A stretch of DNA of 64,000 bases from Sagittula marina (GTDB lineage Bacteria; Pseudomonadota; Alphaproteobacteria; Rhodobacterales; Rhodobacteraceae). Position 1 is the stretch's first letter. Each line of letters begins with the position of its first letter. Shown here one piece after another: positions 1 to 64,000 of this stretch. The translations under genes and the position numbers were made by a program. The notes under the pieces were generated by a model. That model was not told the origin of the DNA. It worked only from the letters and a program-made list of their open reading frames with translations, and made no database searches. The stretch lies in assembly GCF_014196795.1 (NCBI RefSeq), contig NZ_JACIEJ010000002.1:372001-436000 (forward strand). The letters are read 5' to 3'.

Positions 1-1
1 G

Positions 2-1132
2 GTCGGGGCCGGCCTGTCGCATCTGAAGAACTTCATTGCCGCCGCCAAGGCCTTCGAGTGGGAAAAACCGCTCAATGACGACACGCCGGACACCCTCATC
101 CGTCACGAGGCCGTGGGGGTCTGTGCGCTGATCACGCCGTGGAACTGGCCGATGAACCAGGTCACGCTGAAGGTCGGCGCGGCGCTGGTCGCGGGCAACA
201 CGATGGTGCTGAAACCGTCGGAAGAAAGCCCGCTCGATGCGATGATCTTTGCGGAGATCATGGACGCAGCCGACCTGCCGCCGGGGGTCTTCAACCTTGT
301 GAACGGTGACGGCGCGGGCGTCGGCTCGCAACTGTCGTCGCACCCCGATGTGGACATGGTGAGCTTTACCGGCTCCACCCGCGCAGGCATCGCGATTTCC
401 AAAGCCGCGGCCGAAAGCCTGAAGCGCGTGCACCTTGAGCTTGGCGGCAAAGGCGCGAACCTCGTGTTTGCCGACGCCGACGAAAAGGCCGTGAAGCGCG
501 GCGTTCTTCACATGATGAACAACTCCGGCCAGTCCTGCAACGCACCGTCGCGCATGATGGTCGAAGCCTCGCGCTACGACGCCGCCGTCGAAGAAGCCGC
601 CGCCACCGCCAACAAGGTGCAGGTGGGGCCGCCGTCCGAGGACGGACGCCACATCGGTCCGGTGGTCAACGCCACGCAATGGTCGAAGATTCAGGATCTG
701 ATCCAGAAGGGCATCGACGAGGGCGCGCGCCTTGTGGCGGGCGGCACGGGCCGTCCCGACGGTCTGAACAAGGGCTTTTACGTGCGGCCCACGGTGTTTG
801 CCGATGTCACCAACGACATGACCATCGCCCGCGAAGAGATCTTTGGCCCGGTGCTGTCGATCATGAAGTTCGAGACCGAGGAAGAAGCCGTCGCGGTTGC
901 CAACGACACGCCCTACGGTCTGACCAACTATGTGCAGTCCACCGACGTTGATCGTCGTCACCGCCTGGCGCGTCAGCTGCGGTCCGGCATGGTCGAGATG
1001 AACGGCCAGTCACGCGGCGCGGGCGCGCCCTTTGGCGGCATGAAGGCGTCCGGGAACGGGCGCGAAGGCGGCTCCTGGGGCATCCATGACTTCGTCGAGG
1101 TCAAGGCTGTTTCGGGCTGGGCCTCCGAATAA
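2..1132 (+). CDS. Aldehyde dehydrogenase family protein (5' truncated by window edge)
   Basis: NAD(P)-dependent oxidation of an unidentified aldehyde to its acid in the cytoplasm. The reading frame is open from base 2, upstream of the first in-window start codon, so the gene begins outside the window and about 376 residues are visible. ALDH hallmarks appear in order: TPWNWP (oxyanion Asn), GSTRAG (nucleotide-binding turn), LELGGKGANLV (general-base Glu), and GQSCNAPSRM with the catalytic Cys, then EEIFGPVLSI and the C-terminal GGMKASGNGREGG. Homologues with 'GQSC' are general ALDH-superfamily enzymes; the substrate cannot be deduced. It converges on the arsenite transporter gene, with two G/C-rich inverted repeats between them. 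The family call is secure, the substrate is not. Confidence 0.95.
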   Translation, partial: VGAGLSHLKNFIAAAKAFEWEKPLNDDTPDTLIRHEAVGVCALITPWNWPMNQVTLKVGAALVAGNTMVLKPSEESPLDAMIFAEIMDAADLPPGVFNLVNGDGAGVGSQLSSHPDVDMVSFTGSTRAGIAISKAAAESLKRVHLELGGKGANLVFADADEKAVKRGVLHMMNNSGQSCNAPSRMMVEASRYDAAVEEAAATANKVQVGPPSEDGRHIGPVVNATQWSKIQDLIQKGIDEGARLVAGGTGRPDGLNKGFYVRPTVFADVTNDMTIAREEIFGPVLSIMKFETEEEAVAVANDTPYGLTNYVQSTDVDRRHRLARQLRSGMVEMNGQSRGAGAPFGGMKASGNGREGGSWGIHDFVEVKAVSGWASE

Positions 1133-1169
1133 GCGAACGAGGGGGGGGAGGCGCTGCCGCCCCCTTACC

Positions 1170-1201
1170 CCTGCCAGGTGTTTGCGAAGCACACAGGCAG
1201 G
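1170..1201. terminator. Inverted repeats between convergent genes
   Basis: CCTGCC at 1170-1175 pairs with GGCAGG at 1196-1201, and the inner GTG/CAC can extend the stem. A second G-run/C-run hairpin lies at about 1144-1164. No T-tract follows, so termination is inferred from position between two converging genes only. Confidence 0.3.
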
Positions 1202-1228
1202 CGCGTTCAAAGACCTGTGGGCGTTGCC

Positions 1229-2278
1229 TCAGTCTTGAGATGTGGCAAAGCGAGGCCGGGTTCGATTGGCATAAGCCACAAGCGACAGCATCACCGGGAC
1301 TTCGACCAGCACCCCGACAACCGTTGCCAGCGCGGCACCGGAGTTCAGGCCGAAGAGCGAGATTGCCACCGCCACCGCCAGCTCAAAGAAGTTCGACGTG
1401 CCGATCAGGGCGCAGGGAGCGGCGATCCGGTGCGGCACCTTCAGTGCATAGGCCGCGCCATAGGCCAGCGCGAAAATGCCGTAGCTCTGAATCACAATGG
1501 GCACTGCGATCAGCAAGATCACCGTAGGTTTGGACAGAATCTGGTCAGCCTGCAGGCCGAACAGAATCGCGACGGTGACGATCAGGCCCAGGATCGACAG
1601 CGGTTTAACGCGGGCCGTGAACGCGTCGATCCGCGCCTGAGTGCCCAGCGCCCGCCGTGTTGCCAGGCCTGCCACCAGCGGCAACAGCACATATAGCAGC
1701 GTCGCAAGCACCAGCGTTTCCCAAGGCACAGCAATGTCCGTGACGCCAAGCAAGAAGCCCACGATGGGCGCGAAGGCAAAGACCATGATGACGTCGTTCA
1801 CAGACACCTGCGCCAGTGTGTAGGTTGCGTCGCCACGGGTCAGTTGCGACCAGACGAAGACCATCGCGGTGCAGGGCGCGGCCCCAAGCAGGATCAACCC
1901 GGCGATGTATTGCGCTGCATCCTCGGGTGCGATCCAGCGGGCAAAGATCACCTCGAAGAAGAGCACCGCCAGCGCGGCCATGGTGAACGGTTTGATCAGC
2001 CAGTTCACCACCAATGTCACCAGCAGCCCGCGCGGTTGCCGGGCCACGCCTTTGAGAGCACCGAAATCCACGCCCACCATCATCGGAAAGACCATCGCCC
2101 AGATCAGCACCGCGACCACAAGATTGATTGACGCAACCTCTGCCGCCGCGATGGCCTGTACAAGGCCCGGCGCCAGCAAACCCATGGCGATGCCAGCCCC
2201 CATGGCCAGTGCCACCCAGACGGTCAGCAGCCTTTCAAACCTGCCCATCGGGGCCGTGTCAGGGACGGTTTTGGTCAT
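1229..2278 (-). CDS. acr3: ACR3-family arsenite efflux permease
   Basis: 349 aa integral membrane protein with about ten hydrophobic segments, expected to extrude arsenite across the inner membrane. The ACR3 signature is visible: [10 protein letters not shown] near residue 65, [17 protein letters not shown] in the middle (the conserved Cys used by ACR3 permeases), VNDVIMV, and a late [14 protein letters not shown] segment. The length is normal for bacterial ACR3. No arsR, arsC or arsH lies beside it, which is unusual because these pumps normally sit in ars operons. The ATG at 2278 is preceded by AAAAGGAAG. It could accept related oxyanions such as antimonite; the family call is confident. Confidence 0.9.
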
Positions 2279-2348
2279 GTCTTCCTTTTCAAGCTGGCCA
2301 TCGGAAAACCGTGCCTAGCGACAACGTATGACAGCGCCATGACGCCCC

Positions 2349-2993
2349 TCAGAACGGTGCGTTGGCCCGAAATGTCATACCTTTGCCGTTTTCGGGATGG
2401 TTCACACGCAATTCCTCGGCGTGCAGCATCATGCGCGGGTACTGACTTGCCGTCTCCGGGTTGTACAGCTCATCGCCAAGGATCGGATGCCCCAAGGACA
2501 GCATATGCACGCGCAGCTGATGTGTCCGCCCGGAGTGCGGGAACAGGCGCACGCGGCTTTCTTCGTCCGACGCCTTCAACACGCGGTACCCGGTGAGGGC
2601 GGCCTTGCCCGTCTCGTGGCAGACCATCTGCCGCGGGCGATTTGGCCAATCCACGATCAGCGGCAGATCCACCTCCCCGGTCTTGGGCTCCAACCGTCCT
2701 GTGACCCGTGCGACATAGGTTTTCTTGGTCTTCCGCTGCTCGAACTGCAGGTTGAGGTGTTTTTGCGCATGGGCCGTCAGGGCAAACACCATCACGCCAG
2801 AGGTGTCACGGTCCAGCCGATGGATCAGACGCGCCGTGGGAAAGGCCGACTCCAGCCTTGTCAGCAGACAATCGGCCAGCTCCGGACCCTTGCCCGGCAC
2901 GGACAAAAGACCCGCCGGTTTGTCGACGATCAGCAGATCGCTGTCTTCGTGCAACACGGGGATCTCACCAGAGGGGGGCATGTATTCACTCAT
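2349..2993 (-). CDS. rluA: RluA-family pseudouridine synthase
   Basis: Isomerises uridine to pseudouridine in 23S rRNA and/or tRNA anticodon-arm positions. The protein is 214 aa, the size of E. coli RluA (no S4 domain), with an N-terminal 'VDKPAGLLSVPGKG' strand and the catalytic HRLDRDTSG motif around residue 59 (Asp is the nucleophile in this family). FPHSGRTHQLRVHM is the second conserved block. The ATG overlaps the stop of the upstream 49-codon flavoprotein remnant (ATGA), so it is probably translated by coupling in the minus-strand operon that starts with the LysE gene. RluA rather than RluC/D is inferred from length and the missing S4 domain; exact target uridines are not determinable. 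Confidence 0.85.
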   Translation of the reverse strand: MSEYMPPSGEIPVLHEDSDLLIVDKPAGLLSVPGKGPELADCLLTRLESAFPTARLIHRLDRDTSGVMVFALTAHAQKHLNLQFEQRKTKKTYVARVTGRLEPKTGEVDLPLIVDWPNRPRQMVCHETGKAALTGYRVLKASDEESRVRLFPHSGRTHQLRVHMLSLGHPILGDELYNPETASQYPRMMLHAEELRVNHPENGKGMTFRANAPF

Positions 2994-3139
2994 GCCCCTT
3001 CCCTACTGATCGCCAGCCAGGGTGCAAGGGGCGCTGCGACGCAATTGCGTCTGTGGCCCGGTGGTGTCCGGATAAAAACGGACGCGCCGATGACGCCGCC
3101 CCCAATGATGACCACACGGGCCTGAGCGGGCAGCGTCAT
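2990..3139 (-). pseudogene. N-terminal remnant of a GXGXXG flavin oxidoreductase
   Basis: A 49-codon ORF not obvious from length. It reads MTLPAQARVVIIGGGVIGAS and then loses similarity to anything flavin-like (a short Arg/Pro/Ala-rich tail). The first 20 residues are the classic first beta-strand and glycine loop (VVIIGGGVIG) of the FAD-binding Rossmann fold, in the style of dimethylglycine/sarcosine dehydrogenases. The start lies 21 bases after the homocysteine methyltransferase stop and its TGA overlaps the rluA ATG. I infer that an internal deletion removed the rest of a flavoprotein gene and joined its start to the rluA leader. That it encodes a useful peptide is unlikely but not excluded. 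Confidence 0.6.
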
Positions 3140-3160
3140 GGCGGCGTCTCATTTGATCGG

Positions 3161-4051
3161 TCAGACGATCTCGTGTCCGGCGGCTGTCAGACGTCTGGCG
3201 ATCTCGGCGATATGCGCCGGTCCCGTCTCGCAGCAACCGCCAAGAATGGTGGCCCCATGATCGAGCCAGGACAAGGCATGATCCGCGTAGTCCATCGGAC
3301 CCATATCGGACCGCGCGCTCAGTGCCTCAACCGTAGACGCATCGCGGCGAAAATCCTCGGTGATGTGCGTAAAGGCATTGGCGTAGGCCCCGCACGGCAG
3401 ACCGCTGCGCGATACGATATCCAGCGCGGCAGGCATCACCTCCGGTACGGAGCAGTTGACCAAAACCGCCGCCGCGCCATCGCGCAGAACCGGCAGCACA
3501 TCCGCCAATGGCTCGCCTGACCGCAGCCGGGTGCCATCGGCGTCGTCCACCGTCACCGCCAGCCAAAGCGGCCTGCCCGCGCTCAGCACCCCCTCCGACA
3601 TGGCCTGCGCCATCTGCACGGAGGCCGCCGTCTCCGCGATCATCAAATCGGCAAACGGGGCCATCAAGCGGGCCTGTTCGGCATAAAGCGGCACAGCCTC
3701 GGCAGTCGCCGGATGATTGTCAGGGCGATAGCTGCCGCCGAGCGGCCCGGTGCAGCCCGCAATGCGCCCCGATCCATGCGCCGTGCGCGCGGCAACGGCC
3801 TCTCGCATCGCGGCGTCGATCAGTTCCTCGTAGCGGCCCTCGATGCCGGCGACCTTAAGACGGTCCCGCAAAAGCGCATAGGTGTTCGCGGTCGCAATCG
3901 TTGCCCCGGCGGCGAAATAGTCCGCATGGACCTGTTGCACCAGACCGGGGTGATCCATCATCACCTGCGTCGACCACAGCGGTGTGGGCGGGTCGCCCGC
4001 GCGATGGATCAGCTCCTGCCCCATCCCGCCGTCCAGAAGTGTCACTTGCAT
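3161..4051 (-). CDS. Homocysteine S-methyltransferase family protein
   Basis: 296 aa zinc-dependent methyltransferase expected to move a methyl group from a donor (S-methylmethionine or a betaine-type donor) to homocysteine or a related thiol. It starts MQVTLLDGGMGQEL, the usual first strand of the family barrel. The zinc ligands are the Cys in LVNCSVPEV and the paired Cys in GGCCETGP near the C-terminus. The ATG at 4051 is chosen over an upstream in-frame codon because GAGAAAGG precedes it and homologues begin at this strand. It lies 25 bases from the LysE gene upstream and just before a flavoprotein remnant, a context suggesting former methylamine/betaine-type metabolism. MmuM-like activity is possible; the donor is unknown. 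Confidence 0.85.
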   Translation of the reverse strand: MQVTLLDGGMGQELIHRAGDPPTPLWSTQVMMDHPGLVQQVHADYFAAGATIATANTYALLRDRLKVAGIEGRYEELIDAAMREAVAARTAHGSGRIAGCTGPLGGSYRPDNHPATAEAVPLYAEQARLMAPFADLMIAETAASVQMAQAMSEGVLSAGRPLWLAVTVDDADGTRLRSGEPLADVLPVLRDGAAAVLVNCSVPEVMPAALDIVSRSGLPCGAYANAFTHITEDFRRDASTVEALSARSDMGPMDYADHALSWLDHGATILGGCCETGPAHIAEIARRLTAAGHEIV

Positions 4052-4076
4052 ACGCGCGCCTTTCTCATGGCATGTC

Positions 4077-4709
4077 TCACAACAGCGTCGGAATCGCCGA
4101 TGCTCCCAACGCCAGCCCGTAGAAGATAAAGCACCCCGCCAGCAAGCGTCGGATTGCGACGTTGGCAAGTGCCGACAGCGCCCGCCGTCCCAGCCACGCG
4201 CCAAGCCCGGTGTAGGTCGCGTAGCTGAGAAAGGTGATGGTCAGCGCCGTGGGCACGATGACGATCATCTGCTGCGCGATCGGCACGTCCTCCATGACGA
4301 ATTGCGAGAATGCGGCGAGGTAGCCGGCCACGGACTTGGGATTGATCGTTGCCACAAGGAAGGCACGCAGCCAGATCGCCCTTGCGGCTTCGCCCTGCGC
4401 CACGTCGGCCTCCCCCAAGGGCCGCGCCGCTCGTCGCCAATTGCGCAAACCCAGCCAGACCAACAGCGCTGCGCCCGCAAGCTTACCCACAAGGAACGCC
4501 GTTGGAGAGGCCGCGATCAGCGCCGTCACCCCGGCCGCGGACAGCCCCAGAAACAGCGCCGCCTGTGACAGGATGCCCAACACCCCCCACAAAGCGCGAC
4601 GAAAGCCATGTGTCATCCCGGTCAGAATGCAATTCGCAGCATTCGGCCCCGGTGAGGTGACAAACAGCACCCAGAACCCCGCGAAGACCAACCAAGCCTG
4701 CAGTGTCAT
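4077..4709 (-). CDS. LysE/RhtB family amino-acid exporter
   Basis: 210 aa inner-membrane protein with about six hydrophobic helices. The N-terminal VLFVTSPGPNAANCIL carries the SPGPN motif diagnostic of LysE/RhtB exporters, followed by GILSQAALFLGLSAAGV and the central KLAGAALLVWLGL helix. Family members export amino acids such as lysine, threonine, homoserine or homoserine lactone; which one is unclear. It is the first gene of a minus-strand group followed by homocysteine methyltransferase, so a methionine-pathway amino acid is a reasonable but unproven guess. Confidence 0.88.
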   Translation of the reverse strand: MTLQAWLVFAGFWVLFVTSPGPNAANCILTGMTHGFRRALWGVLGILSQAALFLGLSAAGVTALIAASPTAFLVGKLAGAALLVWLGLRNWRRAARPLGEADVAQGEAARAIWLRAFLVATINPKSVAGYLAAFSQFVMEDVPIAQQMIVIVPTALTITFLSYATYTGLGAWLGRRALSALANVAIRRLLAGCFIFYGLALGASAIPTLL

Positions 4710-4782
4710 TTAGCGCCTTCTTGCGGGAGACAGGGGCATCCGGCGCGGGTCAGGGCACCGCATCCGCGATACTCGTTCGTCC

Positions 4783-5241
4783 TCACACCGCGTTCCCGAA
4801 TGCATCATCGAGGATCGCCTGAAGCGCGTCGGCATCGCCCTGGGTGAAGGCATTCGGGAAATCGCTGTCGAGGTCAAAGACCCCAAGCAGCCGTCCCGCG
4901 CCATCGCGCACTGGCAGGACCAATTCCGATCGGGTGGAGCTGGCGCAGGCGATATGGCCGGGAAACGCGTCCACATCCGCCACGATCTGCGCTTCGCCCG
5001 TGCGCGCGCAGGCTCCGCAGACGCCTCGCGCAAAGGGAATCACAAGGCACCCATGGCCGCCCTGGTACGGGCCGATCTTCAACAGCTCCGGCGCGGTGAC
5101 GCGGTAAAAGCCCGTCCAGTGAAAGCGGTCATCGGCGTGATGCACCTCGCAGGCAACAGTGGCCATGAGGGCGACGGCATCCGTCTCGCCCTCGGTCAGG
5201 GCGGCGATGGATTTTCTGAGGTCTGAATAGTCAACGGTCAT
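4783..5241 (-). CDS. msrC: Free methionine-(R)-sulfoxide reductase (GAF domain)
   Basis: 152 aa single GAF-domain enzyme reducing free Met-(R)-sulfoxide in the cytoplasm. The three cysteines of the YebR/fRMsr family are in register: Cys65 (GGHGCLVIPF), Cys75 (ARGVCGAC) and Cys99 (GHIACAS), with the family spacing of 10 and 24 residues; Cys78 is extra. The ligand-side ELVLPV and GVFDLDS motifs follow. The ATG at 5241 (MTVDYSDLRK) is chosen; a longer in-frame extension to 5325 lacks family similarity. It follows the thiolase gene on the same strand by about 100 bases. Confidence 0.88.
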   Translation of the reverse strand: MTVDYSDLRKSIAALTEGETDAVALMATVACEVHHADDRFHWTGFYRVTAPELLKIGPYQGGHGCLVIPFARGVCGACARTGEAQIVADVDAFPGHIACASSTRSELVLPVRDGAGRLLGVFDLDSDFPNAFTQGDADALQAILDDAFGNAV

Positions 5242-5340
5242 GGCGGTGTTTGTGGCACGCAGCGCGCCGGGGGGCCAGCCCTCGACCCCCGGAGTATCTT
5301 GGCGCAAAGAAACAGCGCGCTGCAACGCACCTGTCTTATG

Positions 5341-6513
5341 CTACATGCGTTCGATGGCGATGGCCGTGCCTTCGCCGCCGCCGATGCAGATGGCGGCCAC
5401 CCCACGCTTCAGCCCGCGCTTTTCCAACGCGTTCAGCAAGGTGACGATGATCCGCGCGCCGGAGGCACCGATGGGATGGCCCAGCGCGCAGGCCCCGCCG
5501 TTCACGTTCACGATGTCGCGGGGCAGGCCCAGTTCACGCATGAACGCCATGGGCACCACGGCGAAGGCTTCGTTCACCTCCCACAGGTCGACGTCGGATA
5601 CCTTCCACCCGATGCGGTCCAGCAGCTTGCGCGCCGCCGGGACAGGCGCCGTGGGGAAGTCCTTGGGCGCCTGCGCGTGGCTGGAATGGCCCAGAATCCG
5701 GGCGCGCGGCGTGGTGCCTTCGGCCTCTGCCGCCTCCAGCGTGGTAAACACCAGCGCCGCCGCCCCGTCGGAGATCGACGAGCTGTTGGCCGCCGTCACG
5801 GTGCCGTTTTTGCGGAACGCGGGTTTGAGCATCGGGATCTTCTCGGGGCGGGCCTTGCCGGGTTGTTCGTCGCGCGTGATGATCTCTTCGCCGTGGCGAA
5901 GGTGCAGCGTGACCGGCGTGATCTCCCGGTCAAATGCGTCGGTGCGCTCCGCCTCCAGCGCGTTGGACAGGGAGGCCAAGGCGTATTGGTCCTGCGCCTC
6001 GCGGGTGAATTGAAACGCCTCCGCACAGTCCTCGGCAAAGGTGCCCATGAGACGGCCCTTGTCGTAGGCATCCTCCAGCCCGTCGAGGAACATGTGATCG
6101 ACGACCTGGCTGTGGCCGATGCGCGCGCCACCCCGCATCTTTGGCAAGATGTAGGGGGCTTCGGTCATGCTCTCCATGCCGCCGGCGACGATGGTCTGCG
6201 CATCGCCAAGCGCCAGCCGGTCCCAGGCCATCATCGCGGCTTTCATGCCGGAGCCGCACATCTTGTTCAGCGTGGTGGCGGGGACCTCGTCGCCCAGGCC
6301 AGCGGCAAAGCCTGCCTGCCGCGCCGGAGCCTGCCCCTGCCCGGCAGGCAAGACACAGCCCATCAGCAATTCATCCACCTGCGGCGCCCCGGCCTGGACC
6401 AAAGCGGCGCGAATCGCCGCGCCTCCCAATGTGGCGGCGGGCACCCCATCGAAAACGCCCTGAAATCCGCCCATCGGCGTGCGCGAGGCTCCGGTAATCA
6501 CCACGTCTTTCAT
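5341..6513 (-). CDS. Acetyl-CoA acetyltransferase (thiolase)
   Basis: 390 aa biosynthetic/degradative thiolase, condensing two acetyl-CoA or cleaving acetoacetyl-CoA. Active-site Cys is in LNKMCGSGMKA; the second site is NVNGGACALGHPIGASGARI (His), and the C-terminal CIGGGEGTAIAIER has the proton-donor region, normally C-x-G-G-G. The MKDVVITGASRTPMG start is typical, and AAGGGGAG precedes the ATG. Length is normal for the AtoB/PhaA group. No phaB or bdhA is adjacent, so a role in PHB versus ketone-body or fatty-acid turnover cannot be separated. It is transcribed divergently from the STAS-domain gene. Confidence 0.93.
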   Translation of the reverse strand: MKDVVITGASRTPMGGFQGVFDGVPAATLGGAAIRAALVQAGAPQVDELLMGCVLPAGQGQAPARQAGFAAGLGDEVPATTLNKMCGSGMKAAMMAWDRLALGDAQTIVAGGMESMTEAPYILPKMRGGARIGHSQVVDHMFLDGLEDAYDKGRLMGTFAEDCAEAFQFTREAQDQYALASLSNALEAERTDAFDREITPVTLHLRHGEEIITRDEQPGKARPEKIPMLKPAFRKNGTVTAANSSSISDGAAALVFTTLEAAEAEGTTPRARILGHSSHAQAPKDFPTAPVPAARKLLDRIGWKVSDVDLWEVNEAFAVVPMAFMRELGLPRDIVNVNGGACALGHPIGASGARIIVTLLNALEKRGLKRGVAAICIGGGEGTAIAIERM

Positions 6514-6601
6514 CGTCTCTCTCCCCTTCGTTCTCCAATGCATACCCAATGGTAAGGATTGGCGTCTAGGCTCTCTCCACGGCGCAACCACGAGGCAGCC
6601 C

Positions 6602-6931
6602 ATGCAGCTTACCAGACAAACCCGATCCGGCCTTGAGATGATCACCGTCGATGCCGACCGCATCGATGCTGCGGTCGCGATCCAGTTCAAGGACCGTATG
6701 CGTGAACTGCTGGCCGACGCCAGCGGACGTTTCGTCCTGAACCTCGAACGGGTGGATTTCATCGATTCAAGCGGGCTGGGTGCCATTGTCGCGGCAATGA
6801 AGCTTATGCCGCCAGGGGCGAAGCTGGAACTCGCGGGTCTCTCTCCTGCCGTGGACAAGGTGTTCCGCATGACCCGGATGGATTCGATCTTTACCATTTA
6901 TCCATCTGCCGACACGGCCCTGAGTGCGTGA
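6602..6931 (+). CDS. STAS-domain anti-sigma factor antagonist (RsbV-like)
   Basis: 109 aa single STAS domain. The phosphorylation loop VDFIDSSGLGAIVAAMK holds the Ser normally phosphorylated by the partner kinase, and the hydrophobic C-terminal half (VFRMTRMDSIF) is typical. In this family the unphosphorylated form binds and inhibits the kinase/anti-sigma factor. The start at 6602 follows GAGG. The next gene encodes the cognate HATPase kinase and lies 26 bases on, so this is a two-gene switch. No sigma factor, RsbU-type phosphatase or target transporter is adjacent, so the regulated process is unknown. Confidence 0.88.
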   Translation: MQLTRQTRSGLEMITVDADRIDAAVAIQFKDRMRELLADASGRFVLNLERVDFIDSSGLGAIVAAMKLMPPGAKLELAGLSPAVDKVFRMTRMDSIFTIYPSADTALSA

Positions 6932-6957
6932 ACCTGAGTCTCCGTGGGAGGATCGCC

Positions 6958-7416
6958 ATGAAAGCCCAGTGTTTGGACGGGGACAGGCTTTCCATTCGCA
7001 CGAGTCTGCGCAGCACCCCCGATGCCGTCAGCGAAACACTGCGGGAGGTACGTGTCCGGCTGAATGACATGCCCCCCCTGGACTGTCTCGACAGCACTTG
7101 GGAAGTGATTGTCGCCGAAGTGCTCAACAACATTGTCGAACATGCCTACGACGATAGCCACACGGGCGAAATCGATCTGACACTTTTATTCGGCCCGACC
7201 ACAATGAACGCTGAATTCATCGACTACGGCCGCGCCATGCCAAATGGCACTTTGCCGTGCCCGCGCGATGCGGATCTGGACGTGCCGCGTGCCGATCTGC
7301 CGGAAGGCGGATTTGGCTGGATGCTGATCCACACTTTGGCGAGCCACGTGGAATATCGCCACGATGGCGGAAGCAACCGTCTTGCCTTGGAACTAAGGCT
7401 AGATACCAAATCCTAA
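6958..7416 (+). CDS. RsbW-like serine-protein kinase / anti-sigma factor (HATPase_c)
   Basis: 152 aa GHKL ATPase of the RsbW/SpoIIAB type. N-box: EVLNNIVEHAYDD; G1 region: FIDYGRAMP (a degenerate D-x-G-x-A); G2: GGFGWMLIHTLA. It is expected to phosphorylate the upstream STAS protein and to bind a partner when that protein is phosphorylated. The ATG at 6958 is preferred to a GTG at 6928 because GGGAGGA sits six bases upstream and the longer start would overlap the previous stop without a ribosome site. The gene ends 922 bases before the next one, upstream of a hairpin-rich region and a terminator. Confidence 0.88.
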   Translation: MKAQCLDGDRLSIRTSLRSTPDAVSETLREVRVRLNDMPPLDCLDSTWEVIVAEVLNNIVEHAYDDSHTGEIDLTLLFGPTTMNAEFIDYGRAMPNGTLPCPRDADLDVPRADLPEGGFGWMLIHTLASHVEYRHDGGSNRLALELRLDTKS

Positions 7417-7479
7417 GCGCCCGCAAATGAACGCGTGGCCGTCCCATTCGCGCCCCAATCAAACGGCATTCTCAGGATT

Positions 7480-7546
7480 GTAGCTGCATAGGCTTCATCT
7501 CGGTGTCGGGTGTTATCAGCCCCCACCCAGTGCCCGGCACCGAGAT
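7480..7546 (+). repeat. Structured hairpin repeat, copy 1
   Basis: GTAGCTGCATAGGCTTC (7480-7496) is followed by a 14-bp stem (7497-7510 with 7533-7546; one G-U wobble) closing a loop that contains GTTATCAGCCCCCACCCAGT. The terminator at 7556 begins ten bases after the stem. The loop's CACCC could instead pair with the GGGTG at the top of the left arm. Confidence 0.75.
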
Positions 7547-7555
7547 CCTACACCG

Positions 7556-7581
7556 AACACGCCCAGCAGGCGTGTTTTTTT
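7556..7581 (+). terminator. Rho-independent terminator
   Basis: AACACGCC (7556-7563) and GGCGTGTT (7569-7576) form a perfect 8-bp stem with a 5-base loop, followed by a T-run to 7581. It would end transcripts of the rsbV/rsbW pair together with hairpin copy 1. Confidence 0.85.
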
Positions 7582-7667
7582 GTGCCCGTTGCACAGAACG
7601 GCGTTCGCCCAAAAATCACCATCTCAGCATCATGTTCCTGCCCTCATCGGAAACGATAAACGGTCTC

Positions 7668-7736
7668 GTAGCTGCATAGGCTTCAACCTCGGTTCCGGGT
7701 GTTATCAGCCCCCACCCAGTACCCGGTTCCGAGGTT
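7668..7736 (+). repeat. Structured hairpin repeat, copy 2
   Basis: The same 17-base leader (7668-7684) and the same 20-base loop (7701-7720), with a 16-bp stem 7685-7700/7721-7736 whose central two positions are T-T mismatches. The stem sequence differs from copies 1 and 3 while pairing is mostly kept. Upstream similarity with copy 3 extends about 25 bases further (CGGAAAC/CAGAAAC...GGTCT). Confidence 0.75.
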
Positions 7737-8204
7737 TCAATATTACGGACGCCGGCAGTCGATCGCACGCCAAACCTGCCGAGAGTGGCGTGGCACCATT
7801 GCCAAAAATGCCTCGCGGACCTTGCGAATGGCACCGTGCAACATCATCGGCCTACGGAACTCCGCCCCAAGATCAAACGGCATTGTTGCTCATCGTCTTG
7901 CTCACCTGCGCGAGCGCAACTTGCTCCTGTCGAACTCATGCTTCGAACGGCGCTGCCAGGCCGTGGATCGGCTCGTATTGCAGGTCTGACGGCGGATAGA
8001 CCTACTTCTGGTTTGCGATGCCCCCCTTGCCGCCTGACAATCATCGGCGCTTCCGTGACGACATTGCTCAATGATACGTCCTGCCAAGCCTGAGAAAGGA
8101 CCGCCCAATCCCACTCAGGGCCAGACGTCAAAAGAGAAAGACTGCCCGCAAAAGGTCTCGAAGCCTCCCCAATGCAGCCTCAATCAGAAACCATACATGG
8201 TCTT

Positions 8205-8271
8205 GTAGCTGCATAGGCTTCCCCTCGACACCGGGTGTTATCAGCCCCCACCCAGTGCCCGGTGTCGAGGG
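8205..8271 (+). repeat. Structured hairpin repeat, copy 3
   Basis: Leader at 8205-8221, perfect 14-bp stem CCCTCGACACCGGG (8222-8235) with its complement at 8258-8271, and the invariant loop. The central stem bases are the complement of those in copy 1, so the two arms changed together. It lies about 70 bases upstream of the gamma-glutamyltransferase gene. Confidence 0.75.
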
Positions 8272-8338
8272 ACTTTGCCACATATGTTGACGCCCACGCG
8301 CTACACCGACATGTTGCCCTGCGACACGGGAGAACAGC

Positions 8339-9913
8339 ATGCGCGATTTTCACACACCAGGCCGATCCGGCGTTTTGGCCGACAGCGGCATGTGCGCCAC
8401 GTCCCACCCCCTCGCGGCCTCTGCCGCCATCGACATTCTCCGCCAAGGCGGTAACGCCATGGACGCAGCAATTGCTGGCGCGCTGATCCTCGGCTGTGCC
8501 GAGCCGGCGATGACAGGTATCGGCGGCGATTGCTTTGCCTTGGTGGCGAAACCAGGGGTAGATGTCATCGCCGTAAACGGTTCCGGTCGCGCGCCCGCAG
8601 CCCTGACCGCCGATCAGATGCGAGCTGCCGGTCACAGCATCATGCCGCTGAATGACGCCAACGCGGTTTCCATTCCCGGTGCGATCGACGGGTTTTGCGC
8701 CATGTCGGAGCGGTTCGGCTCGCTTGGGCTGGCGGACAGCTTCGCCCCCGCCATTCGCTACATGGAGGACGGCATCCCCATCGCTGCCCGCGCCGCCTTT
8801 GACTACGGACAGTCCAGCCACGTTCTGCAAGCAGGCGCGCGCGCCCATTTCCTGCCTTGGGGTCGCCTGCCGCACGTGGGCGACCGCCTCGCCCTGCCCG
8901 GCCAGGCAGACGTGCTGCGCCGCATTGCCCGCGACGGGCGGGACGCGTTCTACACCGGCGACGTGGCCGAAGACATGGTCACCAGCCTGCGCGCCCTCGG
9001 CGGCACGCACACGCTCGACGACTTTGCCGCGCAAAAAACCACCTTTCACGCGCCGCTCTCTGGCCTCTACAAAACGCGGGAGCTGTTGGAGCATCCACCA
9101 AACGGCCAAGGTGTCACGGCGCATCTTTTGCTCAACATCCTGTCCCGCTTCGACATTTCGGCCATGGATCCGTTCGGGGCCGACCGGGTCCATATCGAAG
9201 CAGAGGCCGCGCGCCTTGCCTATGACGCCCGCAATCGCTTTATCGCCGACGCGGACCACATGGACCGGCTCGACCACCTGCTCAGCCCGGACACCGCCGA
9301 CCGTCTGGCGGCGCTGATCGACCCGAAACGCGCCAATGCCGCCCTGCTGCAAAGCGCCGACGCGGTGCATCGCGATACGATTTACATCACCGTGGTCGAC
9401 CGAGACCGCATGGCCGTGTCGCTGATTTATTCAATCTTTCATGGGTTTGGTTCGGGTCTGGCCTCCGAGAAGCTTGGCATCCTTTTCCAAAATCGCGGCG
9501 CGGGTTTTTCGCTCGCCCCGGGACATCCCAACGAACTGGCGGGCGGCAAGCGTCCCATGCACACCATCATTCCCGGAATGGTCCGAGACGACGGGCGCAT
9601 CACCATGCCCTTTGGCGTCATGGGCGGGCAGTATCAGCCCATGGGCCACGCGCGCCTTCTGAGCAACCTCACCGATTTTGGCATGGACCCGCAGACCGCC
9701 ATTGACGCTCCGCGCAGCTTTGCTGACGGGCCGGTGCTAAAGCTGGAGCGCGGCTACAGCGCCGACGTCGCGGCGGAGCTGGCCGCGCGCGGCCACAAGA
9801 TCGACATTCCCGAAGTGCCCATCGGCGGCGCCCAGGCCATCGTGATTCACCCGTCCGGCGTGCTCGAAGGGGCATCAGACCCGCGCAAGGATGGGTGTGC
9901 CATCGGGTATTGA
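8339..9913 (+). CDS. Gamma-glutamyltransferase family protein
   Basis: 524 aa Ntn-hydrolase of the gamma-glutamyltranspeptidase/acylase family, autocleaved in family members into large and small subunits. The N-terminal 'ATSHPLAASAAIDILRQGGNAMDAAIAGAL' block is diagnostic. The predicted cleavage/nucleophile residue is Thr347 in HRDTIYITVVD, followed by MAVSLIYSIFHGFGSGL and the late MGGQYQPMGHARLLSN block. No clear signal peptide is visible, so it may be cytoplasmic rather than periplasmic as in E. coli Ggt. The start ATG is preceded by GGGAGAA. Substrate (glutathione, another gamma-glutamyl amide or an acyl amide) is unresolved. Confidence 0.9.
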   Translation: MRDFHTPGRSGVLADSGMCATSHPLAASAAIDILRQGGNAMDAAIAGALILGCAEPAMTGIGGDCFALVAKPGVDVIAVNGSGRAPAALTADQMRAAGHSIMPLNDANAVSIPGAIDGFCAMSERFGSLGLADSFAPAIRYMEDGIPIAARAAFDYGQSSHVLQAGARAHFLPWGRLPHVGDRLALPGQADVLRRIARDGRDAFYTGDVAEDMVTSLRALGGTHTLDDFAAQKTTFHAPLSGLYKTRELLEHPPNGQGVTAHLLLNILSRFDISAMDPFGADRVHIEAEAARLAYDARNRFIADADHMDRLDHLLSPDTADRLAALIDPKRANAALLQSADAVHRDTIYITVVDRDRMAVSLIYSIFHGFGSGLASEKLGILFQNRGAGFSLAPGHPNELAGGKRPMHTIIPGMVRDDGRITMPFGVMGGQYQPMGHARLLSNLTDFGMDPQTAIDAPRSFADGPVLKLERGYSADVAAELAARGHKIDIPEVPIGGAQAIVIHPSGVLEGASDPRKDGCAIGY

Positions 9914-10024
9914 CGTCCAATCCGTCCGGAACCAACGCCTTGAACATCCTTAACGCGCCGCAACGGGGCCGCATTGCTGCCACGACACACAGAAAGGGTG
10001 ATCCCGACACTCCCGGAGATTGCC

Positions 10025-10621
10025 ATGGTCCCGCCCCACACCGCCTTTGCTCGTTTCTTTACCCGCGCGCTCGACTTTTCGGGGCGCAGTTCGCGTGCCG
10101 AATTCTGGTGGGCGCAAACGCTGTTTTTACTGATTTTGGTCAGTCTCGTGGCGGCCAACCTGGTTTCGGTGATGCATACGGGTGTGATGCTACCGGGCTT
10201 CCTCGCCGCGATGCCCATCATCAGCCCGCTGCTTATGATACCGCAATTGTCCTCACAGGCGCGCCGCCTGCATGACACCGGGCGCTCCGCGCTCTGGCTG
10301 CTGGTTGGCCTTGTCCCCTTGATTGGCGGAGCGATCCTGTTGGTGATGTTCGCGCTGCCCTCTGACCGGGACAACCGCTTCGGCCCCGCACCTGATGAAG
10401 ATGCGGCGCGCACAATGCCAACCGGCCTATCAGACACAGCAGAGCCTGCCGCGAAACGGTCAAGGAAGCGGAACCGCAGGCCCACGGCTTGGGATGGATA
10501 TGCCATGCTGACACAGCTGGATTTACCGCCCTCACCGCAGATGCAGGCAGCCCGCAAGGCGGAGGTCAGCGACTACTACCGCCGCAACATTCTCAAGAAA
10601 TCGGAAATCCCTGCCGGGTGA
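10025..10621 (+). CDS. DUF805 family membrane protein
   Basis: 198 aa. The first 115 residues form a DUF805 domain: the FTRALDFSGRSSRAEFWWAQTLF start, three to four hydrophobic segments, and QARRLHDTGRSALWLL before the last helix, ending GPAPDEDA. A basic Arg/Lys-rich cytoplasmic tail (AKRSRKRNRR) and a soluble extension of about 50 residues follow, which is longer than the usual DUF805 protein. Function of the family is unknown. The ATG at 10025 is supported by GGAG 8 bases upstream. Confidence 0.82.
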   Translation: MVPPHTAFARFFTRALDFSGRSSRAEFWWAQTLFLLILVSLVAANLVSVMHTGVMLPGFLAAMPIISPLLMIPQLSSQARRLHDTGRSALWLLVGLVPLIGGAILLVMFALPSDRDNRFGPAPDEDAARTMPTGLSDTAEPAAKRSRKRNRRPTAWDGYAMLTQLDLPPSPQMQAARKAEVSDYYRRNILKKSEIPAG

Positions 10622-10632
10622 GACCTGCGAAG

Positions 10633-10651
10633 GTCGGGGCTTGGCCCCGAC
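10633..10651. terminator. Hairpin between convergent genes
   Basis: GTCGGGGC (10633-10640) and GCCCCGAC (10644-10651) form a perfect 8-bp stem around TTG, between the DUF805 and gshA stop codons. No T-tract on either side, so termination is inferred. Confidence 0.4.
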
Positions 10652-10657
10652 ACGCAT

Positions 10658-12028
10658 TCAGTAGGAATAGGCCGCGTAGATCTTGCTCAGATCGCCGTTC
10701 CAGTCGCCATGGTAATGTTCCAGCAGTTCGTCTGCAGGCACCTGCCCGCTTTCGACGCTTTCCTTGAGCGCATTCAGGAAGTGCGTTTCATCCGGCACCA
10801 GGCCGCCTGACCCCGGCCGCGCCCGCGCCACCAGACCCGCTTCGGCAATGTTGAGCACTTCGCGCGCCAGATCGTGCATCTTCACGCCGCCCGCTTCTGC
10901 TTGCAGACCGTCGCGGGTTGCGGCACGGCGCAGACCTTCGCGCGTTTCCGCGTCCCAATCCTTGCACAGATCCCACGCCGCATCCAAAGCGCCCTGATCG
11001 TACATCAGGCCGACCCACAGCGCCGGCAAGGCACACAGCCGCCGCCACGGGCCACCATCAGCCCCGCGCATTTCGATGTATTTCTTCACGCGCGCGTCCG
11101 GGAAGGCCGTCGTCAGGTGATCCGCCCAATCTGACAGCGTCGGCTTTTCGCCCGGCAATGCGGGCAGTTCGCCCTTCAGGAAATCACGGAAGGACATGCC
11201 CAGCGCATCCACGTATTCGCCATCGCGGTAGACGAAATACATCGGCACATCCAAGGCGTATTCCACCCACGCGTCAAAGCCAAAGCCATCCTCGAACACA
11301 AACGGCAGCATACCGGTGCGCGAATCGTCCAGCGTTTCCCAGATCTGCATCCGCTTGGATTTCACGGCCAGCGGCTTGCCCTCGAAAAACGGCGAATTGG
11401 CAAACAGCGCCGTCGCCACGGGGGACAACGCCAGAGCCACGCGCATCTTCTGCACCATGTCCGCCTCGGACCCGAAGTCGAGGTTCACCTGCACGGTACA
11501 GGTGCGGCGCATCATCTCGCGTCCGGTGGTGCCCACCGTGGGCATATAGGCATCCATCAATTTGTAACGCCCCTTGGGCATCAGCGGCACGTCGTCGTGC
11601 ATCCACTCGGGCGCAGCCCCCAGGCCGATAAAGCCGACGCCGATCTCATCGGCCACGCCCTTGACCTCGCGCAGGTGTTCGTTCACCTCGTCGCAGGTCT
11701 GGTGAATGGTCTCCAGCGGCGCGCCCGACAGTTCCAGTGCGCCGCCCGGCTCCAGCGACACATTGGCCCCGTCCTTGGACAACCCGATCAGCACACCCTT
11801 TTCGGTGACCTCGGCCCAGCCATGGCGGTCCCGCAACCCTTCAAGCACGGCGCGAATCGATCGCTCGCCCTCATAGGGCAGCGGTTTGTGGGTATCCTTA
11901 CAGTAGCCGAATTTCTCGTGCTCGGTGCCAATCCGCCAGTCTTCTTTCGGCTTGATGCCGTCTTCCAGATACTCTGCGAGCTGGGCGTGGCTCTCGATGG
12001 GCCCGCCACCGGACTGAGGAATGGACAT
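10658..12028 (-). CDS. gshA: Glutamate--cysteine ligase
   Basis: 456 aa ATP-dependent enzyme making gamma-glutamylcysteine, the first step of glutathione synthesis. It is the plant/alphaproteobacterial GCS2-type form: WRIGTEHEKFGY near residue 32, then GVLIGLSKDGANVSLEPGGALELSG, RRTCTVQVNLDFGSEADMVQK and YFVYRDGEYVDA. Length fits the family. It is the last gene of the rsmE-GNAT-membrane protein-gshA group, an arrangement common in Rhodobacterales. The start MSIPQSGGGPIESH is typical and is preceded by AGGAGCC. Confidence 0.96.
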   Translation of the reverse strand: MSIPQSGGGPIESHAQLAEYLEDGIKPKEDWRIGTEHEKFGYCKDTHKPLPYEGERSIRAVLEGLRDRHGWAEVTEKGVLIGLSKDGANVSLEPGGALELSGAPLETIHQTCDEVNEHLREVKGVADEIGVGFIGLGAAPEWMHDDVPLMPKGRYKLMDAYMPTVGTTGREMMRRTCTVQVNLDFGSEADMVQKMRVALALSPVATALFANSPFFEGKPLAVKSKRMQIWETLDDSRTGMLPFVFEDGFGFDAWVEYALDVPMYFVYRDGEYVDALGMSFRDFLKGELPALPGEKPTLSDWADHLTTAFPDARVKKYIEMRGADGGPWRRLCALPALWVGLMYDQGALDAAWDLCKDWDAETREGLRRAATRDGLQAEAGGVKMHDLAREVLNIAEAGLVARARPGSGGLVPDETHFLNALKESVESGQVPADELLEHYHGDWNGDLSKIYAAYSY

Positions 12029-12092
12029 GTGGAGGCTCCTGAAAAATTCGTATCGGCTGCAAATAACCTCCTGTCGCCAATATTCCAGAGTG

Positions 12093-12617
12093 TCAATGCA
12101 ACCGAATGGGTGCGTCCTGCGCAGCCGGTGTGCGCCAGATCACCACTGGCCCCACCGGGTCGCCGTGCATCTGCCGAAGCATGTGTTCCGTCTGGATACC
12201 GGGCAGGCTGGCAAAGGCGTCGAACAATTGGTCCGCGCCCTTTGCGGTCAATGGAATGTGCAACGGCTCCTGCCCCGGCACACGCATCACCCAGTGTGGT
12301 GGCTTTTCCGTCGGGTCGAGCAGCAGAGAGGTCATCGCCTCCAGATCAACAAGGCCGCCGTTCAGGGGGCCGAAATAGCTGACCCGCCGTTCGATCACCT
12401 GCACAACGCCCGGCCCGTCCGACCCTTGCCGAAACCGCGCGCGTTGCACGCCCGCGACACCCAGCCCGCAGCCCACGGCGCAGACCAGCCAGCCGATCCA
12501 ATGCAACACGCCGCCGCCGGTGAACAACGCCCAGTACAGGCCCAGTGCCGCGACGGCCGCGCCCACCAGCACCTCTTGCCAGCGGCGCAGCCCCTGTTTC
12601 ACCTCAGGTCGGATCAT
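12093..12617 (-). CDS. Hypothetical membrane protein (two N-terminal helices)
   Basis: 174 aa. MIRPEVKQGLRRWQEVLVG leads into two hydrophobic helices (roughly residues 15-35 and 38-58), then a soluble domain of about 110 residues with GVVQVIERRVSYFGPLNGGLVDLEAMTSL. The ATG at 12617 overlaps the stop of the GNAT gene (ATGA), and a longer start to 12674 would read back into that gene. The family is not assigned by me, but the position between a GNAT enzyme and gshA recurs in this group of bacteria. Function unknown. Confidence 0.8.
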   Translation of the reverse strand: MIRPEVKQGLRRWQEVLVGAAVAALGLYWALFTGGGVLHWIGWLVCAVGCGLGVAGVQRARFRQGSDGPGVVQVIERRVSYFGPLNGGLVDLEAMTSLLLDPTEKPPHWVMRVPGQEPLHIPLTAKGADQLFDAFASLPGIQTEHMLRQMHGDPVGPVVIWRTPAAQDAPIRLH

Positions 12618-13465
12618 GCCGCCTCCCCCATCGTCAGCGGCGCCTTCAAAAAGGCCAGCCGATACGCGCCGCACCGCTCAAAGCCGATCCGTTCGTAGAC
12701 CCTGGCCGCACTGGGCGATGCCGCGAACAGGATCGCCAGATCCGCCCCTGCCACCGCGGCCTGCGCAAGCAAAGCCGCTGTCACGCGCCCGCCACGCCCC
12801 ATGCCGCGCAACTCGTCGGCAACGAATACACCGCCAACCTGCACCGCCCGCCCGGCCCGCGCATTTATCGCCGCCATGGCCGTCGGTTGACCGTCTTCAA
12901 TCAGCAACCGGATATGCGCGGAGCCGACGGCGGCCTCGGCCCGTGCGCTGGCGTGCGACATGAGATCCCCAGCCGGACAGGTTTGGGTCTCCCTGAGATA
13001 GCTGGCAAACCAATCGGTCAGCATCGCGACGTCGCCCGCCTCTGCAGGCCGCGTATGATCGGCAGAGATCAGTCCCGCCAAGGCACGATGATACAGCGGT
13101 TGCACCTGATTGAGCTGCCACCCGTCCTGCGCCACCGGCAAGGCGTCGAGCATCACGGCCACCTGTCCCGCCTCCCCTGTCATGCCGACCAGGTCACGCC
13201 CTTTCAGAAGATGGACGCAGGCTTGCGCCTCGGCTTCGGTCAGACCGGGCAGCTGACACATCAGGTATCCGCTGTTAGTCGCGCCAAAGACGCCGGTGAG
13301 TTCCTCACCGGTCTCCCGCAGGAAAAACGCTGTGCCATTGGGGGCGTCATGATTGCCGATGCCATGCGCCTCGAGATTGCCGAGCAAGAACATGGAGGTT
13401 TCCACATGCCCCTCAAGGAAAGCCACGATGGCGCCGGCGTCCCTGATGTCTGCCTTCCGCATCAT
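12614..13465 (-). CDS. GNAT-family N-acetyltransferase
   Basis: 283 aa acyl-CoA transferase. The C-terminal third carries GNAT motif A (VGGVFVADELRGMGRGGRVTAALL, with the R-G-x-G-x-G/A-like acetyl-CoA loop) and motif B (LFAASPSAARVYERIGFERCGAYRL). The N-terminal half resembles a second, degenerate GNAT-like domain (VAFLEGHVETSMFLLGNLEAHG). The ATG at 13465 has GAGG seven bases upstream; the adjacent ATG at 13462 is an alternative. It lies 25 bases downstream of rsmE and overlaps the next gene by four bases. Substrate unknown. Confidence 0.85.
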   Translation of the reverse strand: MMRKADIRDAGAIVAFLEGHVETSMFLLGNLEAHGIGNHDAPNGTAFFLRETGEELTGVFGATNSGYLMCQLPGLTEAEAQACVHLLKGRDLVGMTGEAGQVAVMLDALPVAQDGWQLNQVQPLYHRALAGLISADHTRPAEAGDVAMLTDWFASYLRETQTCPAGDLMSHASARAEAAVGSAHIRLLIEDGQPTAMAAINARAGRAVQVGGVFVADELRGMGRGGRVTAALLAQAAVAGADLAILFAASPSAARVYERIGFERCGAYRLAFLKAPLTMGEAA

Positions 13466-13490
13466 GCGCAGTCCTCGCGTTGGTCTACGA

Positions 13491-14234
13491 TCACACCGAC
13501 GCCTCCTGCCAGTCACCCGCCGCCATTTGCCACAGCGTCAGCGCGGCAACCGTCGCCGTCTCTGCCCGCAGGATCCGTGGGCCAAGGCTGATCGACGTTG
13601 CGCAGTCCATGCCGCGCAGCTTCGTGCGCTCAGCTTCAGAAAAGCCGCCTTCCGGCCCGATCAGGATGGCCCAGGGACCGGGGTCCAGCCCCTCTAGCGT
13701 CACCGCCGTCCCGACGCTGCTTTCATCGCAGAACAAAATGCGCCGCGTCGGGTCCCAGTCGGCCAGAACGCGGTCCAACCGTTGCAGCGCGCAGACCTCC
13801 GGTACAAAGGTGCCACCGCATTGCTCTGCGGCCTCCACCGCGTGCGCCTGCTGTTTGTCCACCCGCAGCCGTTCAGAGTTGGTAAACTGCGTCTGCACCG
13901 GCAAGATGCGCCGCGCCCCCATCTCCGTCGCCTTTTCCACGATGAAATCCGTGCGCGCCTTTTTGACCGGGGCAAACATCAGCCACAGGTCCGGCGGGTC
14001 CATCTGCGGCGCATCCAGCGCGCGACACACCAGGACGCCACCACGTTTCCCGGCCTCCACCACCTCGGCGGCCCAGGCGCCATCGCGCCCGTTGAACAGC
14101 GCGACGAACGCGCCGACCTCCTGTCGCATTACGCCAAACAGATAGTGCGCTTGCTCCTTCGTGAGGGGCACGGCCTGTTCCTCGGCCAGCGGGTGGTCTA
14201 CAAACAGGCGAATTTTGGGCTTCTCTATATCCAT
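13491..14234 (-). CDS. rsmE: 16S rRNA (uracil-1498-N3)-methyltransferase
   Basis: 247 aa SPOUT methyltransferase acting on 16S rRNA in the 30S subunit. N-terminal PUA-like KIRLFVDHPLAEEQAVPLT; SPOUT knot motifs are ERTKLRG..LGPRILRAETA and the SAM loop LIGPEGGFSEAE near residue 195. MDIEKPK at 14234 is the likely start; a second in-frame ATG at 14246 would abut the ubiA start directly. The two divergent genes share at most 12 untranslated bases, so the promoter must lie inside ubiA. It leads the four-gene operon ending in gshA. Confidence 0.93.
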   Translation of the reverse strand: MDIEKPKIRLFVDHPLAEEQAVPLTKEQAHYLFGVMRQEVGAFVALFNGRDGAWAAEVVEAGKRGGVLVCRALDAPQMDPPDLWLMFAPVKKARTDFIVEKATEMGARRILPVQTQFTNSERLRVDKQQAHAVEAAEQCGGTFVPEVCALQRLDRVLADWDPTRRILFCDESSVGTAVTLEGLDPGPWAILIGPEGGFSEAERTKLRGMDCATSISLGPRILRAETATVAALTLWQMAAGDWQEASV

Positions 14235-14246
14235 GGGGCAAAACAT

Positions 14247-15212
14247 ATGACCGGTACGCAGCAGACGCCAGAGGCAGCGGGACAAGTCTCCGACGCGGTA
14301 AAGGGCAATTGGGTCGACCGCATCGCGCCCCCTGCCACGCGACCCTACCTGCGCCTCAGTCGCGCGGACCGTCCCATCGGCACATGGCTTCTGCTTCTGC
14401 CGTGCTGGTGGGGCCTGACGCTGGCCATGGTGGCGGACGGGCGCGCAAGCTGGTTCGACCTGTGGATCTTTGTCGGCTGCGGCATCGGCGCGGTGTTGAT
14501 GCGCGGCGCGGGCTGCACGTGGAACGACATCACCGACCGGGACATCGACGGCTCCGTGGCGCGCACGGCCTCCCGCCCCATCCCGTCCGGCCAGGTCACC
14601 ACGAAGCAAGCCCTCGCCTGGGCCATCGCACAATGCCTGATCGCCTTTGCAATCCTCGTGACCTTTCCGCCGATGGCCATTGCGCTCGGCATCCTCGCGC
14701 TGGGGCCGGTTGCGATCTACCCCTTTGCCAAGCGGTTCACATGGTGGCCGCAGATCTTCCTCGGCATCGCCTTCAACTGGGGCGCGCTACTGGCCTGGAC
14801 GGCGCACAGCGGCAGCCTCGGGTGGCCCGCCGTTGCACTATATGTCGCGGGCATGGCGTGGACGCTGTTCTATGACACGATTTACGCTCACCAGGACAAA
14901 GAGGACGACGCGCTCATCGGCGTGAAATCCACCGCGCGCCTGTTCGGCGAGGCGACCCCGCGCTGGCTGGCCTGGTTCCTCGCGGCCACCGTTGCGCTCA
15001 TGGGGCTGGCCATCGCGCTGGCCGCTCCCTCGGGCGAGCCGCTCAAGCTGATTGCCCTCATCATCGGCCCATGGGCCATGGGCTGGCACATGCTCTGGCA
15101 GATGCGCCGGTTGAAACTGGATGACAACGACCGGCTGCTACAGCTCTTCAGATCCAACCGCGACGCCGGATTGTTGCCCGTGCTGTTTTTCGCCGCCGCG
15201 ATCATCGCTTGA
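14247..15212 (+). CDS. ubiA: 4-hydroxybenzoate polyprenyltransferase
   Basis: 321 aa membrane prenyltransferase of ubiquinone synthesis, joining the polyprenyl tail to 4-hydroxybenzoate. Both Mg-diphosphate motifs are present: NDITDRDIDG after the first helices, and DTIYAHQDKEDD in the second half. About eight hydrophobic segments; PYLRLSRADRPIGTWLLLLPCWWGL is the signature entry helix. ATG at 14247 lies 12 bases from the divergent rsmE start. Only a weak GGGGC ribosome site is seen, inside the rsmE start region. Confidence 0.95.
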   Translation: MTGTQQTPEAAGQVSDAVKGNWVDRIAPPATRPYLRLSRADRPIGTWLLLLPCWWGLTLAMVADGRASWFDLWIFVGCGIGAVLMRGAGCTWNDITDRDIDGSVARTASRPIPSGQVTTKQALAWAIAQCLIAFAILVTFPPMAIALGILALGPVAIYPFAKRFTWWPQIFLGIAFNWGALLAWTAHSGSLGWPAVALYVAGMAWTLFYDTIYAHQDKEDDALIGVKSTARLFGEATPRWLAWFLAATVALMGLAIALAAPSGEPLKLIALIIGPWAMGWHMLWQMRRLKLDDNDRLLQLFRSNRDAGLLPVLFFAAAIIA

Positions 15213-15273
15213 TTGCGCAGGCCCCCCGGCTTGCGTATCAGTCTCACACCCGGAATTTGGACCTCACGCTCAC

Positions 15274-17391
15274 ATGCGGCTTTCATCGCTTTTCACCGTA
15301 GTTGGAACCTTTGCCGTCGCCGGCAGTGCCAGCCTTCTCGCCGCGTACTTCTCCGCCCAGATGGTCGAAGCAGGATCGCAAGCCGAGGTGCTGAACCGCC
15401 TGGATGCCGAAGGGCTCACTTGGGCGGAGGTCGATACCAACGGTTTGCAGGTCTTTCTCATCGGCACCGCGCCGGACGAAGCAGCGCGCTTTCACGCCCT
15501 TTCTGCTGCGGGCCGCGTGGTCGATGCCTCCCGCGTCATCGACCAGATGCTGGTCGAAGAGGCTGCCGACATCGCCGCGCCGCGCTTCTCGATCGAGATT
15601 CTGCGCAATGATTCCGGCATTTCCGTCATTGGCCTCGTGCCGGCCTCCACCGACCGCGAAGACCTGATGGACCGCTTCCGCAGTATCGCAGACGGGGCCG
15701 AGGTGTCCGACCTGTTGGAATCGGCAGACTTTCCGGCTCCCGATGGTTGGGACGACGCCCTGCGGTTCGCCACGTCCTCCCTGCGCGACCTTCCCCGGTC
15801 CAAGATTTCCGTCGATTCCACGCTGGTCGAAATCAAGGCCATGACCGAAAGCGCCGAGGCCCGCACCCGGCTCGAAACAACCCTCGCCCGCCGCAAGCCC
15901 GACGACATTCGCCTGGCCCTGGACCTGTCCGCACCGCGCCCGGTGATCAGCCCCTTCACCCTGCGTTTCCTGATCGACGAGAACGGCACGCGCTTTGACG
16001 CCTGCTCCGCCGACACCGAGGAAGCCCGTGGCCGCATCCTGAGCGCCGCCGCTGCGGCCGGGTTGGAGGGCAAGGCAAGCTGCACACTCGGCCTTGGCGT
16101 TCCCTCCCGTCGCTGGGCCGACGCCACCGAACTGGGCATCACCAAGCTCAAGGAACTTGGCGGCGGCAGCATCACCTTTGCCAATGCGGATGTGACCCTC
16201 GTCGCACTTGAAGGGACCAATCAGGCGCTCTTCGACCGCGTCGTCGGAGAGCTGGAATCGGTACTGCCGGACGTCTTCGCCCTGCACGCCGTTCTGCCAA
16301 AGCCGCCTGAAGCCAGCGAAGAAGGCCCGGCCGAATTCACCGCCACCCTCTCCCCCGAGGGTCAGGTGCAGTTGCGCGGTCGCCTCAATTCCGAAGTGGC
16401 TCGCCAGACGGTCGACAGCTTCGCGCGCGCAGCCTTTGGCTCCGACTCGGTCTACACGGCGGCGCGCGTCGTCGAAGGGCTGCCCAACACATGGTCCGTG
16501 CGCACCCTCGCTGGGCTGGAGGCGCTGTCCATGCTGGCCAACGGCGCCGTCACCGTGACCGCGGATGACATGATCATCACCGGCAACACCGGCAACACCG
16601 AGGCCAGCGCCCAGATTGCGACCCTGCTGGCCAGCAAGCTTGGCGACCAGTCCACGTTCGACATCGACGTGACCTATGTGGAGCGCCTTGACGCCTCGCT
16701 TGGCATTCCGTCCCCTGAACAGTGTGAGGCGATGATCCTCACAACCGTCGGCAGCCGGAAATTGTCCTTTGAACCGGGGTCTGCCACGCTGGACGTGTCG
16801 GCCCGCGACATTCTCGATGATCTGGCAGACCTGCTGAAAACCTGCGGCGACATCCCCTTGGAAATCGGCGGCCACACCGACAGCCAGGGCCGCGAAACCA
16901 TGAACCAGCAACTCAGCCAGAAGCGCGCGCAGGCCGTGCTCGACGCGCTGCGTCAACGGTTGGTTCCCGTCGCCAGCTACAAGGTGCGCGGCTATGGCGA
17001 AGCGCAGCCCATCGAAACAAATGAAACCGAGGCAGGCCGCGAAGCAAACCGCCGGATTGAATTCAACCTGCTTGGCGAAGACGGCGAAATTGCCGAAGTG
17101 GACACAGTCGCCGTCGCCGCAGAAATCGCGGCCATGGCCGCAGCCGCAGAGGCTGAGTCCGAAAGCGACACAGGTGACGATGCAGAGGCCGCCGAGACCG
17201 CAAACGGCGATGATGCAGACAGCTCCGGCGGCGAGGAAGAAGCAACCACCGATGGCGCTGAGGCCGAGACCCCGCTACAAGACCCTAAAGCGACGGAAGC
17301 CGCCGCTGGGATCGGTGCAGACAAGGCCGTGCCCGAAGGGGCCGTGCGCGATGCGGATTTTGAGCCGGAGACAACCGGCGACGATGGCTAA
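15274..17391 (+). CDS. OmpA-family envelope protein with N-terminal anchor
   Basis: 705 aa. One N-terminal hydrophobic segment (residues 5-27, FTVVGTFAVAGSASLLAAYF) is a signal or inner-membrane anchor. Residues about 30-460 contain repeated BON-like alpha/beta units. The OmpA C-terminal peptidoglycan-binding domain spans about 480-600: KLSFEPGSATLDVSARDILDD, LEIGGHTDSQGRETMNQQLS, YKVRGYGEAQP and ANRRIEFNL. The last 100 residues are a highly acidic Ala/Glu/Asp tail (EAESESDTGDDAEAAET), probably disordered. Expected to sit in the periplasm, tethering to peptidoglycan. The following coiled-coil membrane protein is 25 bases downstream and likely co-transcribed. The start at 15274 precedes the anchor directly. 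Confidence 0.88.
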   Translation: MRLSSLFTVVGTFAVAGSASLLAAYFSAQMVEAGSQAEVLNRLDAEGLTWAEVDTNGLQVFLIGTAPDEAARFHALSAAGRVVDASRVIDQMLVEEAADIAAPRFSIEILRNDSGISVIGLVPASTDREDLMDRFRSIADGAEVSDLLESADFPAPDGWDDALRFATSSLRDLPRSKISVDSTLVEIKAMTESAEARTRLETTLARRKPDDIRLALDLSAPRPVISPFTLRFLIDENGTRFDACSADTEEARGRILSAAAAAGLEGKASCTLGLGVPSRRWADATELGITKLKELGGGSITFANADVTLVALEGTNQALFDRVVGELESVLPDVFALHAVLPKPPEASEEGPAEFTATLSPEGQVQLRGRLNSEVARQTVDSFARAAFGSDSVYTAARVVEGLPNTWSVRTLAGLEALSMLANGAVTVTADDMIITGNTGNTEASAQIATLLASKLGDQSTFDIDVTYVERLDASLGIPSPEQCEAMILTTVGSRKLSFEPGSATLDVSARDILDDLADLLKTCGDIPLEIGGHTDSQGRETMNQQLSQKRAQAVLDALRQRLVPVASYKVRGYGEAQPIETNETEAGREANRRIEFNLLGEDGEIAEVDTVAVAAEIAAMAAAAEAESESDTGDDAEAAETANGDDADSSGGEEEATTDGAEAETPLQDPKATEAAAGIGADKAVPEGAVRDADFEPETTGDDG

Positions 17392-17416
17392 TAGGCCTGA
17401 GGGACAGTAAGGACTT

Positions 17417-17734
17417 ATGGACAGAACGCAGTTCATCATCACCACGGCGATCATTCTCTTCGTCGCCTTTTGCCTTGGCTGGTTTGCCCATTGGCTGATT
17501 CACCGCTTCAAACGTGTCAGCCAGGCCGACATGGATCAGCTGGAACGCATGAGCCAGGAGCTGCACGAGGCAGAGGAAACCCGCGATCAGGCGATCACCT
17601 ACCTGCAACAGCGCGAAGCCGAGCTGACCAACCAGCTGGCCCAGACCGAGGCAGAGTTGCGCGCCGCCATGGATGGCCTGCGCGAAGCCCGTCAGGAAGC
17701 CGAAGAGATGCGCGTCTACGCCGAACGTCATTAA
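17417..17734 (+). CDS. Small membrane-anchored coiled-coil protein
   Basis: 105 aa. One transmembrane segment at residues 7-28 (FIITTAIILFVAFCLGWFAHWLI) followed by a basic turn (HRFKR) and a continuous coiled coil of about 65 residues (QADMDQLERMSQELHEAEETRDQA) rich in Glu/Gln/Ala. This is an inner-membrane protein with a cytoplasmic rod by the positive-inside rule. It is 25 bases after the OmpA-family gene, an association that suggests a joint envelope role. No family function known to me. Confidence 0.85.
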   Translation: MDRTQFIITTAIILFVAFCLGWFAHWLIHRFKRVSQADMDQLERMSQELHEAEETRDQAITYLQQREAELTNQLAQTEAELRAAMDGLREARQEAEEMRVYAERH

Positions 17735-18051
17735 GGCTGAGGCTTGATCCTTAATATTCTGCACCGCAGCGCAACACCTGCAGTTTCAAAACATGAACAA
17801 CCGACCGGTTTGCCCGCTCTATCCGGTCGGTTCGTGCGCTAAGATTTGGTAAATTCGCGCCGCCGGGTCGTTAAGCTCTGGCTGCTGCGGGCTCGTCACC
17901 ACAACATGATGCGGCGCACGCGCGCTTAACCACAGCGCAGGCCTGCGGTTCGGCACAGCTTGCGGGTGCATTTACCTCAACTTCACACCCCTGTCCCTCG
18001 ATCCTGTTTAGCGCTATCTACTTGGCCAGACATCCCTGATCCGAGGTATCC
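17735..18051. other. Intergenic region with a 10-bp inverted repeat
   Basis: AACCGACCGG (17799-17808) and CCGGTCGGTT (17823-17832) form a perfect 10-bp stem with a 14-base loop about 65 bases after the coiled-coil gene; without a T-run it could be a terminator, an operator or an RNA 3' end. The remaining 220 bases up to the HAD gene show nothing I can support beyond a probable promoter region. Confidence 0.5.
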
Positions 18052-18924
18052 ATGACCCAGCTCATCTCCGCCCTGTCCGAAGTTTCGGACCGTTACGACG
18101 CGCTCTTCGTCGACCTCTGGGGCTGCGTGCACAACGGCGTTCAGGCAATTCCTTCAGCCGTCGAAGCGTTGCAGCAATATCGCGCCAAGGGCGGCGCCGT
18201 AATCTTGGTGACGAATGCCCCGCGCGCCCACCGCGAAGTCGCCAAGCAGTTGAAAAGTTTCAACGTTCCGGATGACGCTTATGACGCCATTGCGACCTCT
18301 GGCGACTCTGCGCGCGCCGCCATGTTCACCGGCGCTGTAGGCTCGAAGGTGTGGTTCATGGGACAGTCCTTCGACCAGAGTTTCTTTGAGCCGATGAAGC
18401 TGATCGACAATCCCACAACCATCACAACCGTCGACCTCGAAGAGGCCGAAGGCATCGTCTGTTGCGGCCCCTTCGATCCGCACGCCGATCCCGACGTCAA
18501 TCGCCCGCAGTTCCTGTATGCTAAGGAAAAAGGCCTGAAACTGCTCTGTGCCAACCCAGATATTGTGGTGGACCGTGGTGAAACGCGCGAGTTTTGTGCC
18601 GGTGCGCTGGCCCAGTTGTATACTGAAATGGGCGGCGACAGCCTCTATTTCGGCAAGCCACACCCGCCGATCTATGATCTTGCCCGCCGCCGTCTGAGCC
18701 AGATCCGCGCCGACATCCCCGACAGCGCAATTCTCGCTATTGGCGACGGTCCACATACCGACATCGACGGCGCCATGGGCGAAGCCATCGACTCCCTTTT
18801 CATCACCGGCGGGCTGGCGCGGGAGGATACCAAAACAACGCACCAACCAGATTTGGACGCTCTAACGAGCTATGTCGAAAAGGAAAAAATCAACCCGACA
18901 TACAGCATAGGTCAGCTCAGGTGA
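18052..18924 (+). CDS. HAD-superfamily IIA hydrolase (TIGR01459-like)
   Basis: 290 aa phosphatase-fold protein. Motif I is FVDLWGCVHNG, with Trp replacing the second Asp of the canonical DxD; this D-L-W-G form is normal for the TIGR01459 group. Motif II is ILVTNAPR, motif III is the Lys in YFGKPHPPIYD, and motif IV is IGDGPHTDIDGAMG. The cap is of the NagD/PGPase type. Loss of the second Asp makes ordinary phosphomonoesterase activity uncertain; the family is usually annotated only as a hydrolase. It stands alone between two intergenic gaps. Confidence 0.87.
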   Translation: MTQLISALSEVSDRYDALFVDLWGCVHNGVQAIPSAVEALQQYRAKGGAVILVTNAPRAHREVAKQLKSFNVPDDAYDAIATSGDSARAAMFTGAVGSKVWFMGQSFDQSFFEPMKLIDNPTTITTVDLEEAEGIVCCGPFDPHADPDVNRPQFLYAKEKGLKLLCANPDIVVDRGETREFCAGALAQLYTEMGGDSLYFGKPHPPIYDLARRRLSQIRADIPDSAILAIGDGPHTDIDGAMGEAIDSLFITGGLAREDTKTTHQPDLDALTSYVEKEKINPTYSIGQLR

Positions 18925-19063
18925 TAAAAATTCCGCTTGCTTTCGCTGCATTTGCAAAGTAATAAAATTACCAATACCGGCGCAAGTTCGGGCTTTTATT
19001 GCCGAGCGATAGACTGAGGCGCATCTGCCACGCTACGGTCACGCAGAGACGAAGGAGGGCAAG

Positions 19064-19507
19064 ATGTTGGACAACATGCCGCGCGGAACGATCTGCATCG
19101 AGGACATCGAAATGGGTATGACCCGTCACCTGCGCAAGGTGGTGACGGATCAAGACATTGAAATGTTTGCCGAAGTCTCGACCGACCGGAATCCCGTGCA
19201 CCTCGACGATGCCTACGCGCAGGACACCATCTTCGAGGGTCGCATCGCACACGGAATGTTAACCGCAGGTTTGATATCTGCTGTCATAGGCGAACAGCTT
19301 CCGGGGCACGGGACGGTGTACCTCGGCCAGTCGCTGAAGTTTCTCGCCCCCGTGCGCCCCGGCGACATGGTCTATGCAGAGGTCAAGGTCACCGACATCG
19401 ACCCTGCCAAGCGTCGTGTGACCTTGGAAACCCATTGCTCCGTCGATGGCAAGAAAGTCGTCATCGGAGAAGCAAAGGTCCTGGCCCCCTCACGCAAGTT
19501 CGACTGA
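19064..19507 (+). CDS. MaoC-family (R)-specific enoyl-CoA hydratase
   Basis: 147 aa hot-dog fold hydratase. The hydratase-2 motif is DRNPVHLDDAYAQDTIFEGRIAHGML (Asp-His catalytic pair), and GQSLKFLAPVRPGDMVYAEVKV is the second conserved block. Such proteins (PhaJ-type) hydrate trans-2-enoyl-CoA to (R)-3-hydroxyacyl-CoA, feeding PHA synthesis or fatty-acid turnover; others act on mesaconyl-CoA. AAGGAGGG lies six bases before the ATG. It ends in a strong terminator, so it is transcribed alone. Confidence 0.88.
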   Translation: MLDNMPRGTICIEDIEMGMTRHLRKVVTDQDIEMFAEVSTDRNPVHLDDAYAQDTIFEGRIAHGMLTAGLISAVIGEQLPGHGTVYLGQSLKFLAPVRPGDMVYAEVKVTDIDPAKRRVTLETHCSVDGKKVVIGEAKVLAPSRKFD

Positions 19508-19531
19508 CTGAGCCAAATCCAAATTGCAGCC

Positions 19532-19555
19532 AGGCGCCCACGCGGCGCCTTTTTT
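19532..19555 (+). terminator. Rho-independent terminator
   Basis: AGGCGCC (19532-19538) and GGCGCCT (19544-19550), 5-base loop, then a T-run to 19555. It ends the MaoC transcript and separates it from the convergent oxidoreductase. Confidence 0.85.
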
Positions 19556-19619
19556 CTGCTGGGATCGCCCGGGTGGGCGGGCCGACTTTGCCTGAGGCAA
19601 AGAGGTCCGCGCCCCGGTC

Positions 19620-20648
19620 TCACATGATCCGAAACCCCTCCGGGATCCCCTCCCAAGCCCCCTCCAGCACCAGATCGGACATGACCTCCGCCACCTTCGG
19701 GGCCATGCCGAACCCGATCTTGAAGCCGCCATTTGCCACGAAATGGCCAGCCCGATCCGGCCAGACGCCCAACACAGGCGCCCGCGTCCGGGCTCTTGGG
19801 CGCACCCCAGCCCAACGAGCCACAACCGCAGCGCCTTCCAAGTCCGGCAAGGCTGCGCGGGCCCGGGAAATCAACGCGTCGCATTGGCTATCGCACGAGG
19901 AAGGCTCGGAAAACTCACGTTCCGAGGTGGATCCTACCGCCACAGTCCCGTCCGCATGTGGCACGATGTGCAACCCTTCGACGAACAGTTGCGGTGCCTC
20001 GCGGGCCTCATAGCGAAAGGCTGCGGACTGGCCTTTTACCCCATCGCCGATGTTGCGACCAAGCGCTTCGGACAGATCCATCAGACCACGCCATCCCGTC
20101 GTCCAAACCACCGCGCCCCGGTCTTCGGCATCGCGCTCGACTGACACCCCTTTCGCCGCCAAAGCTGCGACCAAGGCCTCACATGCCCGTCGAGGGTGCA
20201 TTCGCGCCGTCAAAGTGTCGCGGATCAGCCAGCCGGTCGGCGAGGCCGGGGAAAACCCTTCTGTCGCCGGAACCACCTCCCATTCGGCACGCCCCTGCCA
20301 AAGCGTGGCTGCCCCTTCGGCACGCGCCCGCGCCAGCGCAAGCCCGTTGTCGTCCATGATCGGCTGCAGGCGCCCCGTCCGCCCATAGCCGGCAGAGACG
20401 CCGCCCGCAGCCTCCACCTGCTGCCAAAACCCTTCTGCCATCAGCAGGCTGTCCAGTTGAAACGCCTTCTTTTCGTTCCAGTTTTCCGGCACATGCGGGG
20501 CAAGCGCACCGACGATGCCGCCCGACGATCCAGCCCCTGCGCCAAACGGATCGACGATCTGCACCCGCGCGCCCCGCTGCACGAGGGCCCAGGCGATGGA
20601 CAGGCCGAAAATGCCTGCGCCGCGCACCGTTACATCCACGCTTGTCAT
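19620..20648 (-). CDS. FAD-dependent oxidoreductase (DAO/ThiO-like; candidate MnmC oxidase domain)
   Basis: 342 aa D-amino-acid-oxidase-fold protein. FAD Rossmann loop VTVRGAGIFGLSIAWALVQRG at the N-terminus, then GAGSSGGIVGALAPH, and the late FVANGGFKIGFGMAPKVAEVM that closes the flavin site. The ATG at 20648 is chosen over 20654 because GAGGAG sits seven bases from it and overlaps the other. It is divergent from mnmD with 47 bases between starts. In gammaproteobacteria the same two activities are fused in MnmC, so this could be the cmnm5U-to-nm5U oxidase; glycine oxidase or another amine oxidase remains possible. Confidence 0.82.
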   Translation of the reverse strand: MTSVDVTVRGAGIFGLSIAWALVQRGARVQIVDPFGAGAGSSGGIVGALAPHVPENWNEKKAFQLDSLLMAEGFWQQVEAAGGVSAGYGRTGRLQPIMDDNGLALARARAEGAATLWQGRAEWEVVPATEGFSPASPTGWLIRDTLTARMHPRRACEALVAALAAKGVSVERDAEDRGAVVWTTGWRGLMDLSEALGRNIGDGVKGQSAAFRYEAREAPQLFVEGLHIVPHADGTVAVGSTSEREFSEPSSCDSQCDALISRARAALPDLEGAAVVARWAGVRPRARTRAPVLGVWPDRAGHFVANGGFKIGFGMAPKVAEVMSDLVLEGAWEGIPEGFRIM

Positions 20649-20695
20649 CGCCATCTCCTCGCGTCATCTCTGGGCCGTCTCTAAGGAAGTTCCCC

Positions 20696-21373
20696 ATGCC
20701 AGACCAGAGCCCGATGCTCCAATGGCGCGACGAGATCCCGGTCTCGACCCGCTTTGACGATCCATATTACTCGCTGGACAACGGTCTTGCGGAAACGCGC
20801 CATACGTTTCTTGCGGGCAACCATCTGCCCGAACGCCTGAAAGATGGCTTTCATATCGCCGAGCTTGGCTTTGGAACGGGGCTGAACCTGCTCGCCGCTT
20901 TGCATCTATGGCGGGCCTCTGGCACGTCCGGTCAGCTGCGTTTCACAACCTTCGAGGCCTATCCGCTAGAGGGGTCCGAGATGGTGCGCGCCCAGGCCGC
21001 CTTTCCGGAACTGGCTGAGATCGCGGCAGAGTTTGCGCCCTTCTGGCATGACGACGCGCGCCAGATCGCGTTGCCCGATCTTCACTTTACACTGATCGAA
21101 GGCGATGCCCGAAACACCCTTCCCGCATGGGATCAGCAGGCAGATGCCTGGTTTCTAGACGGGTTTGCGCCAGCAAAGAACCCGCAGCTTTGGGCGCCGG
21201 AACTGATGGCCGAAGTCGCCCGCCACACGGGGCCGCAGGGCACGGCGGCCACTTACACCGCCGCAGGCCATGTGCGCCGGGCCTTGGCGGAGGCCGGATT
21301 TGCAGTGACCCGTCAGCCGGGATATGGCCGGAAGCGTCACATGACCACTGCCGTGAAAGATAGCCATGACTGA
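20696..21373 (+). CDS. mnmD: tRNA 5-methylaminomethyl-2-thiouridine methyltransferase (MnmD)
   Basis: 225 aa SAM-dependent methyltransferase (DUF752) adding the last methyl group of mnm5(s2)U34 in tRNA. SAM motif I is HIAELGFGTGLNLLAA, then FTTFEAYPL; the family-specific DAWFLDGFAPAKNPQLW motif near residue 150 is diagnostic. This is the stand-alone MnmD form, not the bifunctional MnmC. AAGGAAG precedes the ATG. Its last eight bases overlap the EamA transporter start, and a flavin oxidoreductase is transcribed divergently from the same intergenic space. Confidence 0.9.
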   Translation: MPDQSPMLQWRDEIPVSTRFDDPYYSLDNGLAETRHTFLAGNHLPERLKDGFHIAELGFGTGLNLLAALHLWRASGTSGQLRFTTFEAYPLEGSEMVRAQAAFPELAEIAAEFAPFWHDDARQIALPDLHFTLIEGDARNTLPAWDQQADAWFLDGFAPAKNPQLWAPELMAEVARHTGPQGTAATYTAAGHVRRALAEAGFAVTRQPGYGRKRHMTTAVKDSHD

Positions 21374-22238
21374 ACAGAACACGCGCCTTGGCATCATGCT
21401 GATGGTCGCCACCACCTTTGTCTTTGCGATGCAGGACGGTCTCTCGCGGCATTTGGCGACCGAGTACAACACCATGATGGTCATCATGGTGCGCTACTGG
21501 TTCTTTGCCGCCTTCGTGATTGCCATCGCCGCCCGCGCCCCCGGCGGACTGAAGCGCGCCACGCGCAGCGGGCATCCGTTCGTGCAGATCTTTCGCGGCG
21601 CTCTTCTGGTGGTAGAAATCAACGTCATGGTGCTGGCGTTTGTCTACCTCGGTTTGGTGGAAAGCCACGCGGTGTTTGCCTGCTATCCGCTTCTGGTGGC
21701 CGCCCTGTCCGGCCCCGTTCTGGGCGAGCAGGTGGGCTGGCGTCGCTGGGCTGCCATCGGGGTTGGATTTGTCGGTGTCATGATCATCTTGCAACCGTCG
21801 GGTGGTGTCTTTTCGCCTTATGCGGCCATCCCCCTGGGTGCGGCGCTCATGTTCGCGCTCTACGCCCTGTTGACGCGTTTCGTTGCCCGTACTGACACGG
21901 CGGCGACCTCTTTTTTCTACACGGGAACCGCCGGATCAGTCGTCGCAACACTCATCGGAATGTGGTTCTGGGAAAGCATGACGCCGCCCGATTGGGCGTG
22001 GATGGGGCTGCTATGCCTCTCCGGCGCTTTCGGGCACTACCTGATGATACGCGCCTACGAGGTGGCTGAGGCCAGCGCCGTGCAGCCGTTTGCCTACCTC
22101 CAGTTGGTGTTTGCCAGCACGCTGGGTCTGGTGGTCTTCGACGAAACGCTGCGCACCAATGTCATCATTGGCGCGGGGCTCATCGTGACGGCCGGATTGT
22201 TCACGCTCTGGCGACAACACCAGAACGCAAAGGCCTGA
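21366..22238 (+). CDS. EamA/DMT-superfamily transporter
   Basis: 290 aa with ten hydrophobic segments in two five-helix EamA repeats (the second begins near residue 150 at PLGAALMFALYALLTRF). MLMVATTFVFAMQDGLSRHL and ACYPLLVAALSGPVLGEQVGWRRW are typical of the first repeat. Metabolite export across the inner membrane is likely; the substrate is unknown. It overlaps mnmD by eight bases, so the two are co-transcribed. Its stop is one base from the stop of the convergent lytic transglycosylase. Confidence 0.9.
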   Translation: MTEQNTRLGIMLMVATTFVFAMQDGLSRHLATEYNTMMVIMVRYWFFAAFVIAIAARAPGGLKRATRSGHPFVQIFRGALLVVEINVMVLAFVYLGLVESHAVFACYPLLVAALSGPVLGEQVGWRRWAAIGVGFVGVMIILQPSGGVFSPYAAIPLGAALMFALYALLTRFVARTDTAATSFFYTGTAGSVVATLIGMWFWESMTPPDWAWMGLLCLSGAFGHYLMIRAYEVAEASAVQPFAYLQLVFASTLGLVVFDETLRTNVIIGAGLIVTAGLFTLWRQHQNAKA

Positions 22239-22239
22239 G

Positions 22240-24207
22240 TTACTGGCTGGCCACCCGCAACGTGGTGCCAACCAATTCCTGCGAGAAGGGAACCGGGTGC
22301 GGATCTTTGCCCAGCCGCGCGCGATAAACAGGCAGGCTTTCGGTGACGCGCATCACGTAGTTGCGCGTCTCATCGAACGGAATCAGCTCGATCCAGTCGA
22401 TCACATCCACCTCGCCTTTGCGCGGGTCGCCGAAAACCTCCATCCAGCGATCGGGGCGCGACGGTCCCGCGTTGTAGCCTGCGGCCATCATCACCGCATT
22501 GCCGTCATAGCGTTTCGCCAGCTTTGCCAGATAGTTCGACCCCAGCGTCGCATTGTATGACGGATCAGACAGCAAACGGCCCGCATCATAATCCAACGAC
22601 AACTCCTGAGCCACCTCACGCGCGGTTCCGGGCATCAGCTGCATAAAGCCGCGCGCCCCCGCGCCGGAAATCACCCCCGGATCGAACTCGGACTCGCGCC
22701 GTGCGATGGCCAGCACCAATTCCTTCGGCACCGGGTAGTCGGTGGCGACCACATCCGGGTGCAGCGCATAATAGGGTCCCGGCAGCTCGATCCCGAACTG
22801 CGCCGCCCGTTTGCCCAGCATTACCTGAATATGCGGGCGCTTCATCTCGTCCAGCATGACACCCATCTGCCCCATGCCGGGCCGGTCGAGGCTTTCGGCC
22901 AAATGCGTCATAAACCGTTCGCCAAGGTCCACTTCCCCTGCCGCCAGCAACAGGATAGCCGCCTGAAAGACGCTCGACTTGGTGAATTCCGCCTGCCGCC
23001 AGTCGCCGAACTCTTCCGTCCCGGCAAGTGTCGGGCTCACCGGCAAACCGCCGCGTTCCGCAGCAAGCAGCCCGTAAAACGACGTCTGATATTCCGCGCC
23101 CTTCTGGTAGGCTTCCTTGGCGCCGATGGTATCACCCGTCGCCTCCAAAGCACGGCCCAGCCAGTAGCCGCCACGCCCGGCGGAAATCGGCGTCCAGACC
23201 GCGCCCGAGAAATTCTCGAAATGCGCCACGGCAAGGTCTGGCTTGTCGAGGAACCGCAGCGCGAGAAAGCCTGACAGCCACTCCAGCGCCGCGAAATCCG
23301 ACCCGTCCACTAGGTAGTGCTTCGACGCGATCTCGTAGGCCTCGGCATAGGCCCCCGCCTGCATTTGACGCCGCGCCAGATCATGCCGCTCGCGGGCCCA
23401 GGCCCACGGCTCCCCCAGCGACGCGAGGCTGATGGAGCGCTCCTTCAGCAGTTCAATCGCCTCGTCACGACGCCCCTTTCGGACACGCCAAAGGAACCGC
23501 TCAAAAGCCAGACCGGGATCGTCTTGCAGCTCTTCGGGCACACGGCCAATCAACCCGTCGACATTGCCAACGCTTTTGCGCAATCCAAGCCGCGCCTGCG
23601 CCAAAGCCTGCCAGCCCTCGTCCACGTAGGGCAACATGGCTGTGGCGTTCTGGCTCCAGTTGTTCCAAAGCGCCATGTCCAGCCGCGCCACGTGGTGCGG
23701 CTTCAGGATCTCACCCCATTGGTCCATAAAGGCGCGGCGCTCGTCACCCGACAGCGACAGGGTCCGCCAGCCCAGCACGATATCCGCCTGCGCCAGCCCC
23801 TCCTGCCCCTCGGAGGCATGCACGCGCGCAAGGGCAAGCGACCCCGCCCCGCTTTGCGGCAACTCTTCGCTGAAGAACGTCTTGATCTGTTCCGGCGACG
23901 CCTCGTCTGCCACGATGGGTTCGGATTTCTCGCGCAGATAGGCCATACCCGGCCAATCGGGCCGCCTTTCGATGAAATCGAGCACTTCGCGCGCATCGCC
24001 GCGCCCGGAGCGCAACGCGTGCCACAGAATCACATCGACGGCGATCTGACCGTCTCCGCGCGCTTCGATCTGGGCAGCCGCCCAGTTTTGCTCGCGCATG
24101 TAGCCCATGGCCTTGGCAAGTGACTGGCCCGCCTCCCCCACCTGCGCATGAAGTTGCGAGGCCAGAGACGTGCCCAGAAGCAGTAAAACGGCAAGTAGGC
24201 GCGACAT
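22240..24207 (-). CDS. Soluble-lytic-transglycosylase-type murein hydrolase
   Basis: 655 aa periplasmic enzyme cleaving peptidoglycan glycan strands with 1,6-anhydro product formation. Signal peptide [21 protein letters not shown]. Residues about 25-480 form the alpha-helical superhelix; the SLT domain is near 500-640: [29 protein letters not shown] holds the catalytic Glu and the G-x-MQLMP motif, and [14 protein letters not shown] and [14 protein letters not shown] complete the site. The start at 24207 gives a complete signal peptide. It is divergent from dapA. Confidence 0.93.
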
Positions 24208-24353
24208 CGGCTTGCAATTCCCGTGTGAAAAGTGAAAAGACCCTCTCCGGAGGATATCGCCCGCACCCTTGGCTTCAACACACAATCCCGTCGGGTCGGC
24301 GGAATTCCTCCCAGAAGCACAATGACCTGATATTACAGCTAAGGAGCGTGAAG

Positions 24354-25229
24354 ATGTTCAAGGGATCAATGCCTGCCCTGGTCACGCCGTTCAAGGACGG
24401 CGCGGTGGATTTCGCCACGCTCAAACAGCTGGTGGATTGGCATGTGGACCAAGGGTCACATGGCTTGGTGCCCGTCGGCACCACCGGCGAAAGCCCGACA
24501 CTGACCCACAAAGAGCACGAAGCCGTGATCGAAGCGACGGTCGAGGCTGCTGCTGGCCGCATCCCCGTGATTGCCGGTGCAGGGTCCAACAACACCGACG
24601 AAGCCATCCGATTTGCGATGCATGCCAAGAATGTCGGCGCGGACGGCGTTCTGCTGGTAACGCCATATTACAACAAGCCCACCCAGGCGGGCATGATTGC
24701 GCATTTCAAGGCTGTGCATGACGCGGCGCAACTGCCGATCATCATCTACAACATCCCCGGCCGTTCCGCCGTCGACATGTTGCCTGCAACGATGGGTGAA
24801 CTGGCCAAGCTGGAATATATCGTCGGTGTGAAGGATGCCACCGGCGACCTCGCCCGCGTCTGCCAGCAGCGCATCACCTGCGGCAAGGACTTCATCCAGG
24901 TGTCTGGTGAGGACGCCACAGCGCACGGTTTCAACGCCCAGGGCGGTCGCGGCATGATCTCGGTCACCGCCAACGTCGCCCCTGCCCTGTGTTCCCAGAT
25001 GCAAGAAGCCTGCCTGAATGGCGATTACGCCACCGCGCTGGACATCCAGGACCGCTTGATGCCGTTGCATCAGGCAATCTTCCTTGAACCGGGGCTGTGC
25101 GGCGTCAAATACGCCATGGGCCGTCTGGACCTGTGTGAAGAGAGCGTCCGGCTACCACTGATGCCCGTGACCGAACCGGTGCGAGAGCGCATCGACGCCG
25201 GTCTGCGACACGCGGGCCTGATGAACTGA
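24354..25229 (+). CDS. dapA: 4-hydroxy-tetrahydrodipicolinate synthase
   Basis: 291 aa (beta/alpha)8 lyase condensing aspartate semialdehyde and pyruvate for DAP/lysine synthesis. GTTGESPTL is the first signature; the catalytic Tyr is in [10 protein letters not shown] and the Schiff-base Lys in [25 protein letters not shown] is a standard DapA start, with AAGGAG eight bases before the ATG. dapB lies 11.8 kb away, on the other strand. A perfect terminator follows. Confidence 0.96.
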
Positions 25230-25237
25230 ACAAAGAC

Positions 25238-25268
25238 AGGGCCGGTCACGTGACCGGCCCTTTTTTTT
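25238..25268 (+). terminator. Rho-independent terminator of dapA
   Basis: An 11-12-bp perfect palindromic stem (25238-25249 with 25250-25261, AGGGCCGGTCAC and its complement) followed by a T-run of at least eight. It may serve as a weaker terminator for the convergent DUF2252 gene. Confidence 0.88.
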
Positions 25269-25271
25269 GCT

Positions 25272-26747
25272 TCAGCGGTAGGCCTTCATCGGATTGACGA
25301 AAGCCCCCAGTTTCACATCGCGCTTATACGCGGCGTGGTCGCGGTTCAGTCGATGAACCGCTTCTCTCGCGAAACACAGCATGTCGTCGATGAACAGCTC
25401 CAGCGGGTCCATCGCCTCAAGGATGCGCGGCTCGATTCGGTAATCGAGCTGCCCGGCATCGTCAGAGCGCGCATGCGCCTGCGCCAAGGCCTGCCCACAG
25501 GCATGCGCGTAGCGTTTCCACGACTTCTTGGACAGATCATCCAGATCGATATCGTCCCGAAACGGCGCGCGCTCGCGGGACATGAACGACACGCCGTCAA
25601 TTTCCGCTTCGCCATAGAACACGTCGCCATTGGCCAGATGCACCGCCTGACCGTGCGCGATCCGGTCGCCCTGATCCCCGGCGTTGAACGCATTCTCCGG
25701 CACCAACCCTTCGAGCGCAGAGGCACGGGCGCGTTTGAATTCAATGATAAGGTCGTCACAAGCGTTCTGGCTCGGCCCCTCAATCAAGACATAATAGCGT
25801 GCGAGGCCCAAGGACGCCGTGCCCTGCCCGTGGCGCATGCACACGTCTTTGACCTTCAGCATCCCGACGCGCCCCTCGCATTTGATGCCTGCGGCCTTGG
25901 CGATCTGGTCAATATACTTCTGGAATTCCACCCGACGAGAAGACACAGGCGTCAGCTCATGATTCGCGCGAAACCCCAATCCGTTTTCGGTCAGGTAGCG
26001 GCCCCACAGCCAGTCCTTGCGGCTTTTGGCGGCCTTGTCGAACAGCTTGCGGATCACCTTTGGCGAATTGTCCTGACGGATCTGCTGGCTGCTTTCGGTG
26101 TCATGTCGCGCGTAATACTCAATGCCCTCGTGATAGCCCTCGATGAACTTGCGGGCGACCTTGATGCGCTGCTTCTTGGACAGGTCGCTTTCCTCTTCGG
26201 CAGCAAGCAGAAATCCCGTGGTCCCGCGCTTCAGATCCCATGTGAAAGGCGCGTAAATCACATCGTCAAAGTCGTTTACCCCAAAGATCGGCGCATTGTC
26301 CGCGTTGGGCATGACGCCAAAATTTTCCGGGTGTACATCGCCCAACGCCAGAACTGTCGGCATCCGCGCGTCCTCGCCCACCATATCGCGGTGAAACAAT
26401 AGCGACGTGCCGCGAAAGAAGGAGAACCGGGATTTCGCCAGCGTGGAGAATTTCTCTTTGGCGCCGTCGGACTGTTGGGAAATGCGCAAAGCATGGTCTT
26501 CGAGAATGGTCTCGCGCACATGCCTGCGGCGATCTTCGCCGGTCAGGTCACCGGGACGCATGATGCAGGGATATTCGACGTATTTCTGCGCAAGCTTGCG
26601 GTAGTCCTCGACCCGGCTTTTCAGGTCAGAAACGGGACTTTCGTTCGCGTTGTTCTGCGCTTCGGGTCCCGTGGCCTTGCTGTTGGACGAGGCAGCTGAT
26701 TTGCTTTTCGAGGTCTCGTTCTTCGACGTCTTGCGTGGCGCGGCCAT
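25272..26747 (-). CDS. DUF2252 family protein
   Basis: 491 aa soluble protein. The first 40 residues are Ser/Lys/Asn-rich and look disordered. The core has PTVLALGDVHPENFGVMPNADN, GVNDFDDVIYAPFTWDLKRGTTGFLLA and LGLARYYVLIEG blocks. The D-x-H-P-E-N-F-G/D-F-D-D pattern resembles the catalytic/metal sites of protein-kinase-like (aminoglycoside phosphotransferase) folds, to which DUF2252 is thought related; that role is inference. SD AAGGGG (26755-26760) is complementary to CCCCTT (26771-26776) just upstream, so translation may be gated by a hairpin. No operon partner. Confidence 0.85.
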   Translation of the reverse strand: MAAPRKTSKNETSKSKSAASSNSKATGPEAQNNANESPVSDLKSRVEDYRKLAQKYVEYPCIMRPGDLTGEDRRRHVRETILEDHALRISQQSDGAKEKFSTLAKSRFSFFRGTSLLFHRDMVGEDARMPTVLALGDVHPENFGVMPNADNAPIFGVNDFDDVIYAPFTWDLKRGTTGFLLAAEEESDLSKKQRIKVARKFIEGYHEGIEYYARHDTESSQQIRQDNSPKVIRKLFDKAAKSRKDWLWGRYLTENGLGFRANHELTPVSSRRVEFQKYIDQIAKAAGIKCEGRVGMLKVKDVCMRHGQGTASLGLARYYVLIEGPSQNACDDLIIEFKRARASALEGLVPENAFNAGDQGDRIAHGQAVHLANGDVFYGEAEIDGVSFMSRERAPFRDDIDLDDLSKKSWKRYAHACGQALAQAHARSDDAGQLDYRIEPRILEAMDPLELFIDDMLCFAREAVHRLNRDHAAYKRDVKLGAFVNPMKAYR

Positions 26748-26754
26748 CTTTTAT

Positions 26755-26776
26755 CCCCTTGTTGGTTATAAAGGGG
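26755..26776 (-). promoter_or_regulatory. SD-occluding hairpin ahead of the DUF2252 gene
   Basis: On the minus strand CCCCTT, a 10-base loop (TATAACCAAC) and AAGGGG form a 6-bp stem whose right arm is the Shine-Dalgarno sequence, seven bases before the ATG. TTGACC directly 5' could alternatively be a -35 box of a near-leaderless promoter. Confidence 0.4.
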
Positions 26777-26846
26777 TCAACGCCACCGCGCGCGGTTCGT
26801 TCCGCAATGGGCGGCAGGACGCCACAGCGCCCTGCGCCAAAGTGGT

Positions 26847-28163
26847 CTACTGTCCGACAGTGTCCGACAGGCCTTCGGGCTGACCAACCACAACGAACGC
26901 CAGTTCGTCAGGCTTCATCAGCTCCGCGGCCACCCGCTTGATATCGTCAAGCGTCACGGCCTCGATATTGGCATTCCGATCGGTCACGTAGTCCGGCGAC
27001 AAACCGTCCATCTGCATGCCCACAAGTATCTTGGCAATCGGGCCGTTGCCCTCGAACCGCAGGGGATAGGCGCCGGTAAGATAAGTCTTCGCCTGCTCCA
27101 GCTCCGCTTCGGTCACACCGGTCTCCGCCAGCTTGGCCCATTCGTCGCGAATCACGTCAATGGCCTCTCCGATGCGGTCGTTCGACGAGGCAACACGCCC
27201 GACGACCAGTTCCGCGTGATCCTTTGGCACGAGGTAGGAATAGATGCCGTAGGTCAGGCCGCGCTTCTCCCGGACTTCGTTCATCAAACGAGATTCGAAC
27301 CCGCCCTCACCAAAGATCGTGTTCATCACATAGGCGGCAAAGAAATCGGGGTCGTCCCGCTCCATCCCGCCGTGCCCGAACATCGCAACCGCCTGCGGTG
27401 TCTCAAAGGGCACGACCGTGACGCCTGCCTCCGTCACCACGTCGATATCTTCCGGCTCCGGTGCGCCCTGCTCTGGCAAATCGGTGAGCACGCGATCCAT
27501 CAAAGCGCCAAGCTCTTCGGCCGTGATATCCCCGGCGGCAGAGACGTAGACGCGGTCCTGCGCAATGGCGTTGTGCCATGCGGTCACGATGTCATCGCGG
27601 GTCAGCGTCGCAACGCTCTCAATCGTGCCGTTATAATCTGTGGCATAGGGGTGTTCCCCGAACACCATGGCGTCGAACGTCCGGCTCAGGATCTTGTCGG
27701 GATCGGTGGCATCCGATTGCAGGCTGGACAGAACCTGTTGGCGAACGCGCTCGATGCTCTCCTCGTCAAAGGTCGGCTCCACCAAAGAGGCACGCAGCAG
27801 ACTAACGGCATCATCCTGCGTTTCCGTCAGAAACTGGGTCGAGATCCGCACCACGTCGTCGGTCATGCCATAGCTGATCTCGGCGGCGATGGCCTCCTTC
27901 GCCTCGGCAAAGCCGCGCGAATCCATATCTGCTGCGCCTTCTTCCAGCAGCCCGACCATCAGGTTGGTCGCGCCGCGCTTGCCCTCCAGATCCAGTGACC
28001 CGCCGCCGCGAAAGCGTAGCTCCAGCGCAACAAAGGGTATGGTGTGATCCTCGACCAGCCAAGCATCAAAGCCACCCGAACTTTCGACCTCTTGAATGTC
28101 GATTTCGGCATGGGCGACGGTGGCCCCCAGAATCAGGCCAAAGGCCAGGACAAAACGCTTCAT
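26847..28163 (-). CDS. M16 peptidase family, non-zinc (R-type) subunit
   Basis: 438 aa with signal peptide MKRFVLAFGLILGATVAHA. It has the M16 fold but lacks the HxxEH zinc site: the matching segment reads ATNLMVGLLEEGA. It keeps the C-terminal substrate-binding R/Y pair in NEVREKRGLTYGIYSYL. This is the partner pattern of two-subunit M16B proteases, in which one chain supplies zinc and the other the R/Y pair. It overlaps the zinc-bearing gene by four bases, consistent with equimolar synthesis. Periplasmic; peptide substrates unknown. Confidence 0.9.
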   Translation of the reverse strand: MKRFVLAFGLILGATVAHAEIDIQEVESSGGFDAWLVEDHTIPFVALELRFRGGGSLDLEGKRGATNLMVGLLEEGAADMDSRGFAEAKEAIAAEISYGMTDDVVRISTQFLTETQDDAVSLLRASLVEPTFDEESIERVRQQVLSSLQSDATDPDKILSRTFDAMVFGEHPYATDYNGTIESVATLTRDDIVTAWHNAIAQDRVYVSAAGDITAEELGALMDRVLTDLPEQGAPEPEDIDVVTEAGVTVVPFETPQAVAMFGHGGMERDDPDFFAAYVMNTIFGEGGFESRLMNEVREKRGLTYGIYSYLVPKDHAELVVGRVASSNDRIGEAIDVIRDEWAKLAETGVTEAELEQAKTYLTGAYPLRFEGNGPIAKILVGMQMDGLSPDYVTDRNANIEAVTLDDIKRVAAELMKPDELAFVVVGQPEGLSDTVGQ

Positions 28164-29500
28164 TGTGTCACCTCCTCGGCGGGCATCAGGTAGCCCGTCA
28201 CCGACTTGTCGCGGTCAAAGATCATCTCGGCGGCGGCCATCACGTCCTCTGCGGTGACCGCTTGCAAGATCTCCGGCCACGCTTGCACGTCTTCAATGGT
28301 CAGACCGGATGTCAGCGCATCGCCATACCGGCGCGCCAGCCCGCTGACATTGTCCTGCGCGTAAATTTGCGAGGCTTTCATCTGGAATTTGATCCGCTCA
28401 AGCTGGGCGGGATCGACACCCTCCACCATGAACTTGGCCACGACCTCGTCCATCGCGGCTTCCGCGTCTTCCAGCGTCACACCGGGCGCGGGCACCACGA
28501 ACAGGCCAAAGCTGCCGTCATCGAGCGAGCTGCCATTGTAATACGCCGAGGTATAAACGGCCTTCTTCTGGTCGAATTGCAGCGCCTGATTCAGAACCGA
28601 GGTCTGCCCGCCGCCAAGGATTTCCGCCAGAATCGTCAGCGCCGCGCCCTGTTCCTGCGCGCCGGGATCACGCTCCGGTGCGAGGTACATGCGGTTGACA
28701 TAGGGGGTGGAGACGCGCGCATCGCGAAAGATCAACCGCCGTTCCGCCATCTGGCGCGGCTCCGACGGGCGGGCGCGCGGCTTCAGATCGGGGTTCGGCG
28801 GGATCGGGGCGTAGTATTTGTCCGCCAGACGACGCACCTCGTCCGGGGTCACGTCGCCCGCCACGATGAGGATCGCGTTGTTGGGGGCGTAATACTGGCG
28901 GTAGAAGTCCAGCGCAGCATCCAGATCGAGCGCCTCCATCTCGTGCCGCCAGCCGATGATCGGCGTGCCATAAGGGTGATTGAGGTACAACGCCGCCTGA
29001 AGCTGTTCCCGGAACAGGCCACGCGGATCGTTTTCCACCCGCATGTTGCGTTCTTCGATGATGACATCCCGCTCCGTCAGGATATCCGCCTCGCCAAGCT
29101 GAAGATTGACCATGCGGTCGCTTTCCATCTCCATCATCAGGTCGAGGCGGTCCGCCGCAACGCGCTGGTGATAGGCGGTCTGGTCAAAGCTGGTAAACGC
29201 GTTGTCGGAGCCGCCGTTGGCTGCCACGACCTTGGAAAATTCGCCCGGATCGAGCTTTTGAGTTCCCTTGAAGAGCAGGTGTTCCAGAAAATGCGCAACA
29301 CCGGAGACGCCCGGCTGCTCGTCCGCCGATCCTGCCCGATACCAGACCATATGTTCAACGACGGGGGCGCGGTGATCTTCGATCACAACGACTTGCATCC
29401 CGTTCTCAAGCTCGAAACTGGTGACCGGGGCCTCTGCCCGTGCGGTCACCGCAGTCAGAGGTGTCAGGGCCAGTGCAAAGGCCAGAGGTAAGTGGCGCAT
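28160..29500 (-). CDS. M16 zinc metallopeptidase, catalytic subunit
   Basis: 446 aa with signal peptide ending near TARA (residue 22). Inverted zinc motif HFLEH at residues 70-74 (GVAHFLEHLLFKGT), with the distal ligand Glu in VIIEERNMRVENDPRG. The C-terminal half lacks the R/Y pair found in its neighbour. It should form a heterodimeric periplasmic protease that degrades unstructured peptides. The downstream subunit starts inside its stop codon. The pair follows lspA and the DUF3035 lipoprotein gene, an order seen repeatedly in Rhodobacterales. Confidence 0.93.
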   Translation of the reverse strand: MRHLPLAFALALTPLTAVTARAEAPVTSFELENGMQVVVIEDHRAPVVEHMVWYRAGSADEQPGVSGVAHFLEHLLFKGTQKLDPGEFSKVVAANGGSDNAFTSFDQTAYHQRVAADRLDLMMEMESDRMVNLQLGEADILTERDVIIEERNMRVENDPRGLFREQLQAALYLNHPYGTPIIGWRHEMEALDLDAALDFYRQYYAPNNAILIVAGDVTPDEVRRLADKYYAPIPPNPDLKPRARPSEPRQMAERRLIFRDARVSTPYVNRMYLAPERDPGAQEQGAALTILAEILGGGQTSVLNQALQFDQKKAVYTSAYYNGSSLDDGSFGLFVVPAPGVTLEDAEAAMDEVVAKFMVEGVDPAQLERIKFQMKASQIYAQDNVSGLARRYGDALTSGLTIEDVQAWPEILQAVTAEDVMAAAEMIFDRDKSVTGYLMPAEEVTQ

Positions 29501-29610
29501 GGTGTGTCATCTCTTTCGGAAAACCGGAATGACACATTACCTACGCGCGGGGGCGTCAACTTCAAGTTAACTCTGCCGGGCTCACGGTCTTCTGACCGAG
29601 AGGTGAACGA

Positions 29611-30141
29611 TCACTCGACCGGCGGAGCCGCCGGAGTGCGCGCGCCGGCCTGACGATACCTGTTCAGCCATGCATACGGGTCGAGCGCCTCGCGGCTGTA
29701 GGCGTTGCCGTAATTGTCGCGCGGCACGATGGACCAGCTCAAGCGGCCCTTGCGTTGACGCAGCTCCGCATCTTCGCTCGCCAGCTTTTGACGGATCGCC
29801 GGATCATTGCCGAAACGGGTCGCCTGCTGCACCAAAGCGGCATCGCCCGCCGCCACGCCGTCACCAGCCTGAAGGCGTGCAGGATTGCCGCCAAGTGCCG
29901 CCACGGCGTCCGCCTGCGGCGTCTGATCCGTGCGATTTCCGCCGCCCGGTGTCGGTGTCGGCAGCGCCGCCATCGTCTCCGGGATCGTCAGGGGCTTGTT
30001 GGGCACAATGGCGAATTCATTGGGTTCACCGCTGTTGGACCGCAAATCATGCAAAGGCCGGACACCGTCCCGCGATTGCGAACAGCCTGCCAGCGCAACC
30101 GCGCCAAGGATCATACCGAATGTCAGATGCGCAATCCGCAT
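29611..30141 (-). CDS. DUF3035 lipoprotein
   Basis: 176 aa. Lipoprotein signal MRIAHLTFGMILGAVALAGCSQ with lipobox LAGC (Cys20). The mature part has FAIVPNKPLTIPE, typical for DUF3035, a Pro/Thr-rich linker, and a C-terminal RKGRLSWSIVPRDNYGNAYSREALDPYAWLNRYR block. It is presumably attached to the outer membrane. It lies directly after lspA, which encodes the signal peptidase needed to process it. Function unknown. The ATG at 30141 gives the correct lipobox distance. Confidence 0.9.
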   Translation of the reverse strand: MRIAHLTFGMILGAVALAGCSQSRDGVRPLHDLRSNSGEPNEFAIVPNKPLTIPETMAALPTPTPGGGNRTDQTPQADAVAALGGNPARLQAGDGVAAGDAALVQQATRFGNDPAIRQKLASEDAELRQRKGRLSWSIVPRDNYGNAYSREALDPYAWLNRYRQAGARTPAAPPVE

Positions 30142-30248
30142 CGTGCCCTCCACTTCCCGTGTCGCGATGCTTCTAACCCATTGTCCCGGCGGCGTCACGG
30201 GGGGTTTTGCCCCCACATGCACCACACGGGGCTTTCTGCCGATCCAGA

Positions 30249-30770
30249 TCAGGTGCCTTGCTTGGCCGACGGGAAAAGCACCAGACCAAAAGCACCGACA
30301 AAGATCGCGATATCCGCAACGTTGAAGGCAAACGGATTGATGAACCCGCAGCAGGACATATTCAGGAAATCCGCCACCGCACCATAGAGAACCCTGTCCA
30401 CCACATTCCCAAGCGCACCGCCGATCAGCAGACCGGCGCTGACCAAACCCGGCTTGCCCGGTGGCTCCCGGCGCATCCACACCACGACAAACAGAACGAT
30501 GCCCAGCGCGACCGAGATCAGGATCCAGCGCGTCAGCGGCGCCTCTCCGGCCAGCAGACCAAAGTTGATGCCGTAGTTCCAGGCCATGTGAAAGTTCAGC
30601 CAAGGCGGCAAGACCTCGATCCGCAGCATGGATTTGAGGTCCAGCAGATGCACGACCCAGATCTTTGTCACCTGGTCGAGAAGAAAGATGCCCAGCGCAA
30701 CCCACCAGACCAGCTTGAGCGGCCGCGCTTGCGAAGTGTTCTGCCTGCCTGTCACCGCTGCCCCATTCAT
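30249..30770 (-). CDS. lspA: Lipoprotein signal peptidase (signal peptidase II)
   Basis: 173 aa inner-membrane aspartyl protease cleaving prolipoproteins. Four hydrophobic helices; catalytic aspartates lie in ALGNVVDRVLYGAVADFL and FNVADIAIFVG, and LLDQVTKIWV and MAWNYGINFGLL are conserved family blocks. It stands 107 bases before the DUF3035 lipoprotein gene. An internal GTG (VTGRQNTSQ) is an alternative start because GGGG precedes it, and the ATG at 30770 has a poor ribosome site. Confidence 0.94.
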   Translation of the reverse strand: MNGAAVTGRQNTSQARPLKLVWWVALGIFLLDQVTKIWVVHLLDLKSMLRIEVLPPWLNFHMAWNYGINFGLLAGEAPLTRWILISVALGIVLFVVVWMRREPPGKPGLVSAGLLIGGALGNVVDRVLYGAVADFLNMSCCGFINPFAFNVADIAIFVGAFGLVLFPSAKQGT

Positions 30771-30988
30771 TGAAGTCTCGCCGTCCTATCCATTTGCGCC
30801 CCGCCCCGAAAGAGGAGAGCCATGTCACACTCGCCGGATCGGAAAAACTGCGCCTGTCTCGGCGGTCGCCCGCCTGCGCAGCCTGCCCGGCATGTCGCAA
30901 AAGAATATGCGCCCCCGAAGGGACGCACAACCGCTGGCACCGCAAGGTCACCCGCGCATAGGTATAGACAGATCTAACCGTCGCGCGA

Positions 30989-32587
30989 TCAGTGGCGGAA
31001 ATGCCGCATCCCGGTAAAGACCATCGCGAGGCCCGCATCATCCGCGGCCTTGATCACCTCGTCGTCGCGCATGGAGCCGCCCGGCTGGATCACGCAGGTC
31101 GCGCCTGCCGCAGCTGCTTCGAGCAAACCATCCGCGAAGGGAAAGAACGCATCCGACGCCACCGCAGAGCCGATGGTCAGCGGCTCCGGCAATTCCAGCG
31201 CCTGCGCCATGCGCTCGGCTTTCTTGGCGGCGATCAGGGCGCTGTCCACACGGCTCATCTGGCCTGCGCCCACACCCACGGTGGCTTTGTCCTTCACATA
31301 AACAATGGCGTTGGATTTCACGTGCTTGGCGACTTTCCATGCGAACAGGAGGTCTTCCATCTGCGCATCGGTCGGCGCGATCTTGGTCACCACTTTCAGA
31401 TCGTCCAGCGTCAATGCACCGTTGTCACGGTCCTGCACAAGAATGCCGCCCGACACCTGTTTGTAGGCCCGACCGGCCTCGGAGGTGTTGGCCAGACCCG
31501 GCGCCAGGATCAGGCGCAGGTTCTTTTTCTTGGCAAAGATCTTCTTGGCGTCGTTGTGGATCGCCGGGGCGATGACCACCTCGGTAAAGATTTCGGAAAT
31601 CGCTTCTGCCGTGTCGCCGTCCAATTGGCCGTTCAGCGCCACGATTCCGCCAAAGGCAGAGGTGCGGTCGCAATCAAACGCCTTCTGATAGGCTTCTTTC
31701 AGGGTTGCGCCCTTGGCCACACCACAGGGGTTTGCGTGCTTGATGATCGCGCAGGCCGGGCCATCCGCAGGCAGGAATTCCGACACCAGTTCAAAGGCGG
31801 CGTCGGTGTCGTTGAAGTTGTTGTAGGACAGCTCCTTACCCTGAAGCTGCTCGGCCACGGCCACACCGGGACGATTGCTGCCATCGGTGTAGAACGCGGC
31901 ACGCTGGTGACTGTTCTCGCCATAACGCAGCGTCTGCTTCAGCTCGCCTGCGATGACACGGCGGCGCGGCGTCGGCTCTCCCACGGCGTCGGCCATCCAG
32001 GTGCTGACGGCAGCATCGTAGGCGCCGGTGCGGGCGTAGGCGATCTGCGCTTGACGCTGGCGGAAGCCGTAGGAGGTCTGCGCCTCCTCCCCGCCGTGTG
32101 CCTTGATCTCTTCGAGAAGCGAATCGTAATCCTGAACATCCACGATCGTGCAGACATGCGCATGGTTCTTGGCCGCTGCGCGGATCATGGCCGGACCGCC
32201 GATGTCGATGTTCTCGATCATCTCGTCATACCCGGCACCACGCGCCAGCGCGTCTTCGAACGGGTACAGGTTCACCACCAGCAGGTCGATCGGCACGATG
32301 CCATGCTCTGCCATGGACGCCACATGCATCCCGTTGTCGCGCAACGCCAGAAGGCCGCCGTGGACCTTGGGGTGCAACGTCTTTACCCGGCCATCCATCA
32401 TCTCGGGAAAGTCTGTCAGGTCCGACACGTCGCGCACCTCGATGCCGGCGTCGCGCATCGCCTTGGCAGAACCGCCGGTAGACAGGATCTCGATCTTCAG
32501 GTCTGCCAGCGCACGGGCCAGGTCAATCAGGCCGGTCTTGTCGGAAACGGAAATCAGCGCGCGGCGCACAGGGGCGAGGTCGGTCAT
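30989..32587 (-). CDS. purH: Bifunctional AICAR formyltransferase / IMP cyclohydrolase
   Basis: 532 aa, last two steps of de novo purine synthesis. The N-terminal IMP cyclohydrolase/MGS-like domain (residues 1-195) has [23 protein letters not shown] and [15 protein letters not shown]; the C-terminal transformylase has [25 protein letters not shown] (Lys-His pair), [13 protein letters not shown] and [16 protein letters not shown]. The ATG at 32587 has GGGAG upstream. It lies 21 bases after the heparinase-family gene. Confidence 0.97.
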
Positions 32588-32608
32588 AGGGGGCACTCCC
32601 AAGGGGCG

Positions 32609-34357
32609 TTATACGGTCAGGTCCGTCTCATCCTTCGCCAGATCGCGCACGGCAATTGCCGTATCCTGCGCTTTGGCCAGGGACCAGCGGACGCGCGTCG
32701 CATACTGCATTGCCTTGCCAGATAGAACCACCTGCTTTGCCGCACGGGGCCGCAGACGCCCCTTTTCGAGATAAACCGACGGCTCAAGCCGCATTTCCGC
32801 TTTGCCCTCAAAGCGAAACACCCAGATTTCGCCCGATTTCAGCGCCATCGAGGCCGCCGCCCCGCCCATATCCACCGCCACATCGACGTCTGGATGCAGG
32901 TGAAAGCGAATCTCGAACGGCAATCCGGACAGCTTTACCGCGTCCATCGCCTTGTCGAAGCGTTTCTTTGCCGGCGGCTCCAGCGCCACGAGGTAATCTT
33001 CCCCCCGCAGGCTACGTCCATCCAGCGAGATCTCCAAGGACCGCGCATGTGTCAGCCCATGCTGCGCAACGTACCCATCATGCCCGCCCTCGAACCGGAC
33101 GCTTTCGGACAGGTGAGATATGTAGGTAGGCACCTCTTTGGGCGCTTGTTCCAGCAACTCTCGCCGCGCCTGCCCGACCCATCGCGTCGGTGCAAGCCGC
33201 GCCGAGGAATAGCCCTGCAGGCACAGCGTCGAATGCGACAGGGTGGCGCGCCCCGCCCGCCGCCAGTCCTCGCCAAAGACCTCGCCAGACCCGCAGGAGA
33301 CGATCAACGGCCTGCGCCCGGAGGTCAGCTCGAACGCCAGGGTCGAGGCATGGGCGTTGGAGGAGGCGACACCGCTCGGCGGCGGGCTTGCGTCAATGAC
33401 AACGCTGGTCCGTCCGGCGGACAGACGGGCAAAGCCCATGGCCAGCCCCTCGATCCGCCGTTTCTTGGACCCTGAGGCCGCCAGCGCCTGATCCAGTCGA
33501 CCATCAAGGCCGCGCCCCCCGCCATGGAACCGCGCCAGCCCACCATCCGCATGACGCAAGGCGCGCAACGTAGGTGCGATGCGCACGATGGCGTCCGTAT
33601 GGCCGGGATGCAGCCCCATGTCCGCCTCTTCCAGCGCCGATTGCGCCCATGTCAGAAGGGTAAAAACTTCAAGCAATTCCTCGGGGTTGCGCGTTGGAAT
33701 GCCGCCCTGCTCATCCACCTGACGCTGACATTCCGCGCCCAACGCCATCCGCGCCGGTTCCACGTGGCTTTGCATCCCCTCCAGCGACAACCCGGCATAA
33801 AGCAACCCTGTCATCGCCTCGAAGCGTGGCAGGCCCGGCGACGACGATGCCCCGCGCCGCGCCAGGAACTGCGCCTGCGCCCCCAAAGCCTTGTAAAACG
33901 CCTCCGACCGTTCAGCTGGCTGTCCGCGCAAAACGAACAAGGCGTGGTGAATCCAACGGATCATCCGCCGCCCGACCAGCTCCGGCGTCCAGCCCGGCCC
34001 GCTGCCCCGGCCATAGCGCTCGATCCAGTCCCACAGCCACTCCTGCGCCAACCTGCGGGCCTTCAGATCGCCGACGGCGGCCAGATCATCGAGCCAACCA
34101 AAGCCATGGGTTTCTTCGGCAAAGGCCACGTCCGGCGGCGTTATCCCCCACAAAGACGCCCCCGGCGCCTCCACCAGATGACCAGCGAACATGAGGTTTC
34201 CGGCAATCATTTGTCGGCCACGGGCGAAAAAGCCAACGGTTCGGGGTTCAGGTTGCGATACGAAACCGTCCGCCGGACGGGCGTGCGCCGCCAGCCGCGC
34301 ATGTACACGGTTCATGACTCGCACGGGCGCGGTGCGCCAGTTCGATTGCGTTGTCAT
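32609..34357 (-). CDS. Heparinase II/III family protein
   Basis: 582 aa. The N-terminal alpha/alpha toroid (about residues 40-300) has GWTPELVGRRMIRWIHHALF; the C-terminal beta-sandwich heparinase II/III domain has DGGLARFHGGGRG, GFARLSAGRTSVVIDASPPP, LSHSTLCLQGYSSARL, DGYVAQHGLTHARSLEISLDG and FHLHPDVDVAVD. These are polysaccharide lyase (PL-type) signatures for uronate-containing glycans, but no signal peptide is visible, which is odd for a secreted lyase. The rsmB-heparinase-purH order is common in Rhodobacterales and suggests a housekeeping role, perhaps in envelope or polysaccharide turnover. Substrate unknown. Confidence 0.87.
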   Translation of the reverse strand: MTTQSNWRTAPVRVMNRVHARLAAHARPADGFVSQPEPRTVGFFARGRQMIAGNLMFAGHLVEAPGASLWGITPPDVAFAEETHGFGWLDDLAAVGDLKARRLAQEWLWDWIERYGRGSGPGWTPELVGRRMIRWIHHALFVLRGQPAERSEAFYKALGAQAQFLARRGASSSPGLPRFEAMTGLLYAGLSLEGMQSHVEPARMALGAECQRQVDEQGGIPTRNPEELLEVFTLLTWAQSALEEADMGLHPGHTDAIVRIAPTLRALRHADGGLARFHGGGRGLDGRLDQALAASGSKKRRIEGLAMGFARLSAGRTSVVIDASPPPSGVASSNAHASTLAFELTSGRRPLIVSCGSGEVFGEDWRRAGRATLSHSTLCLQGYSSARLAPTRWVGQARRELLEQAPKEVPTYISHLSESVRFEGGHDGYVAQHGLTHARSLEISLDGRSLRGEDYLVALEPPAKKRFDKAMDAVKLSGLPFEIRFHLHPDVDVAVDMGGAAASMALKSGEIWVFRFEGKAEMRLEPSVYLEKGRLRPRAAKQVVLSGKAMQYATRVRWSLAKAQDTAIAVRDLAKDETDLTV

Positions 34358-34483
34358 CTCTGCCTTGCCTCGTTGCCCGCAGCTGCTCCCGCAGGGGTCT
34401 GGCCCTTTGCGGGCGCGTTGCCCGGACCTTACAGCGTAATCGTGCCCAAGTCATCTTCGGAGTTGCCCAAGCCGCGGCAGGGT

Positions 34484-35725
34484 TTACCCTTTTGTCAGCA
34501 AAGCCATGTAAAAGCCGTCCAGTCCGCCGCGCTCCGCCCAGAAATCAGGCCGCAGACGCAAACCGCCAGCGTCGGAGCGCCAGTGATCCTCGATCCAATC
34601 CTGCTCCAGCGGCAGCAGACGCAGATCGGGATGCCGTTCCAGCGCCTCTTCGATCTGGCATTCGCCCTCGTCGGGGATCAGCGAACAGGTGGCAAACACC
34701 AGCTTGCCGCCGGGTTTCAAAAGGCTCAGCGCATGATCCAGCATCCACGCCTGCAGCCCCATCAGCTCGAAGATCTTCTCGCCCTCATGGGCATGTGGCA
34801 GATCCGGATGGCGCCGAATCGTTCCCGTGGCCGAACACGGCGCGTCGAGCAGGATGGCATCGTATTGCCCCTGGTGCTCCAGCGCGTCGCCGGCGACCAA
34901 CTCCGCCTCCAGCCCGCAACGCTCAAGGTTCTCGCGCACGCGCTCAAGCCGCGCTTCGGAAATATCCAGCGCCGTAACCCGCGCACCATTGGCCGCAAGT
35001 TGCAGGGTTTTCCCCCCCGGCGCGGCGCACATGTCCAGAACCGACAGGCCTTCGACGTCGCCCAACAGCTTGACCGGCAGGGCAGCGGCAGCATCCTGCA
35101 CCCACCAGGCGCCCTCGGCAAAGCCGGGCAGCGCACTGACCTGCCCCTGCTCCGCCAGACGAAACGACCCCGTGGGCAGCGTCTCGCCCACCAGTCCCTC
35201 AGGCAGATCGCCCTTCATCGTCAGATCAACCGGCGCGCCCTGCAGGTGCGCCAGCTCCATGCCGGCAACAGCCTCCGCCCCCCAGGCTTCGACCAGGGGT
35301 TTGCGCAGCCATTTCGGCAAACGCGGCACGCGCAGCTTGGCCCATTCGGTCGGACCGTCGGCCGCGACCTTGCGCAAGACGGCGTTGACCAACCCCTTGG
35401 CCCCTTGGGTTTTCTTGCCCCGCGCCACGATCTCGACGCAGTCTGACACAACCCCGTGGGCGGCCCCCCCGGCACACAGTTCGACACAGCCCAGGCGCAG
35501 CACGTTCATGACGCGCAGGTCCGGCGACTTGCGCAAATGCCGCTTCAGGATCTTGTCGGCACGCTCAAGATTGCGCAGCACCTGCGCCGCCAATCGCCCG
35601 GCGGCGGCACGTTCTGCCGGCACCAACCGCTCCAGACGCTCGCCCTCGGACAGCGGCAATCCGCGTTCCAACACCTGGTCCAACAGGTCGACGGCGGCCA
35701 GTCTGGCGGGGCTCGGTGCGCTCAT
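34484..35725 (-). CDS. rsmB: 16S rRNA (cytosine-967-C5)-methyltransferase
   Basis: 413 aa RsmB/NOP family enzyme. The N-terminal NusB-like RNA-binding helical domain spans about residues 1-135 (ERAAAGRLAAQVLRN..NAVLRKVA). The SAM domain has LDMCAAPGGKTLQLA (motif I), ILLDAPCSATGTIRRHPDL (PC motif), and LVFATCSLIPDEGE with the catalytic TCS Cys. GGAGAGATC precedes the ATG. It is first in the minus-strand group rsmB-heparinase-purH, and is divergent from the SdhAF4-like gene. Confidence 0.94.
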   Translation of the reverse strand: MSAPSPARLAAVDLLDQVLERGLPLSEGERLERLVPAERAAAGRLAAQVLRNLERADKILKRHLRKSPDLRVMNVLRLGCVELCAGGAAHGVVSDCVEIVARGKKTQGAKGLVNAVLRKVAADGPTEWAKLRVPRLPKWLRKPLVEAWGAEAVAGMELAHLQGAPVDLTMKGDLPEGLVGETLPTGSFRLAEQGQVSALPGFAEGAWWVQDAAAALPVKLLGDVEGLSVLDMCAAPGGKTLQLAANGARVTALDISEARLERVRENLERCGLEAELVAGDALEHQGQYDAILLDAPCSATGTIRRHPDLPHAHEGEKIFELMGLQAWMLDHALSLLKPGGKLVFATCSLIPDEGECQIEEALERHPDLRLLPLEQDWIEDHWRSDAGGLRLRPDFWAERGGLDGFYMALLTKG

Positions 35726-35752
35726 GATCTCTCCGGAAATGCGGCCCCGGCC

Positions 35753-35782
35753 TTGTCCGGAACCCTCCTGCGGGCCTATATC
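35753..35782 (+). promoter_or_regulatory. Candidate sigma-70 promoter of the DUF1674 gene
   Basis: TTGTCC (35753-35758), 18-base spacer, TATATC (35777-35782), 27 bases upstream of the start codon and in the divergent gap to rsmB. Confidence 0.4.
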
Positions 35783-35808
35783 AACCTGACCAGACAGAGG
35801 AAAGCCTC

Positions 35809-35991
35809 ATGACCGACGCCCAAAAGGACCTCCCCCCCGCCGCACAACGCGCGCTGCAAGAGGCCGCCGAACGCCGCGCCAAAGCCGACGCAGAGGCCAA
35901 GGCCGCCCCCAAGGAATACGGCGGCCGCGATGGTCCGGAACCGGTCCGCTACGGCGATTGGGAGAAAAAGGGCCTCGCCATCGACTTCTGA
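35809..35991 (+). CDS. DUF1674 / succinate dehydrogenase assembly factor 4-like protein
   Basis: 60 aa. The C-terminal block KEYGGRDGPEPVRYGDWEKKGLAIDF is the DUF1674/SDHAF4 signature that in mitochondria binds the flavinylated SDH catalytic subunit; the N-terminal half is a charged Ala/Glu/Lys helix. A role in succinate dehydrogenase maturation is inferred from the family. GAGGAAAG precedes the ATG. It is a single-gene unit divergent from rsmB. Confidence 0.88.
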   Translation: MTDAQKDLPPAAQRALQEAAERRAKADAEAKAAPKEYGGRDGPEPVRYGDWEKKGLAIDF

Positions 35992-36004
35992 GCCCCTTCG
36001 CCCG

Positions 36005-36174
36005 GCCTTTGGCTCGGAGCCACCATCGCTTGAGACCAGACAGACGGCGCGATGGCGCGGAGGCAAGGCAAATCGCCGAGGCTCCGCCGCAGGTGGATAC
36101 GGCTATTTTCCTTGTCGCCGGGACAGCGCGCTGTCAGGCGCAGATCAAGCGACGGTGGCCCCGCGCCTTTGGCT
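36005..36174. repeat. MITE-like inverted repeat flanked by direct repeats
   Basis: CGGAGCCACCATCGCTTGA (36015-36033) is matched by the inverted copy TCAAGCGACGGTGGCCCCG (36145-36163); 17 of 19 bases match, and both mismatches become G-U pairs in minus-strand RNA. The inner arms continue to match imperfectly, and 36122-36135 (GACAGCGCGCTGTC) is a perfect palindrome. The ten-base word GCCTTTGGCT directly flanks the left arm (36005-36014) and recurs one base outside the right arm (36165-36174). The element is about 150 bases with no coding capacity. It lies between the DUF1674 gene and the dapB stop, so it could also be a dapB 3' UTR hairpin. Confidence 0.5.
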
Positions 36175-36257
36175 TGGTGAACCGGAGCGGAATTTTTTAA
36201 GGGTCGGCGGGCGGGCGAATTGCCACAGGCAAGAGTCCCGCTCCGTCGACCCGTCCC

Positions 36258-37070
36258 TCAGTTCAAACCAAGCACGTCCAGCATGTCATAGTGGCCCGGA
36301 TCCTGGTCCTGCCCCCACAAGGCCGCTTTCAGCGCACCACGCGCAAACAGCGCGCGATCCGACGCCATGTGTTTCAGCACGATCCGCTCCCCCGGCGTGG
36401 CGAACAACACTTCATGTTCCCCCACGATGTCACCGCCACGAATGGCGTGAAACCCGATATCGCCCCGCTTGCGCGCGCCCGTGATGCCATCACGGCCACG
36501 GTCGGACACGTCGTCGAGCGCCACACCCCGACCTTCGGCCGCGGCTTCACCCAGCATCAGGGCCGTGCCGGACGGCGCGTCGACCTTATGGTGATGGTGG
36601 CCTTCGATAATCTCGATATCCCAATCCGCGTCCAGGGCGGCAGAGACCTGTTTCACCAGTTTCGTCAGCAGGTTCACGCCCAGCGACATGTTTCCCGCCC
36701 GCACCACGACAGCGTGCCGCGCCGCCCGGTCGATGGCCGCGATATCGTCCTCGCTCAGGCCGGTGGTTCCGATCACATGCACGGCCCGCGCCTGCGCCGC
36801 CAGCTCAGCAAAGACAACCGTCGCCGCCGGGGCGGTAAAGTCGATCACCGCCTGCGCCCGGGCAAAGGCCTCCAGCGGGTCATCCTCGACCACCACGCCC
36901 AGCTCCGTGCCGCCCATGGCCGCGCCCACATCCCGGCCCACCCAATCGTGGCCGGGGCGTTCCAGCGCACCCACCAGCTTCAGTTTGTCTGAGGCTGTGA
37001 TCTCGCGCACCAGCATTTGCCCCATGCGCCCTGACACGCCTGTCACCACCACGCCCGGCTGTTCCGTCAT
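36258..37070 (-). CDS. dapB: 4-hydroxy-tetrahydrodipicolinate reductase
   Basis: 270 aa NAD(P)H-dependent reductase of lysine/DAP synthesis. Rossmann loop [39 protein letters not shown]; the active-site [19 protein letters not shown] with the catalytic His-His and Lys; and [19 protein letters not shown]. The ATG at 37070 is chosen over 37085 because GGGAG lies eight bases upstream. It is divergent from rbfA (86 bases). Confidence 0.96.
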
Positions 37071-37156
37071 CACGTCTGCTCCCATCGCAATTCACGTTCC
37101 CCTTACATCGCTGCGGCACGCTTGGCAAAGCAGCAGCTTCGTTCTAGGTGTGGCCC

Positions 37157-37549
37157 ATGGCTAAGAACAGAATCCAAGACGGCGCAGGTCCGTCGCAACG
37201 ACAGCTCCGCGTGAGCGAGGTCATCCGGCGGCAACTTTCCGACGTGCTTTCGCGCGGCGATGTGCATGACCCGGAACTCAACCGCATGGTCATCACCGTG
37301 GGCGAAGTGCGCGTCTCCCCCGATCTCAAGGTCGCGACGGCTTATGTCGTGCCCCTGGGCGGCAACAAGGTGGAGGAGATGTTCGAACTTCTCGAACGCA
37401 ATCAAAGCGAACTCCGTCGTGCCGTGGCCAAGGGTCTTACGATGAAATATTCGCCAGAGCTGCGCTTTCGCCTGGACGAAACCTTCGATCAGCTCGACGA
37501 AACACGCCGCCTGTTCTCGGACGAGACCGTGCGCCGCGACACGGAATGA
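37157..37549 (+). CDS. rbfA: Ribosome-binding factor A
   Basis: 130 aa KH-type protein binding the 30S subunit late in maturation. SQRQLRVSEVIRRQLSDVL and VRVSPDLKVATAYVVPLGG are typical, with RRAVAKGLTMKYSPELRFRLDETFDQ near the end. The start at 37157 gives MAKNRIQDG; an upstream GTG at 37148 would add only three residues. It overlaps the following DUF2233 gene by four bases; the usual truB partner is absent. Confidence 0.95.
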   Translation: MAKNRIQDGAGPSQRQLRVSEVIRRQLSDVLSRGDVHDPELNRMVITVGEVRVSPDLKVATAYVVPLGGNKVEEMFELLERNQSELRRAVAKGLTMKYSPELRFRLDETFDQLDETRRLFSDETVRRDTE

Positions 37550-38310
37550 GCCGCCCGATGCTGCGACGCGGTCTCATCACATTGGCCCTGGCCCTTGCGG
37601 CCACGGCCATCGCGCCGCGGGCCCGCGCGGTGACTTGCGAAAACGTCACGCACGACGACAACCGCTATACCGTCTGCGAAGTTGATGCCTCCGCGGAGCA
37701 TCTCGGCCTCTATCTGACGGACGACACAGGACGCCCGTTCGGGCATTTCACCTTCCTTCAGCAAGCGCTGGAAGAGCAGGACAAGACGCTGGTCTTTGCC
37801 ATGAACGCAGGGATGTATCACAGCGACCGCTCGCCCGTTGGCCACTACGTGCAGGACGGCACAGAAGAAATGCGTGTGATCTCATCAGCCGGGCCGGGCA
37901 ACTTCGGGCTGCTGCCAAATGGTGTCTTCTGCATCAGTGACAAAGGTGCCCGCGTTTACGAGACACGCGATTTTCTGGCGCAAAAGCCCGCATGTCGCGA
38001 TGCAACGCAATCCGGACCGATGCTGGTGATCGACGGGCAATTGCACCCTCGCTTTCTGCCCGACAGCACATCCCGCTACGTGCGCAACGGCGTCGGCACA
38101 TCAAAAGACGGCAAGCGTGCGGTTTTTGTCATCTCGCAAAACACCGTCACCTTCTACGACTTTGCCCTGTTTTTCCGCGACGCGCTCAAGCTGCCGGATG
38201 CCCTGTTTCTGGATGGCAATATCTCACGCCTTTACGCGCCCAGCCTCGGGCGCAACGATCTGGGCCGCCGCATGGGGCCAATCGTAGCCGTGACGGAGCC
38301 GCTCCAGTAA
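37546..38310 (+). CDS. Phosphodiester glycosidase family (DUF2233) protein
   Basis: 254 aa. N-terminal signal peptide with an RR pair (MLRRGLITLALALAATAIAPRARA), possibly Sec- or Tat-dependent. The NAGPA-like domain has VFAMNAGMYHSDRSPVGHYV, GPGNFGLLPNGVFCI, ATQSGPMLVIDGQLHPRF, RNGVGTSKDGKRAVFVIS and LPDALFLDGNISRLYAP. Family members cleave a sugar-phosphodiester (mannose-6-phosphate uncovering enzyme); the bacterial substrate may be a teichoic-acid-like or exported polymer, unproven. It is translationally coupled to rbfA (ATGA). Confidence 0.85.
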   Translation: MSRPMLRRGLITLALALAATAIAPRARAVTCENVTHDDNRYTVCEVDASAEHLGLYLTDDTGRPFGHFTFLQQALEEQDKTLVFAMNAGMYHSDRSPVGHYVQDGTEEMRVISSAGPGNFGLLPNGVFCISDKGARVYETRDFLAQKPACRDATQSGPMLVIDGQLHPRFLPDSTSRYVRNGVGTSKDGKRAVFVISQNTVTFYDFALFFRDALKLPDALFLDGNISRLYAPSLGRNDLGRRMGPIVAVTEPLQ

Positions 38311-38358
38311 TCGTTGCACCGTACCAGATGTCGTGGCAGGCTGAGACAAAGGTTTGCC

Positions 38359-39816
38359 ATGATGCGTTTTCTGGTCTCGTTTCTTCGTCTGTTTGTGTTG
38401 CTCGTGCTTCTGGCGCTGCCTGCGACACTGGCCCCGCGCCATGCCGATGCGCAGGACAACATCCACCTCTTTCGCGATTTCTCCGCCCGGTCCCTAAGCT
38501 GGCAGGACAAGCGTTTCCTTCAGGCCGCCCTCGCCTTCGAAGGTCACTACAACGGGCTGCTCGATGGCGATTGGGGCCGGATCAGCCAGCGCGCCATGCG
38601 CGCCTACAGCGCTCAGGAATTCGGCACCGGTTCGCAGGACTGGCATATGGCGATGCTGGCCATGTCCCTCGTCCTGGCCATCGACGAAAACGGCTGGGAG
38701 CTGGAGTATTCAGAGCCCCTCGGCCTGTCGTTCTTCGTGCCGCAAAAGCGGGTGAAGGCCGCCGAGACAACAGAGCTTTTCGTCAACTTTCATCACGTCG
38801 GGACGTCGCTGGCCTACTCCATCGGCCGGTTGGGCTGGGACGATCTGAATGCGGTGCACAGCTACACGTGGGGGCGGCACCAGATGGCCACGGAGCCCTA
38901 TCAACTGCGTCAACCGGGCCGATCCGTGACCTCGATCCAGCGCGCCGACGGGTCCGTGCTCTATGCACGTTCCGATCTGATCGACGGCTTCTGGTCCACG
39001 ATCCTGATTTCAGCCGACCGACCGGATGCCGCTCTTCTCGCGGCGGTGACGGCCTCCATCACGCCGGGACGCACGGACCCGCTGGCGGTCACACAAGGGG
39101 GTGCTCTGGATCGCGCCATCATGGGCGCGCTCGCCATCCTCAACGACCCGGAGTCGGAGCCAGCATCGCCGCCCGCCCCCGCCCTTACCGCCAGGACCAC
39201 ACCGACACCGCGCAGTGGCGGAGCCAGCGGTTCAGGCTTTTATGTCTCCGACAAGGGCCACGTCCTGACCAACGCCCACGTGGTCGACACCTGCGACAGC
39301 ATAACCGTGAACGGCGAGCGCGCCTTTCTGGTTGCCGCTGACGCGCAGCGCGATCTGGCGCTCTTGCTCTCCGCCAGCGCGCGGGCCAAGGCGGTGGCCA
39401 TCTTCTCCGATGCGCCCGCGCGGCTGAACGCGGATGTCACCGTCCTGGGCTACCCCTTTGCCGATGTGCTCGGCGGGTTGAACGTCACGCGCGGTGCGGT
39501 CAGCAGCGTCACAGGGATCGGCGGAGACCCCGACTGGTTGCAGATCAGCGCGCCGGTGCAGCCCGGCAATTCCGGCGGCCCGCTTGTCGCGGCGGATGGA
39601 TCGGTGGTCGGCGTCGTGACCGCTCGGCTGAAGGATCGCCCCGGCGCAACCGCGCAAAACATCAACTTCGCCGTGCGCGGTGAGGTCGCGCGCCGCTTTC
39701 TGGCCGAACAGGGCGTCAGCCCGCAGGCCAACACCGACCGGACCCCGCTCGCACCGGAAATGCTGGCAGAGCAGTCAGCCGCCTTCACCACATATATCGA
39801 GTGCCTGACACGCTGA
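38359..39816 (+). CDS. Trypsin-like (DegP-type) periplasmic serine protease
   Basis: 485 aa. Signal peptide MMRFLVSFLRLFVLLVLLALPATLA to about residue 30. Residues 35-75 are a peptidoglycan-binding-like helical unit (FLQAALAFEGHYNGLLDGDWGRISQRAM). The protease domain is at about 290-465: His in VLTNAHVVD, Asp in AQRDLALLL, Ser in PVQPGNSGGPL. No PDZ domain follows, which distinguishes it from DegP itself; the N-terminal half of about 200 residues is unassigned. It is the third gene of the rbfA group but lies 48 bases after the DUF2233 gene. Confidence 0.87.
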   Translation: MMRFLVSFLRLFVLLVLLALPATLAPRHADAQDNIHLFRDFSARSLSWQDKRFLQAALAFEGHYNGLLDGDWGRISQRAMRAYSAQEFGTGSQDWHMAMLAMSLVLAIDENGWELEYSEPLGLSFFVPQKRVKAAETTELFVNFHHVGTSLAYSIGRLGWDDLNAVHSYTWGRHQMATEPYQLRQPGRSVTSIQRADGSVLYARSDLIDGFWSTILISADRPDAALLAAVTASITPGRTDPLAVTQGGALDRAIMGALAILNDPESEPASPPAPALTARTTPTPRSGGASGSGFYVSDKGHVLTNAHVVDTCDSITVNGERAFLVAADAQRDLALLLSASARAKAVAIFSDAPARLNADVTVLGYPFADVLGGLNVTRGAVSSVTGIGGDPDWLQISAPVQPGNSGGPLVAADGSVVGVVTARLKDRPGATAQNINFAVRGEVARRFLAEQGVSPQANTDRTPLAPEMLAEQSAAFTTYIECLTR

Positions 39817-39931
39817 ACGCCCGCTTTGCAGCCGGAACTGCCGCCACCCCCCGGCCTGCCGTTCTCCAACCAAAGCTTGCACCCCGGCCCTGCCCAGCCT
39901 ACCTCAGAGCAAACAGCAATGAGGCCCCACG

Positions 39932-41278
39932 ATGTCCCAGTCCCCCGCAGACCTGACCCGCGCCCTGCTCGACGCCGCCCGCAAGGCCGGGGCCGATGCC
40001 GCCGACGCCGTGGCGCTGGACGGGACCTCTGTGTCCATCGACGTGCGCGCGGGCCAGCTGGAGCAGGCAGAGCGCGCAGAAGGCCGTGACCTTGGCCTGC
40101 GGGTGCTGGTGGGACAGCGGGTGGCCTCCGTGTCCACCTCCGACACGCGGCCGGAAACACTGGCCACGCTGGCCGAACGCGCCGTCGCAATGGCCCGCGA
40201 AGCACCCGAAGACCCCTATGTCGGCCTCGCCGATCCGGACCAGCTGGCGCGCGATTGGGACATCGCCGCGTTGGAACTGGCCGACCCGACCGCAGAACCC
40301 TCCGCCTCGGAACTCGAGGATGACGCCCGCACCGCCGAGGCCGCCGCCCTTGCCGTCGAAGGTGTCGTTCAGGTGCAGTCGGCCTCCGCCTCCTATTCCG
40401 CCCAAAACGTGGCCATCGCCGCCACCAATGGCTTCGAGGGCGCTTACAGCCGTACCTCGCGGTCCCGCTCCTGCGTTGCCTCCGCCGGCGAAGGCCTGAA
40501 GATGGAGCGCGACTATGACGGCGACGGGCGCACCTTTCAATCGGACCTGCGCGACGCCGCCGAAATCGGGCGCATCGCTGGCGAACGCGCGGTGGACCGG
40601 CTGAACCCGAGGCGGCCCAAAACCGGCGCCTATCCCGTCCTGTACGACGAGCGCATCGCCGCCTCCCTGATCGGCCATCTCAGTGCCGCCACCAACGGGT
40701 CCTCCATCGCCCGCGGCTCCTCCTGGCTGCTCAACGCCATGGGCGAGGACGTGCTGCCCAAAGGCATGTCCCTGCGCGAAGATCCGCATCGCCCCCGCGC
40801 CGCCTCGTCGCGCCCCTTCGACGGCGAAGGCCTGCCGACGCGCAAACGTGTGCTGGTCCAGGATGGCGTTTTGCAGGGCTGGACGCTGGACCTCGCCAAT
40901 GCGCGCAAGCTGGGTCTGGAAAGCACCGGCAACGCTGCACGCGGCACCTCCGGCGGGATCGGCCCGGCCTGCTGGAACCTTGAACTGACGCAAGGCACAC
41001 AAAGCCGCGCCGACCTGATGGCCCAGATGGGCACCGGCCTGCTGGTCACCTCGATGATCGGCTCGACCATCAACCCCAACACCGGCGATTATTCCCGTGG
41101 CGCTGCGGGCTGGTGGATCGAAAATGGCGCGCCGGTCTACCCCGTGTCCGGCGTGACCATCGCGGGCAACCTGCGCGAAATGCTGAAAACGCTGATCCCT
41201 GCCAACGACGCGCGCCCATGGCTCTCGCGGGTGGTGCCGTCCCTGCTGGTCGAGGGGCTCACGCTTGCCGGAGACTGA
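39932..41278 (+). CDS. pmbA: TldD/PmbA family metalloprotease
   Basis: 448 aa cytoplasmic member of the TldD/TldE(PmbA) pair, which processes peptides such as microcin/RiPP leaders and acts in CcdA turnover. GRDLGLRVLVGQRVASVSTSDT at the N-terminus, GRIAGERAVDRLNPRRPKTGAYPV in the middle, and ARGTSGG..GLLVTSMIGSTINPNTGDYSRGAAGWWIENG near the C-terminus. PmbA has no HExxxH; consistent with this, none is seen. tldD is not in the window. The next gene starts inside it. Confidence 0.92.
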   Translation: MSQSPADLTRALLDAARKAGADAADAVALDGTSVSIDVRAGQLEQAERAEGRDLGLRVLVGQRVASVSTSDTRPETLATLAERAVAMAREAPEDPYVGLADPDQLARDWDIAALELADPTAEPSASELEDDARTAEAAALAVEGVVQVQSASASYSAQNVAIAATNGFEGAYSRTSRSRSCVASAGEGLKMERDYDGDGRTFQSDLRDAAEIGRIAGERAVDRLNPRRPKTGAYPVLYDERIAASLIGHLSAATNGSSIARGSSWLLNAMGEDVLPKGMSLREDPHRPRAASSRPFDGEGLPTRKRVLVQDGVLQGWTLDLANARKLGLESTGNAARGTSGGIGPACWNLELTQGTQSRADLMAQMGTGLLVTSMIGSTINPNTGDYSRGAAGWWIENGAPVYPVSGVTIAGNLREMLKTLIPANDARPWLSRVVPSLLVEGLTLAGD

Positions 41279-42038
41279 CCTCGAACTGCTGATCCGCGCC
41301 GCCCACGAAGCAGGCACCGTCGCGCGGAGCTTTCTCGGGCAGGACCTTGGCATCGAGCAGAAGGACGACGGTCAGGGCCCGGTGACCAAGGCCGACCTCG
41401 CCGTGAACGCCCAGCTGGAGCGCATCCTGCGCGCCGCCCGCCCCGGGTACGGCTGGCTGTCAGAGGAAAGCCTGGACGATCCGCAGCGCCTCGCGACATC
41501 GCGCGCCTTCATCGTGGACCCGATAGATGGCACGCGATCTTACATCGAGGGCGCGAAAACCTGGGCCCATTCCTTGGCCGTGGTCGAAAACGGCACGGCA
41601 ACCGCCGCCGTGGTCTACCTGCCCATGCTCGACCGCCTGTACACCGCCGCTCAGGGCGCAGGCGCCCATATCAACGGCACACCGCTGAGCGTGACACAAC
41701 GCGCAGAGGCCAACGGCGCAGAGGTGCTCGCCACCCGCCCCGCCATGGAATCGCGCTACTGGATCAAGGGGGCGCCAGAGGTCACGCGCCATCATCGGCC
41801 CTCGCTCGCGTATCGCCAGAGCCTCGTGGCCGAGGGACGGTTCGACGCGATGTTCACCTTCCGCCCGACGTGGGAATGGGACATTGCCGCCGGGTCGCTG
41901 CTGCTGTCAGAGGCCGGCGCACAGGTCAGCGACCGCCATGGGGCGCCGCTGGTGTTCAACGCGGCCCACCCGCAGGTCGATGGCATGGTCGCCGCCAACC
42001 CGACGCTGCACGCGGCGCTCTTGCATCGGCTGCGCTGA
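41265..42038 (+). CDS. Inositol-monophosphatase family (CysQ-like) phosphatase
   Basis: 257 aa Mg-dependent phosphatase. Metal site VDPIDGTRSYIEG, with GWLSEES before it and WEWDIAAGSLLLSEAG after it; the WEWD motif is typical of the CysQ/bisphosphate nucleotidase branch, so 3'-phosphoadenosine 5'-phosphate is a likely substrate, with inositol or histidinol phosphate as alternatives. The start is a TTG at 41265 inside pmbA, supported by GAGGGG six bases upstream; no ATG exists near the N-terminus of the conserved domain. It leads into DUF4170-waaA-lpxK. Confidence 0.85.
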   Translation: MPETDLELLIRAAHEAGTVARSFLGQDLGIEQKDDGQGPVTKADLAVNAQLERILRAARPGYGWLSEESLDDPQRLATSRAFIVDPIDGTRSYIEGAKTWAHSLAVVENGTATAAVVYLPMLDRLYTAAQGAGAHINGTPLSVTQRAEANGAEVLATRPAMESRYWIKGAPEVTRHHRPSLAYRQSLVAEGRFDAMFTFRPTWEWDIAAGSLLLSEAGAQVSDRHGAPLVFNAAHPQVDGMVAANPTLHAALLHRLR

Positions 42039-42185
42039 CTCCTATTTTTCGTGCGCGGGCAAGGCTTTCTTGACCATTGCCATGGCAGCCTGCGCCCCGC
42101 CACGCTTGACCCCCGGTTGCGTTTGCTTAGGCTCCGGTGCATTGCGAAACGGCCACTTCCTTCCCCTGCCAACAGGAGCATGGAC

Positions 42186-42425
42186 ATGCAACGCCTTCAC
42201 CTCGTCTTTGGCGGCGAACTCGTCGATCCGACAAAGACCGTCTTTCGCGATGTAGACGACCTCCATATCGTCGGCATCTTTCCAAACTACGAAACAGCCT
42301 ACAACGCCTGGAAAGCAGAGGCGCAGCGCACCGTGGACAATGCCCACATGCGCTATTTCATCGCCCACCTCCACCGTCTGCGCCAGGAAGAGACCGAGGC
42401 TTCTTCGACCGAAGAGCTGGGCTAA
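42186..42425 (+). CDS. DUF4170 small protein
   Basis: 79 aa. MQRLHLVFGGELVDPTKTVFRDVDDLHIVGIFPNYETAYNAWK...; the family has no known function and recurs just upstream of waaA/lpxK in alphaproteobacteria, so a part in Kdo/lipid A metabolism is suspected. The ATG at 42186 is preferred over 42180 because AGGAG is seven bases upstream of it. It is six bases before waaA. Confidence 0.85.
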   Translation: MQRLHLVFGGELVDPTKTVFRDVDDLHIVGIFPNYETAYNAWKAEAQRTVDNAHMRYFIAHLHRLRQEETEASSTEELG

Positions 42426-42430
42426 CCCCC

Positions 42431-43636
42431 ATGTCCAGCCGCGCGCTGTCCCTGCAGGCCTATCTGGCCACAACGCGCGGCACCGGCGCGTCCGACCTGC
42501 CGCCCCTGCCCCCGCGCCCACCGGGCCAGCTCGTCTGGGCCTGGGCCTCCGGTGCGGAACGCGGGCGCGCGCTGTCCAGGCTCTGCGCCCGCCTGATGGC
42601 GCAGAACCCGGATATCTCCGTGATCCTGTCGGGCGACACCTCCGCTCATAGCGAGATGCCGCACGTTCCGGCTCCGACGGAACGGTTGAGCGATTGCGCC
42701 GCCTACGCCAAACACTTCAAGCCCGATCTTGTGCTCTGGGCCGGAGGGGCTTTGCGGCCCGCGCTGCTGTCCTCCTTCAGGCAAGAGAACGCACATCTGA
42801 TGGCGCTGGACCTAGGTCCCGAAGGTCCGCTGGCCCCTGCCGCAGCGCGATGGTTGCCCGATCCGGCTCCCGCCACGCTGGCGCTGTTTCACAGCCTCTA
42901 CACCACCGGAGAACCCGCCGCGCGCCGCATCCGACGCATGGGCGTTGATGCGGCCCGTGTGCACGCGACCGCCCCGCTGATGGACAGCGACATGCCTTTG
43001 CCCTGCCCTGCCGGCCTGCACGAGGACGTCTCGGGCCAGCTTTCCGGGCGTCCGGTCTGGCTGGCCGCCCGTCTTAGGGGGCTGGAGGCGCGGGACGTCC
43101 TCGCCGCCCACCGTCAGGCCGTGCGCCTGAACCACCGCCTCTTGCTGGTCATCGTACCGTCATCAGAGGACGAAGCGCAGCGCATCATCCGCGCCGCCGC
43201 CGCGTCGCAGATGCGGGTGTGTCACTGGGACATGGGCGAATCACTGGATGAAAACACCCAGGTGCTGCTGACAGAAGGACCAGAGGAGCTGGGCCTGTGG
43301 TATCGCGTCGCCCCGGTTGCCTTTCTCGGCGGCTCGCTGCTGACCGGCACAGGCGGCGAAGACCCCTACGAGGCCGCGACCCTTGGCACCGCGATCCTGT
43401 ACGGACCGAACGTGGGCAAGCATCTCGACAGCTATACGCGGCTGGTGGACGCTGGCGCGGCCCGAATCGTGCGTGACGCCGATTCGCTGGCCGCCGCCGT
43501 GCTGCATATCGTGGCCCCCGATCAGGCGGCGCAAATGGCCCATGCCGGCTGGGATCTGATTTCATCCGGCGCGGAATTGGTGGATAGGGTCATCGCCGAA
43601 GTCCTCGACACGCTGGATACGAAAGACACCGCCTGA
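42431..43636 (+). CDS. waaA: 3-deoxy-D-manno-octulosonic acid (Kdo) transferase
   Basis: 401 aa inner-membrane-associated glycosyltransferase adding Kdo to lipid A precursor. The N-terminal [13 protein letters not shown] segment matches the G/S-V-G-E region of family members, with the Glu used as catalytic base in Aquifex Waa[36 protein letters not shown] is the CMP-Kdo-binding block. The form lacks an obvious N-terminal transmembrane helix and is divergent from E. coli WaaA, as seen in Rhodobacterales. It overlaps the lpxK start by one base (TGATG). Confidence 0.88.
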
Positions 43637-44628
43637 TGCACGCCCCTCGCTTCTGGGCCACGCCGCCCGACGCCCCGGCCCTGCGCGCCCGCCTTCTGGC
43701 CCCGCTGGCCGCCGTGACCGCGCGCGCCACCGCCCGCCGTGTGGCGCAACCGCCCGCCCATCGCGCCGGCATCCCGGTGATCTGCGTCGGCAACATCAAC
43801 GCCGGGGGCACCGGGAAAACGCCCACGGCCATCGCGGTGGTCCAGCTGTTGCAAGCGCGCGGGCTGACGCCGCATGTGGTGTCACGCGGCTATGGCGGCA
43901 CGCTGGACGGCCCGGTGCAGGTCGACCCACGCACCCACGCGGCAGTCCAAACCGGAGACGAGCCGCTTTTGCTGGCCGCCTTCACCCCCACCTGGGTCGC
44001 CAAGGACCGCGCCGCTGGCGCGCAGGCGGCAGAGGCCGCGGGGGCCGAGGTGATCGTGCTCGACGATGGCCTGCAAAGCCCCGCGCTGGCCAAGGATCTG
44101 ACCATCGTGACGGTCGACGCACATGTGGGATTCGGCAATGGCCGCTGCCTGCCCGCCGGCCCTCTGCGAGAACCCATTGCCGCAGGTCAAAGCCGCGCGG
44201 ATCTGCTGTTGTCCATCGGCCCCCCGGCAGCCCAGACCCGGTTTGCCCGGACCTGGGGGGCGCAGATCACCCTCCCCCACCTCACCGGCGCGTTGAAACC
44301 CTTACCCACGGGCATGGACTGGGAGGGACTGCCGGCGCTGGCCTTCGCGGGGATAGGCCATCCAGAGAAGTTCTTTGCCTCGCTCAAGGCCGAAGGCGCG
44401 GACCTGCGGGGCACGGTCGCCCTGGGCGATCATCAGCCTTTCACCACCGCGATCCTGCAACGTCTGGCGCAGGATGCCGCCAAACTGGGCGCGCAATTGG
44501 TCACAACCGAAAAAGACGCCGTGCGCCTGCCGCCAGAGATGCGCCGCGAGGTTCTGACCTTGCCCGTGCGTCTTGAAATCGACGATCCCGCGCCGCTGGC
44601 GGCCGCTCTGGATCGCGTTCTGGGCTGA
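43636..44628 (+). CDS. lpxK: Tetraacyldisaccharide 4'-kinase
   Basis: 330 aa kinase phosphorylating the 4' position of lipid A disaccharide at the inner membrane. P-loop [11 protein letters not shown] at about residue 57; [25 protein letters not shown] (normally DDGFQ); and [14 protein letters not shown]. The late [12 protein letters not shown] block is conserved. Its start is inside the waaA stop. It ends two bases before the convergent N-formylglutamate amidohydrolase gene. Confidence 0.94.
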
Positions 44629-44630
44629 GG

Positions 44631-45500
44631 CTACTCCGCGGCCAGCGGCTTTTCCTGGATCCTGCCCGAACCGATCGCCGCCAACTCGGCCACCACGCCA
44701 CGCAGGGTGCGGCGGATGGTCTCGAACTCCGCCGTCGGCTCGATTGTGCGTTCATTCATATACAGCGCGCGATCAATCTCCACCTGGATGGCATGCTGGC
44801 TGCGCGAGGGGCGACCGTAGGCCTGCGTCGTGTACGCCCCGGCAAAGGGCGTATTGCGCGCCACGACGAATCCCGCCGCGCGAAACGCAGATTCGACCTG
44901 CATGACGATGTCCGGCGCAGCAGAGGCCCCAAAGCGGTCGCCGATCACGATCTCTGGCCGTTTTACATGATCGCGCATGGCACCATCCAGCGCCTCATGC
45001 GGCATGGAATGGCAGTCGATCAGAATCGCCTCGCCAAAGCGGGCCCGCGCATCGCTGAGCAATACCGCCAATTTGTCGTGATAGGGTCGCCAGATTCCCT
45101 TGATGCGCTGCTCCGCCTCAAGCCGGGAAATCTTACCCCGATAGATCGAGCGGCCCCCGGCAACGACTCGGGGGACAACGCCCAGACCACTGGACACACG
45201 TGGGTTGTGACCTTTCCGATTGACCCCTTCGATCAGGGCCGGGTCCAGTTCATCCGCCGCGCGGTTGAGGTCGATATATGCTCTTGGCGCCCCGCCACAC
45301 AAAAGCGGCGCACCGAATTCCGGAGCACAATCAAACAGTTGATCCACGAATGCGTCCTCTGATGAGCGAATCATCATCGGATCGAGCACCGTCTGGTTCA
45401 GAAAAGACTGCGGGTAAACGCGCCCGGAATGCGGCGATGCAAAGACCACACAAGACCGCAATGCGTCAGGCAAATGTAAATGGTAAGCTGTACAGGGCAT
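44631..45500 (-). CDS. N-formylglutamate amidohydrolase
   Basis: 289 aa. VVFASPHSGRVYPQSFL at the N-terminus, SSEDAFVDQLFDCAP, GGAPRAYIDLNRAADELDP, and ILIDCHSMPHEAL. These are the FGase/HutG-type signatures (deformylation of N-formyl-L-glutamate in histidine degradation); a wider role for formylated peptides is possible. The ATG at 45500 has AAAGGAT upstream. No hut genes lie nearby. Confidence 0.88.
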   Translation of the reverse strand: MPCTAYHLHLPDALRSCVVFASPHSGRVYPQSFLNQTVLDPMMIRSSEDAFVDQLFDCAPEFGAPLLCGGAPRAYIDLNRAADELDPALIEGVNRKGHNPRVSSGLGVVPRVVAGGRSIYRGKISRLEAEQRIKGIWRPYHDKLAVLLSDARARFGEAILIDCHSMPHEALDGAMRDHVKRPEIVIGDRFGASAAPDIVMQVESAFRAAGFVVARNTPFAGAYTTQAYGRPSRSQHAIQVEIDRALYMNERTIEPTAEFETIRRTLRGVVAELAAIGSGRIQEKPLAAE

Positions 45501-45552
45501 CGTCAATCCTTTGCACGATACAATGACCGAATTCTTTCTGTGCCAAAAGCCC

Positions 45553-45581
45553 TTGATCCCATCTGATAACCTATTTATAGA
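45553..45581 (+). promoter_or_regulatory. Promoter of tRNA-Val / rpmJ
   Basis: TTGATC (45553-45558), 17-base spacer, TATAGA (45576-45581): the best sigma-70 match in the window, about 75 bases before the tRNA 5' end. Confidence 0.6.
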
Positions 45582-45656
45582 CCCGCTCACCGGCGCAGAA
45601 AGCCCGCTACCCGAAACCGTTCAGGTGGCACTCAGGGAAAGATGCGAAGGCCATAT

Positions 45657-45731
45657 GGGTGATTAGCTCAGCGGTAGAGCACTTCGTTGACATCGAAGGG
45701 GTCACTGGTTCAATCCCAGTATCGCCCACCA
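45657..45731 (+). tRNA. tRNA-Val (GAC)
   Basis: 75 bases with encoded CCA. Acceptor GGGTGAT (45657-45663) pairs with ATCGCCC (one G-U); D arm GCTC-AGCGGTA-GAGC; anticodon loop TTGACAT with GAC at 45689-45691 between CTTCG and CGAAG; T arm CTGGTTCAATCCCAG. All four stems fold. It lies upstream of rpmJ and is probably processed from a shared transcript. Confidence 0.96.
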
Positions 45732-45752
45732 TTATTCCACCTCTCGGTGCAC

Positions 45753-45779
45753 GGGCGCGTCCGTTACGGATGGCGCCCG
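45753..45779 (+). other. Leader hairpin between tRNA-Val and rpmJ
   Basis: GGGCGC-G-TCCG / CGGA-TG-GCGCCC folds with a TTA loop and a small bulge. No T-run follows; a processing site or rpmJ leader structure is possible. Confidence 0.35.
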
Positions 45780-45842
45780 ATACGTTCCGGGAACAGGCAC
45801 AACCTTGGCGCTCGCGCGCCGCGAAAGACGAAGGAGAGACCA

Positions 45843-45968
45843 ATGAAGGTCGCAAACTCGCTCCGCTCGCTCAAGAAGCGCCACCGCGACTGCCGCGTTG
45901 TGCGCCGTAAGGGCCGCGTATACGTGATCAACAAGACCCAGCGCCGGTTCAAGGCACGCCAAGGCTAA
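45843..45968 (+). CDS. rpmJ: 50S ribosomal protein L36 (C-minus type)
   Basis: 41 aa: [20 protein letters not shown]... and [14 protein letters not shown]. It lacks the CxxC...CxxxxH zinc ligands of the C-plus form and has the extra residues of the YkgO-type paralogue, which is the standard L36 in alphaproteobacteria. GAAGGAGAG is seven bases before the ATG. It lies alone, 111 bases after tRNA-Val and before a strong terminator, not in the alpha ribosomal operon. Confidence 0.96.
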
Positions 45969-45999
45969 TTCGCCCTCAGGTCTTCGCGATAGCGATTCG

Positions 46000-46034
46000 A
46001 AAACCTCCGCCGACATCTTGTCGCGGAGGTTTTT
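46000..46034 (+). terminator. Rho-independent terminator of rpmJ
   Basis: ACCTCCG-(C)-CGACA, a TCT loop, TGTCG-CGGAGGT, then a T-run to 46034; A-tract on the 5' side. Confidence 0.85.
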
Positions 46035-46077
46035 CTTTGCCTGTTCGTTGCCTGACAGGTGCGGTTGTTTCCTGTGA

Positions 46078-46113
46078 GGCAAAACACAAACGCCGCCCCC
46101 AAAGGGACGGCGC
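46078..46113 (-). terminator. Rho-independent terminator of the pseudocaspase gene
   Basis: On the minus strand CGCCGTCCC, a short TTTG loop, GGGGCGGCG (46091-46113), then TTTGTGTTTTG. It lies 24 bases after the stop codon. Confidence 0.7.
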
Positions 46114-46136
46114 ATAAGTCCTGCGGTGGCAGTCGA

Positions 46137-48098
46137 TCAGCCGCCGCGCATCCGTTCGATGACTTGCAGCATCTGACGCGCCCGCGATGCACGCGCCCCA
46201 TTGGGATAGGCATTCAGATAGCGGCGCACAGCTTGCTCTGACCCCAGACGCTCCACCTCGGCCCACATGGCGGCGTCAGAAGGCCCGCGCGAGGGAGCCG
46301 GAGAATCACTCCTTGCCGCGTCCTTCTGCTTGGCCTGCGCAGCTGCCTTGCGACGCGCTTCTGCGCGGGCTTTCTCAGCGGCAGCGGCTTTTTCACGCGC
46401 GCGCCGGGCCTCTGCGGCGGCGGCCTGATTTCGGCGTGCCTCCTGCTGTTTCGCCTTGGCTTCCTCGGCTTCGGCCCCTTCCTGCAGTTTGGCGATCTGG
46501 TTCAGGTCGAGATAGCCGGTCGCCTCCAGGCCTTGAGCTGTCTGCCAGGACCGCACAGCGTCCCGCGTGCCTTCGCCAAAGATTCCGTCCACCGCCCAGT
46601 GATAATGTCCCAGGTCATCCAAATTGCGTTGAATGTCGCGACGCGCGTCACGGTCGAGACCAAGGAAGTCCTCCGCCCGGCGCAGATCATAAAACGGATC
46701 GGCCTTGATGGCCTTGATTCGCTGGGTCGCTGCGCTGACGTAGCTCCCCTCGGGCTGCGCGATCAGGTAGGACTGATAACTCGCCTCGGAGTTCTGGATG
46801 CGCGCAGCGCGCCAAGCGCCCTCGTCAGCAGCAATTTCCACCTCGGAGCGTGTGTCTCCCTCGGCCTCGGTGTCCGAAGAGTCAGCGGCAGCCGTCTTCG
46901 TGTCGTCCTCCCCCTCATCAGCGGTATCCGCAGGTTCTGACTGCTCGGCCGCTTCAGGTGCGGTATCTGCCGCCTCTGCCTCTTGAGTCGCTTCCGGCGC
47001 GGCATCGGCCTCCTGCGCCAACTCGGCGGTCTCTGGCTCTTCCGCCGCCTCTGGCGCAGCGTCTGCGGCGTCGGCCTCTTCCGCAGCGTCGGCGGCGTCG
47101 GCCTCTTGCGTCGCCTCCGGCGCAGCGTCGGCCTCTGTCGGCTCTGGCGCGGCGTCCGCGGTCTCTGCCTCTTGCATAACCTCAGGTGCCGCGTCCGCTT
47201 CCGCAGCCTGCTCCGCCTCCTCAGTCGCCTCCGCTTCGTCGATCATGCTCTCGGCGGTCTCAACCGCCTCAACAGCGTTCTCTTCGGAGGTTTCCGGCGA
47301 ATCAGCGGTCGCGGATTCCGGGTCGGGCGTGGCCTCGGCCACGACGTCCGGGGCCTCGTCAGCCTCCGGCGGCGTGGCGGGGGTGGCGGTTTCCGCAGGT
47401 ACTGGCGCTGCGGGCGCTTCGTCTGCGGACCGTGTCGGGACATCCGTCGCACGCACCACCACAAGGTCGCCCGGCGCAAAGCCGTCGACCGTCACCCCGG
47501 CGGCCTGTGCTGCTGCCACGACCGGCTGGCCGACCTTCGCCAGTTCACCGGCGGCAAACCGCGACACGGCTGATTCCGGGCCGGACAACACGGTCACGCC
47601 CGATGGCACCTCCAGATCGCCAATCCCTGCGTCGAGGAAGTCACCAAAGTCAGCGGTCACCGCGCTTTCGCTCAGCACCAGAAACGCGCGACCAGGATAT
47701 TTCGCCAGAACGCTCATCGCCGCATCCAACGGGAACGCCTGCAACATCACCGCCGTGTCAGACAGTGCCGCGCCATCGCTTGCGGGCAGCAAATACGCCC
47801 CGTTCGCGCCATGCAGAAACGCACCGGCGAGCATCATGATGACCGGACCATCGTCCCCTTCAAGGGCCGCGACAAATTCGCTGAACCCTTCGGACATGGC
47901 GGGCCCACCCGCATCGCGTGCCTCGGTAACGTCAAATCCCTGTTCGCGCAGGGCTTCTGCTGCCTCGGCCACCTGGGTCGCTGCAAACAGCGTCTGAACC
48001 CCGTTGTAACTGCTGTTACCAATGACCAATGCATCGCCTGCTGCTTGCGCCGCTGTGCCCGAAATCAGCCCGGCGAAGGCAAGTGTCAGAATCCGCAT
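46137..48098 (-). CDS. Caspase-like (inactive) protein with acidic repeats and peptidoglycan-binding domain
   Basis: 653 aa, secreted: signal peptide MRILTLAFAGLISGTAAQAA. Residues 20-215 have the caspase/peptidase C14 fold (DALVIGNSSY start), but the catalytic pair is gone: the loop of the 'GHG' site reads LAGAFLHGANGAYLLP (Ala93 where His is expected) and the 'DAC' site reads SES (Ser145). Residues about 225-440 are an acidic Ala/Glu/Asp low-complexity region with repeats such as EADAAPEATQEAE. A PG_binding_1-like unit follows (DIQRNLDDLGHYHWAVDGIFGEGTRDAV, about 490-545), then an Ala/Lys/Arg helix and a C-terminal helical tail. The role is unknown; envelope location is inferred from the signal and PG motif. 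Confidence 0.75.
   Translation of the reverse strand: MRILTLAFAGLISGTAAQAAGDALVIGNSSYNGVQTLFAATQVAEAAEALREQGFDVTEARDAGGPAMSEGFSEFVAALEGDDGPVIMMLAGAFLHGANGAYLLPASDGAALSDTAVMLQAFPLDAAMSVLAKYPGRAFLVLSESAVTADFGDFLDAGIGDLEVPSGVTVLSGPESAVSRFAAGELAKVGQPVVAAAQAAGVTVDGFAPGDLVVVRATDVPTRSADEAPAAPVPAETATPATPPEADEAPDVVAEATPDPESATADSPETSEENAVEAVETAESMIDEAEATEEAEQAAEADAAPEVMQEAETADAAPEPTEADAAPEATQEADAADAAEEADAADAAPEAAEEPETAELAQEADAAPEATQEAEAADTAPEAAEQSEPADTADEGEDDTKTAAADSSDTEAEGDTRSEVEIAADEGAWRAARIQNSEASYQSYLIAQPEGSYVSAATQRIKAIKADPFYDLRRAEDFLGLDRDARRDIQRNLDDLGHYHWAVDGIFGEGTRDAVRSWQTAQGLEATGYLDLNQIAKLQEGAEAEEAKAKQQEARRNQAAAAEARRAREKAAAAEKARAEARRKAAAQAKQKDAARSDSPAPSRGPSDAAMWAEVERLGSEQAVRRYLNAYPNGARASRARQMLQVIERMRGG
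46830..47430 (-). repeat. Low-complexity acidic repeat tract inside the pseudocaspase gene
   Basis: About 600 bases of imperfect tandem units (gcgtcggcctcttgcgtcgcctc-like words) encoding Ala/Glu/Asp/Pro/Thr. Such tracts vary in copy number and are prone to slippage. Confidence 0.7.
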
Positions 48099-48249
48099 AA
48101 CAATTCCTCCTTTTTTTCAAGCCTACCGTGCTCGCGCATCATAACAAGACACGATTGCACCGGTCATGAAACCTTCGCGTGTGACGACAGCGCGCCGATG
48201 ACCTGCGACGGTTCTAAAAACGCCCGAAAATCAGAAGGATGCCCCGGAA

Positions 48250-49422
48250 TCAGTCGTATTTGCGCTGGTCTTCGATCACGAGCCCGTCACGCGGCAATTC
48301 ACCAATCCCCACCAGATCCACGTCGGCCTTGAGCTTGAGCACCTCGACGATACTGGCCTCCAGGCCGTCGATGGCGCGCGCCTCGGTTTCGATTCGCACT
48401 GTCATGGCGTCCATTTCACCGTTGCGGCTGGCCACGACGCGAGCGCGCGAGATCTCGGGGTGTTTGGCCACCAGCTGCGCCACCTGTTCAGGACGCACGA
48501 ACATGCCCTTGATCTTGGTGGTCTGATCGGCGCGGCCCATCCACCCCTTGATCCGCGTGTTGGTGCGCCCACAGGGCGAGGCGCCGGGCAGCACAGCCGA
48601 CAGATCGCCGGTGGCAAACCGGATCAGCGGATAATCGGGATTGAGCGTGGTGACGACGATTTCGCCCACCTCCCCCTCTGGCACCGGATCACCCGTGCCT
48701 GGGGTCACGATCTCGACGATGACATGTTCGTCCAGGATCATCCCCTCCATCGCGTTGCTTTCATAGGCGACGTTGCCCAGATCGGCGGTGGCGTAGCATT
48801 GCAGGCAGGAGATCCCGCGATCCGCATAATACTGTCGCAACGAGGGGAACAGCGCGCCGCCGCCCACAGCCGCGCGGTCGATCGTCAGCTCCAGCCCCAT
48901 CTCGTCGGCTTTCTCGAGGATCACCTTCAGGTAATCCGGCGTGCCGGCATAAGCGGTGATGCCAATGTCGCGCGCCGCCCGCGCCTGCAGTTCGGTCTGC
49001 CCCGTGCCAGCGGGCAGCACAGCCGCGCCCACCGCCCGTGCGCCGCTTTCAAAGATCATCCCCGCCGGAGTGAGGTGATAGCCAAAGCAGTTCTGCACGA
49101 TATCCCCCTGCCCGATGCCGCAGGCGTGCAGGAACCGCCCCATGCGCCACCAGTCAGGGCTGACACCGCCGGGTTCGTAGATCGGACCGGGCGATTGGAA
49201 CACGTGGGCAAGGTTAGACACCGGCAAACCGCCAAAGGGGGGGGCCTCTGCCTGCTTCGCCGCAAGCTCCGACTTGCGCAGAACCGGCAGGGCCGCCAGC
49301 CCCGACAGATCTTCGAGCGCATCATATCCATGCTTCGCCAACTGGGTGTTCAAAGCCTGCAACTGCGCGCTCTCTCGCGCGTCCTGGCTGCGTGTTTCCA
49401 AAGCATCGAAGTAGCTTGTCAT
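48250..49422 (-). CDS. Phenylacetate-CoA-ligase-like adenylate-forming enzyme
   Basis: 390 aa. PaaK-type features: FQSPGPIYEPGGVSPDWW, NCFGYHLTPAGMIFESGARAVGAAVLPAGTGQTE, YAGTPDYLKVILEKA, CYATADLGNVAYES, GEIVVTTLNPDYPLIRFATGDLS and GWMGRADQTTKIKGMFVRPEQV. It activates an aromatic or other carboxylic acid as the acyl-CoA; phenylacetate itself is uncertain. Strong GGAGGGG before the ATG at 49422. It is the last gene of the Liv transport cluster, 25 bases after the App1-like gene. Confidence 0.88.
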   Translation of the reverse strand: MTSYFDALETRSQDARESAQLQALNTQLAKHGYDALEDLSGLAALPVLRKSELAAKQAEAPPFGGLPVSNLAHVFQSPGPIYEPGGVSPDWWRMGRFLHACGIGQGDIVQNCFGYHLTPAGMIFESGARAVGAAVLPAGTGQTELQARAARDIGITAYAGTPDYLKVILEKADEMGLELTIDRAAVGGGALFPSLRQYYADRGISCLQCYATADLGNVAYESNAMEGMILDEHVIVEIVTPGTGDPVPEGEVGEIVVTTLNPDYPLIRFATGDLSAVLPGASPCGRTNTRIKGWMGRADQTTKIKGMFVRPEQVAQLVAKHPEISRARVVASRNGEMDAMTVRIETEARAIDGLEASIVEVLKLKADVDLVGIGELPRDGLVIEDQRKYD

Positions 49423-49447
49423 CCCTGTCCCCTCCCGTGAGGTTTTG

Positions 49448-50473
49448 TCATCCTTGGGTGTCGAGTGGCGCGGGCAGCACCGTCTCCGGCACCGCGTCAA
49501 AATCCGCCACCACGGCACATGGTACGCCTGCGGCCTCAATGTCCGTCACCGCCGCCCGGGCCGCCTCCGGCAGCGTTCCGGTGGCCTCGCGCAGGACCAC
49601 ACCGCCGATCCGTCCCGGATTGCGCGCGACCGCATCGCGGTAGACGATCGCATCCTTTTGGCCCGTGTCGCCCAGCAGCCAGATCTGCAATTCAGGATTG
49701 GCCGCCAGAATCCGATCAATCGCCGCACCCTTGTGATCGCCGTGGCTCGCCCCGATCAGCCCCTTGTCGGACACGCCAAGGTCACGCAGGAACATCGGCC
49801 CCTGCACCAGCCCTGCCCGATCAAAGATCCCCTCGAGGAACGCAAACAGGTTCCACGGCGAGGAGCTGACGTAATACACCGGGTTCCGCCCGCCTTCGCT
49901 CAGCCGCGCCATCAGTTTGACCGCATCCGGGTAGACTTCGCGGGTCAGCGCATTGCCGGTAAAGGTGTTCCACAGGTTGCGCGGCAGCGAAAATGCCCCG
50001 GTGTGCAGCATCGTGTCGTCGATGTCGGACACCACGCCATAGCGCGCCTCCGCCTGCGGCACGAGGACGGGCATCGGTTTCGGCGCGTCGTCGCTACCGG
50101 CGATCTCGGCCTCGATATGCACCCATCCCGCGTGATCCGGCGCGCGTGGCACCTTCATCTGGATGTACCCTTCCGCGTCAGAGCGCCCCTCGACCCCCGC
50201 CGCGACCACCGGCACGCCGCGCACCTCGGAGGTCAGGAACAGCGACACCATCTGCTTGAAGTTCACCCATTTCGATTGGTCCGCCTCCGGTGCTGCGCGG
50301 CGCACGGCACTGACCACGCGCCCTTGGATCACCAGACCACCAGGCACCGCATAGCCGCGATAAGCCTTTAACATCGGGGGCGCATCTGAACGGATTGCCC
50401 GCTCGATCAGCCCTTCGACGGCCCGCGCCGCCCGATTGAGACCCGCGCTGAATGTGCCGGTGGAGTTCGCCAT
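49448..50473 (-). CDS. App1-family (DUF2183) phosphatase-like protein
   Basis: 341 aa. DUF2183/App1-like: RGYAVPGGLVIQGRVV, GYIQMKVPRA, then a HAD-type core with VSDIDDTMLHTGAF (DxDxT catalytic loop), VYYVSSSPWNLFAFLEGIF and HGDHKGAAIDRILAANPELQIWLLGDTGQKD. The yeast relative is a phosphatidate phosphatase; the bacterial substrate is unproven. It lies between livF and the PaaK-like ligase. Confidence 0.85.
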   Translation of the reverse strand: MANSTGTFSAGLNRAARAVEGLIERAIRSDAPPMLKAYRGYAVPGGLVIQGRVVSAVRRAAPEADQSKWVNFKQMVSLFLTSEVRGVPVVAAGVEGRSDAEGYIQMKVPRAPDHAGWVHIEAEIAGSDDAPKPMPVLVPQAEARYGVVSDIDDTMLHTGAFSLPRNLWNTFTGNALTREVYPDAVKLMARLSEGGRNPVYYVSSSPWNLFAFLEGIFDRAGLVQGPMFLRDLGVSDKGLIGASHGDHKGAAIDRILAANPELQIWLLGDTGQKDAIVYRDAVARNPGRIGGVVLREATGTLPEAARAAVTDIEAAGVPCAVVADFDAVPETVLPAPLDTQG

Positions 50474-50495
50474 GTCGTGCCCTTTCGCAATTGCT

Positions 50496-51320
50496 TCAGG
50501 CAAGCCAACGCTTACGACGGCGATAAGATCGGACGTCACGGAAACTCTTTCGCCCGGTGTCCGACATGCCGAGGTAGAATTCCTTCACATCCGGGTTCTC
50601 GCGCAGCTCCTGCGCCGGGCCTTCCATCACCACACGCCCGTTTTCGAGGATGTAGCCGGAATGCGCATATCGCAGCGCCACGTTGGTGTTCTGCTCCGCC
50701 AGAAGAAAGCTCACGCCCTCGCCCTCGTTCACCGCTTTGACGATCTCAAAGATCTGTTCCACCAGCTGCGGTGCAAGCCCCATGGACGGCTCATCCAGCA
50801 GGATCGTCTCGGGCCGTGACATCAGCGCGCGCCCGATGGCGGTCATCTGCTGCTCCCCGCCAGAGGTGTAGCCCGCCTGCGATTTCCGCCGCTCGCGCAG
50901 ACGTGGAAAGTAATTGTACACCATCTCCAGATCTGCATCGATGGCGCCTTTGCCGTCGCGCCGGGTATAGGCACCGGTCAGCAGGTTTTCCTCCACCGTC
51001 AGGTGTTCAAAGCAATGCCGCCCCTCCATCACCTGGATGACCCCACGTTTGACCAGCGCCGCCGGGTCCAGATCCTGCACCCGCTCGCCCTTGTAGACGA
51101 TCGACCCTTTGGTCACTTCGCCCCGTTCCGAATGCAGCAGGTTTGAAATCGCCTTCAGCGTGGTTGTCTTGCCCGCGCCGTTGCCGCCAAGCAGCGCCGT
51201 AATGCCGCCCTTTCGCACGTTGAGGGACACGCCTTTCAGAACGAGGATCACGTGATTGTAGATCACCTCGATATTGTTGACCTCCAACAAGGCCTCGTCA
51301 GTCATCGATCCATCCGGCAT
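50496..51320 (-). CDS. livF: ABC transporter ATP-binding protein (LivF type)
   Basis: 274 aa. Walker A LLGGNGAGKTTTLKAI, Q-loop GVIQVMEGRHCFEHLTVEENL, signature TSGGEQQMTAIGRAL, Walker B TILLDEPSMGL, H-loop-like LAEQN. The ATG at 51320 (MPDGSMTDE) is chosen because GGGAGGTG is five bases upstream; codons at 51335 and 51305 are alternatives. It couples ATP hydrolysis to transport with LivG. Confidence 0.93.
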   Translation of the reverse strand: MPDGSMTDEALLEVNNIEVIYNHVILVLKGVSLNVRKGGITALLGGNGAGKTTTLKAISNLLHSERGEVTKGSIVYKGERVQDLDPAALVKRGVIQVMEGRHCFEHLTVEENLLTGAYTRRDGKGAIDADLEMVYNYFPRLRERRKSQAGYTSGGEQQMTAIGRALMSRPETILLDEPSMGLAPQLVEQIFEIVKAVNEGEGVSFLLAEQNTNVALRYAHSGYILENGRVVMEGPAQELRENPDVKEFYLGMSDTGRKSFRDVRSYRRRKRWLA

Positions 51321-51428
51321 AACACCTCCCCGCACGCAGGTCGCCCGATGGCGCGCGCCCCATGCTTTTGCTTGGTCGAACTTCTCAAGATCCGGCGGCG
51401 GCCCACGCCACCGCCGGACGGACAGGCT

Positions 51429-52721
51429 TCAGCTTTCGCAGTCTTCGTTCACGGCCCAGGGTTGGTTGGCTTCGGCGTATTCATCCGCCTTGGCCGACAC
51501 GATATCGGCATAGCCCTCGACATTGGCTGTCATCAACTCGGACGCCTTCACGAACTTCTCGCCGTCCCACTCCAGCATCCAGCCGCCGGAGTTGCCGGTG
51601 TGGTCGGAACACGATGTCTGGAACGGCGGCACCATACCGTCGAGGCCCAGCTCCGCGATCCGCTCTTCGGTCATGTTGATGTTCTCCAGACCCCAGCGCA
51701 GTTGCGACGGGCTGATTTCCGCGGTGTCGAACTCTTCCTGCGCGACGCGGATGCCCTCGCCCAGAATGGCGGAGATGATGATGCCGCGGCTGTAGAAGAC
51801 ACCCGCCATTTCTTCGGGGTTGGACTGGGTCAGGCCCGGCTCGACAACATGTGTCTGGATGTCCTGCATGACCGGTGCATCCGGGTTCGGGAACGACCAG
51901 CTGATCGACTTGTAGCCCTTGCCGTCCTCGCCCACGATCTTGAGGTCGGCATCATGTCCGGCCCACCAGACGCCAAGGAAATTTTCCATCGGGAACTTGG
52001 TCTTAACCGCTTCGGTGATGGCCCCGGCGTTCATCGCGCCCCAGCCCCACATCACGACATAATCGGGACGCTCGCGGCGGATCTGCAACCACTGCGCCGA
52101 CTGGTTCTGCATCTCTTTGAGGCCAACAGGGATCGGCACCAGCTCAAAGCCCTTGTTTTCCGCGTGCATTTCCAGCACCGGCAGAGGCTCCTTGCCAAAC
52201 GGGTGGTCGAGGTGCAGGAAGGCGATCTTCTTGCCCTCCAGATCCCCCTGCTCTTCGAGGTACTGGATGATCATGTCGGCGGCATCCCAATACCCTGCCG
52301 GGATGTTGAACGCCCACTGGAAGGTCTCACCGTCCATCATCGGGCTGAACCCGTAGCCCGGCGCAAGGATCGGGATCTCGTCCACGTTCGTCTTCGGCAG
52401 AACCTGCAACGTGATGCCGGTGGACCACGGCTGCGTCACGATGGAGCGGTCCTTGGTCTTCTCGTAGCACTCCACGCCCTTTTCGGTGGAATAGCCGGTT
52501 TCGCATTCTTCGGCGTTCACCGGAACGCCGCCGATCCCGCCGTCACGTGCGTTGAGCATGGTGAAATAGTCGGCCTGCCCGTTCATCAAGGGGATGCCCG
52601 TCGCGGCAAACGGACCGGTCCGATAGGCAAGGTTCGGGGTGTACAGCTCCTGCGCCAGCGCGCTGGTCGCGGCAATCCCCGCCACAACGGCAGCCACCGC
52701 CATCTTGGTGAATCGTGTCAT
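51429..52721 (-). CDS. ABC transporter substrate-binding protein (Liv/type-4)
   Basis: 430 aa periplasmic protein. Signal peptide MTRFTKMAVAAVVAGIAATSALA, then a mature domain with YRTGPFAATGIPLMNGQADYFTMLNARDGGIGG, VNAEECETGYSTEKGVECYEKTK, IAFLHLDHPFGKEPLPVLEMHAEN and DYVVMWGWGAMNAGAITEAVK. It is the HAAT/amide-urea-like group, longer than LivJ. The substrate cannot be read from sequence, but the two ligases around it point to a carboxylic acid. GGGAGGAG precedes the ATG. Confidence 0.9.
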   Translation of the reverse strand: MTRFTKMAVAAVVAGIAATSALAQELYTPNLAYRTGPFAATGIPLMNGQADYFTMLNARDGGIGGVPVNAEECETGYSTEKGVECYEKTKDRSIVTQPWSTGITLQVLPKTNVDEIPILAPGYGFSPMMDGETFQWAFNIPAGYWDAADMIIQYLEEQGDLEGKKIAFLHLDHPFGKEPLPVLEMHAENKGFELVPIPVGLKEMQNQSAQWLQIRRERPDYVVMWGWGAMNAGAITEAVKTKFPMENFLGVWWAGHDADLKIVGEDGKGYKSISWSFPNPDAPVMQDIQTHVVEPGLTQSNPEEMAGVFYSRGIIISAILGEGIRVAQEEFDTAEISPSQLRWGLENINMTEERIAELGLDGMVPPFQTSCSDHTGNSGGWMLEWDGEKFVKASELMTANVEGYADIVSAKADEYAEANQPWAVNEDCES

Positions 52722-52803
52722 AGTGTCTCCTCCCTGAGATAATGTCACTTTGTTCAGTCTTTCGGTGTCGGTCGGGGTTCGCCCCGGCTCTGTTTTGAAA
52801 TCG

Positions 52804-53880
52804 TCAGTGCGGGAACGGCCAGAGGATCAGTTTCTCCCGGATCAGCCGCCACAGCTGCGCAAGGCCATGCGGCTCCACGATCAGGAAAAAGATGATCAGG
52901 CTGCCCACGATCATGATGTTGAGATGCTCCACCGTGGCACTGTCGATCGGAATGCCCAGCGCATTGGGCAACAGGTTCAGCACAACCGGCAGACCCACGA
53001 TCAGGATCGCCCCTAGGTAGTTGCCCATGATCGACCCCAGCCCGCCGATGATGGCGATGAACAGGATGCGGAACGACAGCGGAATATCGAACAGGTTCGG
53101 CTCCGCCGCCCCCCGCCACATAAAGACGAACAGCGCACCGGACACGCCCACGATGTAGGACGAGATGGCAAAGGCCGTCAGCTTCGACTTCATCAGGTTG
53201 ATCCCGATCAGCTCGGCGGCGATGTCCATGTCGCGCGTCGCCTTCCACGTCCGGCCCAGCGTGCCGCGTGTCAGGTTGATGCACATCCACGTCAGCAGGC
53301 AGACGATGAACAGCACGACATAATACTGAATGGTCGAGGACGCCTGAGGCCCCGCGATATACACGCCAAACATCTCGAGGTTGGGCACCTGGATCGCACC
53401 AGAGGCGTTGTCATTGTACAGCCACGACCACTTCTCGAACAGCCAGACCAGAAAGAACTGCGCCGCAAGCGTGGCAATCGCCAGGTAGAACCCCTTGATG
53501 CGCAACGACGGGATGCCAAAGGCAACCCCCACCCCGGCCGAGAACACGCCCGACAAAAGGATCGCGATGATTGGGTTCATCCAGGGCATCAGCGTGATCA
53601 GCTTGTAACAGGCGTAGGCCCCCACCCCCATGAAGGCCGCGGTGCCCAGCGACAGCTGCCCGGCATAGCCCGTCAGGATGTTCAGCCCCAGCGCCGCAAG
53701 CGAATAGATCAGCACGGGGATCAGAAGCGTCTGAAAGGCGAACTCCGTCGCCACCAGCGGGAACACGACCCAGGCCAGCACCAGAATGACCCCCAAAAGG
53801 AACGCATCCTGGCGCACCGGGAACAGGGCCTGATCGGCCCGATAACTCGTCTTGAACTGTCCTGCGGTGCGATACAGCAT
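52804..53880 (-). CDS. livM: ABC transporter permease (LivM type)
   Basis: 358 aa with about nine helices; ALGLNILTGYAGQLSLGTAAFMGVGAYACYKL is the LivM hallmark, RTWKATRDMDIAAELIGINLMKSKLTAFAISSYIVGVSGAL the cytoplasmic coupling (EAA-like) region. GGGGAGGAG precedes the ATG. Confidence 0.93.
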   Translation of the reverse strand: MLYRTAGQFKTSYRADQALFPVRQDAFLLGVILVLAWVVFPLVATEFAFQTLLIPVLIYSLAALGLNILTGYAGQLSLGTAAFMGVGAYACYKLITLMPWMNPIIAILLSGVFSAGVGVAFGIPSLRIKGFYLAIATLAAQFFLVWLFEKWSWLYNDNASGAIQVPNLEMFGVYIAGPQASSTIQYYVVLFIVCLLTWMCINLTRGTLGRTWKATRDMDIAAELIGINLMKSKLTAFAISSYIVGVSGALFVFMWRGAAEPNLFDIPLSFRILFIAIIGGLGSIMGNYLGAILIVGLPVVLNLLPNALGIPIDSATVEHLNIMIVGSLIIFFLIVEPHGLAQLWRLIREKLILWPFPH

Positions 53881-53947
53881 CCGCGCTCCTCCCCTGTTGT
53901 CCGGTGCGCCTCTGCGGGCGCGGAACCGGGTGAATCCGGGCCCGTCC

Positions 53948-53978
53948 GGGGCGCGCTGCCTCCCCGCAGCGCGCGCCC
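53948..53978 (-). other. Strong hairpin between the small ORF and livM
   Basis: GGGGCGCGCTGC (53948-53959) and GCAGCGCGCGCCC (53966-53978) form a stem with at most one bulge around CTCCCC. No T-run; it may define an mRNA processing or partial termination point inside the operon. Confidence 0.45.
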
Positions 53979-53996
53979 GTCATCTCCCGTGTGCCG

Positions 53997-54269
53997 TCAG
54001 TCGTCCTTGCGCCGCTTGGGCAAAGCCGCCGTCCAGAAATCCGCCACGGCCTTCCACGACGTGGCCGTCGCATTGACCGAGGCGCTCATCATCGTGTTGA
54101 CCGCGTCCATCTGCGCTTTCATCACGCCCTGGACCGCCTCCTGTTGTGCCTCGTAGATCTCGCTCATCCCATCTGCGCTGCGCGCAAGGTTGACCGTTTC
54201 TTCCGTTGCTTTCGTCCGCGCCCGCGGCGAGCGATCCCGCTGCGGTGTCGTTGTCTTCCGTGTCGCCAT
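53997..54269 (-). CDS. Small hypothetical protein (phasin-like helix)
   Basis: 90 aa. A basic Arg/Thr-rich N-terminus is followed by a helical stretch DGMSEIYEAQQEAVQGVMKAQMDAVNTMMSASVNATATSWKAVADFWTAAL. The even spacing of Met/Ala is reminiscent of phasin-type amphipathic helices, but no motif proves it. Its ATG overlaps the stop of the two-helix membrane protein (TGATG). It is embedded in the Liv operon between livH and livM. Confidence 0.65.
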   Translation of the reverse strand: MATRKTTTPQRDRSPRARTKATEETVNLARSADGMSEIYEAQQEAVQGVMKAQMDAVNTMMSASVNATATSWKAVADFWTAALPKRRKDD

Positions 54270-54517
54270 CAGACATCCAGTCCTTCGTCTGCATCAAAGC
54301 GGGTTCGGGAATTCGAACCCCGTGCATACCCCGTAGCCTCGGAATGCCGGACGATCCAGAACCAAGCCCAGATACCCAGTGCCGCACCCAGCGCGGCGAT
54401 CACCACAGCCCCCACCATGCGCGACCCGTCAGAGGGCGGCGTCGTGACCGCAAGATAGCCAAATGACCAGAACCCGGCCCAGGCCACCACGTTCAGAACT
54501 GCGATCAGTTTGGTCAT
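54269..54517 (-). CDS. Small two-helix membrane protein
   Basis: 82 aa. TM1 KLIAVLNVVAWAGFWSFGYLAV, TM2 MVGAVVIAALGAALGIWAWFWIV, with a charged tail (ARGSNSRTRFDADEG). The ATG at 54517 is chosen for the GGAGAGGG ribosome site; longer forms read from 54628 without one. Between livH and the phasin-like ORF; function unknown. Confidence 0.75.
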   Translation of the reverse strand: MTKLIAVLNVVAWAGFWSFGYLAVTTPPSDGSRMVGAVVIAALGAALGIWAWFWIVRHSEATGYARGSNSRTRFDADEGLDV

Positions 54518-54599
54518 CCCGACCCTCTCCCCGTCCAAGGCTTCTTCGCTTTCCGGAATACTCCCGCCGGAGGCACCCACGCCCCCGACGAGAGCCGAC

Positions 54600-55553
54600 C
54601 TAAACTCTTTCGATGATCCGCTCGCCAAACAGGCCCTGCGGCCGGAACAGCAGCACGATCAGCGCCAGCACAAAGGCAAACCACGTTTCGGTATTGCCCC
54701 CGAGCAAGGGCTGCCCCCAGTAGATCTCGAACAGCTTCTCCATCAGACCGATCATCAGACCCCCGATGATAGCCCCGGCGATGCTTTCCAGCCCGCCCAG
54801 CATCAGAACCGGCAGCGCCTTGTAGGCGATGACCTCCAACGCAAAGCTCACACCGGCCCGCGCCCCCCAGGCAATGCCCGTGACCAGCGCGATGATCCCC
54901 GCGATGAACCAGACCAGCACCCAGACGGTCTGCAACGAGATCCCGACGGACAGTGCCGCCTGGTGGTCGTCGCCCAGCGCCCGGATCGCACGCCCCATCT
55001 GCGTGTAGTTGAGGAAGGCCAGCAGCGCCGCGACCAGCGCACAGGCCACCACAACCACCGTGATATCGAGGTGTTGCAGGATCAGCAGGCCACCCCACGG
55101 CTCCAACACCGTGTCGCCGGTGGGAATGCCGAGTTCCTCGGTGATCATCTGCTTGTTTTCACCGCCAAAGATGATTTCGCCGCCGCCGATCAGGAACAGC
55201 GTGATCCCGATGGTCGCCATGAACAGGATGATGTCCGGCTGCCCCACCAGCGGACGCAACACCACCCGCTCGATGCCGACAGCCAAAACGAACATGACCC
55301 CCAACGTCAGCAGCACCGAAATCCACGCGGGCACACCAAAGGAATGCAGCCCCACCAGCGTCAGCGCGGCAAAGACCACCATGATGCCCTGAGCAAAGTT
55401 GAAGATCCGGCTCGACCGGAAGATCAGAACAAAGCCCAGCGCGATCAGGGCATACAGCACCCCGGACACAAGCCCTTCCCACAAGACCTGAAGCAGGAAA
55501 TCCGGCGCCTCGACCATATCCACAAATGGATTGATGAAGATGTCTTTTAGCAT
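54600..55553 (-). CDS. livH: ABC transporter permease (LivH type)
   Basis: 317 aa with about eight helices. LVSGVLYALIALGFVLIFRSSRIFNFAQGIMVV is the LivH start pattern; GRAIRALGDDHQAALSVGISLQTVWVLVWFIAG is the coupling loop. GAGGGGG lies upstream of the ATG. Partner of LivM, LivG and LivF. Confidence 0.93.
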   Translation of the reverse strand: MLKDIFINPFVDMVEAPDFLLQVLWEGLVSGVLYALIALGFVLIFRSSRIFNFAQGIMVVFAALTLVGLHSFGVPAWISVLLTLGVMFVLAVGIERVVLRPLVGQPDIILFMATIGITLFLIGGGEIIFGGENKQMITEELGIPTGDTVLEPWGGLLILQHLDITVVVVACALVAALLAFLNYTQMGRAIRALGDDHQAALSVGISLQTVWVLVWFIAGIIALVTGIAWGARAGVSFALEVIAYKALPVLMLGGLESIAGAIIGGLMIGLMEKLFEIYWGQPLLGGNTETWFAFVLALIVLLFRPQGLFGERIIERV

Positions 55554-55699
55554 AAGTCCCCCTCGGCCTCAGCCCGGTCCTGCGTGAACCCGACCCGCTG
55601 AATGTCCATCCCCGAAGCGGTGCCCGCCGCGTTGAATTCTGTCACCTGCACGTTGAAATCTCCGGTCCGGTGCGCCCCGTCGCCTGCGGCCCTAGTCAT
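55547..55699 (-). CDS. Candidate 50-aa coupled ORF between livG and livH
   Basis: Reads MTRAAGDGAHRTGDF...; its ATG lies inside the last codons of livG and its TAA sits within ATGCTAA at the livH start, so it is overlapped on both sides. Third codon positions are mostly G/C, as in neighbours. No motif or hydrophobic segment is visible. It is either a real small protein that couples translation or chance. Confidence 0.3.
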   Translation of the reverse strand: MTRAAGDGAHRTGDFNVQVTEFNAAGTASGMDIQRVGFTQDRAEAEGDLC

Positions 55700-56510
55700 G
55701 CGCCACCCCCAGATAAGCATCGATCACGTCCTGATTGTTGCGCACCTCGTCCGGTGTGCCATCGCCGATCTTCTTGCCGTAATCCATCACGACAACCCGG
55801 TCGGAAATATCCATCACCACGCCCATATCGTGCTCGATCAGGGCGATGGTCGTGCCAAATTCGTCATTCACATCAAGGATAAAGCGGCTCATGTCCTCCT
55901 TTTCCTCGACGTTCATCCCCGCCATCGGCTCATCAAGCAGCAGGATCGACGGCTCCGCGGCCAGCGCCCGCGCCAACTCCACCCGCTTCTTCAAACCATA
56001 CGGCAGGCGCCCCACCGGCGTCTTGCGGATGTTCTGGATCTCGAGGAAGTCGATGACCTTTTCGCAGATTTCGCGGTTCTCGATCTCTTCGCGCTGCGCC
56101 TTTCCCCACCAGAGAGCCTGCGCCCCGATCCCCGCTTTCATATGCGTCAGCCGGCCAGTCATCACGTTGTCCAGAACGGTCATCCCCTCGAACAGGGCAA
56201 TGTTCTGGAACGTCCGCGCCACGCCCATCCGCGCAACCTCGTAGGGCTTCATCGGCGGACGCTTCGCCCCCTTGTACCAGACCTCGCCAATGGTCGGCGT
56301 GTAGAACCCGGAAATGATGTTGAGCATGGACGACTTGCCCGCCCCGTTCGGCCCGATGATCGCGCGGATCTCGCCCTCGCGAATATCGAAGGAAATATCC
56401 TGTATCGCCACCAGCCCGCCGAACTTCAGCGTGATGTTCTTCATCTCCATCAAGGTGCCGCCAATCTGGCGCCCGTCGGCGGTGATGTACCCTTCGGTCT
56501 GGTCCAGCAT
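55692..56510 (-). CDS. livG: ABC transporter ATP-binding protein (LivG type)
   Basis: 272 aa. Walker A IIGPNGAGKSSMLNIISG, Q-loop VARTFQNIALFEGMT, signature LPYGLKKRVELARAL (LivG-type YG variant), Walker B ILLLDEPMAGMN, switch LIEHDMGVVMDISDRVVVMDYG. The ATG at 56510 follows GGAGGGGG. It is the first transporter gene after the acyl-CoA synthetase gene, 106 bases after it. Confidence 0.94.
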   Translation of the reverse strand: MLDQTEGYITADGRQIGGTLMEMKNITLKFGGLVAIQDISFDIREGEIRAIIGPNGAGKSSMLNIISGFYTPTIGEVWYKGAKRPPMKPYEVARMGVARTFQNIALFEGMTVLDNVMTGRLTHMKAGIGAQALWWGKAQREEIENREICEKVIDFLEIQNIRKTPVGRLPYGLKKRVELARALAAEPSILLLDEPMAGMNVEEKEDMSRFILDVNDEFGTTIALIEHDMGVVMDISDRVVVMDYGKKIGDGTPDEVRNNQDVIDAYLGVAHD

Positions 56511-56616
56511 CACGCCCCCTCCATCGCAAATCTCAAAGTCTCAACCGCCGGACCGCCCGTGGCGGGCCTTGCGGGATGGTGGGCGGGGCGATCCGCGCAG
56601 CGGGAGCGTCGTACCA

Positions 56617-58620
56617 TCATTCCGCCGCCACCGCCTTGGGTGTGACCGGCACGACCGCCGCATCCACCAGCTTCAGCGTCGCCTTGATCTTGCCCTTGCG
56701 CCCGTCTTCGTAGGTGACTTCCGTCTCGGTGTAGATCGTGTCCGACCCATCGTAGAGAGCGGCGACCAGATCGCCGAATTTCTCACCGATCACCTTGCGC
56801 TTGACCTTGCGCGTGCGGGTCATCTCGCCATCGTCTGCGTCCAGCTCCTTGTGCAATATCAAGAACCTGTGGATCTGGCAGCCCGACAGCATGTCGTCCT
56901 CCGCCACAGAGGCATTCACCTCCTCCACATGGGCGCGCACCGTCTCGATCACCTGCGGATGCTGTGCCAGCTCCTGATAGGAGGCATAGGCGATGTTGTT
57001 GCGCTCCGCCCAGTTGCCCACCGCCGTCAGGTCGATGTTGATGAAGGCGCAGCAACGGTCCTGCCCCGCGCCAAAGACCACGGCCTCCAGGATGTCAGGA
57101 TAGAACTTCAGCTTGTTCTCGACGTATTTCGGCGCGAACAGCGCGCCGGAGGCCATCTGCCCCACGTCTTTCGCCCGGTCGATGATGCGCAGATGACCGG
57201 TGTCCTCCTCGAAGAACCCCGCATCGCCCGTGGCAACCCACCCTTCGGCGTCCTTGGTGGAGGCCGTGCTTTCAGGGTTCTTGTAATATTCCACAAACGT
57301 GCCCGGCGAGCGGTAGAAGACCTCGCCATTCTCGGCAATCTTGATCTCCACCCCCGGCGCAGGCACCCCAACCGTGTCAGAGCGGACCTCGCCGTCAGGC
57401 TGCACCGTGATAAAGACCGACGCCTCCGTCTGCCCGTACAGCTGCTTCAGGTTGATCCCGAGCGAGCGATAGAAATCAAAGATCTCCGGCCCGATGGCCT
57501 CGCCCGCCGTATAGCCCACCCGCACCTTGGAAAAGCCCATGGCGTTTTTCAGCGGGCCATAAACCAGCATTTCGCCCAGCGCGTATTTCGCCCGGTCCAT
57601 CGCGCCCACCGGCTTGCCGTCAAGGATGCTCGGCCCCACCTTGCGCGCGTGCGCCATGAAGTGATCGAACATGCGCTTCTTGGTTTTGCCCGCGTCCTCC
57701 ATGCGGATCATGATCTGCGTCAGAAGCGTCTCAAAGATCCGCGGCGGCGCAAAATAATAGGACGGTGCGATCTCGCGCAGGTCGGTCTGCAGGGTCTCGA
57801 CGCTTTCGGGGCAGTTGACGCAGAAGCCTTTCCAATAGGCCTGCCCGATGGAAAAGATGAAATCCCCAACCCAGGCCATCGGCAGATAGGCCAGCACCTC
57901 GTCATCGCGTTTAAGATGGTCGAACTCCGCCGAGGACCGCGCCGCCTCGATGATGTTGCGGTTGGACAGGACCACGCCCTTGGGCTTTCCCGTCGTCCCC
58001 GAGGTGTACAGCATCACGCAGGTGTCGTCGTAGCCCAGAACAGAGCGTCGCGCGTTCAGCTCCTCGATGAATTCATCGCGCGCCGCGCGCCCCTGCGCCT
58101 GAACATGGCTGAATTCATGCAGATGGCTGTGGTCGTACTTCCGCAGGCCGCGCGGGTCGACGTAGATCATGTGCTCGAACTGGTGCAGGCCTTCCTGCAC
58201 CTCGATCACCTTGTCCACCTGCTCCTGATCGGCCACCACGACGAACCGCGCGCCGCAATGGTCCAGCACATAGGCCATCTCTTCGGCGCTGGCGTCCTGA
58301 TACAGGGGCACGGGGATCGCGCCGCACATCTGCGCCGCCACCATCGACCAGTAGAGCGTCGGACGGTTGCGCCCGATCACGGCCACATAATCGCCGCGCC
58401 CCACGCCGATGTTCAACAGACCAAGGGCAAAGGCCTCGATCTCTTCCTCAGCCTCGGCCCAAGTCCAGCTTTGCCAGATTCCGTATTCTTTTTCGCGGTA
58501 AGCCGGCGCATCCCCCATCTCTGTCGCATTCCGATGCAACAAAGCAGGGATCGAGCGCAGGCCTTCAACGCCCTCGACGCGTGAAGCCAAATTAAATTCC
58601 TCCCATGCCGAGACCGGCAT
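56617..58620 (-). CDS. AMP-forming long-chain acyl-CoA synthetase family protein
   Basis: 667 aa ANL adenylating enzyme. P-loop-like LYTSGTTGKPKGVVLSN, then GQAYWKGFCVNC, LYGQTEASVFITVQ, GDAGFFEEDTGHLRIIDRAKDVGQMASGALFAPKYVE (A8 hinge region) and a TRTRKVKRKV catalytic-Lys block. AAGGAG abuts the ATG at 58620 with no spacing; a TTG at 58590 has GGGAGG seven bases before it and is a real alternative (LASRVEGVEG start). With the PaaK-like ligase it brackets the Liv transporter, which suggests CoA activation of the imported acid. Confidence 0.88.
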   Translation of the reverse strand: MPVSAWEEFNLASRVEGVEGLRSIPALLHRNATEMGDAPAYREKEYGIWQSWTWAEAEEEIEAFALGLLNIGVGRGDYVAVIGRNRPTLYWSMVAAQMCGAIPVPLYQDASAEEMAYVLDHCGARFVVVADQEQVDKVIEVQEGLHQFEHMIYVDPRGLRKYDHSHLHEFSHVQAQGRAARDEFIEELNARRSVLGYDDTCVMLYTSGTTGKPKGVVLSNRNIIEAARSSAEFDHLKRDDEVLAYLPMAWVGDFIFSIGQAYWKGFCVNCPESVETLQTDLREIAPSYYFAPPRIFETLLTQIMIRMEDAGKTKKRMFDHFMAHARKVGPSILDGKPVGAMDRAKYALGEMLVYGPLKNAMGFSKVRVGYTAGEAIGPEIFDFYRSLGINLKQLYGQTEASVFITVQPDGEVRSDTVGVPAPGVEIKIAENGEVFYRSPGTFVEYYKNPESTASTKDAEGWVATGDAGFFEEDTGHLRIIDRAKDVGQMASGALFAPKYVENKLKFYPDILEAVVFGAGQDRCCAFINIDLTAVGNWAERNNIAYASYQELAQHPQVIETVRAHVEEVNASVAEDDMLSGCQIHRFLILHKELDADDGEMTRTRKVKRKVIGEKFGDLVAALYDGSDTIYTETEVTYEDGRKGKIKATLKLVDAAVVPVTPKAVAAE

Positions 58621-58678
58621 CTCCTTGTGCCCTCCCCTCCTCAAGGGGGGCGTGATCGCTTGTGCGATTCTGATGCCG

Positions 58679-58707
58679 ATTAGGCGTGTTCTGAGCCTCG
58701 TGGTCAA
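58679..58707 (-). promoter_or_regulatory. Candidate promoter of the acyl-CoA synthetase-liv operon
   Basis: On the minus strand TTGACC (58707-58702), 17-base spacer, CCTAAT (58684-58679), about 60 bases upstream of the start codon in the divergent gap to the kinase gene. Confidence 0.4.
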
Positions 58708-58730
58708 CTTTTTCCTGAGGTTTTCCAGAA

Positions 58731-58747
58731 TGTAACGAATTCTTACA
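58731..58747. promoter_or_regulatory. Inverted repeat TGTAA-N7-TTACA in the divergent promoter region
   Basis: TGTAACGAATTCTTACA (58731-58747): 5-bp arms around a GAATTC core. It lies 24 bases upstream of the -35 box candidate of the ligase operon and 74 bases upstream of the kinase start, a plausible operator for either. Confidence 0.4.
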
Positions 58748-58820
58748 GGCCGGGTGAAAGCCGATCGGACACGCATGGTCACTCTGGCCCCCGGACAAAA
58801 CCACCGCTACCGTCACGCCC

Positions 58821-60716
58821 ATGCAAACGCGCACCGACACCACCGCCTATACGCTGGCGGGCCTCAACCTGATCCAGCAGGCGCTGTCGATCTTTGATCG
58901 CAACCTGGGGTTGGTGCACATCAATCGCCCCATGCAGGTGATGTTCGACCTGCCCGACGCGCTGTGTGTGCCCGGCACCTCCTTTGAAAAGGTCATTCGC
59001 CATCTCGCGGTCAGTGGCGAGTACGGCCCGGTGGACGACATGGAATCCTTCATCAGGACCCGTGTCGATCGTGCCCGCGCGTTCGAGCCGCATTACATGG
59101 AACGCACCCGCGCCAATGGCCGCACAATCTCGGTCGAGGGCGCGCCCCTGCCTCAGGGCGGCTGGGTCACGGTCTACACCGACATCACGGCAATCAAGCA
59201 GCAGGAGGCTTTGCTGCGCAGCCGCTCAGAAACCCTCAGCGAAGAGGTGCTCGCCCGCTCGGAGGAGCTCAGCGCCACCAACCGCCAGCTCGCCGCCACC
59301 ATCAGCGCCCTCGAAGAAACCCGCCGTCAGTTGACCGAGATCGAAGCCCGCACCCGCACCACAGCCGAAATGATGCCCGCCCACATCGCCCGTGTGGACG
59401 ACACCGGGCATTACACCTTTTCCAACAACCGGTTGTCAGATGTCATGCCCGGGCGACCCGGTGCAATCGTCGGTCTGCACGCGCGCGAGGCGCTTGGCCC
59501 TGCCTACGCACGGGTCGCACCGCATCTGAACGGCGCGCTGAACGGGGAGCCGTCGACCTTCGAGTTCACCGATGAACCCTCCGGTCGCCGCATTCGCGCG
59601 GCCTTTACCCCTGATCCGCTGGAACCCGGCGTCTACATCATGTCCCAAGACGTCACACACGAAACGCAGGCGCGCGTGGCCCTGCAACAGACACGACGCC
59701 GCGAGATGGCGGCGCAGCTCACCTCCGGGCTGGCGCATGACTTTTCCAACCTGCTGACCATCATGCTGGGCCAACAAGCCAAACTCTCGCGGCTGGATCT
59801 GACACCCGAGGCGCAGGCCTGCGTAACCTCGACCTTGCAAGCCGCGCGGCGCGGCGCAGCCCTGCTCAACCGGATCTCCGACATCACCAGCCCGCGCCAA
59901 TGGCAGGCGGAGCCGTTGCGCCTTGGTCCCTTTCTGGAAGACCTGCACACGCTCGCCAAACCGACCCTGCCCGAAAAATTGCGGCTGACAATTTTGGACA
60001 ACACCTCTGCCCCATTGCTGGCAGATCCCGGCCTGTTGAACGATGCGCTGCTGAATTTGATCCTGAACGCCGCTGCTGCCTGCCCAGAGGATGGCACCAT
60101 CACGCTCACCGCCCGCGAACTGCGCGACACATGGCTTGAGATCACTGTAACAGACACCGGCACCGGCTTTTCACCAGAGGCGTTGGAGCGCGGCCTGACC
60201 CCGTTCTTCACCACCAAGGGCGGCGAAGGCTCCGGCCTCGGGTTGGCGATGGTCTACGACATGACCAAACTCGCGGGCGGCTCGGTGCGCTTGTCGAACA
60301 CGGACAGCGGTGCCTGTGTCACCCTCCGCCTGCCGCTGCGGCCCGCCCCCGACCTGCCGCAAAGCGGTCTGGTCCTGCTGGTCGAAGACAGTCCCGACCT
60401 GCGCGCGCCCATCCGTGACACGCTCACGGCACAGGGCTTTTCGGTCATCGAAGCGGCCAGCGTGGACGAAGCCTCCGCCCTGATCGACGCGCTGGACGTG
60501 GCGCTGGTGCTGTCCGACATCACGCTCGAAGGCGACGCCCCCGGATACGTTCTGGCCGACCGCCATCCGCAGGTGCCACTGCGGCTGATGACCTCGCTTC
60601 CCGTGACGCACCCCGATCACGGCGCGGCCCGCGCCCGAGCGCCCGTGCTGGCCAAACCCTTTACCCCCGAGGCGCTCGCGCGCTTCCTCGCCTGTCCGGA
60701 GGACCCGCGCCCATGA
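58821..60716 (+). CDS. PAS-containing hybrid histidine kinase
   Basis: 631 aa soluble kinase with no transmembrane segment. Order: PAS-like (10-130, SIFDRNLGLVHINRPMQVMF), coiled coil (135-180), second PAS (about 180-275), HisKA (SGLAHDFSNLL, phospho-His about residue 305), HATPase (LILNAAAACPEDGTI, DTGTGFSPEALERGLTPFFTTKGGEGSGLGLAMV), then a receiver domain (VLLVEDSPDLRAP, VLSDITLEGD; about 515-628). It is expected to phosphorylate the regulator encoded four bases into its stop. Divergent from the acyl-CoA synthetase-liv operon, its likely target. The ATG has no clear ribosome site. Confidence 0.88.
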   Translation: MQTRTDTTAYTLAGLNLIQQALSIFDRNLGLVHINRPMQVMFDLPDALCVPGTSFEKVIRHLAVSGEYGPVDDMESFIRTRVDRARAFEPHYMERTRANGRTISVEGAPLPQGGWVTVYTDITAIKQQEALLRSRSETLSEEVLARSEELSATNRQLAATISALEETRRQLTEIEARTRTTAEMMPAHIARVDDTGHYTFSNNRLSDVMPGRPGAIVGLHAREALGPAYARVAPHLNGALNGEPSTFEFTDEPSGRRIRAAFTPDPLEPGVYIMSQDVTHETQARVALQQTRRREMAAQLTSGLAHDFSNLLTIMLGQQAKLSRLDLTPEAQACVTSTLQAARRGAALLNRISDITSPRQWQAEPLRLGPFLEDLHTLAKPTLPEKLRLTILDNTSAPLLADPGLLNDALLNLILNAAAACPEDGTITLTARELRDTWLEITVTDTGTGFSPEALERGLTPFFTTKGGEGSGLGLAMVYDMTKLAGGSVRLSNTDSGACVTLRLPLRPAPDLPQSGLVLLVEDSPDLRAPIRDTLTAQGFSVIEAASVDEASALIDALDVALVLSDITLEGDAPGYVLADRHPQVPLRLMTSLPVTHPDHGAARARAPVLAKPFTPEALARFLACPEDPRP

Positions 60717-61417
60717 CCGATCCGCTGCCCCCCCTTGTCACCATCCTCGACGACGAGGCCGCCATCCGCGAGATCCTCACAGACGCGCTGCAAGAGGCCG
60801 GGTTTCGCACCCGCGCCTTTTCCCGCGCGACGGAATTCGAGGCCGCATTGCGCACCACCACACCCGATGTGGCGCTGGTGGACCTGTCCCTGCCGGACCG
60901 TGACGGGCTGACGCTGGTGCATCGGCTGGCACTGGAACAAGGCGCGAAGGTCATCATCATTTCGGGTCGCGCGCAGGTGCAGGACCGGATCACCGGGCTG
61001 GAACTGGGCGCCGACGATTACGTCACCAAACCGTTCGAGACCGCTGAGGTCATCGCCCGCATCCGCGCCCGCCTGCGCAAAGCGCCGGAAAAGGCGCAGG
61101 CCAGCACCGCCCGTTTCGGCGAGTGGATCGCGCATTTCGACCGCTTCGCACTGGAACGCGACGGGGCCGAGACGCCCTTTTCCCAAGCGGAGTCGGAGGT
61201 GCTGCGGCTGTTCCTCGAAAGCCCCAAGCGCCTGATCACCCGCGCCCACATGCAGGAGGCGCTGGGCGGCACGGCCGGTGACAGCTTTGACCGGGCGATG
61301 GATGTGCGGATCTCTCGGCTGCGCACGAAACTTGGCGAAGATCCGAAAAACCCACGCCTGATCAAGACGATCTACGGCGCGGGCTATATCTTTCTCGGCG
61401 ATGTGAGCTGGACCTGA
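60713..61417 (+). CDS. OmpR/PhoB-family response regulator
   Basis: 234 aa. Receiver domain with TILDDEAAIREIL, phosphoacceptor Asp in VALVDLSLPDRDG and VTKPF Lys; C-terminal winged helix with RFGEWIAHFDRFAL, LRLFLESPKRLITRAHMQEALG and MDVRISRLRTKLGEDPKNPRLIKTIYGAGYIFLG. ATGA overlap with the kinase. The DNA target is unknown; the neighbouring inverted repeat at 58731 is a candidate. Confidence 0.93.
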   Translation: MTDPLPPLVTILDDEAAIREILTDALQEAGFRTRAFSRATEFEAALRTTTPDVALVDLSLPDRDGLTLVHRLALEQGAKVIIISGRAQVQDRITGLELGADDYVTKPFETAEVIARIRARLRKAPEKAQASTARFGEWIAHFDRFALERDGAETPFSQAESEVLRLFLESPKRLITRAHMQEALGGTAGDSFDRAMDVRISRLRTKLGEDPKNPRLIKTIYGAGYIFLGDVSWT

Positions 61418-61420
61418 GAC

Positions 61421-61774
61421 CTACATAGGGTCGCCGCGACCAAAGACGTTCTCCCGATGCCACCGCAAGTTATCCCGATGCGGATGCAGGCGCGTGTCCT
61501 TGGGCAAATACAGCCGGCGATCCGGCGCAATCAACCGTGACACCACATCGCCGGGCACCTTGTTATGAGAGATCATCACATGGGAGGTCTCGTCCATAGA
61601 GATCGACCAACGCCCAGCGCGATGACCAAAACAATTGCACCGGTCAGCAAGCCTGCGAATGAGCGCCCGCGGAAACGCAAGGTACCATCTCTGCCACCAC
61701 TCTGACTGCCTCTGGACGGTCTTGCGTGGCCGCGCCCCAATCACATCGCGGAATACTGCACAGCGTGTCTCCAC
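61421..61774 (-). CDS. Hypothetical protein, possibly a remnant
   Basis: 117 aa from a GTG. The second half reads MDETSHVMISHNKVPG... RRLYLPKDTRLHPHRDNLRWHRENVFGR and has a codon bias like real genes; the first half is weaker. There is no ribosome site at the GTG or at the in-frame ATG at 61596. I do not recognise a family. It lies downstream of fdsA, where fdsC/fdsD genes would be expected in many operons, and converges on the response-regulator gene with a 3-base gap. Truncated gene versus intact short protein cannot be separated. Confidence 0.35.
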   Translation of the reverse strand: METRCAVFRDVIGARPRKTVQRQSEWWQRWYLAFPRALIRRLADRCNCFGHRAGRWSISMDETSHVMISHNKVPGDVVSRLIAPDRRLYLPKDTRLHPHRDNLRWHRENVFGRGDPM

Positions 61775-61846
61775 GCGGCCAAAGCAGGTGATCGGAGACG
61801 CGCCTATTTATCGGACGGCGCGCGCTCCTTGGGGGGTGAGAGATGT

Positions 61847-64000
61847 TTACTCCGCGGCCACAGGCTCCGTCAGCGGGTTTTCCACGCGCACAGCAGAGTA
61901 TTTGAACTCGGGGATCTTGCCATAGGGGTCCAGCGCCGGGTTGGTCAGGATGTTTGCAGCGGCTTCGACATAGGCGAAGGGCAAAAAGACCATATCCGGG
62001 GCCACCATGCGATCGGACCGCGCCATGACATCCACCGAGCCGCGCCGCGTGGTCAGACGGACCATGCCGCCCGGTTCGACGCCCAGTTTGCGCAGGGTCG
62101 AGGGATGCAGCGAACAGTTGGCCTCTGGCTCCACCGCGTCGAGCACGGTTGCGCGGCGTGTCATCGACCCGGTGTGCCAATGCTCCAACTGGCGACCCGT
62201 GGTCAGGATCATCGGGAAGCTTTCGTCCGGAACCTCCGCCGGGGGCGTGACACGGGCAGGTGTGAACTTGGCCCGACCAGCGCGGCGCGGGAAGCCGTCG
62301 GCAAAGACCACCGACTGGCCGGGATCGTCCGGGCCGAAGGTGGGATAGGTCACGGCGTTGTCCTGTTCCAGGCGCTTCCACGTGATGTGATGCAGCGACC
62401 GCATGGACATCTTCATCTCGGCGAAGACCTGGCTTGGGTGGTCGTAGTCCCAATCCAGACCGATGCGCCGCGCCAGATCGACGATGATTTCCCAGTCTTC
62501 GCGGGCGTCGCCGGGGCTGTCCACCGCCTTGCGCATCATCTGCACCTGACGGTTGGTGTTGGTCACGGTGCCGTTCTTTTCCGGCATCGCGGCGGCGGGC
62601 AGGATCACGTCAGCGTAGTTCGCCGTCTCCGTCAGGAAGATATCCTGCACCACCAGATGGTTGAGCTTGGCCAGGGCCTTGCGCGCATGTTCCACATCCG
62701 GGTCGGACATGGCCGGGTTTTCGCCCAGAATATACATGCCTTTGATGTCGCCACGGTACACGCGATCAATGATCTCGACGACGGTGAGGCCCGGCTCTTC
62801 GAGGAGTTCGGTGCCTTCCCAGATGTGCTTGAACAGGGAGCGGACTTCGGGATCGGTCACCGACTGATAGTCCGGCATGAACTGCGGGATCATCCCGGCG
62901 TCAGAGGCGCCTTGCACGTTGTTCTGGCCCCGCAGCGGATGCAGACCCGTGCCGGGACGGCCCACATGACCGCACAGCAGCGCCAGCGAGATCAGGCAGC
63001 GCGCGTTGTCGGTGCCGTGGATGTGCTGCGACACGCCCATGCCCCAGAAGATCATCGCCCGCTGCGCGCTGGCAAAGCTGCGGGCCACGGTGCGGATGGT
63101 GTCCGCGCCGATGCCGCAGAGCTCTGACATGCGCTCCGGCGTGAAGGCGCGGATGTGATCGCGGAACTCAAAGAAGCCCTCGGTGAAGCCTTCGATATAC
63201 TGACGGTCGTAGAGCTTTTCTTCGACGATCACGTTCATGATCGCGTTCAGCAGCGCCACGTCGGTGCCGGGGCGGAATTGCAGCATGTGCCTCGCGTGGC
63301 GGGCCATGGCCGTGCCGCGCGGGTCCATGATGATCAGCTCGCCGCCGCGCTTGGTGAACTGCTTGAAGAAGGTCGCCGCGACGGGGTGGTTTTCCGTCGG
63401 GTTGGAGCCGATGACGATGGCGAGATCGGCATTCTCGATCTCGTTGAAGGTGGCAGTCACCGCGCCGGAGCCGACGTTTTCCATCAGGGCGGCCACGGAG
63501 GAGGCGTGGCACAGGCGTGTGCAATGGTCGACGTTGTTGTGCTTGAAGCCCTGACGGATGAACTTCTGGAACAGATAGGCCTCTTCGTTGGTGCATTTGG
63601 CCGAGCCGAAGCCCGCAACCGACGCCCCGCCGTAGTAGCTGCGCAGATCGGCCAGACCATGCGCCGCCTTGTCCAGCGCTTCTTCCCACGTGGCCTCGCG
63701 GAAATGGGTCCACGGGTTGGCGGGGTCGACGTTCAGCCCCTTCTCCGGGGCATCGTCGCGGCGGATCAGCGGCTTTGTCAGACGGTGGGGGTGGTGGATG
63801 TAGTCCATGCCAAAGCGGCCCTTGACGCAGAGCCGCCCCTCGTTCGCCGGGCCGTTGATGCCCTCGACGTATTTGACCTTGCCGTCCTTGGATTTGATCG
63901 AGACCTGACAGCCCACGCCACAGAAGGGGCAGACGCTTTTGGTTTCGGTGTCGAAATCCTTGCTGTCACCGATCTGATTCGCGTCCATGACCGAGGACGG
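61847..64000 (-). CDS. fdsA: NAD-dependent formate dehydrogenase alpha subunit (5' truncated by window edge)
   Basis: Molybdopterin enzyme oxidising formate to CO2. The visible part has the 4Fe-4S domain VCPFCGVGCQVS...RLCVKGRFGMDYIHHP, and the active-site NVDHCTRLCHASSVAAL with the Cys that binds molybdenum (Cys, not Sec), then IGSNPTENHPVAA, WGMGVSQHIHGTDNARCLI and the C-terminal MoCo-binding domain (GRQLEHWHTGSMTRR). An ATG at 63988 exists, but the frame stays open to the window end, and FdsA proteins carry an N-terminal 2Fe-2S/4Fe-4S extension before VCPFCGVGC, so the start is likely outside. Partners FdsB/FdsG are probably upstream. Confidence 0.9.
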   Translation of the reverse strand, partial: PSSVMDANQIGDSKDFDTETKSVCPFCGVGCQVSIKSKDGKVKYVEGINGPANEGRLCVKGRFGMDYIHHPHRLTKPLIRRDDAPEKGLNVDPANPWTHFREATWEEALDKAAHGLADLRSYYGGASVAGFGSAKCTNEEAYLFQKFIRQGFKHNNVDHCTRLCHASSVAALMENVGSGAVTATFNEIENADLAIVIGSNPTENHPVAATFFKQFTKRGGELIIMDPRGTAMARHARHMLQFRPGTDVALLNAIMNVIVEEKLYDRQYIEGFTEGFFEFRDHIRAFTPERMSELCGIGADTIRTVARSFASAQRAMIFWGMGVSQHIHGTDNARCLISLALLCGHVGRPGTGLHPLRGQNNVQGASDAGMIPQFMPDYQSVTDPEVRSLFKHIWEGTELLEEPGLTVVEIIDRVYRGDIKGMYILGENPAMSDPDVEHARKALAKLNHLVVQDIFLTETANYADVILPAAAMPEKNGTVTNTNRQVQMMRKAVDSPGDAREDWEIIVDLARRIGLDWDYDHPSQVFAEMKMSMRSLHHITWKRLEQDNAVTYPTFGPDDPGQSVVFADGFPRRAGRAKFTPARVTPPAEVPDESFPMILTTGRQLEHWHTGSMTRRATVLDAVEPEANCSLHPSTLRKLGVEPGGMVRLTTRRGSVDVMARSDRMVAPDMVFLPFAYVEAAANILTNPALDPYGKIPEFKYSAVRVENPLTEPVAAE

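Follow-up and report, generated by a model that had tools for sequence, protein, structure and literature searches.

A probable small regulatory RNA of Rhodobacteraceae, missing from Rfam and present in three copies in Sagittula marina

The CcsR and alpha-r14 small RNAs (sRNAs), found in Rhodobacter and rhizobia, have tandem C-rich-loop hairpins with CCUCCUCCC loops. ChvR of Caulobacter crescentus is an sRNA activated by ChvI, with chvT as its target (PMC6237742). In GsrN, the general stress sRNA of Caulobacter, a C-rich 5′ loop is the most conserved part and pairs with G-rich mRNAs; GsrN homologues are usually found near stress-regulator genes (PMC5869019). StsR of Rhodobacter sphaeroides is under the control of RpoHI/RpoHII (PMC8307010).

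Here, we describe a hairpin element that occurs three times in a 64-kb stretch of Sagittula marina DNA (the whole stretch being referred to as ‘the window’). Judging from its sequence, the element is probably a small regulatory RNA, one that Rfam lacks; it is unusually widely conserved and is preceded by an unusual array. The copies lie at 7480–7549, 7668–7738 and 8205–8274, all on the + strand, and each consists of a small 5′ hairpin and a second hairpin of 14–15 bp with a loop of 18–20 nt (Table 1).

A scan of the entire 64-kb window placed exact matches to the leader GTAGCTGCATAGGCTTC at 7480, 7668 and 8205 and exact matches to the loop GTTATCAGCCCCCACCCAGT at 7512, 7701 and 8237; neither had a fourth match in the window even when up to three mismatches were allowed. 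Three matches were reached in none of 100 shuffles, and the copies are therefore not a product of chance, in agreement with the first-pass annotation of this DNA, which had described three same-strand copies with a fixed leader and loop. The loop is likewise absent from the rest of the 5.04-Mb genome at up to three mismatches, these three places being its only occurrences. Copies 1 and 3 fold into 15 unbroken pairs closing a 20-nt loop, and copy 2 folds into 8 + 7 pairs flanking a 2 × 2 U-U internal loop, with a terminal loop of 18 nt. The fold z-score is −5.2 for copy 1 folded together with the terminator that follows it, −3.8 for copy 2 and −4.3 for copy 3, and equally stable structures were obtained from 0, 0 and 1 of 200 shuffles, respectively. 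The stems had been said to differ while still pairing. This proved correct: in the alignment, the differences between the stems of copies 1 and 3 are compensatory, and the mismatches of copy 2 form the U-U internal loop.

Two further readings of the copies were rejected. A two-state fold, in which GGGTG would pair with CACCC, had been suggested from the window; using a regular expression, GGGTG was found opposite CACCC in 3 of 143 distinct copies, all of them the window's, and the fold is possible in none of the others. A peptide-coding reading was set aside with the candidate start ATGGCT being present in 26 of 107 copies. The terminator previously noted after copy 1 was recovered as a terminator-like site at 7555–7577, 8 nt past the copy. 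For copies 2 and 3, our terminator finder returned none within about 85 nt, and across the family it places one within about that distance in only 21 of 135 copies, a shortfall that speaks against an sRNA and leaves the 3′ ends of the other family copies unexplained. The conserved RNA would measure about 70 nt per copy; counting the terminator brings copy 1 to about 100 nt. Elsewhere in the window, a tRNA-Val gene (45657–45731) is the sole match for both Rfam and ARAGORN.

Table 1. Features of the element and its surroundings in the window (positions counted from the first nucleotide of the window)
Feature	Positions	Strand	Basis
STAS-domain anti-sigma antagonist, rbaV-like, upstream	6479–6931	+	PF01740 and TIGR00377 above cut-off
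HATPase, RsbW-like (rbaW-like), upstream	6928–7416	+	Exceeds the PF13581 cut-off but not those of the RsbW equivalog models
Copy 1, array of GCC/CC direct repeats in phase, probably an activator site; three of the four phased places have CC	7419–7462	+	Below strict score
Copy 1, −10-like hexamer CATTCT	7467–7472	+	Conserved place −14 to −9, logo of 62 copies
Copy 1, leader forming small hairpin I	7480–7496	+	Exact match, fold; variants in divergent members
Copy 1, main hairpin II, loop 7512–7531 with core GCCCCCAC	7497–7546	+	Loop match, fold, alignments
Copy 1, terminator-like hairpin and T tail	7555–7581	+	Terminator scan
Copy 2, degenerate direct-repeat array (7608–7651) and −10-like GATAAA (7655–7660)	7608–7651, 7655–7660	+	Placed by logo; below strict score
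Copy 2, leader, small hairpin I	7668–7684	+	Exact match, fold
Copy 2, main hairpin II, its stem interrupted by the U-U internal loop; conserved loop sequence at 7701–7720	7685–7736	+	
Sequence lacking a hairpin, possibly left over from a fourth promoter unit	7863–7884	+	82% repeat of 7449–7470
Copy 3, phased GCC direct-repeat array (8144–8187) and −10-like CATACA (8192–8197)	8144–8187, 8192–8197	+	Logo, strict score
Copy 3, leader, small hairpin I	8205–8221	+	Exact match, fold
Copy 3, main hairpin II, loop 8237–8256	8222–8271	+	Loop match, fold
Gamma-glutamyltranspeptidase (ggt), downstream	8339–9913	+	PF01019 above cut-off; TIGR00066 just below

The loop pattern, at up to three mismatches, was matched in 36 of 101 genomes, background included. 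A covariance model (R1) was built from alignment A3, which comprises 33 copies aligned with MAFFT (locus L037 having been rejected as weak and L040 omitted). Such a model, together with a search of relatives, had been proposed as a check by the first-pass annotation; under strict filters, R1 matches 296 of 394 genomes of the family Rhodobacteraceae, representing 295 of 393 genera, and has no match in the other 98. Of 289 genomes drawn from across the class, five match at E ≤ 0.01, four of them in Rhodobacteraceae. Presence outside the family was rejected, the locus (L234) of the genome in question (G437, E 0.0057) being without the loop core. Among the loop-pattern stretches—at least 120 in number—78 of the 80 loci listed fit the model; the exceptions, L080 and L141, match the loop pattern only. 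Most of the listed loci are titled Rhodobacteraceae or Ruegeria, Celeribacter, Roseovarius, Thioclava, Rhodovulum, Marivita, Salipiger, etc. One locus (L082) is titled Enemella evansiae TN21-6, which we take to be an actinobacterial name; its model score equals that of L025 (G005 contig 8, Rhodobacteraceae), and the label is probably wrong.

Selection on the main stem is evident in these homologues. Compensatory changes, the absence of which had been named as grounds for abandoning the structure, are widespread: in A3, which was not fitted to the model, 11 of 14 stem pairs show double changes, 97.8% of cells pair and none of 500 shuffles reaches any of five covariation measures. A5 comprises 110 matches, 107 of them distinct; here double changes affect 12 of the 14 stem pairs and 96.6% of stem cells pair, falling to 33–54% when the whole structure is slid as a control, although counts from A5 and A6 lean towards structure because these sets were fitted to the model. 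No counts were taken from A4, which contains 16 antisense matches. The helix was then compared with a null in which substitutions were re-thrown on the tree. On A5, the stem sum G is 561.8, vs. a null mean of 77.4 and maximum of 222.6 (400 runs). On a divergent-rich set of 63 rows—including 27 non-divergent rows and omitting the last four A6 matches, of which three are antisense and one is a weak same-strand match (L292 1897–1958)—it is 618.9, vs. a mean of 90.3 and maximum of 186.3 (1000 runs), with 13 of 14 stem pairs at p ≤ 0.02. The stem therefore exceeds the helix-level tree nulls on both sets, and the earlier claim of a selected structure stands. The covariation check succeeded at the level of the helix but not at that of individual pairs: an all-pairs R-scape-like test with its own heavy-tailed null, a rougher instrument, returned no single pair at E < 0.05.

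The small 5′ hairpin does not rise above the tree null on A5; on the 63-row set it scores 51.5, vs. a null mean of 14.9 and maximum of 90.7, which lends it weak support. Versions of it seen by eye in divergent members are AGCU/GGCU, AGCG/CGCU, AGCC/GGCU and AGCA/UGCU-like. Also by eye, the leader AGAGCGAGA of four Celeribacter loci (L136, L079, L115 and L146) can pair with TCTCGCT past the main stem, closing a larger fold.

Whether the selected structure was one of RNA or of single-stranded DNA (ssDNA) had been left undecided, and only the former has held. Stem cells read on the + strand contain 169 G·U combinations vs. 16 A·C; a G·U pair is an A·C mismatch on the opposite strand, and the selected molecule is therefore RNA of the + strand. 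The loop core GCCCCCAC is present in 140 of 143 distinct copies, but loop invariance in A3 and most of A5 arises by construction because those copies were fetched through the loop pattern. A fairer figure is 35 of the 38 copies in A5 and A6 that were fetched by the model instead of the loop pattern, even if the model itself still scores the loop.

The region upstream of the element is conserved as well. A logo of 62 copies (L040 was omitted, having no anchor) shows C-rich half-sites, in most cases with A or T after them, at −60, −49, −38 and −27; a box resembling CATACA spans −14 to −9, and position −1 has G. Across 131 upstream regions, including the copies in which the motif was first found, CC occurs in phase at the four half-sites 2.2 times per copy, vs. 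0.06–0.4 at shifts of 2–9 bp. In 35 divergent copies unused in motif discovery, a period of 11 bp again gives the best value (4.01, vs. 2.6–3.1 for periods 8–10 and 12–14), and a high array score is attained by 49% of them, vs. 1.6% of shuffles. Within the 64-kb window, only the array of copy 3 scores 17 or more; copies 1 and 2 do not reach the strict array score, and neither does the chvI locus. A sigma-70 consensus scan found no promoter. For copy 1, transcription is predicted to start near 7480, and the repeat at 7863–7884 may be what is left of a fourth copy that has decayed.

The S. meliloti ChvI consensus is quoted as N-GCC-N8-GCC (PMC9731502). The arrays match this pattern at the level of the family and, in the window, strictly in copy 3 and partly in copies 1 and 2. 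The C. crescentus ChvI motif identified by MEME, TTGC-N3-GCAA (PMC9731502), differs from the array and counts against ChvI. The host has a gene row comprising a response regulator, a ChvG-like kinase, hprK, rapZ, EIIA and HPr, an operon order that fits chvI-chvG; the best model for the kinase is ChvG NF058527, at 360 bits vs. a cut-off of 740. Since the GCC array resembles the S. meliloti consensus and the host carries chvI-chvG-hprK, ChvI is a good candidate for the activator of the copies, an assignment towards which we lean slightly. CenR was rejected for this role: its R. sphaeroides site is TGA-N8-TGA (PMC9275681), i.e. the half-site is TGA and not GCC.

The STAS-domain and RsbW-like genes upstream of copy 1 resemble rbaV/rbaW of R. 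capsulatus, a pair whose loss affects both the production of gene transfer agents and viability in stationary phase (PMC3999984). When loci with rbaVW upstream, or with ggt, DUF805 or gshA downstream, are assigned to this rbaVW/ggt locus (‘locus A’), it accounts for 108 of 127 loci, with 16 lying elsewhere and 3 undecided for want of room; the 127 count some genomes twice (L025/L082; L039/L105). The 16 form a second class, in which DUF2794 always adjoins (16/16), accompanied by an M17 aminopeptidase (14/16), an NlpC/P60 protein (14/16) and a glutathione-dependent formaldehyde dehydrogenase (11/16). A glutathione-related gene is found near both classes, namely ggt (8339–9913 in the window) and the formaldehyde dehydrogenase (8473–9675 in L027).

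We consider it likely that the repeats are separate genes for small RNAs of a single family and that each product is an sRNA acting through its loop. That the element is a trans-acting sRNA appears quite probable, and action by base pairing is somewhat favoured; a trans-acting, loop-pairing sRNA is suggested by analogy with the ChvI-activated ChvR and with GsrN and its C-rich loop. The copies would be turned on by a response regulator of the OmpR family, for which ChvI, from the envelope-stress system ChvG-ChvI, is the most likely candidate; the stem would present the C-rich loop, which would base-pair in trans with G-rich stretches of mRNAs, altering their translation or decay, and tandem copies would raise the dose. 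Against this explanation stand the 98 family genomes that R1 did not match, the scarcity of terminators and the failure of the all-pairs test to single out any stem pair. A search of 61 genomes for the perfect complement VGGGTGGGGGCT, which is rarer than its reversed control, combined with a comparison of congeners, brought out no mRNA target. Two candidate sites were rejected: GGTGGGGGCT, common to the congeners G001, G002 and G003 (own genome not included), lies inside a UbiA-family (ubiA) frame, and the one exact GGGTGGGGGCT outside the copies (in L047) comes after the stop codon of an open reading frame on the list and at no clear gene start.

That empty search is one of the points in favour of an RNA that binds a protein, the C-rich loop on its variable stem serving as a decoy or scaffold and the copies titrating an RNA-binding protein. 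A fixed loop on a stem free to vary and the tandem arrangement would also suit such a role. We know of no candidate protein for the C-rich loop motif, however, and in GsrN a loop of this kind pairs with G-rich mRNAs (PMC5869019); protein binding is rated as unlikely, albeit less so than the readings that make the element part of a neighbouring transcript or of a mobile sequence.

The gene neighbourhoods bear on these latter readings together. At many instances of locus A, the ggt match begins only about 50–150 bp past the last hairpin on the same strand, as would be expected if the last copy lay in the ggt 5′ untranslated region and regulated ggt in cis; similarly, at locus A the element mostly follows rbaW on the same strand, which would fit a processed rbaVW 3′ untranslated region—a stabilizing hairpin or a 3′UTR-derived sRNA—without a promoter of its own. 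However, four stretches in which no ggt was detected (L024, L028, L151 and L154) contain the hairpin, as do four with no detected rbaVW (L031, L091, L108 and L149) and the second class, from which it follows that the element behaves as an independent gene and not as a fixed part of one mRNA. A cis-acting ggt leader is made quite improbable by these ggt-less stretches, by the two or three copies that can precede ggt, by the terminator that closes copy 1 in the window and by the second class, which has other neighbours and a terminator past the hairpin in 11 of 16 loci. Even less can be said for the 3′ untranslated region, given the conserved array and −10-like box upstream of the element, tandem copies hundreds of bases away and retention of the element where rbaVW is undetected and in the second class. 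Repeated hairpins with fixed flanks had also raised the alternative of a mobile or ssDNA element (REP/RAYT, attC or an insertion sequence remnant). We regard this as scarcely credible: 108 and 16 of the 127 loci fall into two fixed neighbourhoods, the element's three copies sit at one place with no others dispersed in the genome, and its wobble pairs are biased to one strand.

A structured RNA that occurs in about three quarters of the genera sampled yet has no Rfam match would rank as a core post-transcriptional regulator in a family of ecological importance, and its upstream array offers a direct hypothesis, namely control by ChvI. Much more tentatively, the element might be the Rhodobacteraceae counterpart of ChvR and GsrN combined: an ancient, multi-copy, ChvI-driven envelope-stress sRNA in most sampled genera, its near-invariant eight-base loop core GCCCCCAC serving a large G-tract regulon as a general seed (or acting as a protein decoy), and the sRNA tying ChvG-ChvI signalling to the neighbouring RbaVW partner switch.

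As the first-pass annotation had surmised, no Rfam family accounts for the element: in release 15, none reaches its curated threshold at the window copies or in 20 homologous loci, the best weak match at the copies being P9, at 19.6 bits vs. a threshold of 43. This absence of an Rfam match sets the element apart from CcsR and alpha-r14, which also differ from it in loop sequence and gene context. No description of the element was found in the accessible portions of the literature searched (including PMC8307010, PMC11354728, PMC5089854, PMC9731502, PMC6237742, PMC5869019, PMC8625941, PMC3688512, PMC9275681, PMC12363192, PMC10659215, PMC3999984, PMC4809877 and PMC5107571). It may nevertheless be known as a transcript under another name, for instance as StsR, UpsM or one of the published P. 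denitrificans and R. pomeroyi sRNAs. StsR is, like the element as read here, a stress sRNA of Rhodobacteraceae, and the two could be identical. GsrN shares the conserved C-rich loop and the proximity to stress-regulator genes but differs in its predicted structure and in having a sigma-EcfG promoter, whereas the element has a GCC direct-repeat array and rbaVW as neighbours. The likeness to ChvR lies in the probable ChvI-type control and in a structured hairpin RNA with pairing regions in its loops (PMC6237742); ChvR differs in lying upstream of recF and in having three predicted hairpins, and the array of the element is nearer to the S. meliloti ChvI consensus than to the Caulobacter MEME motif.
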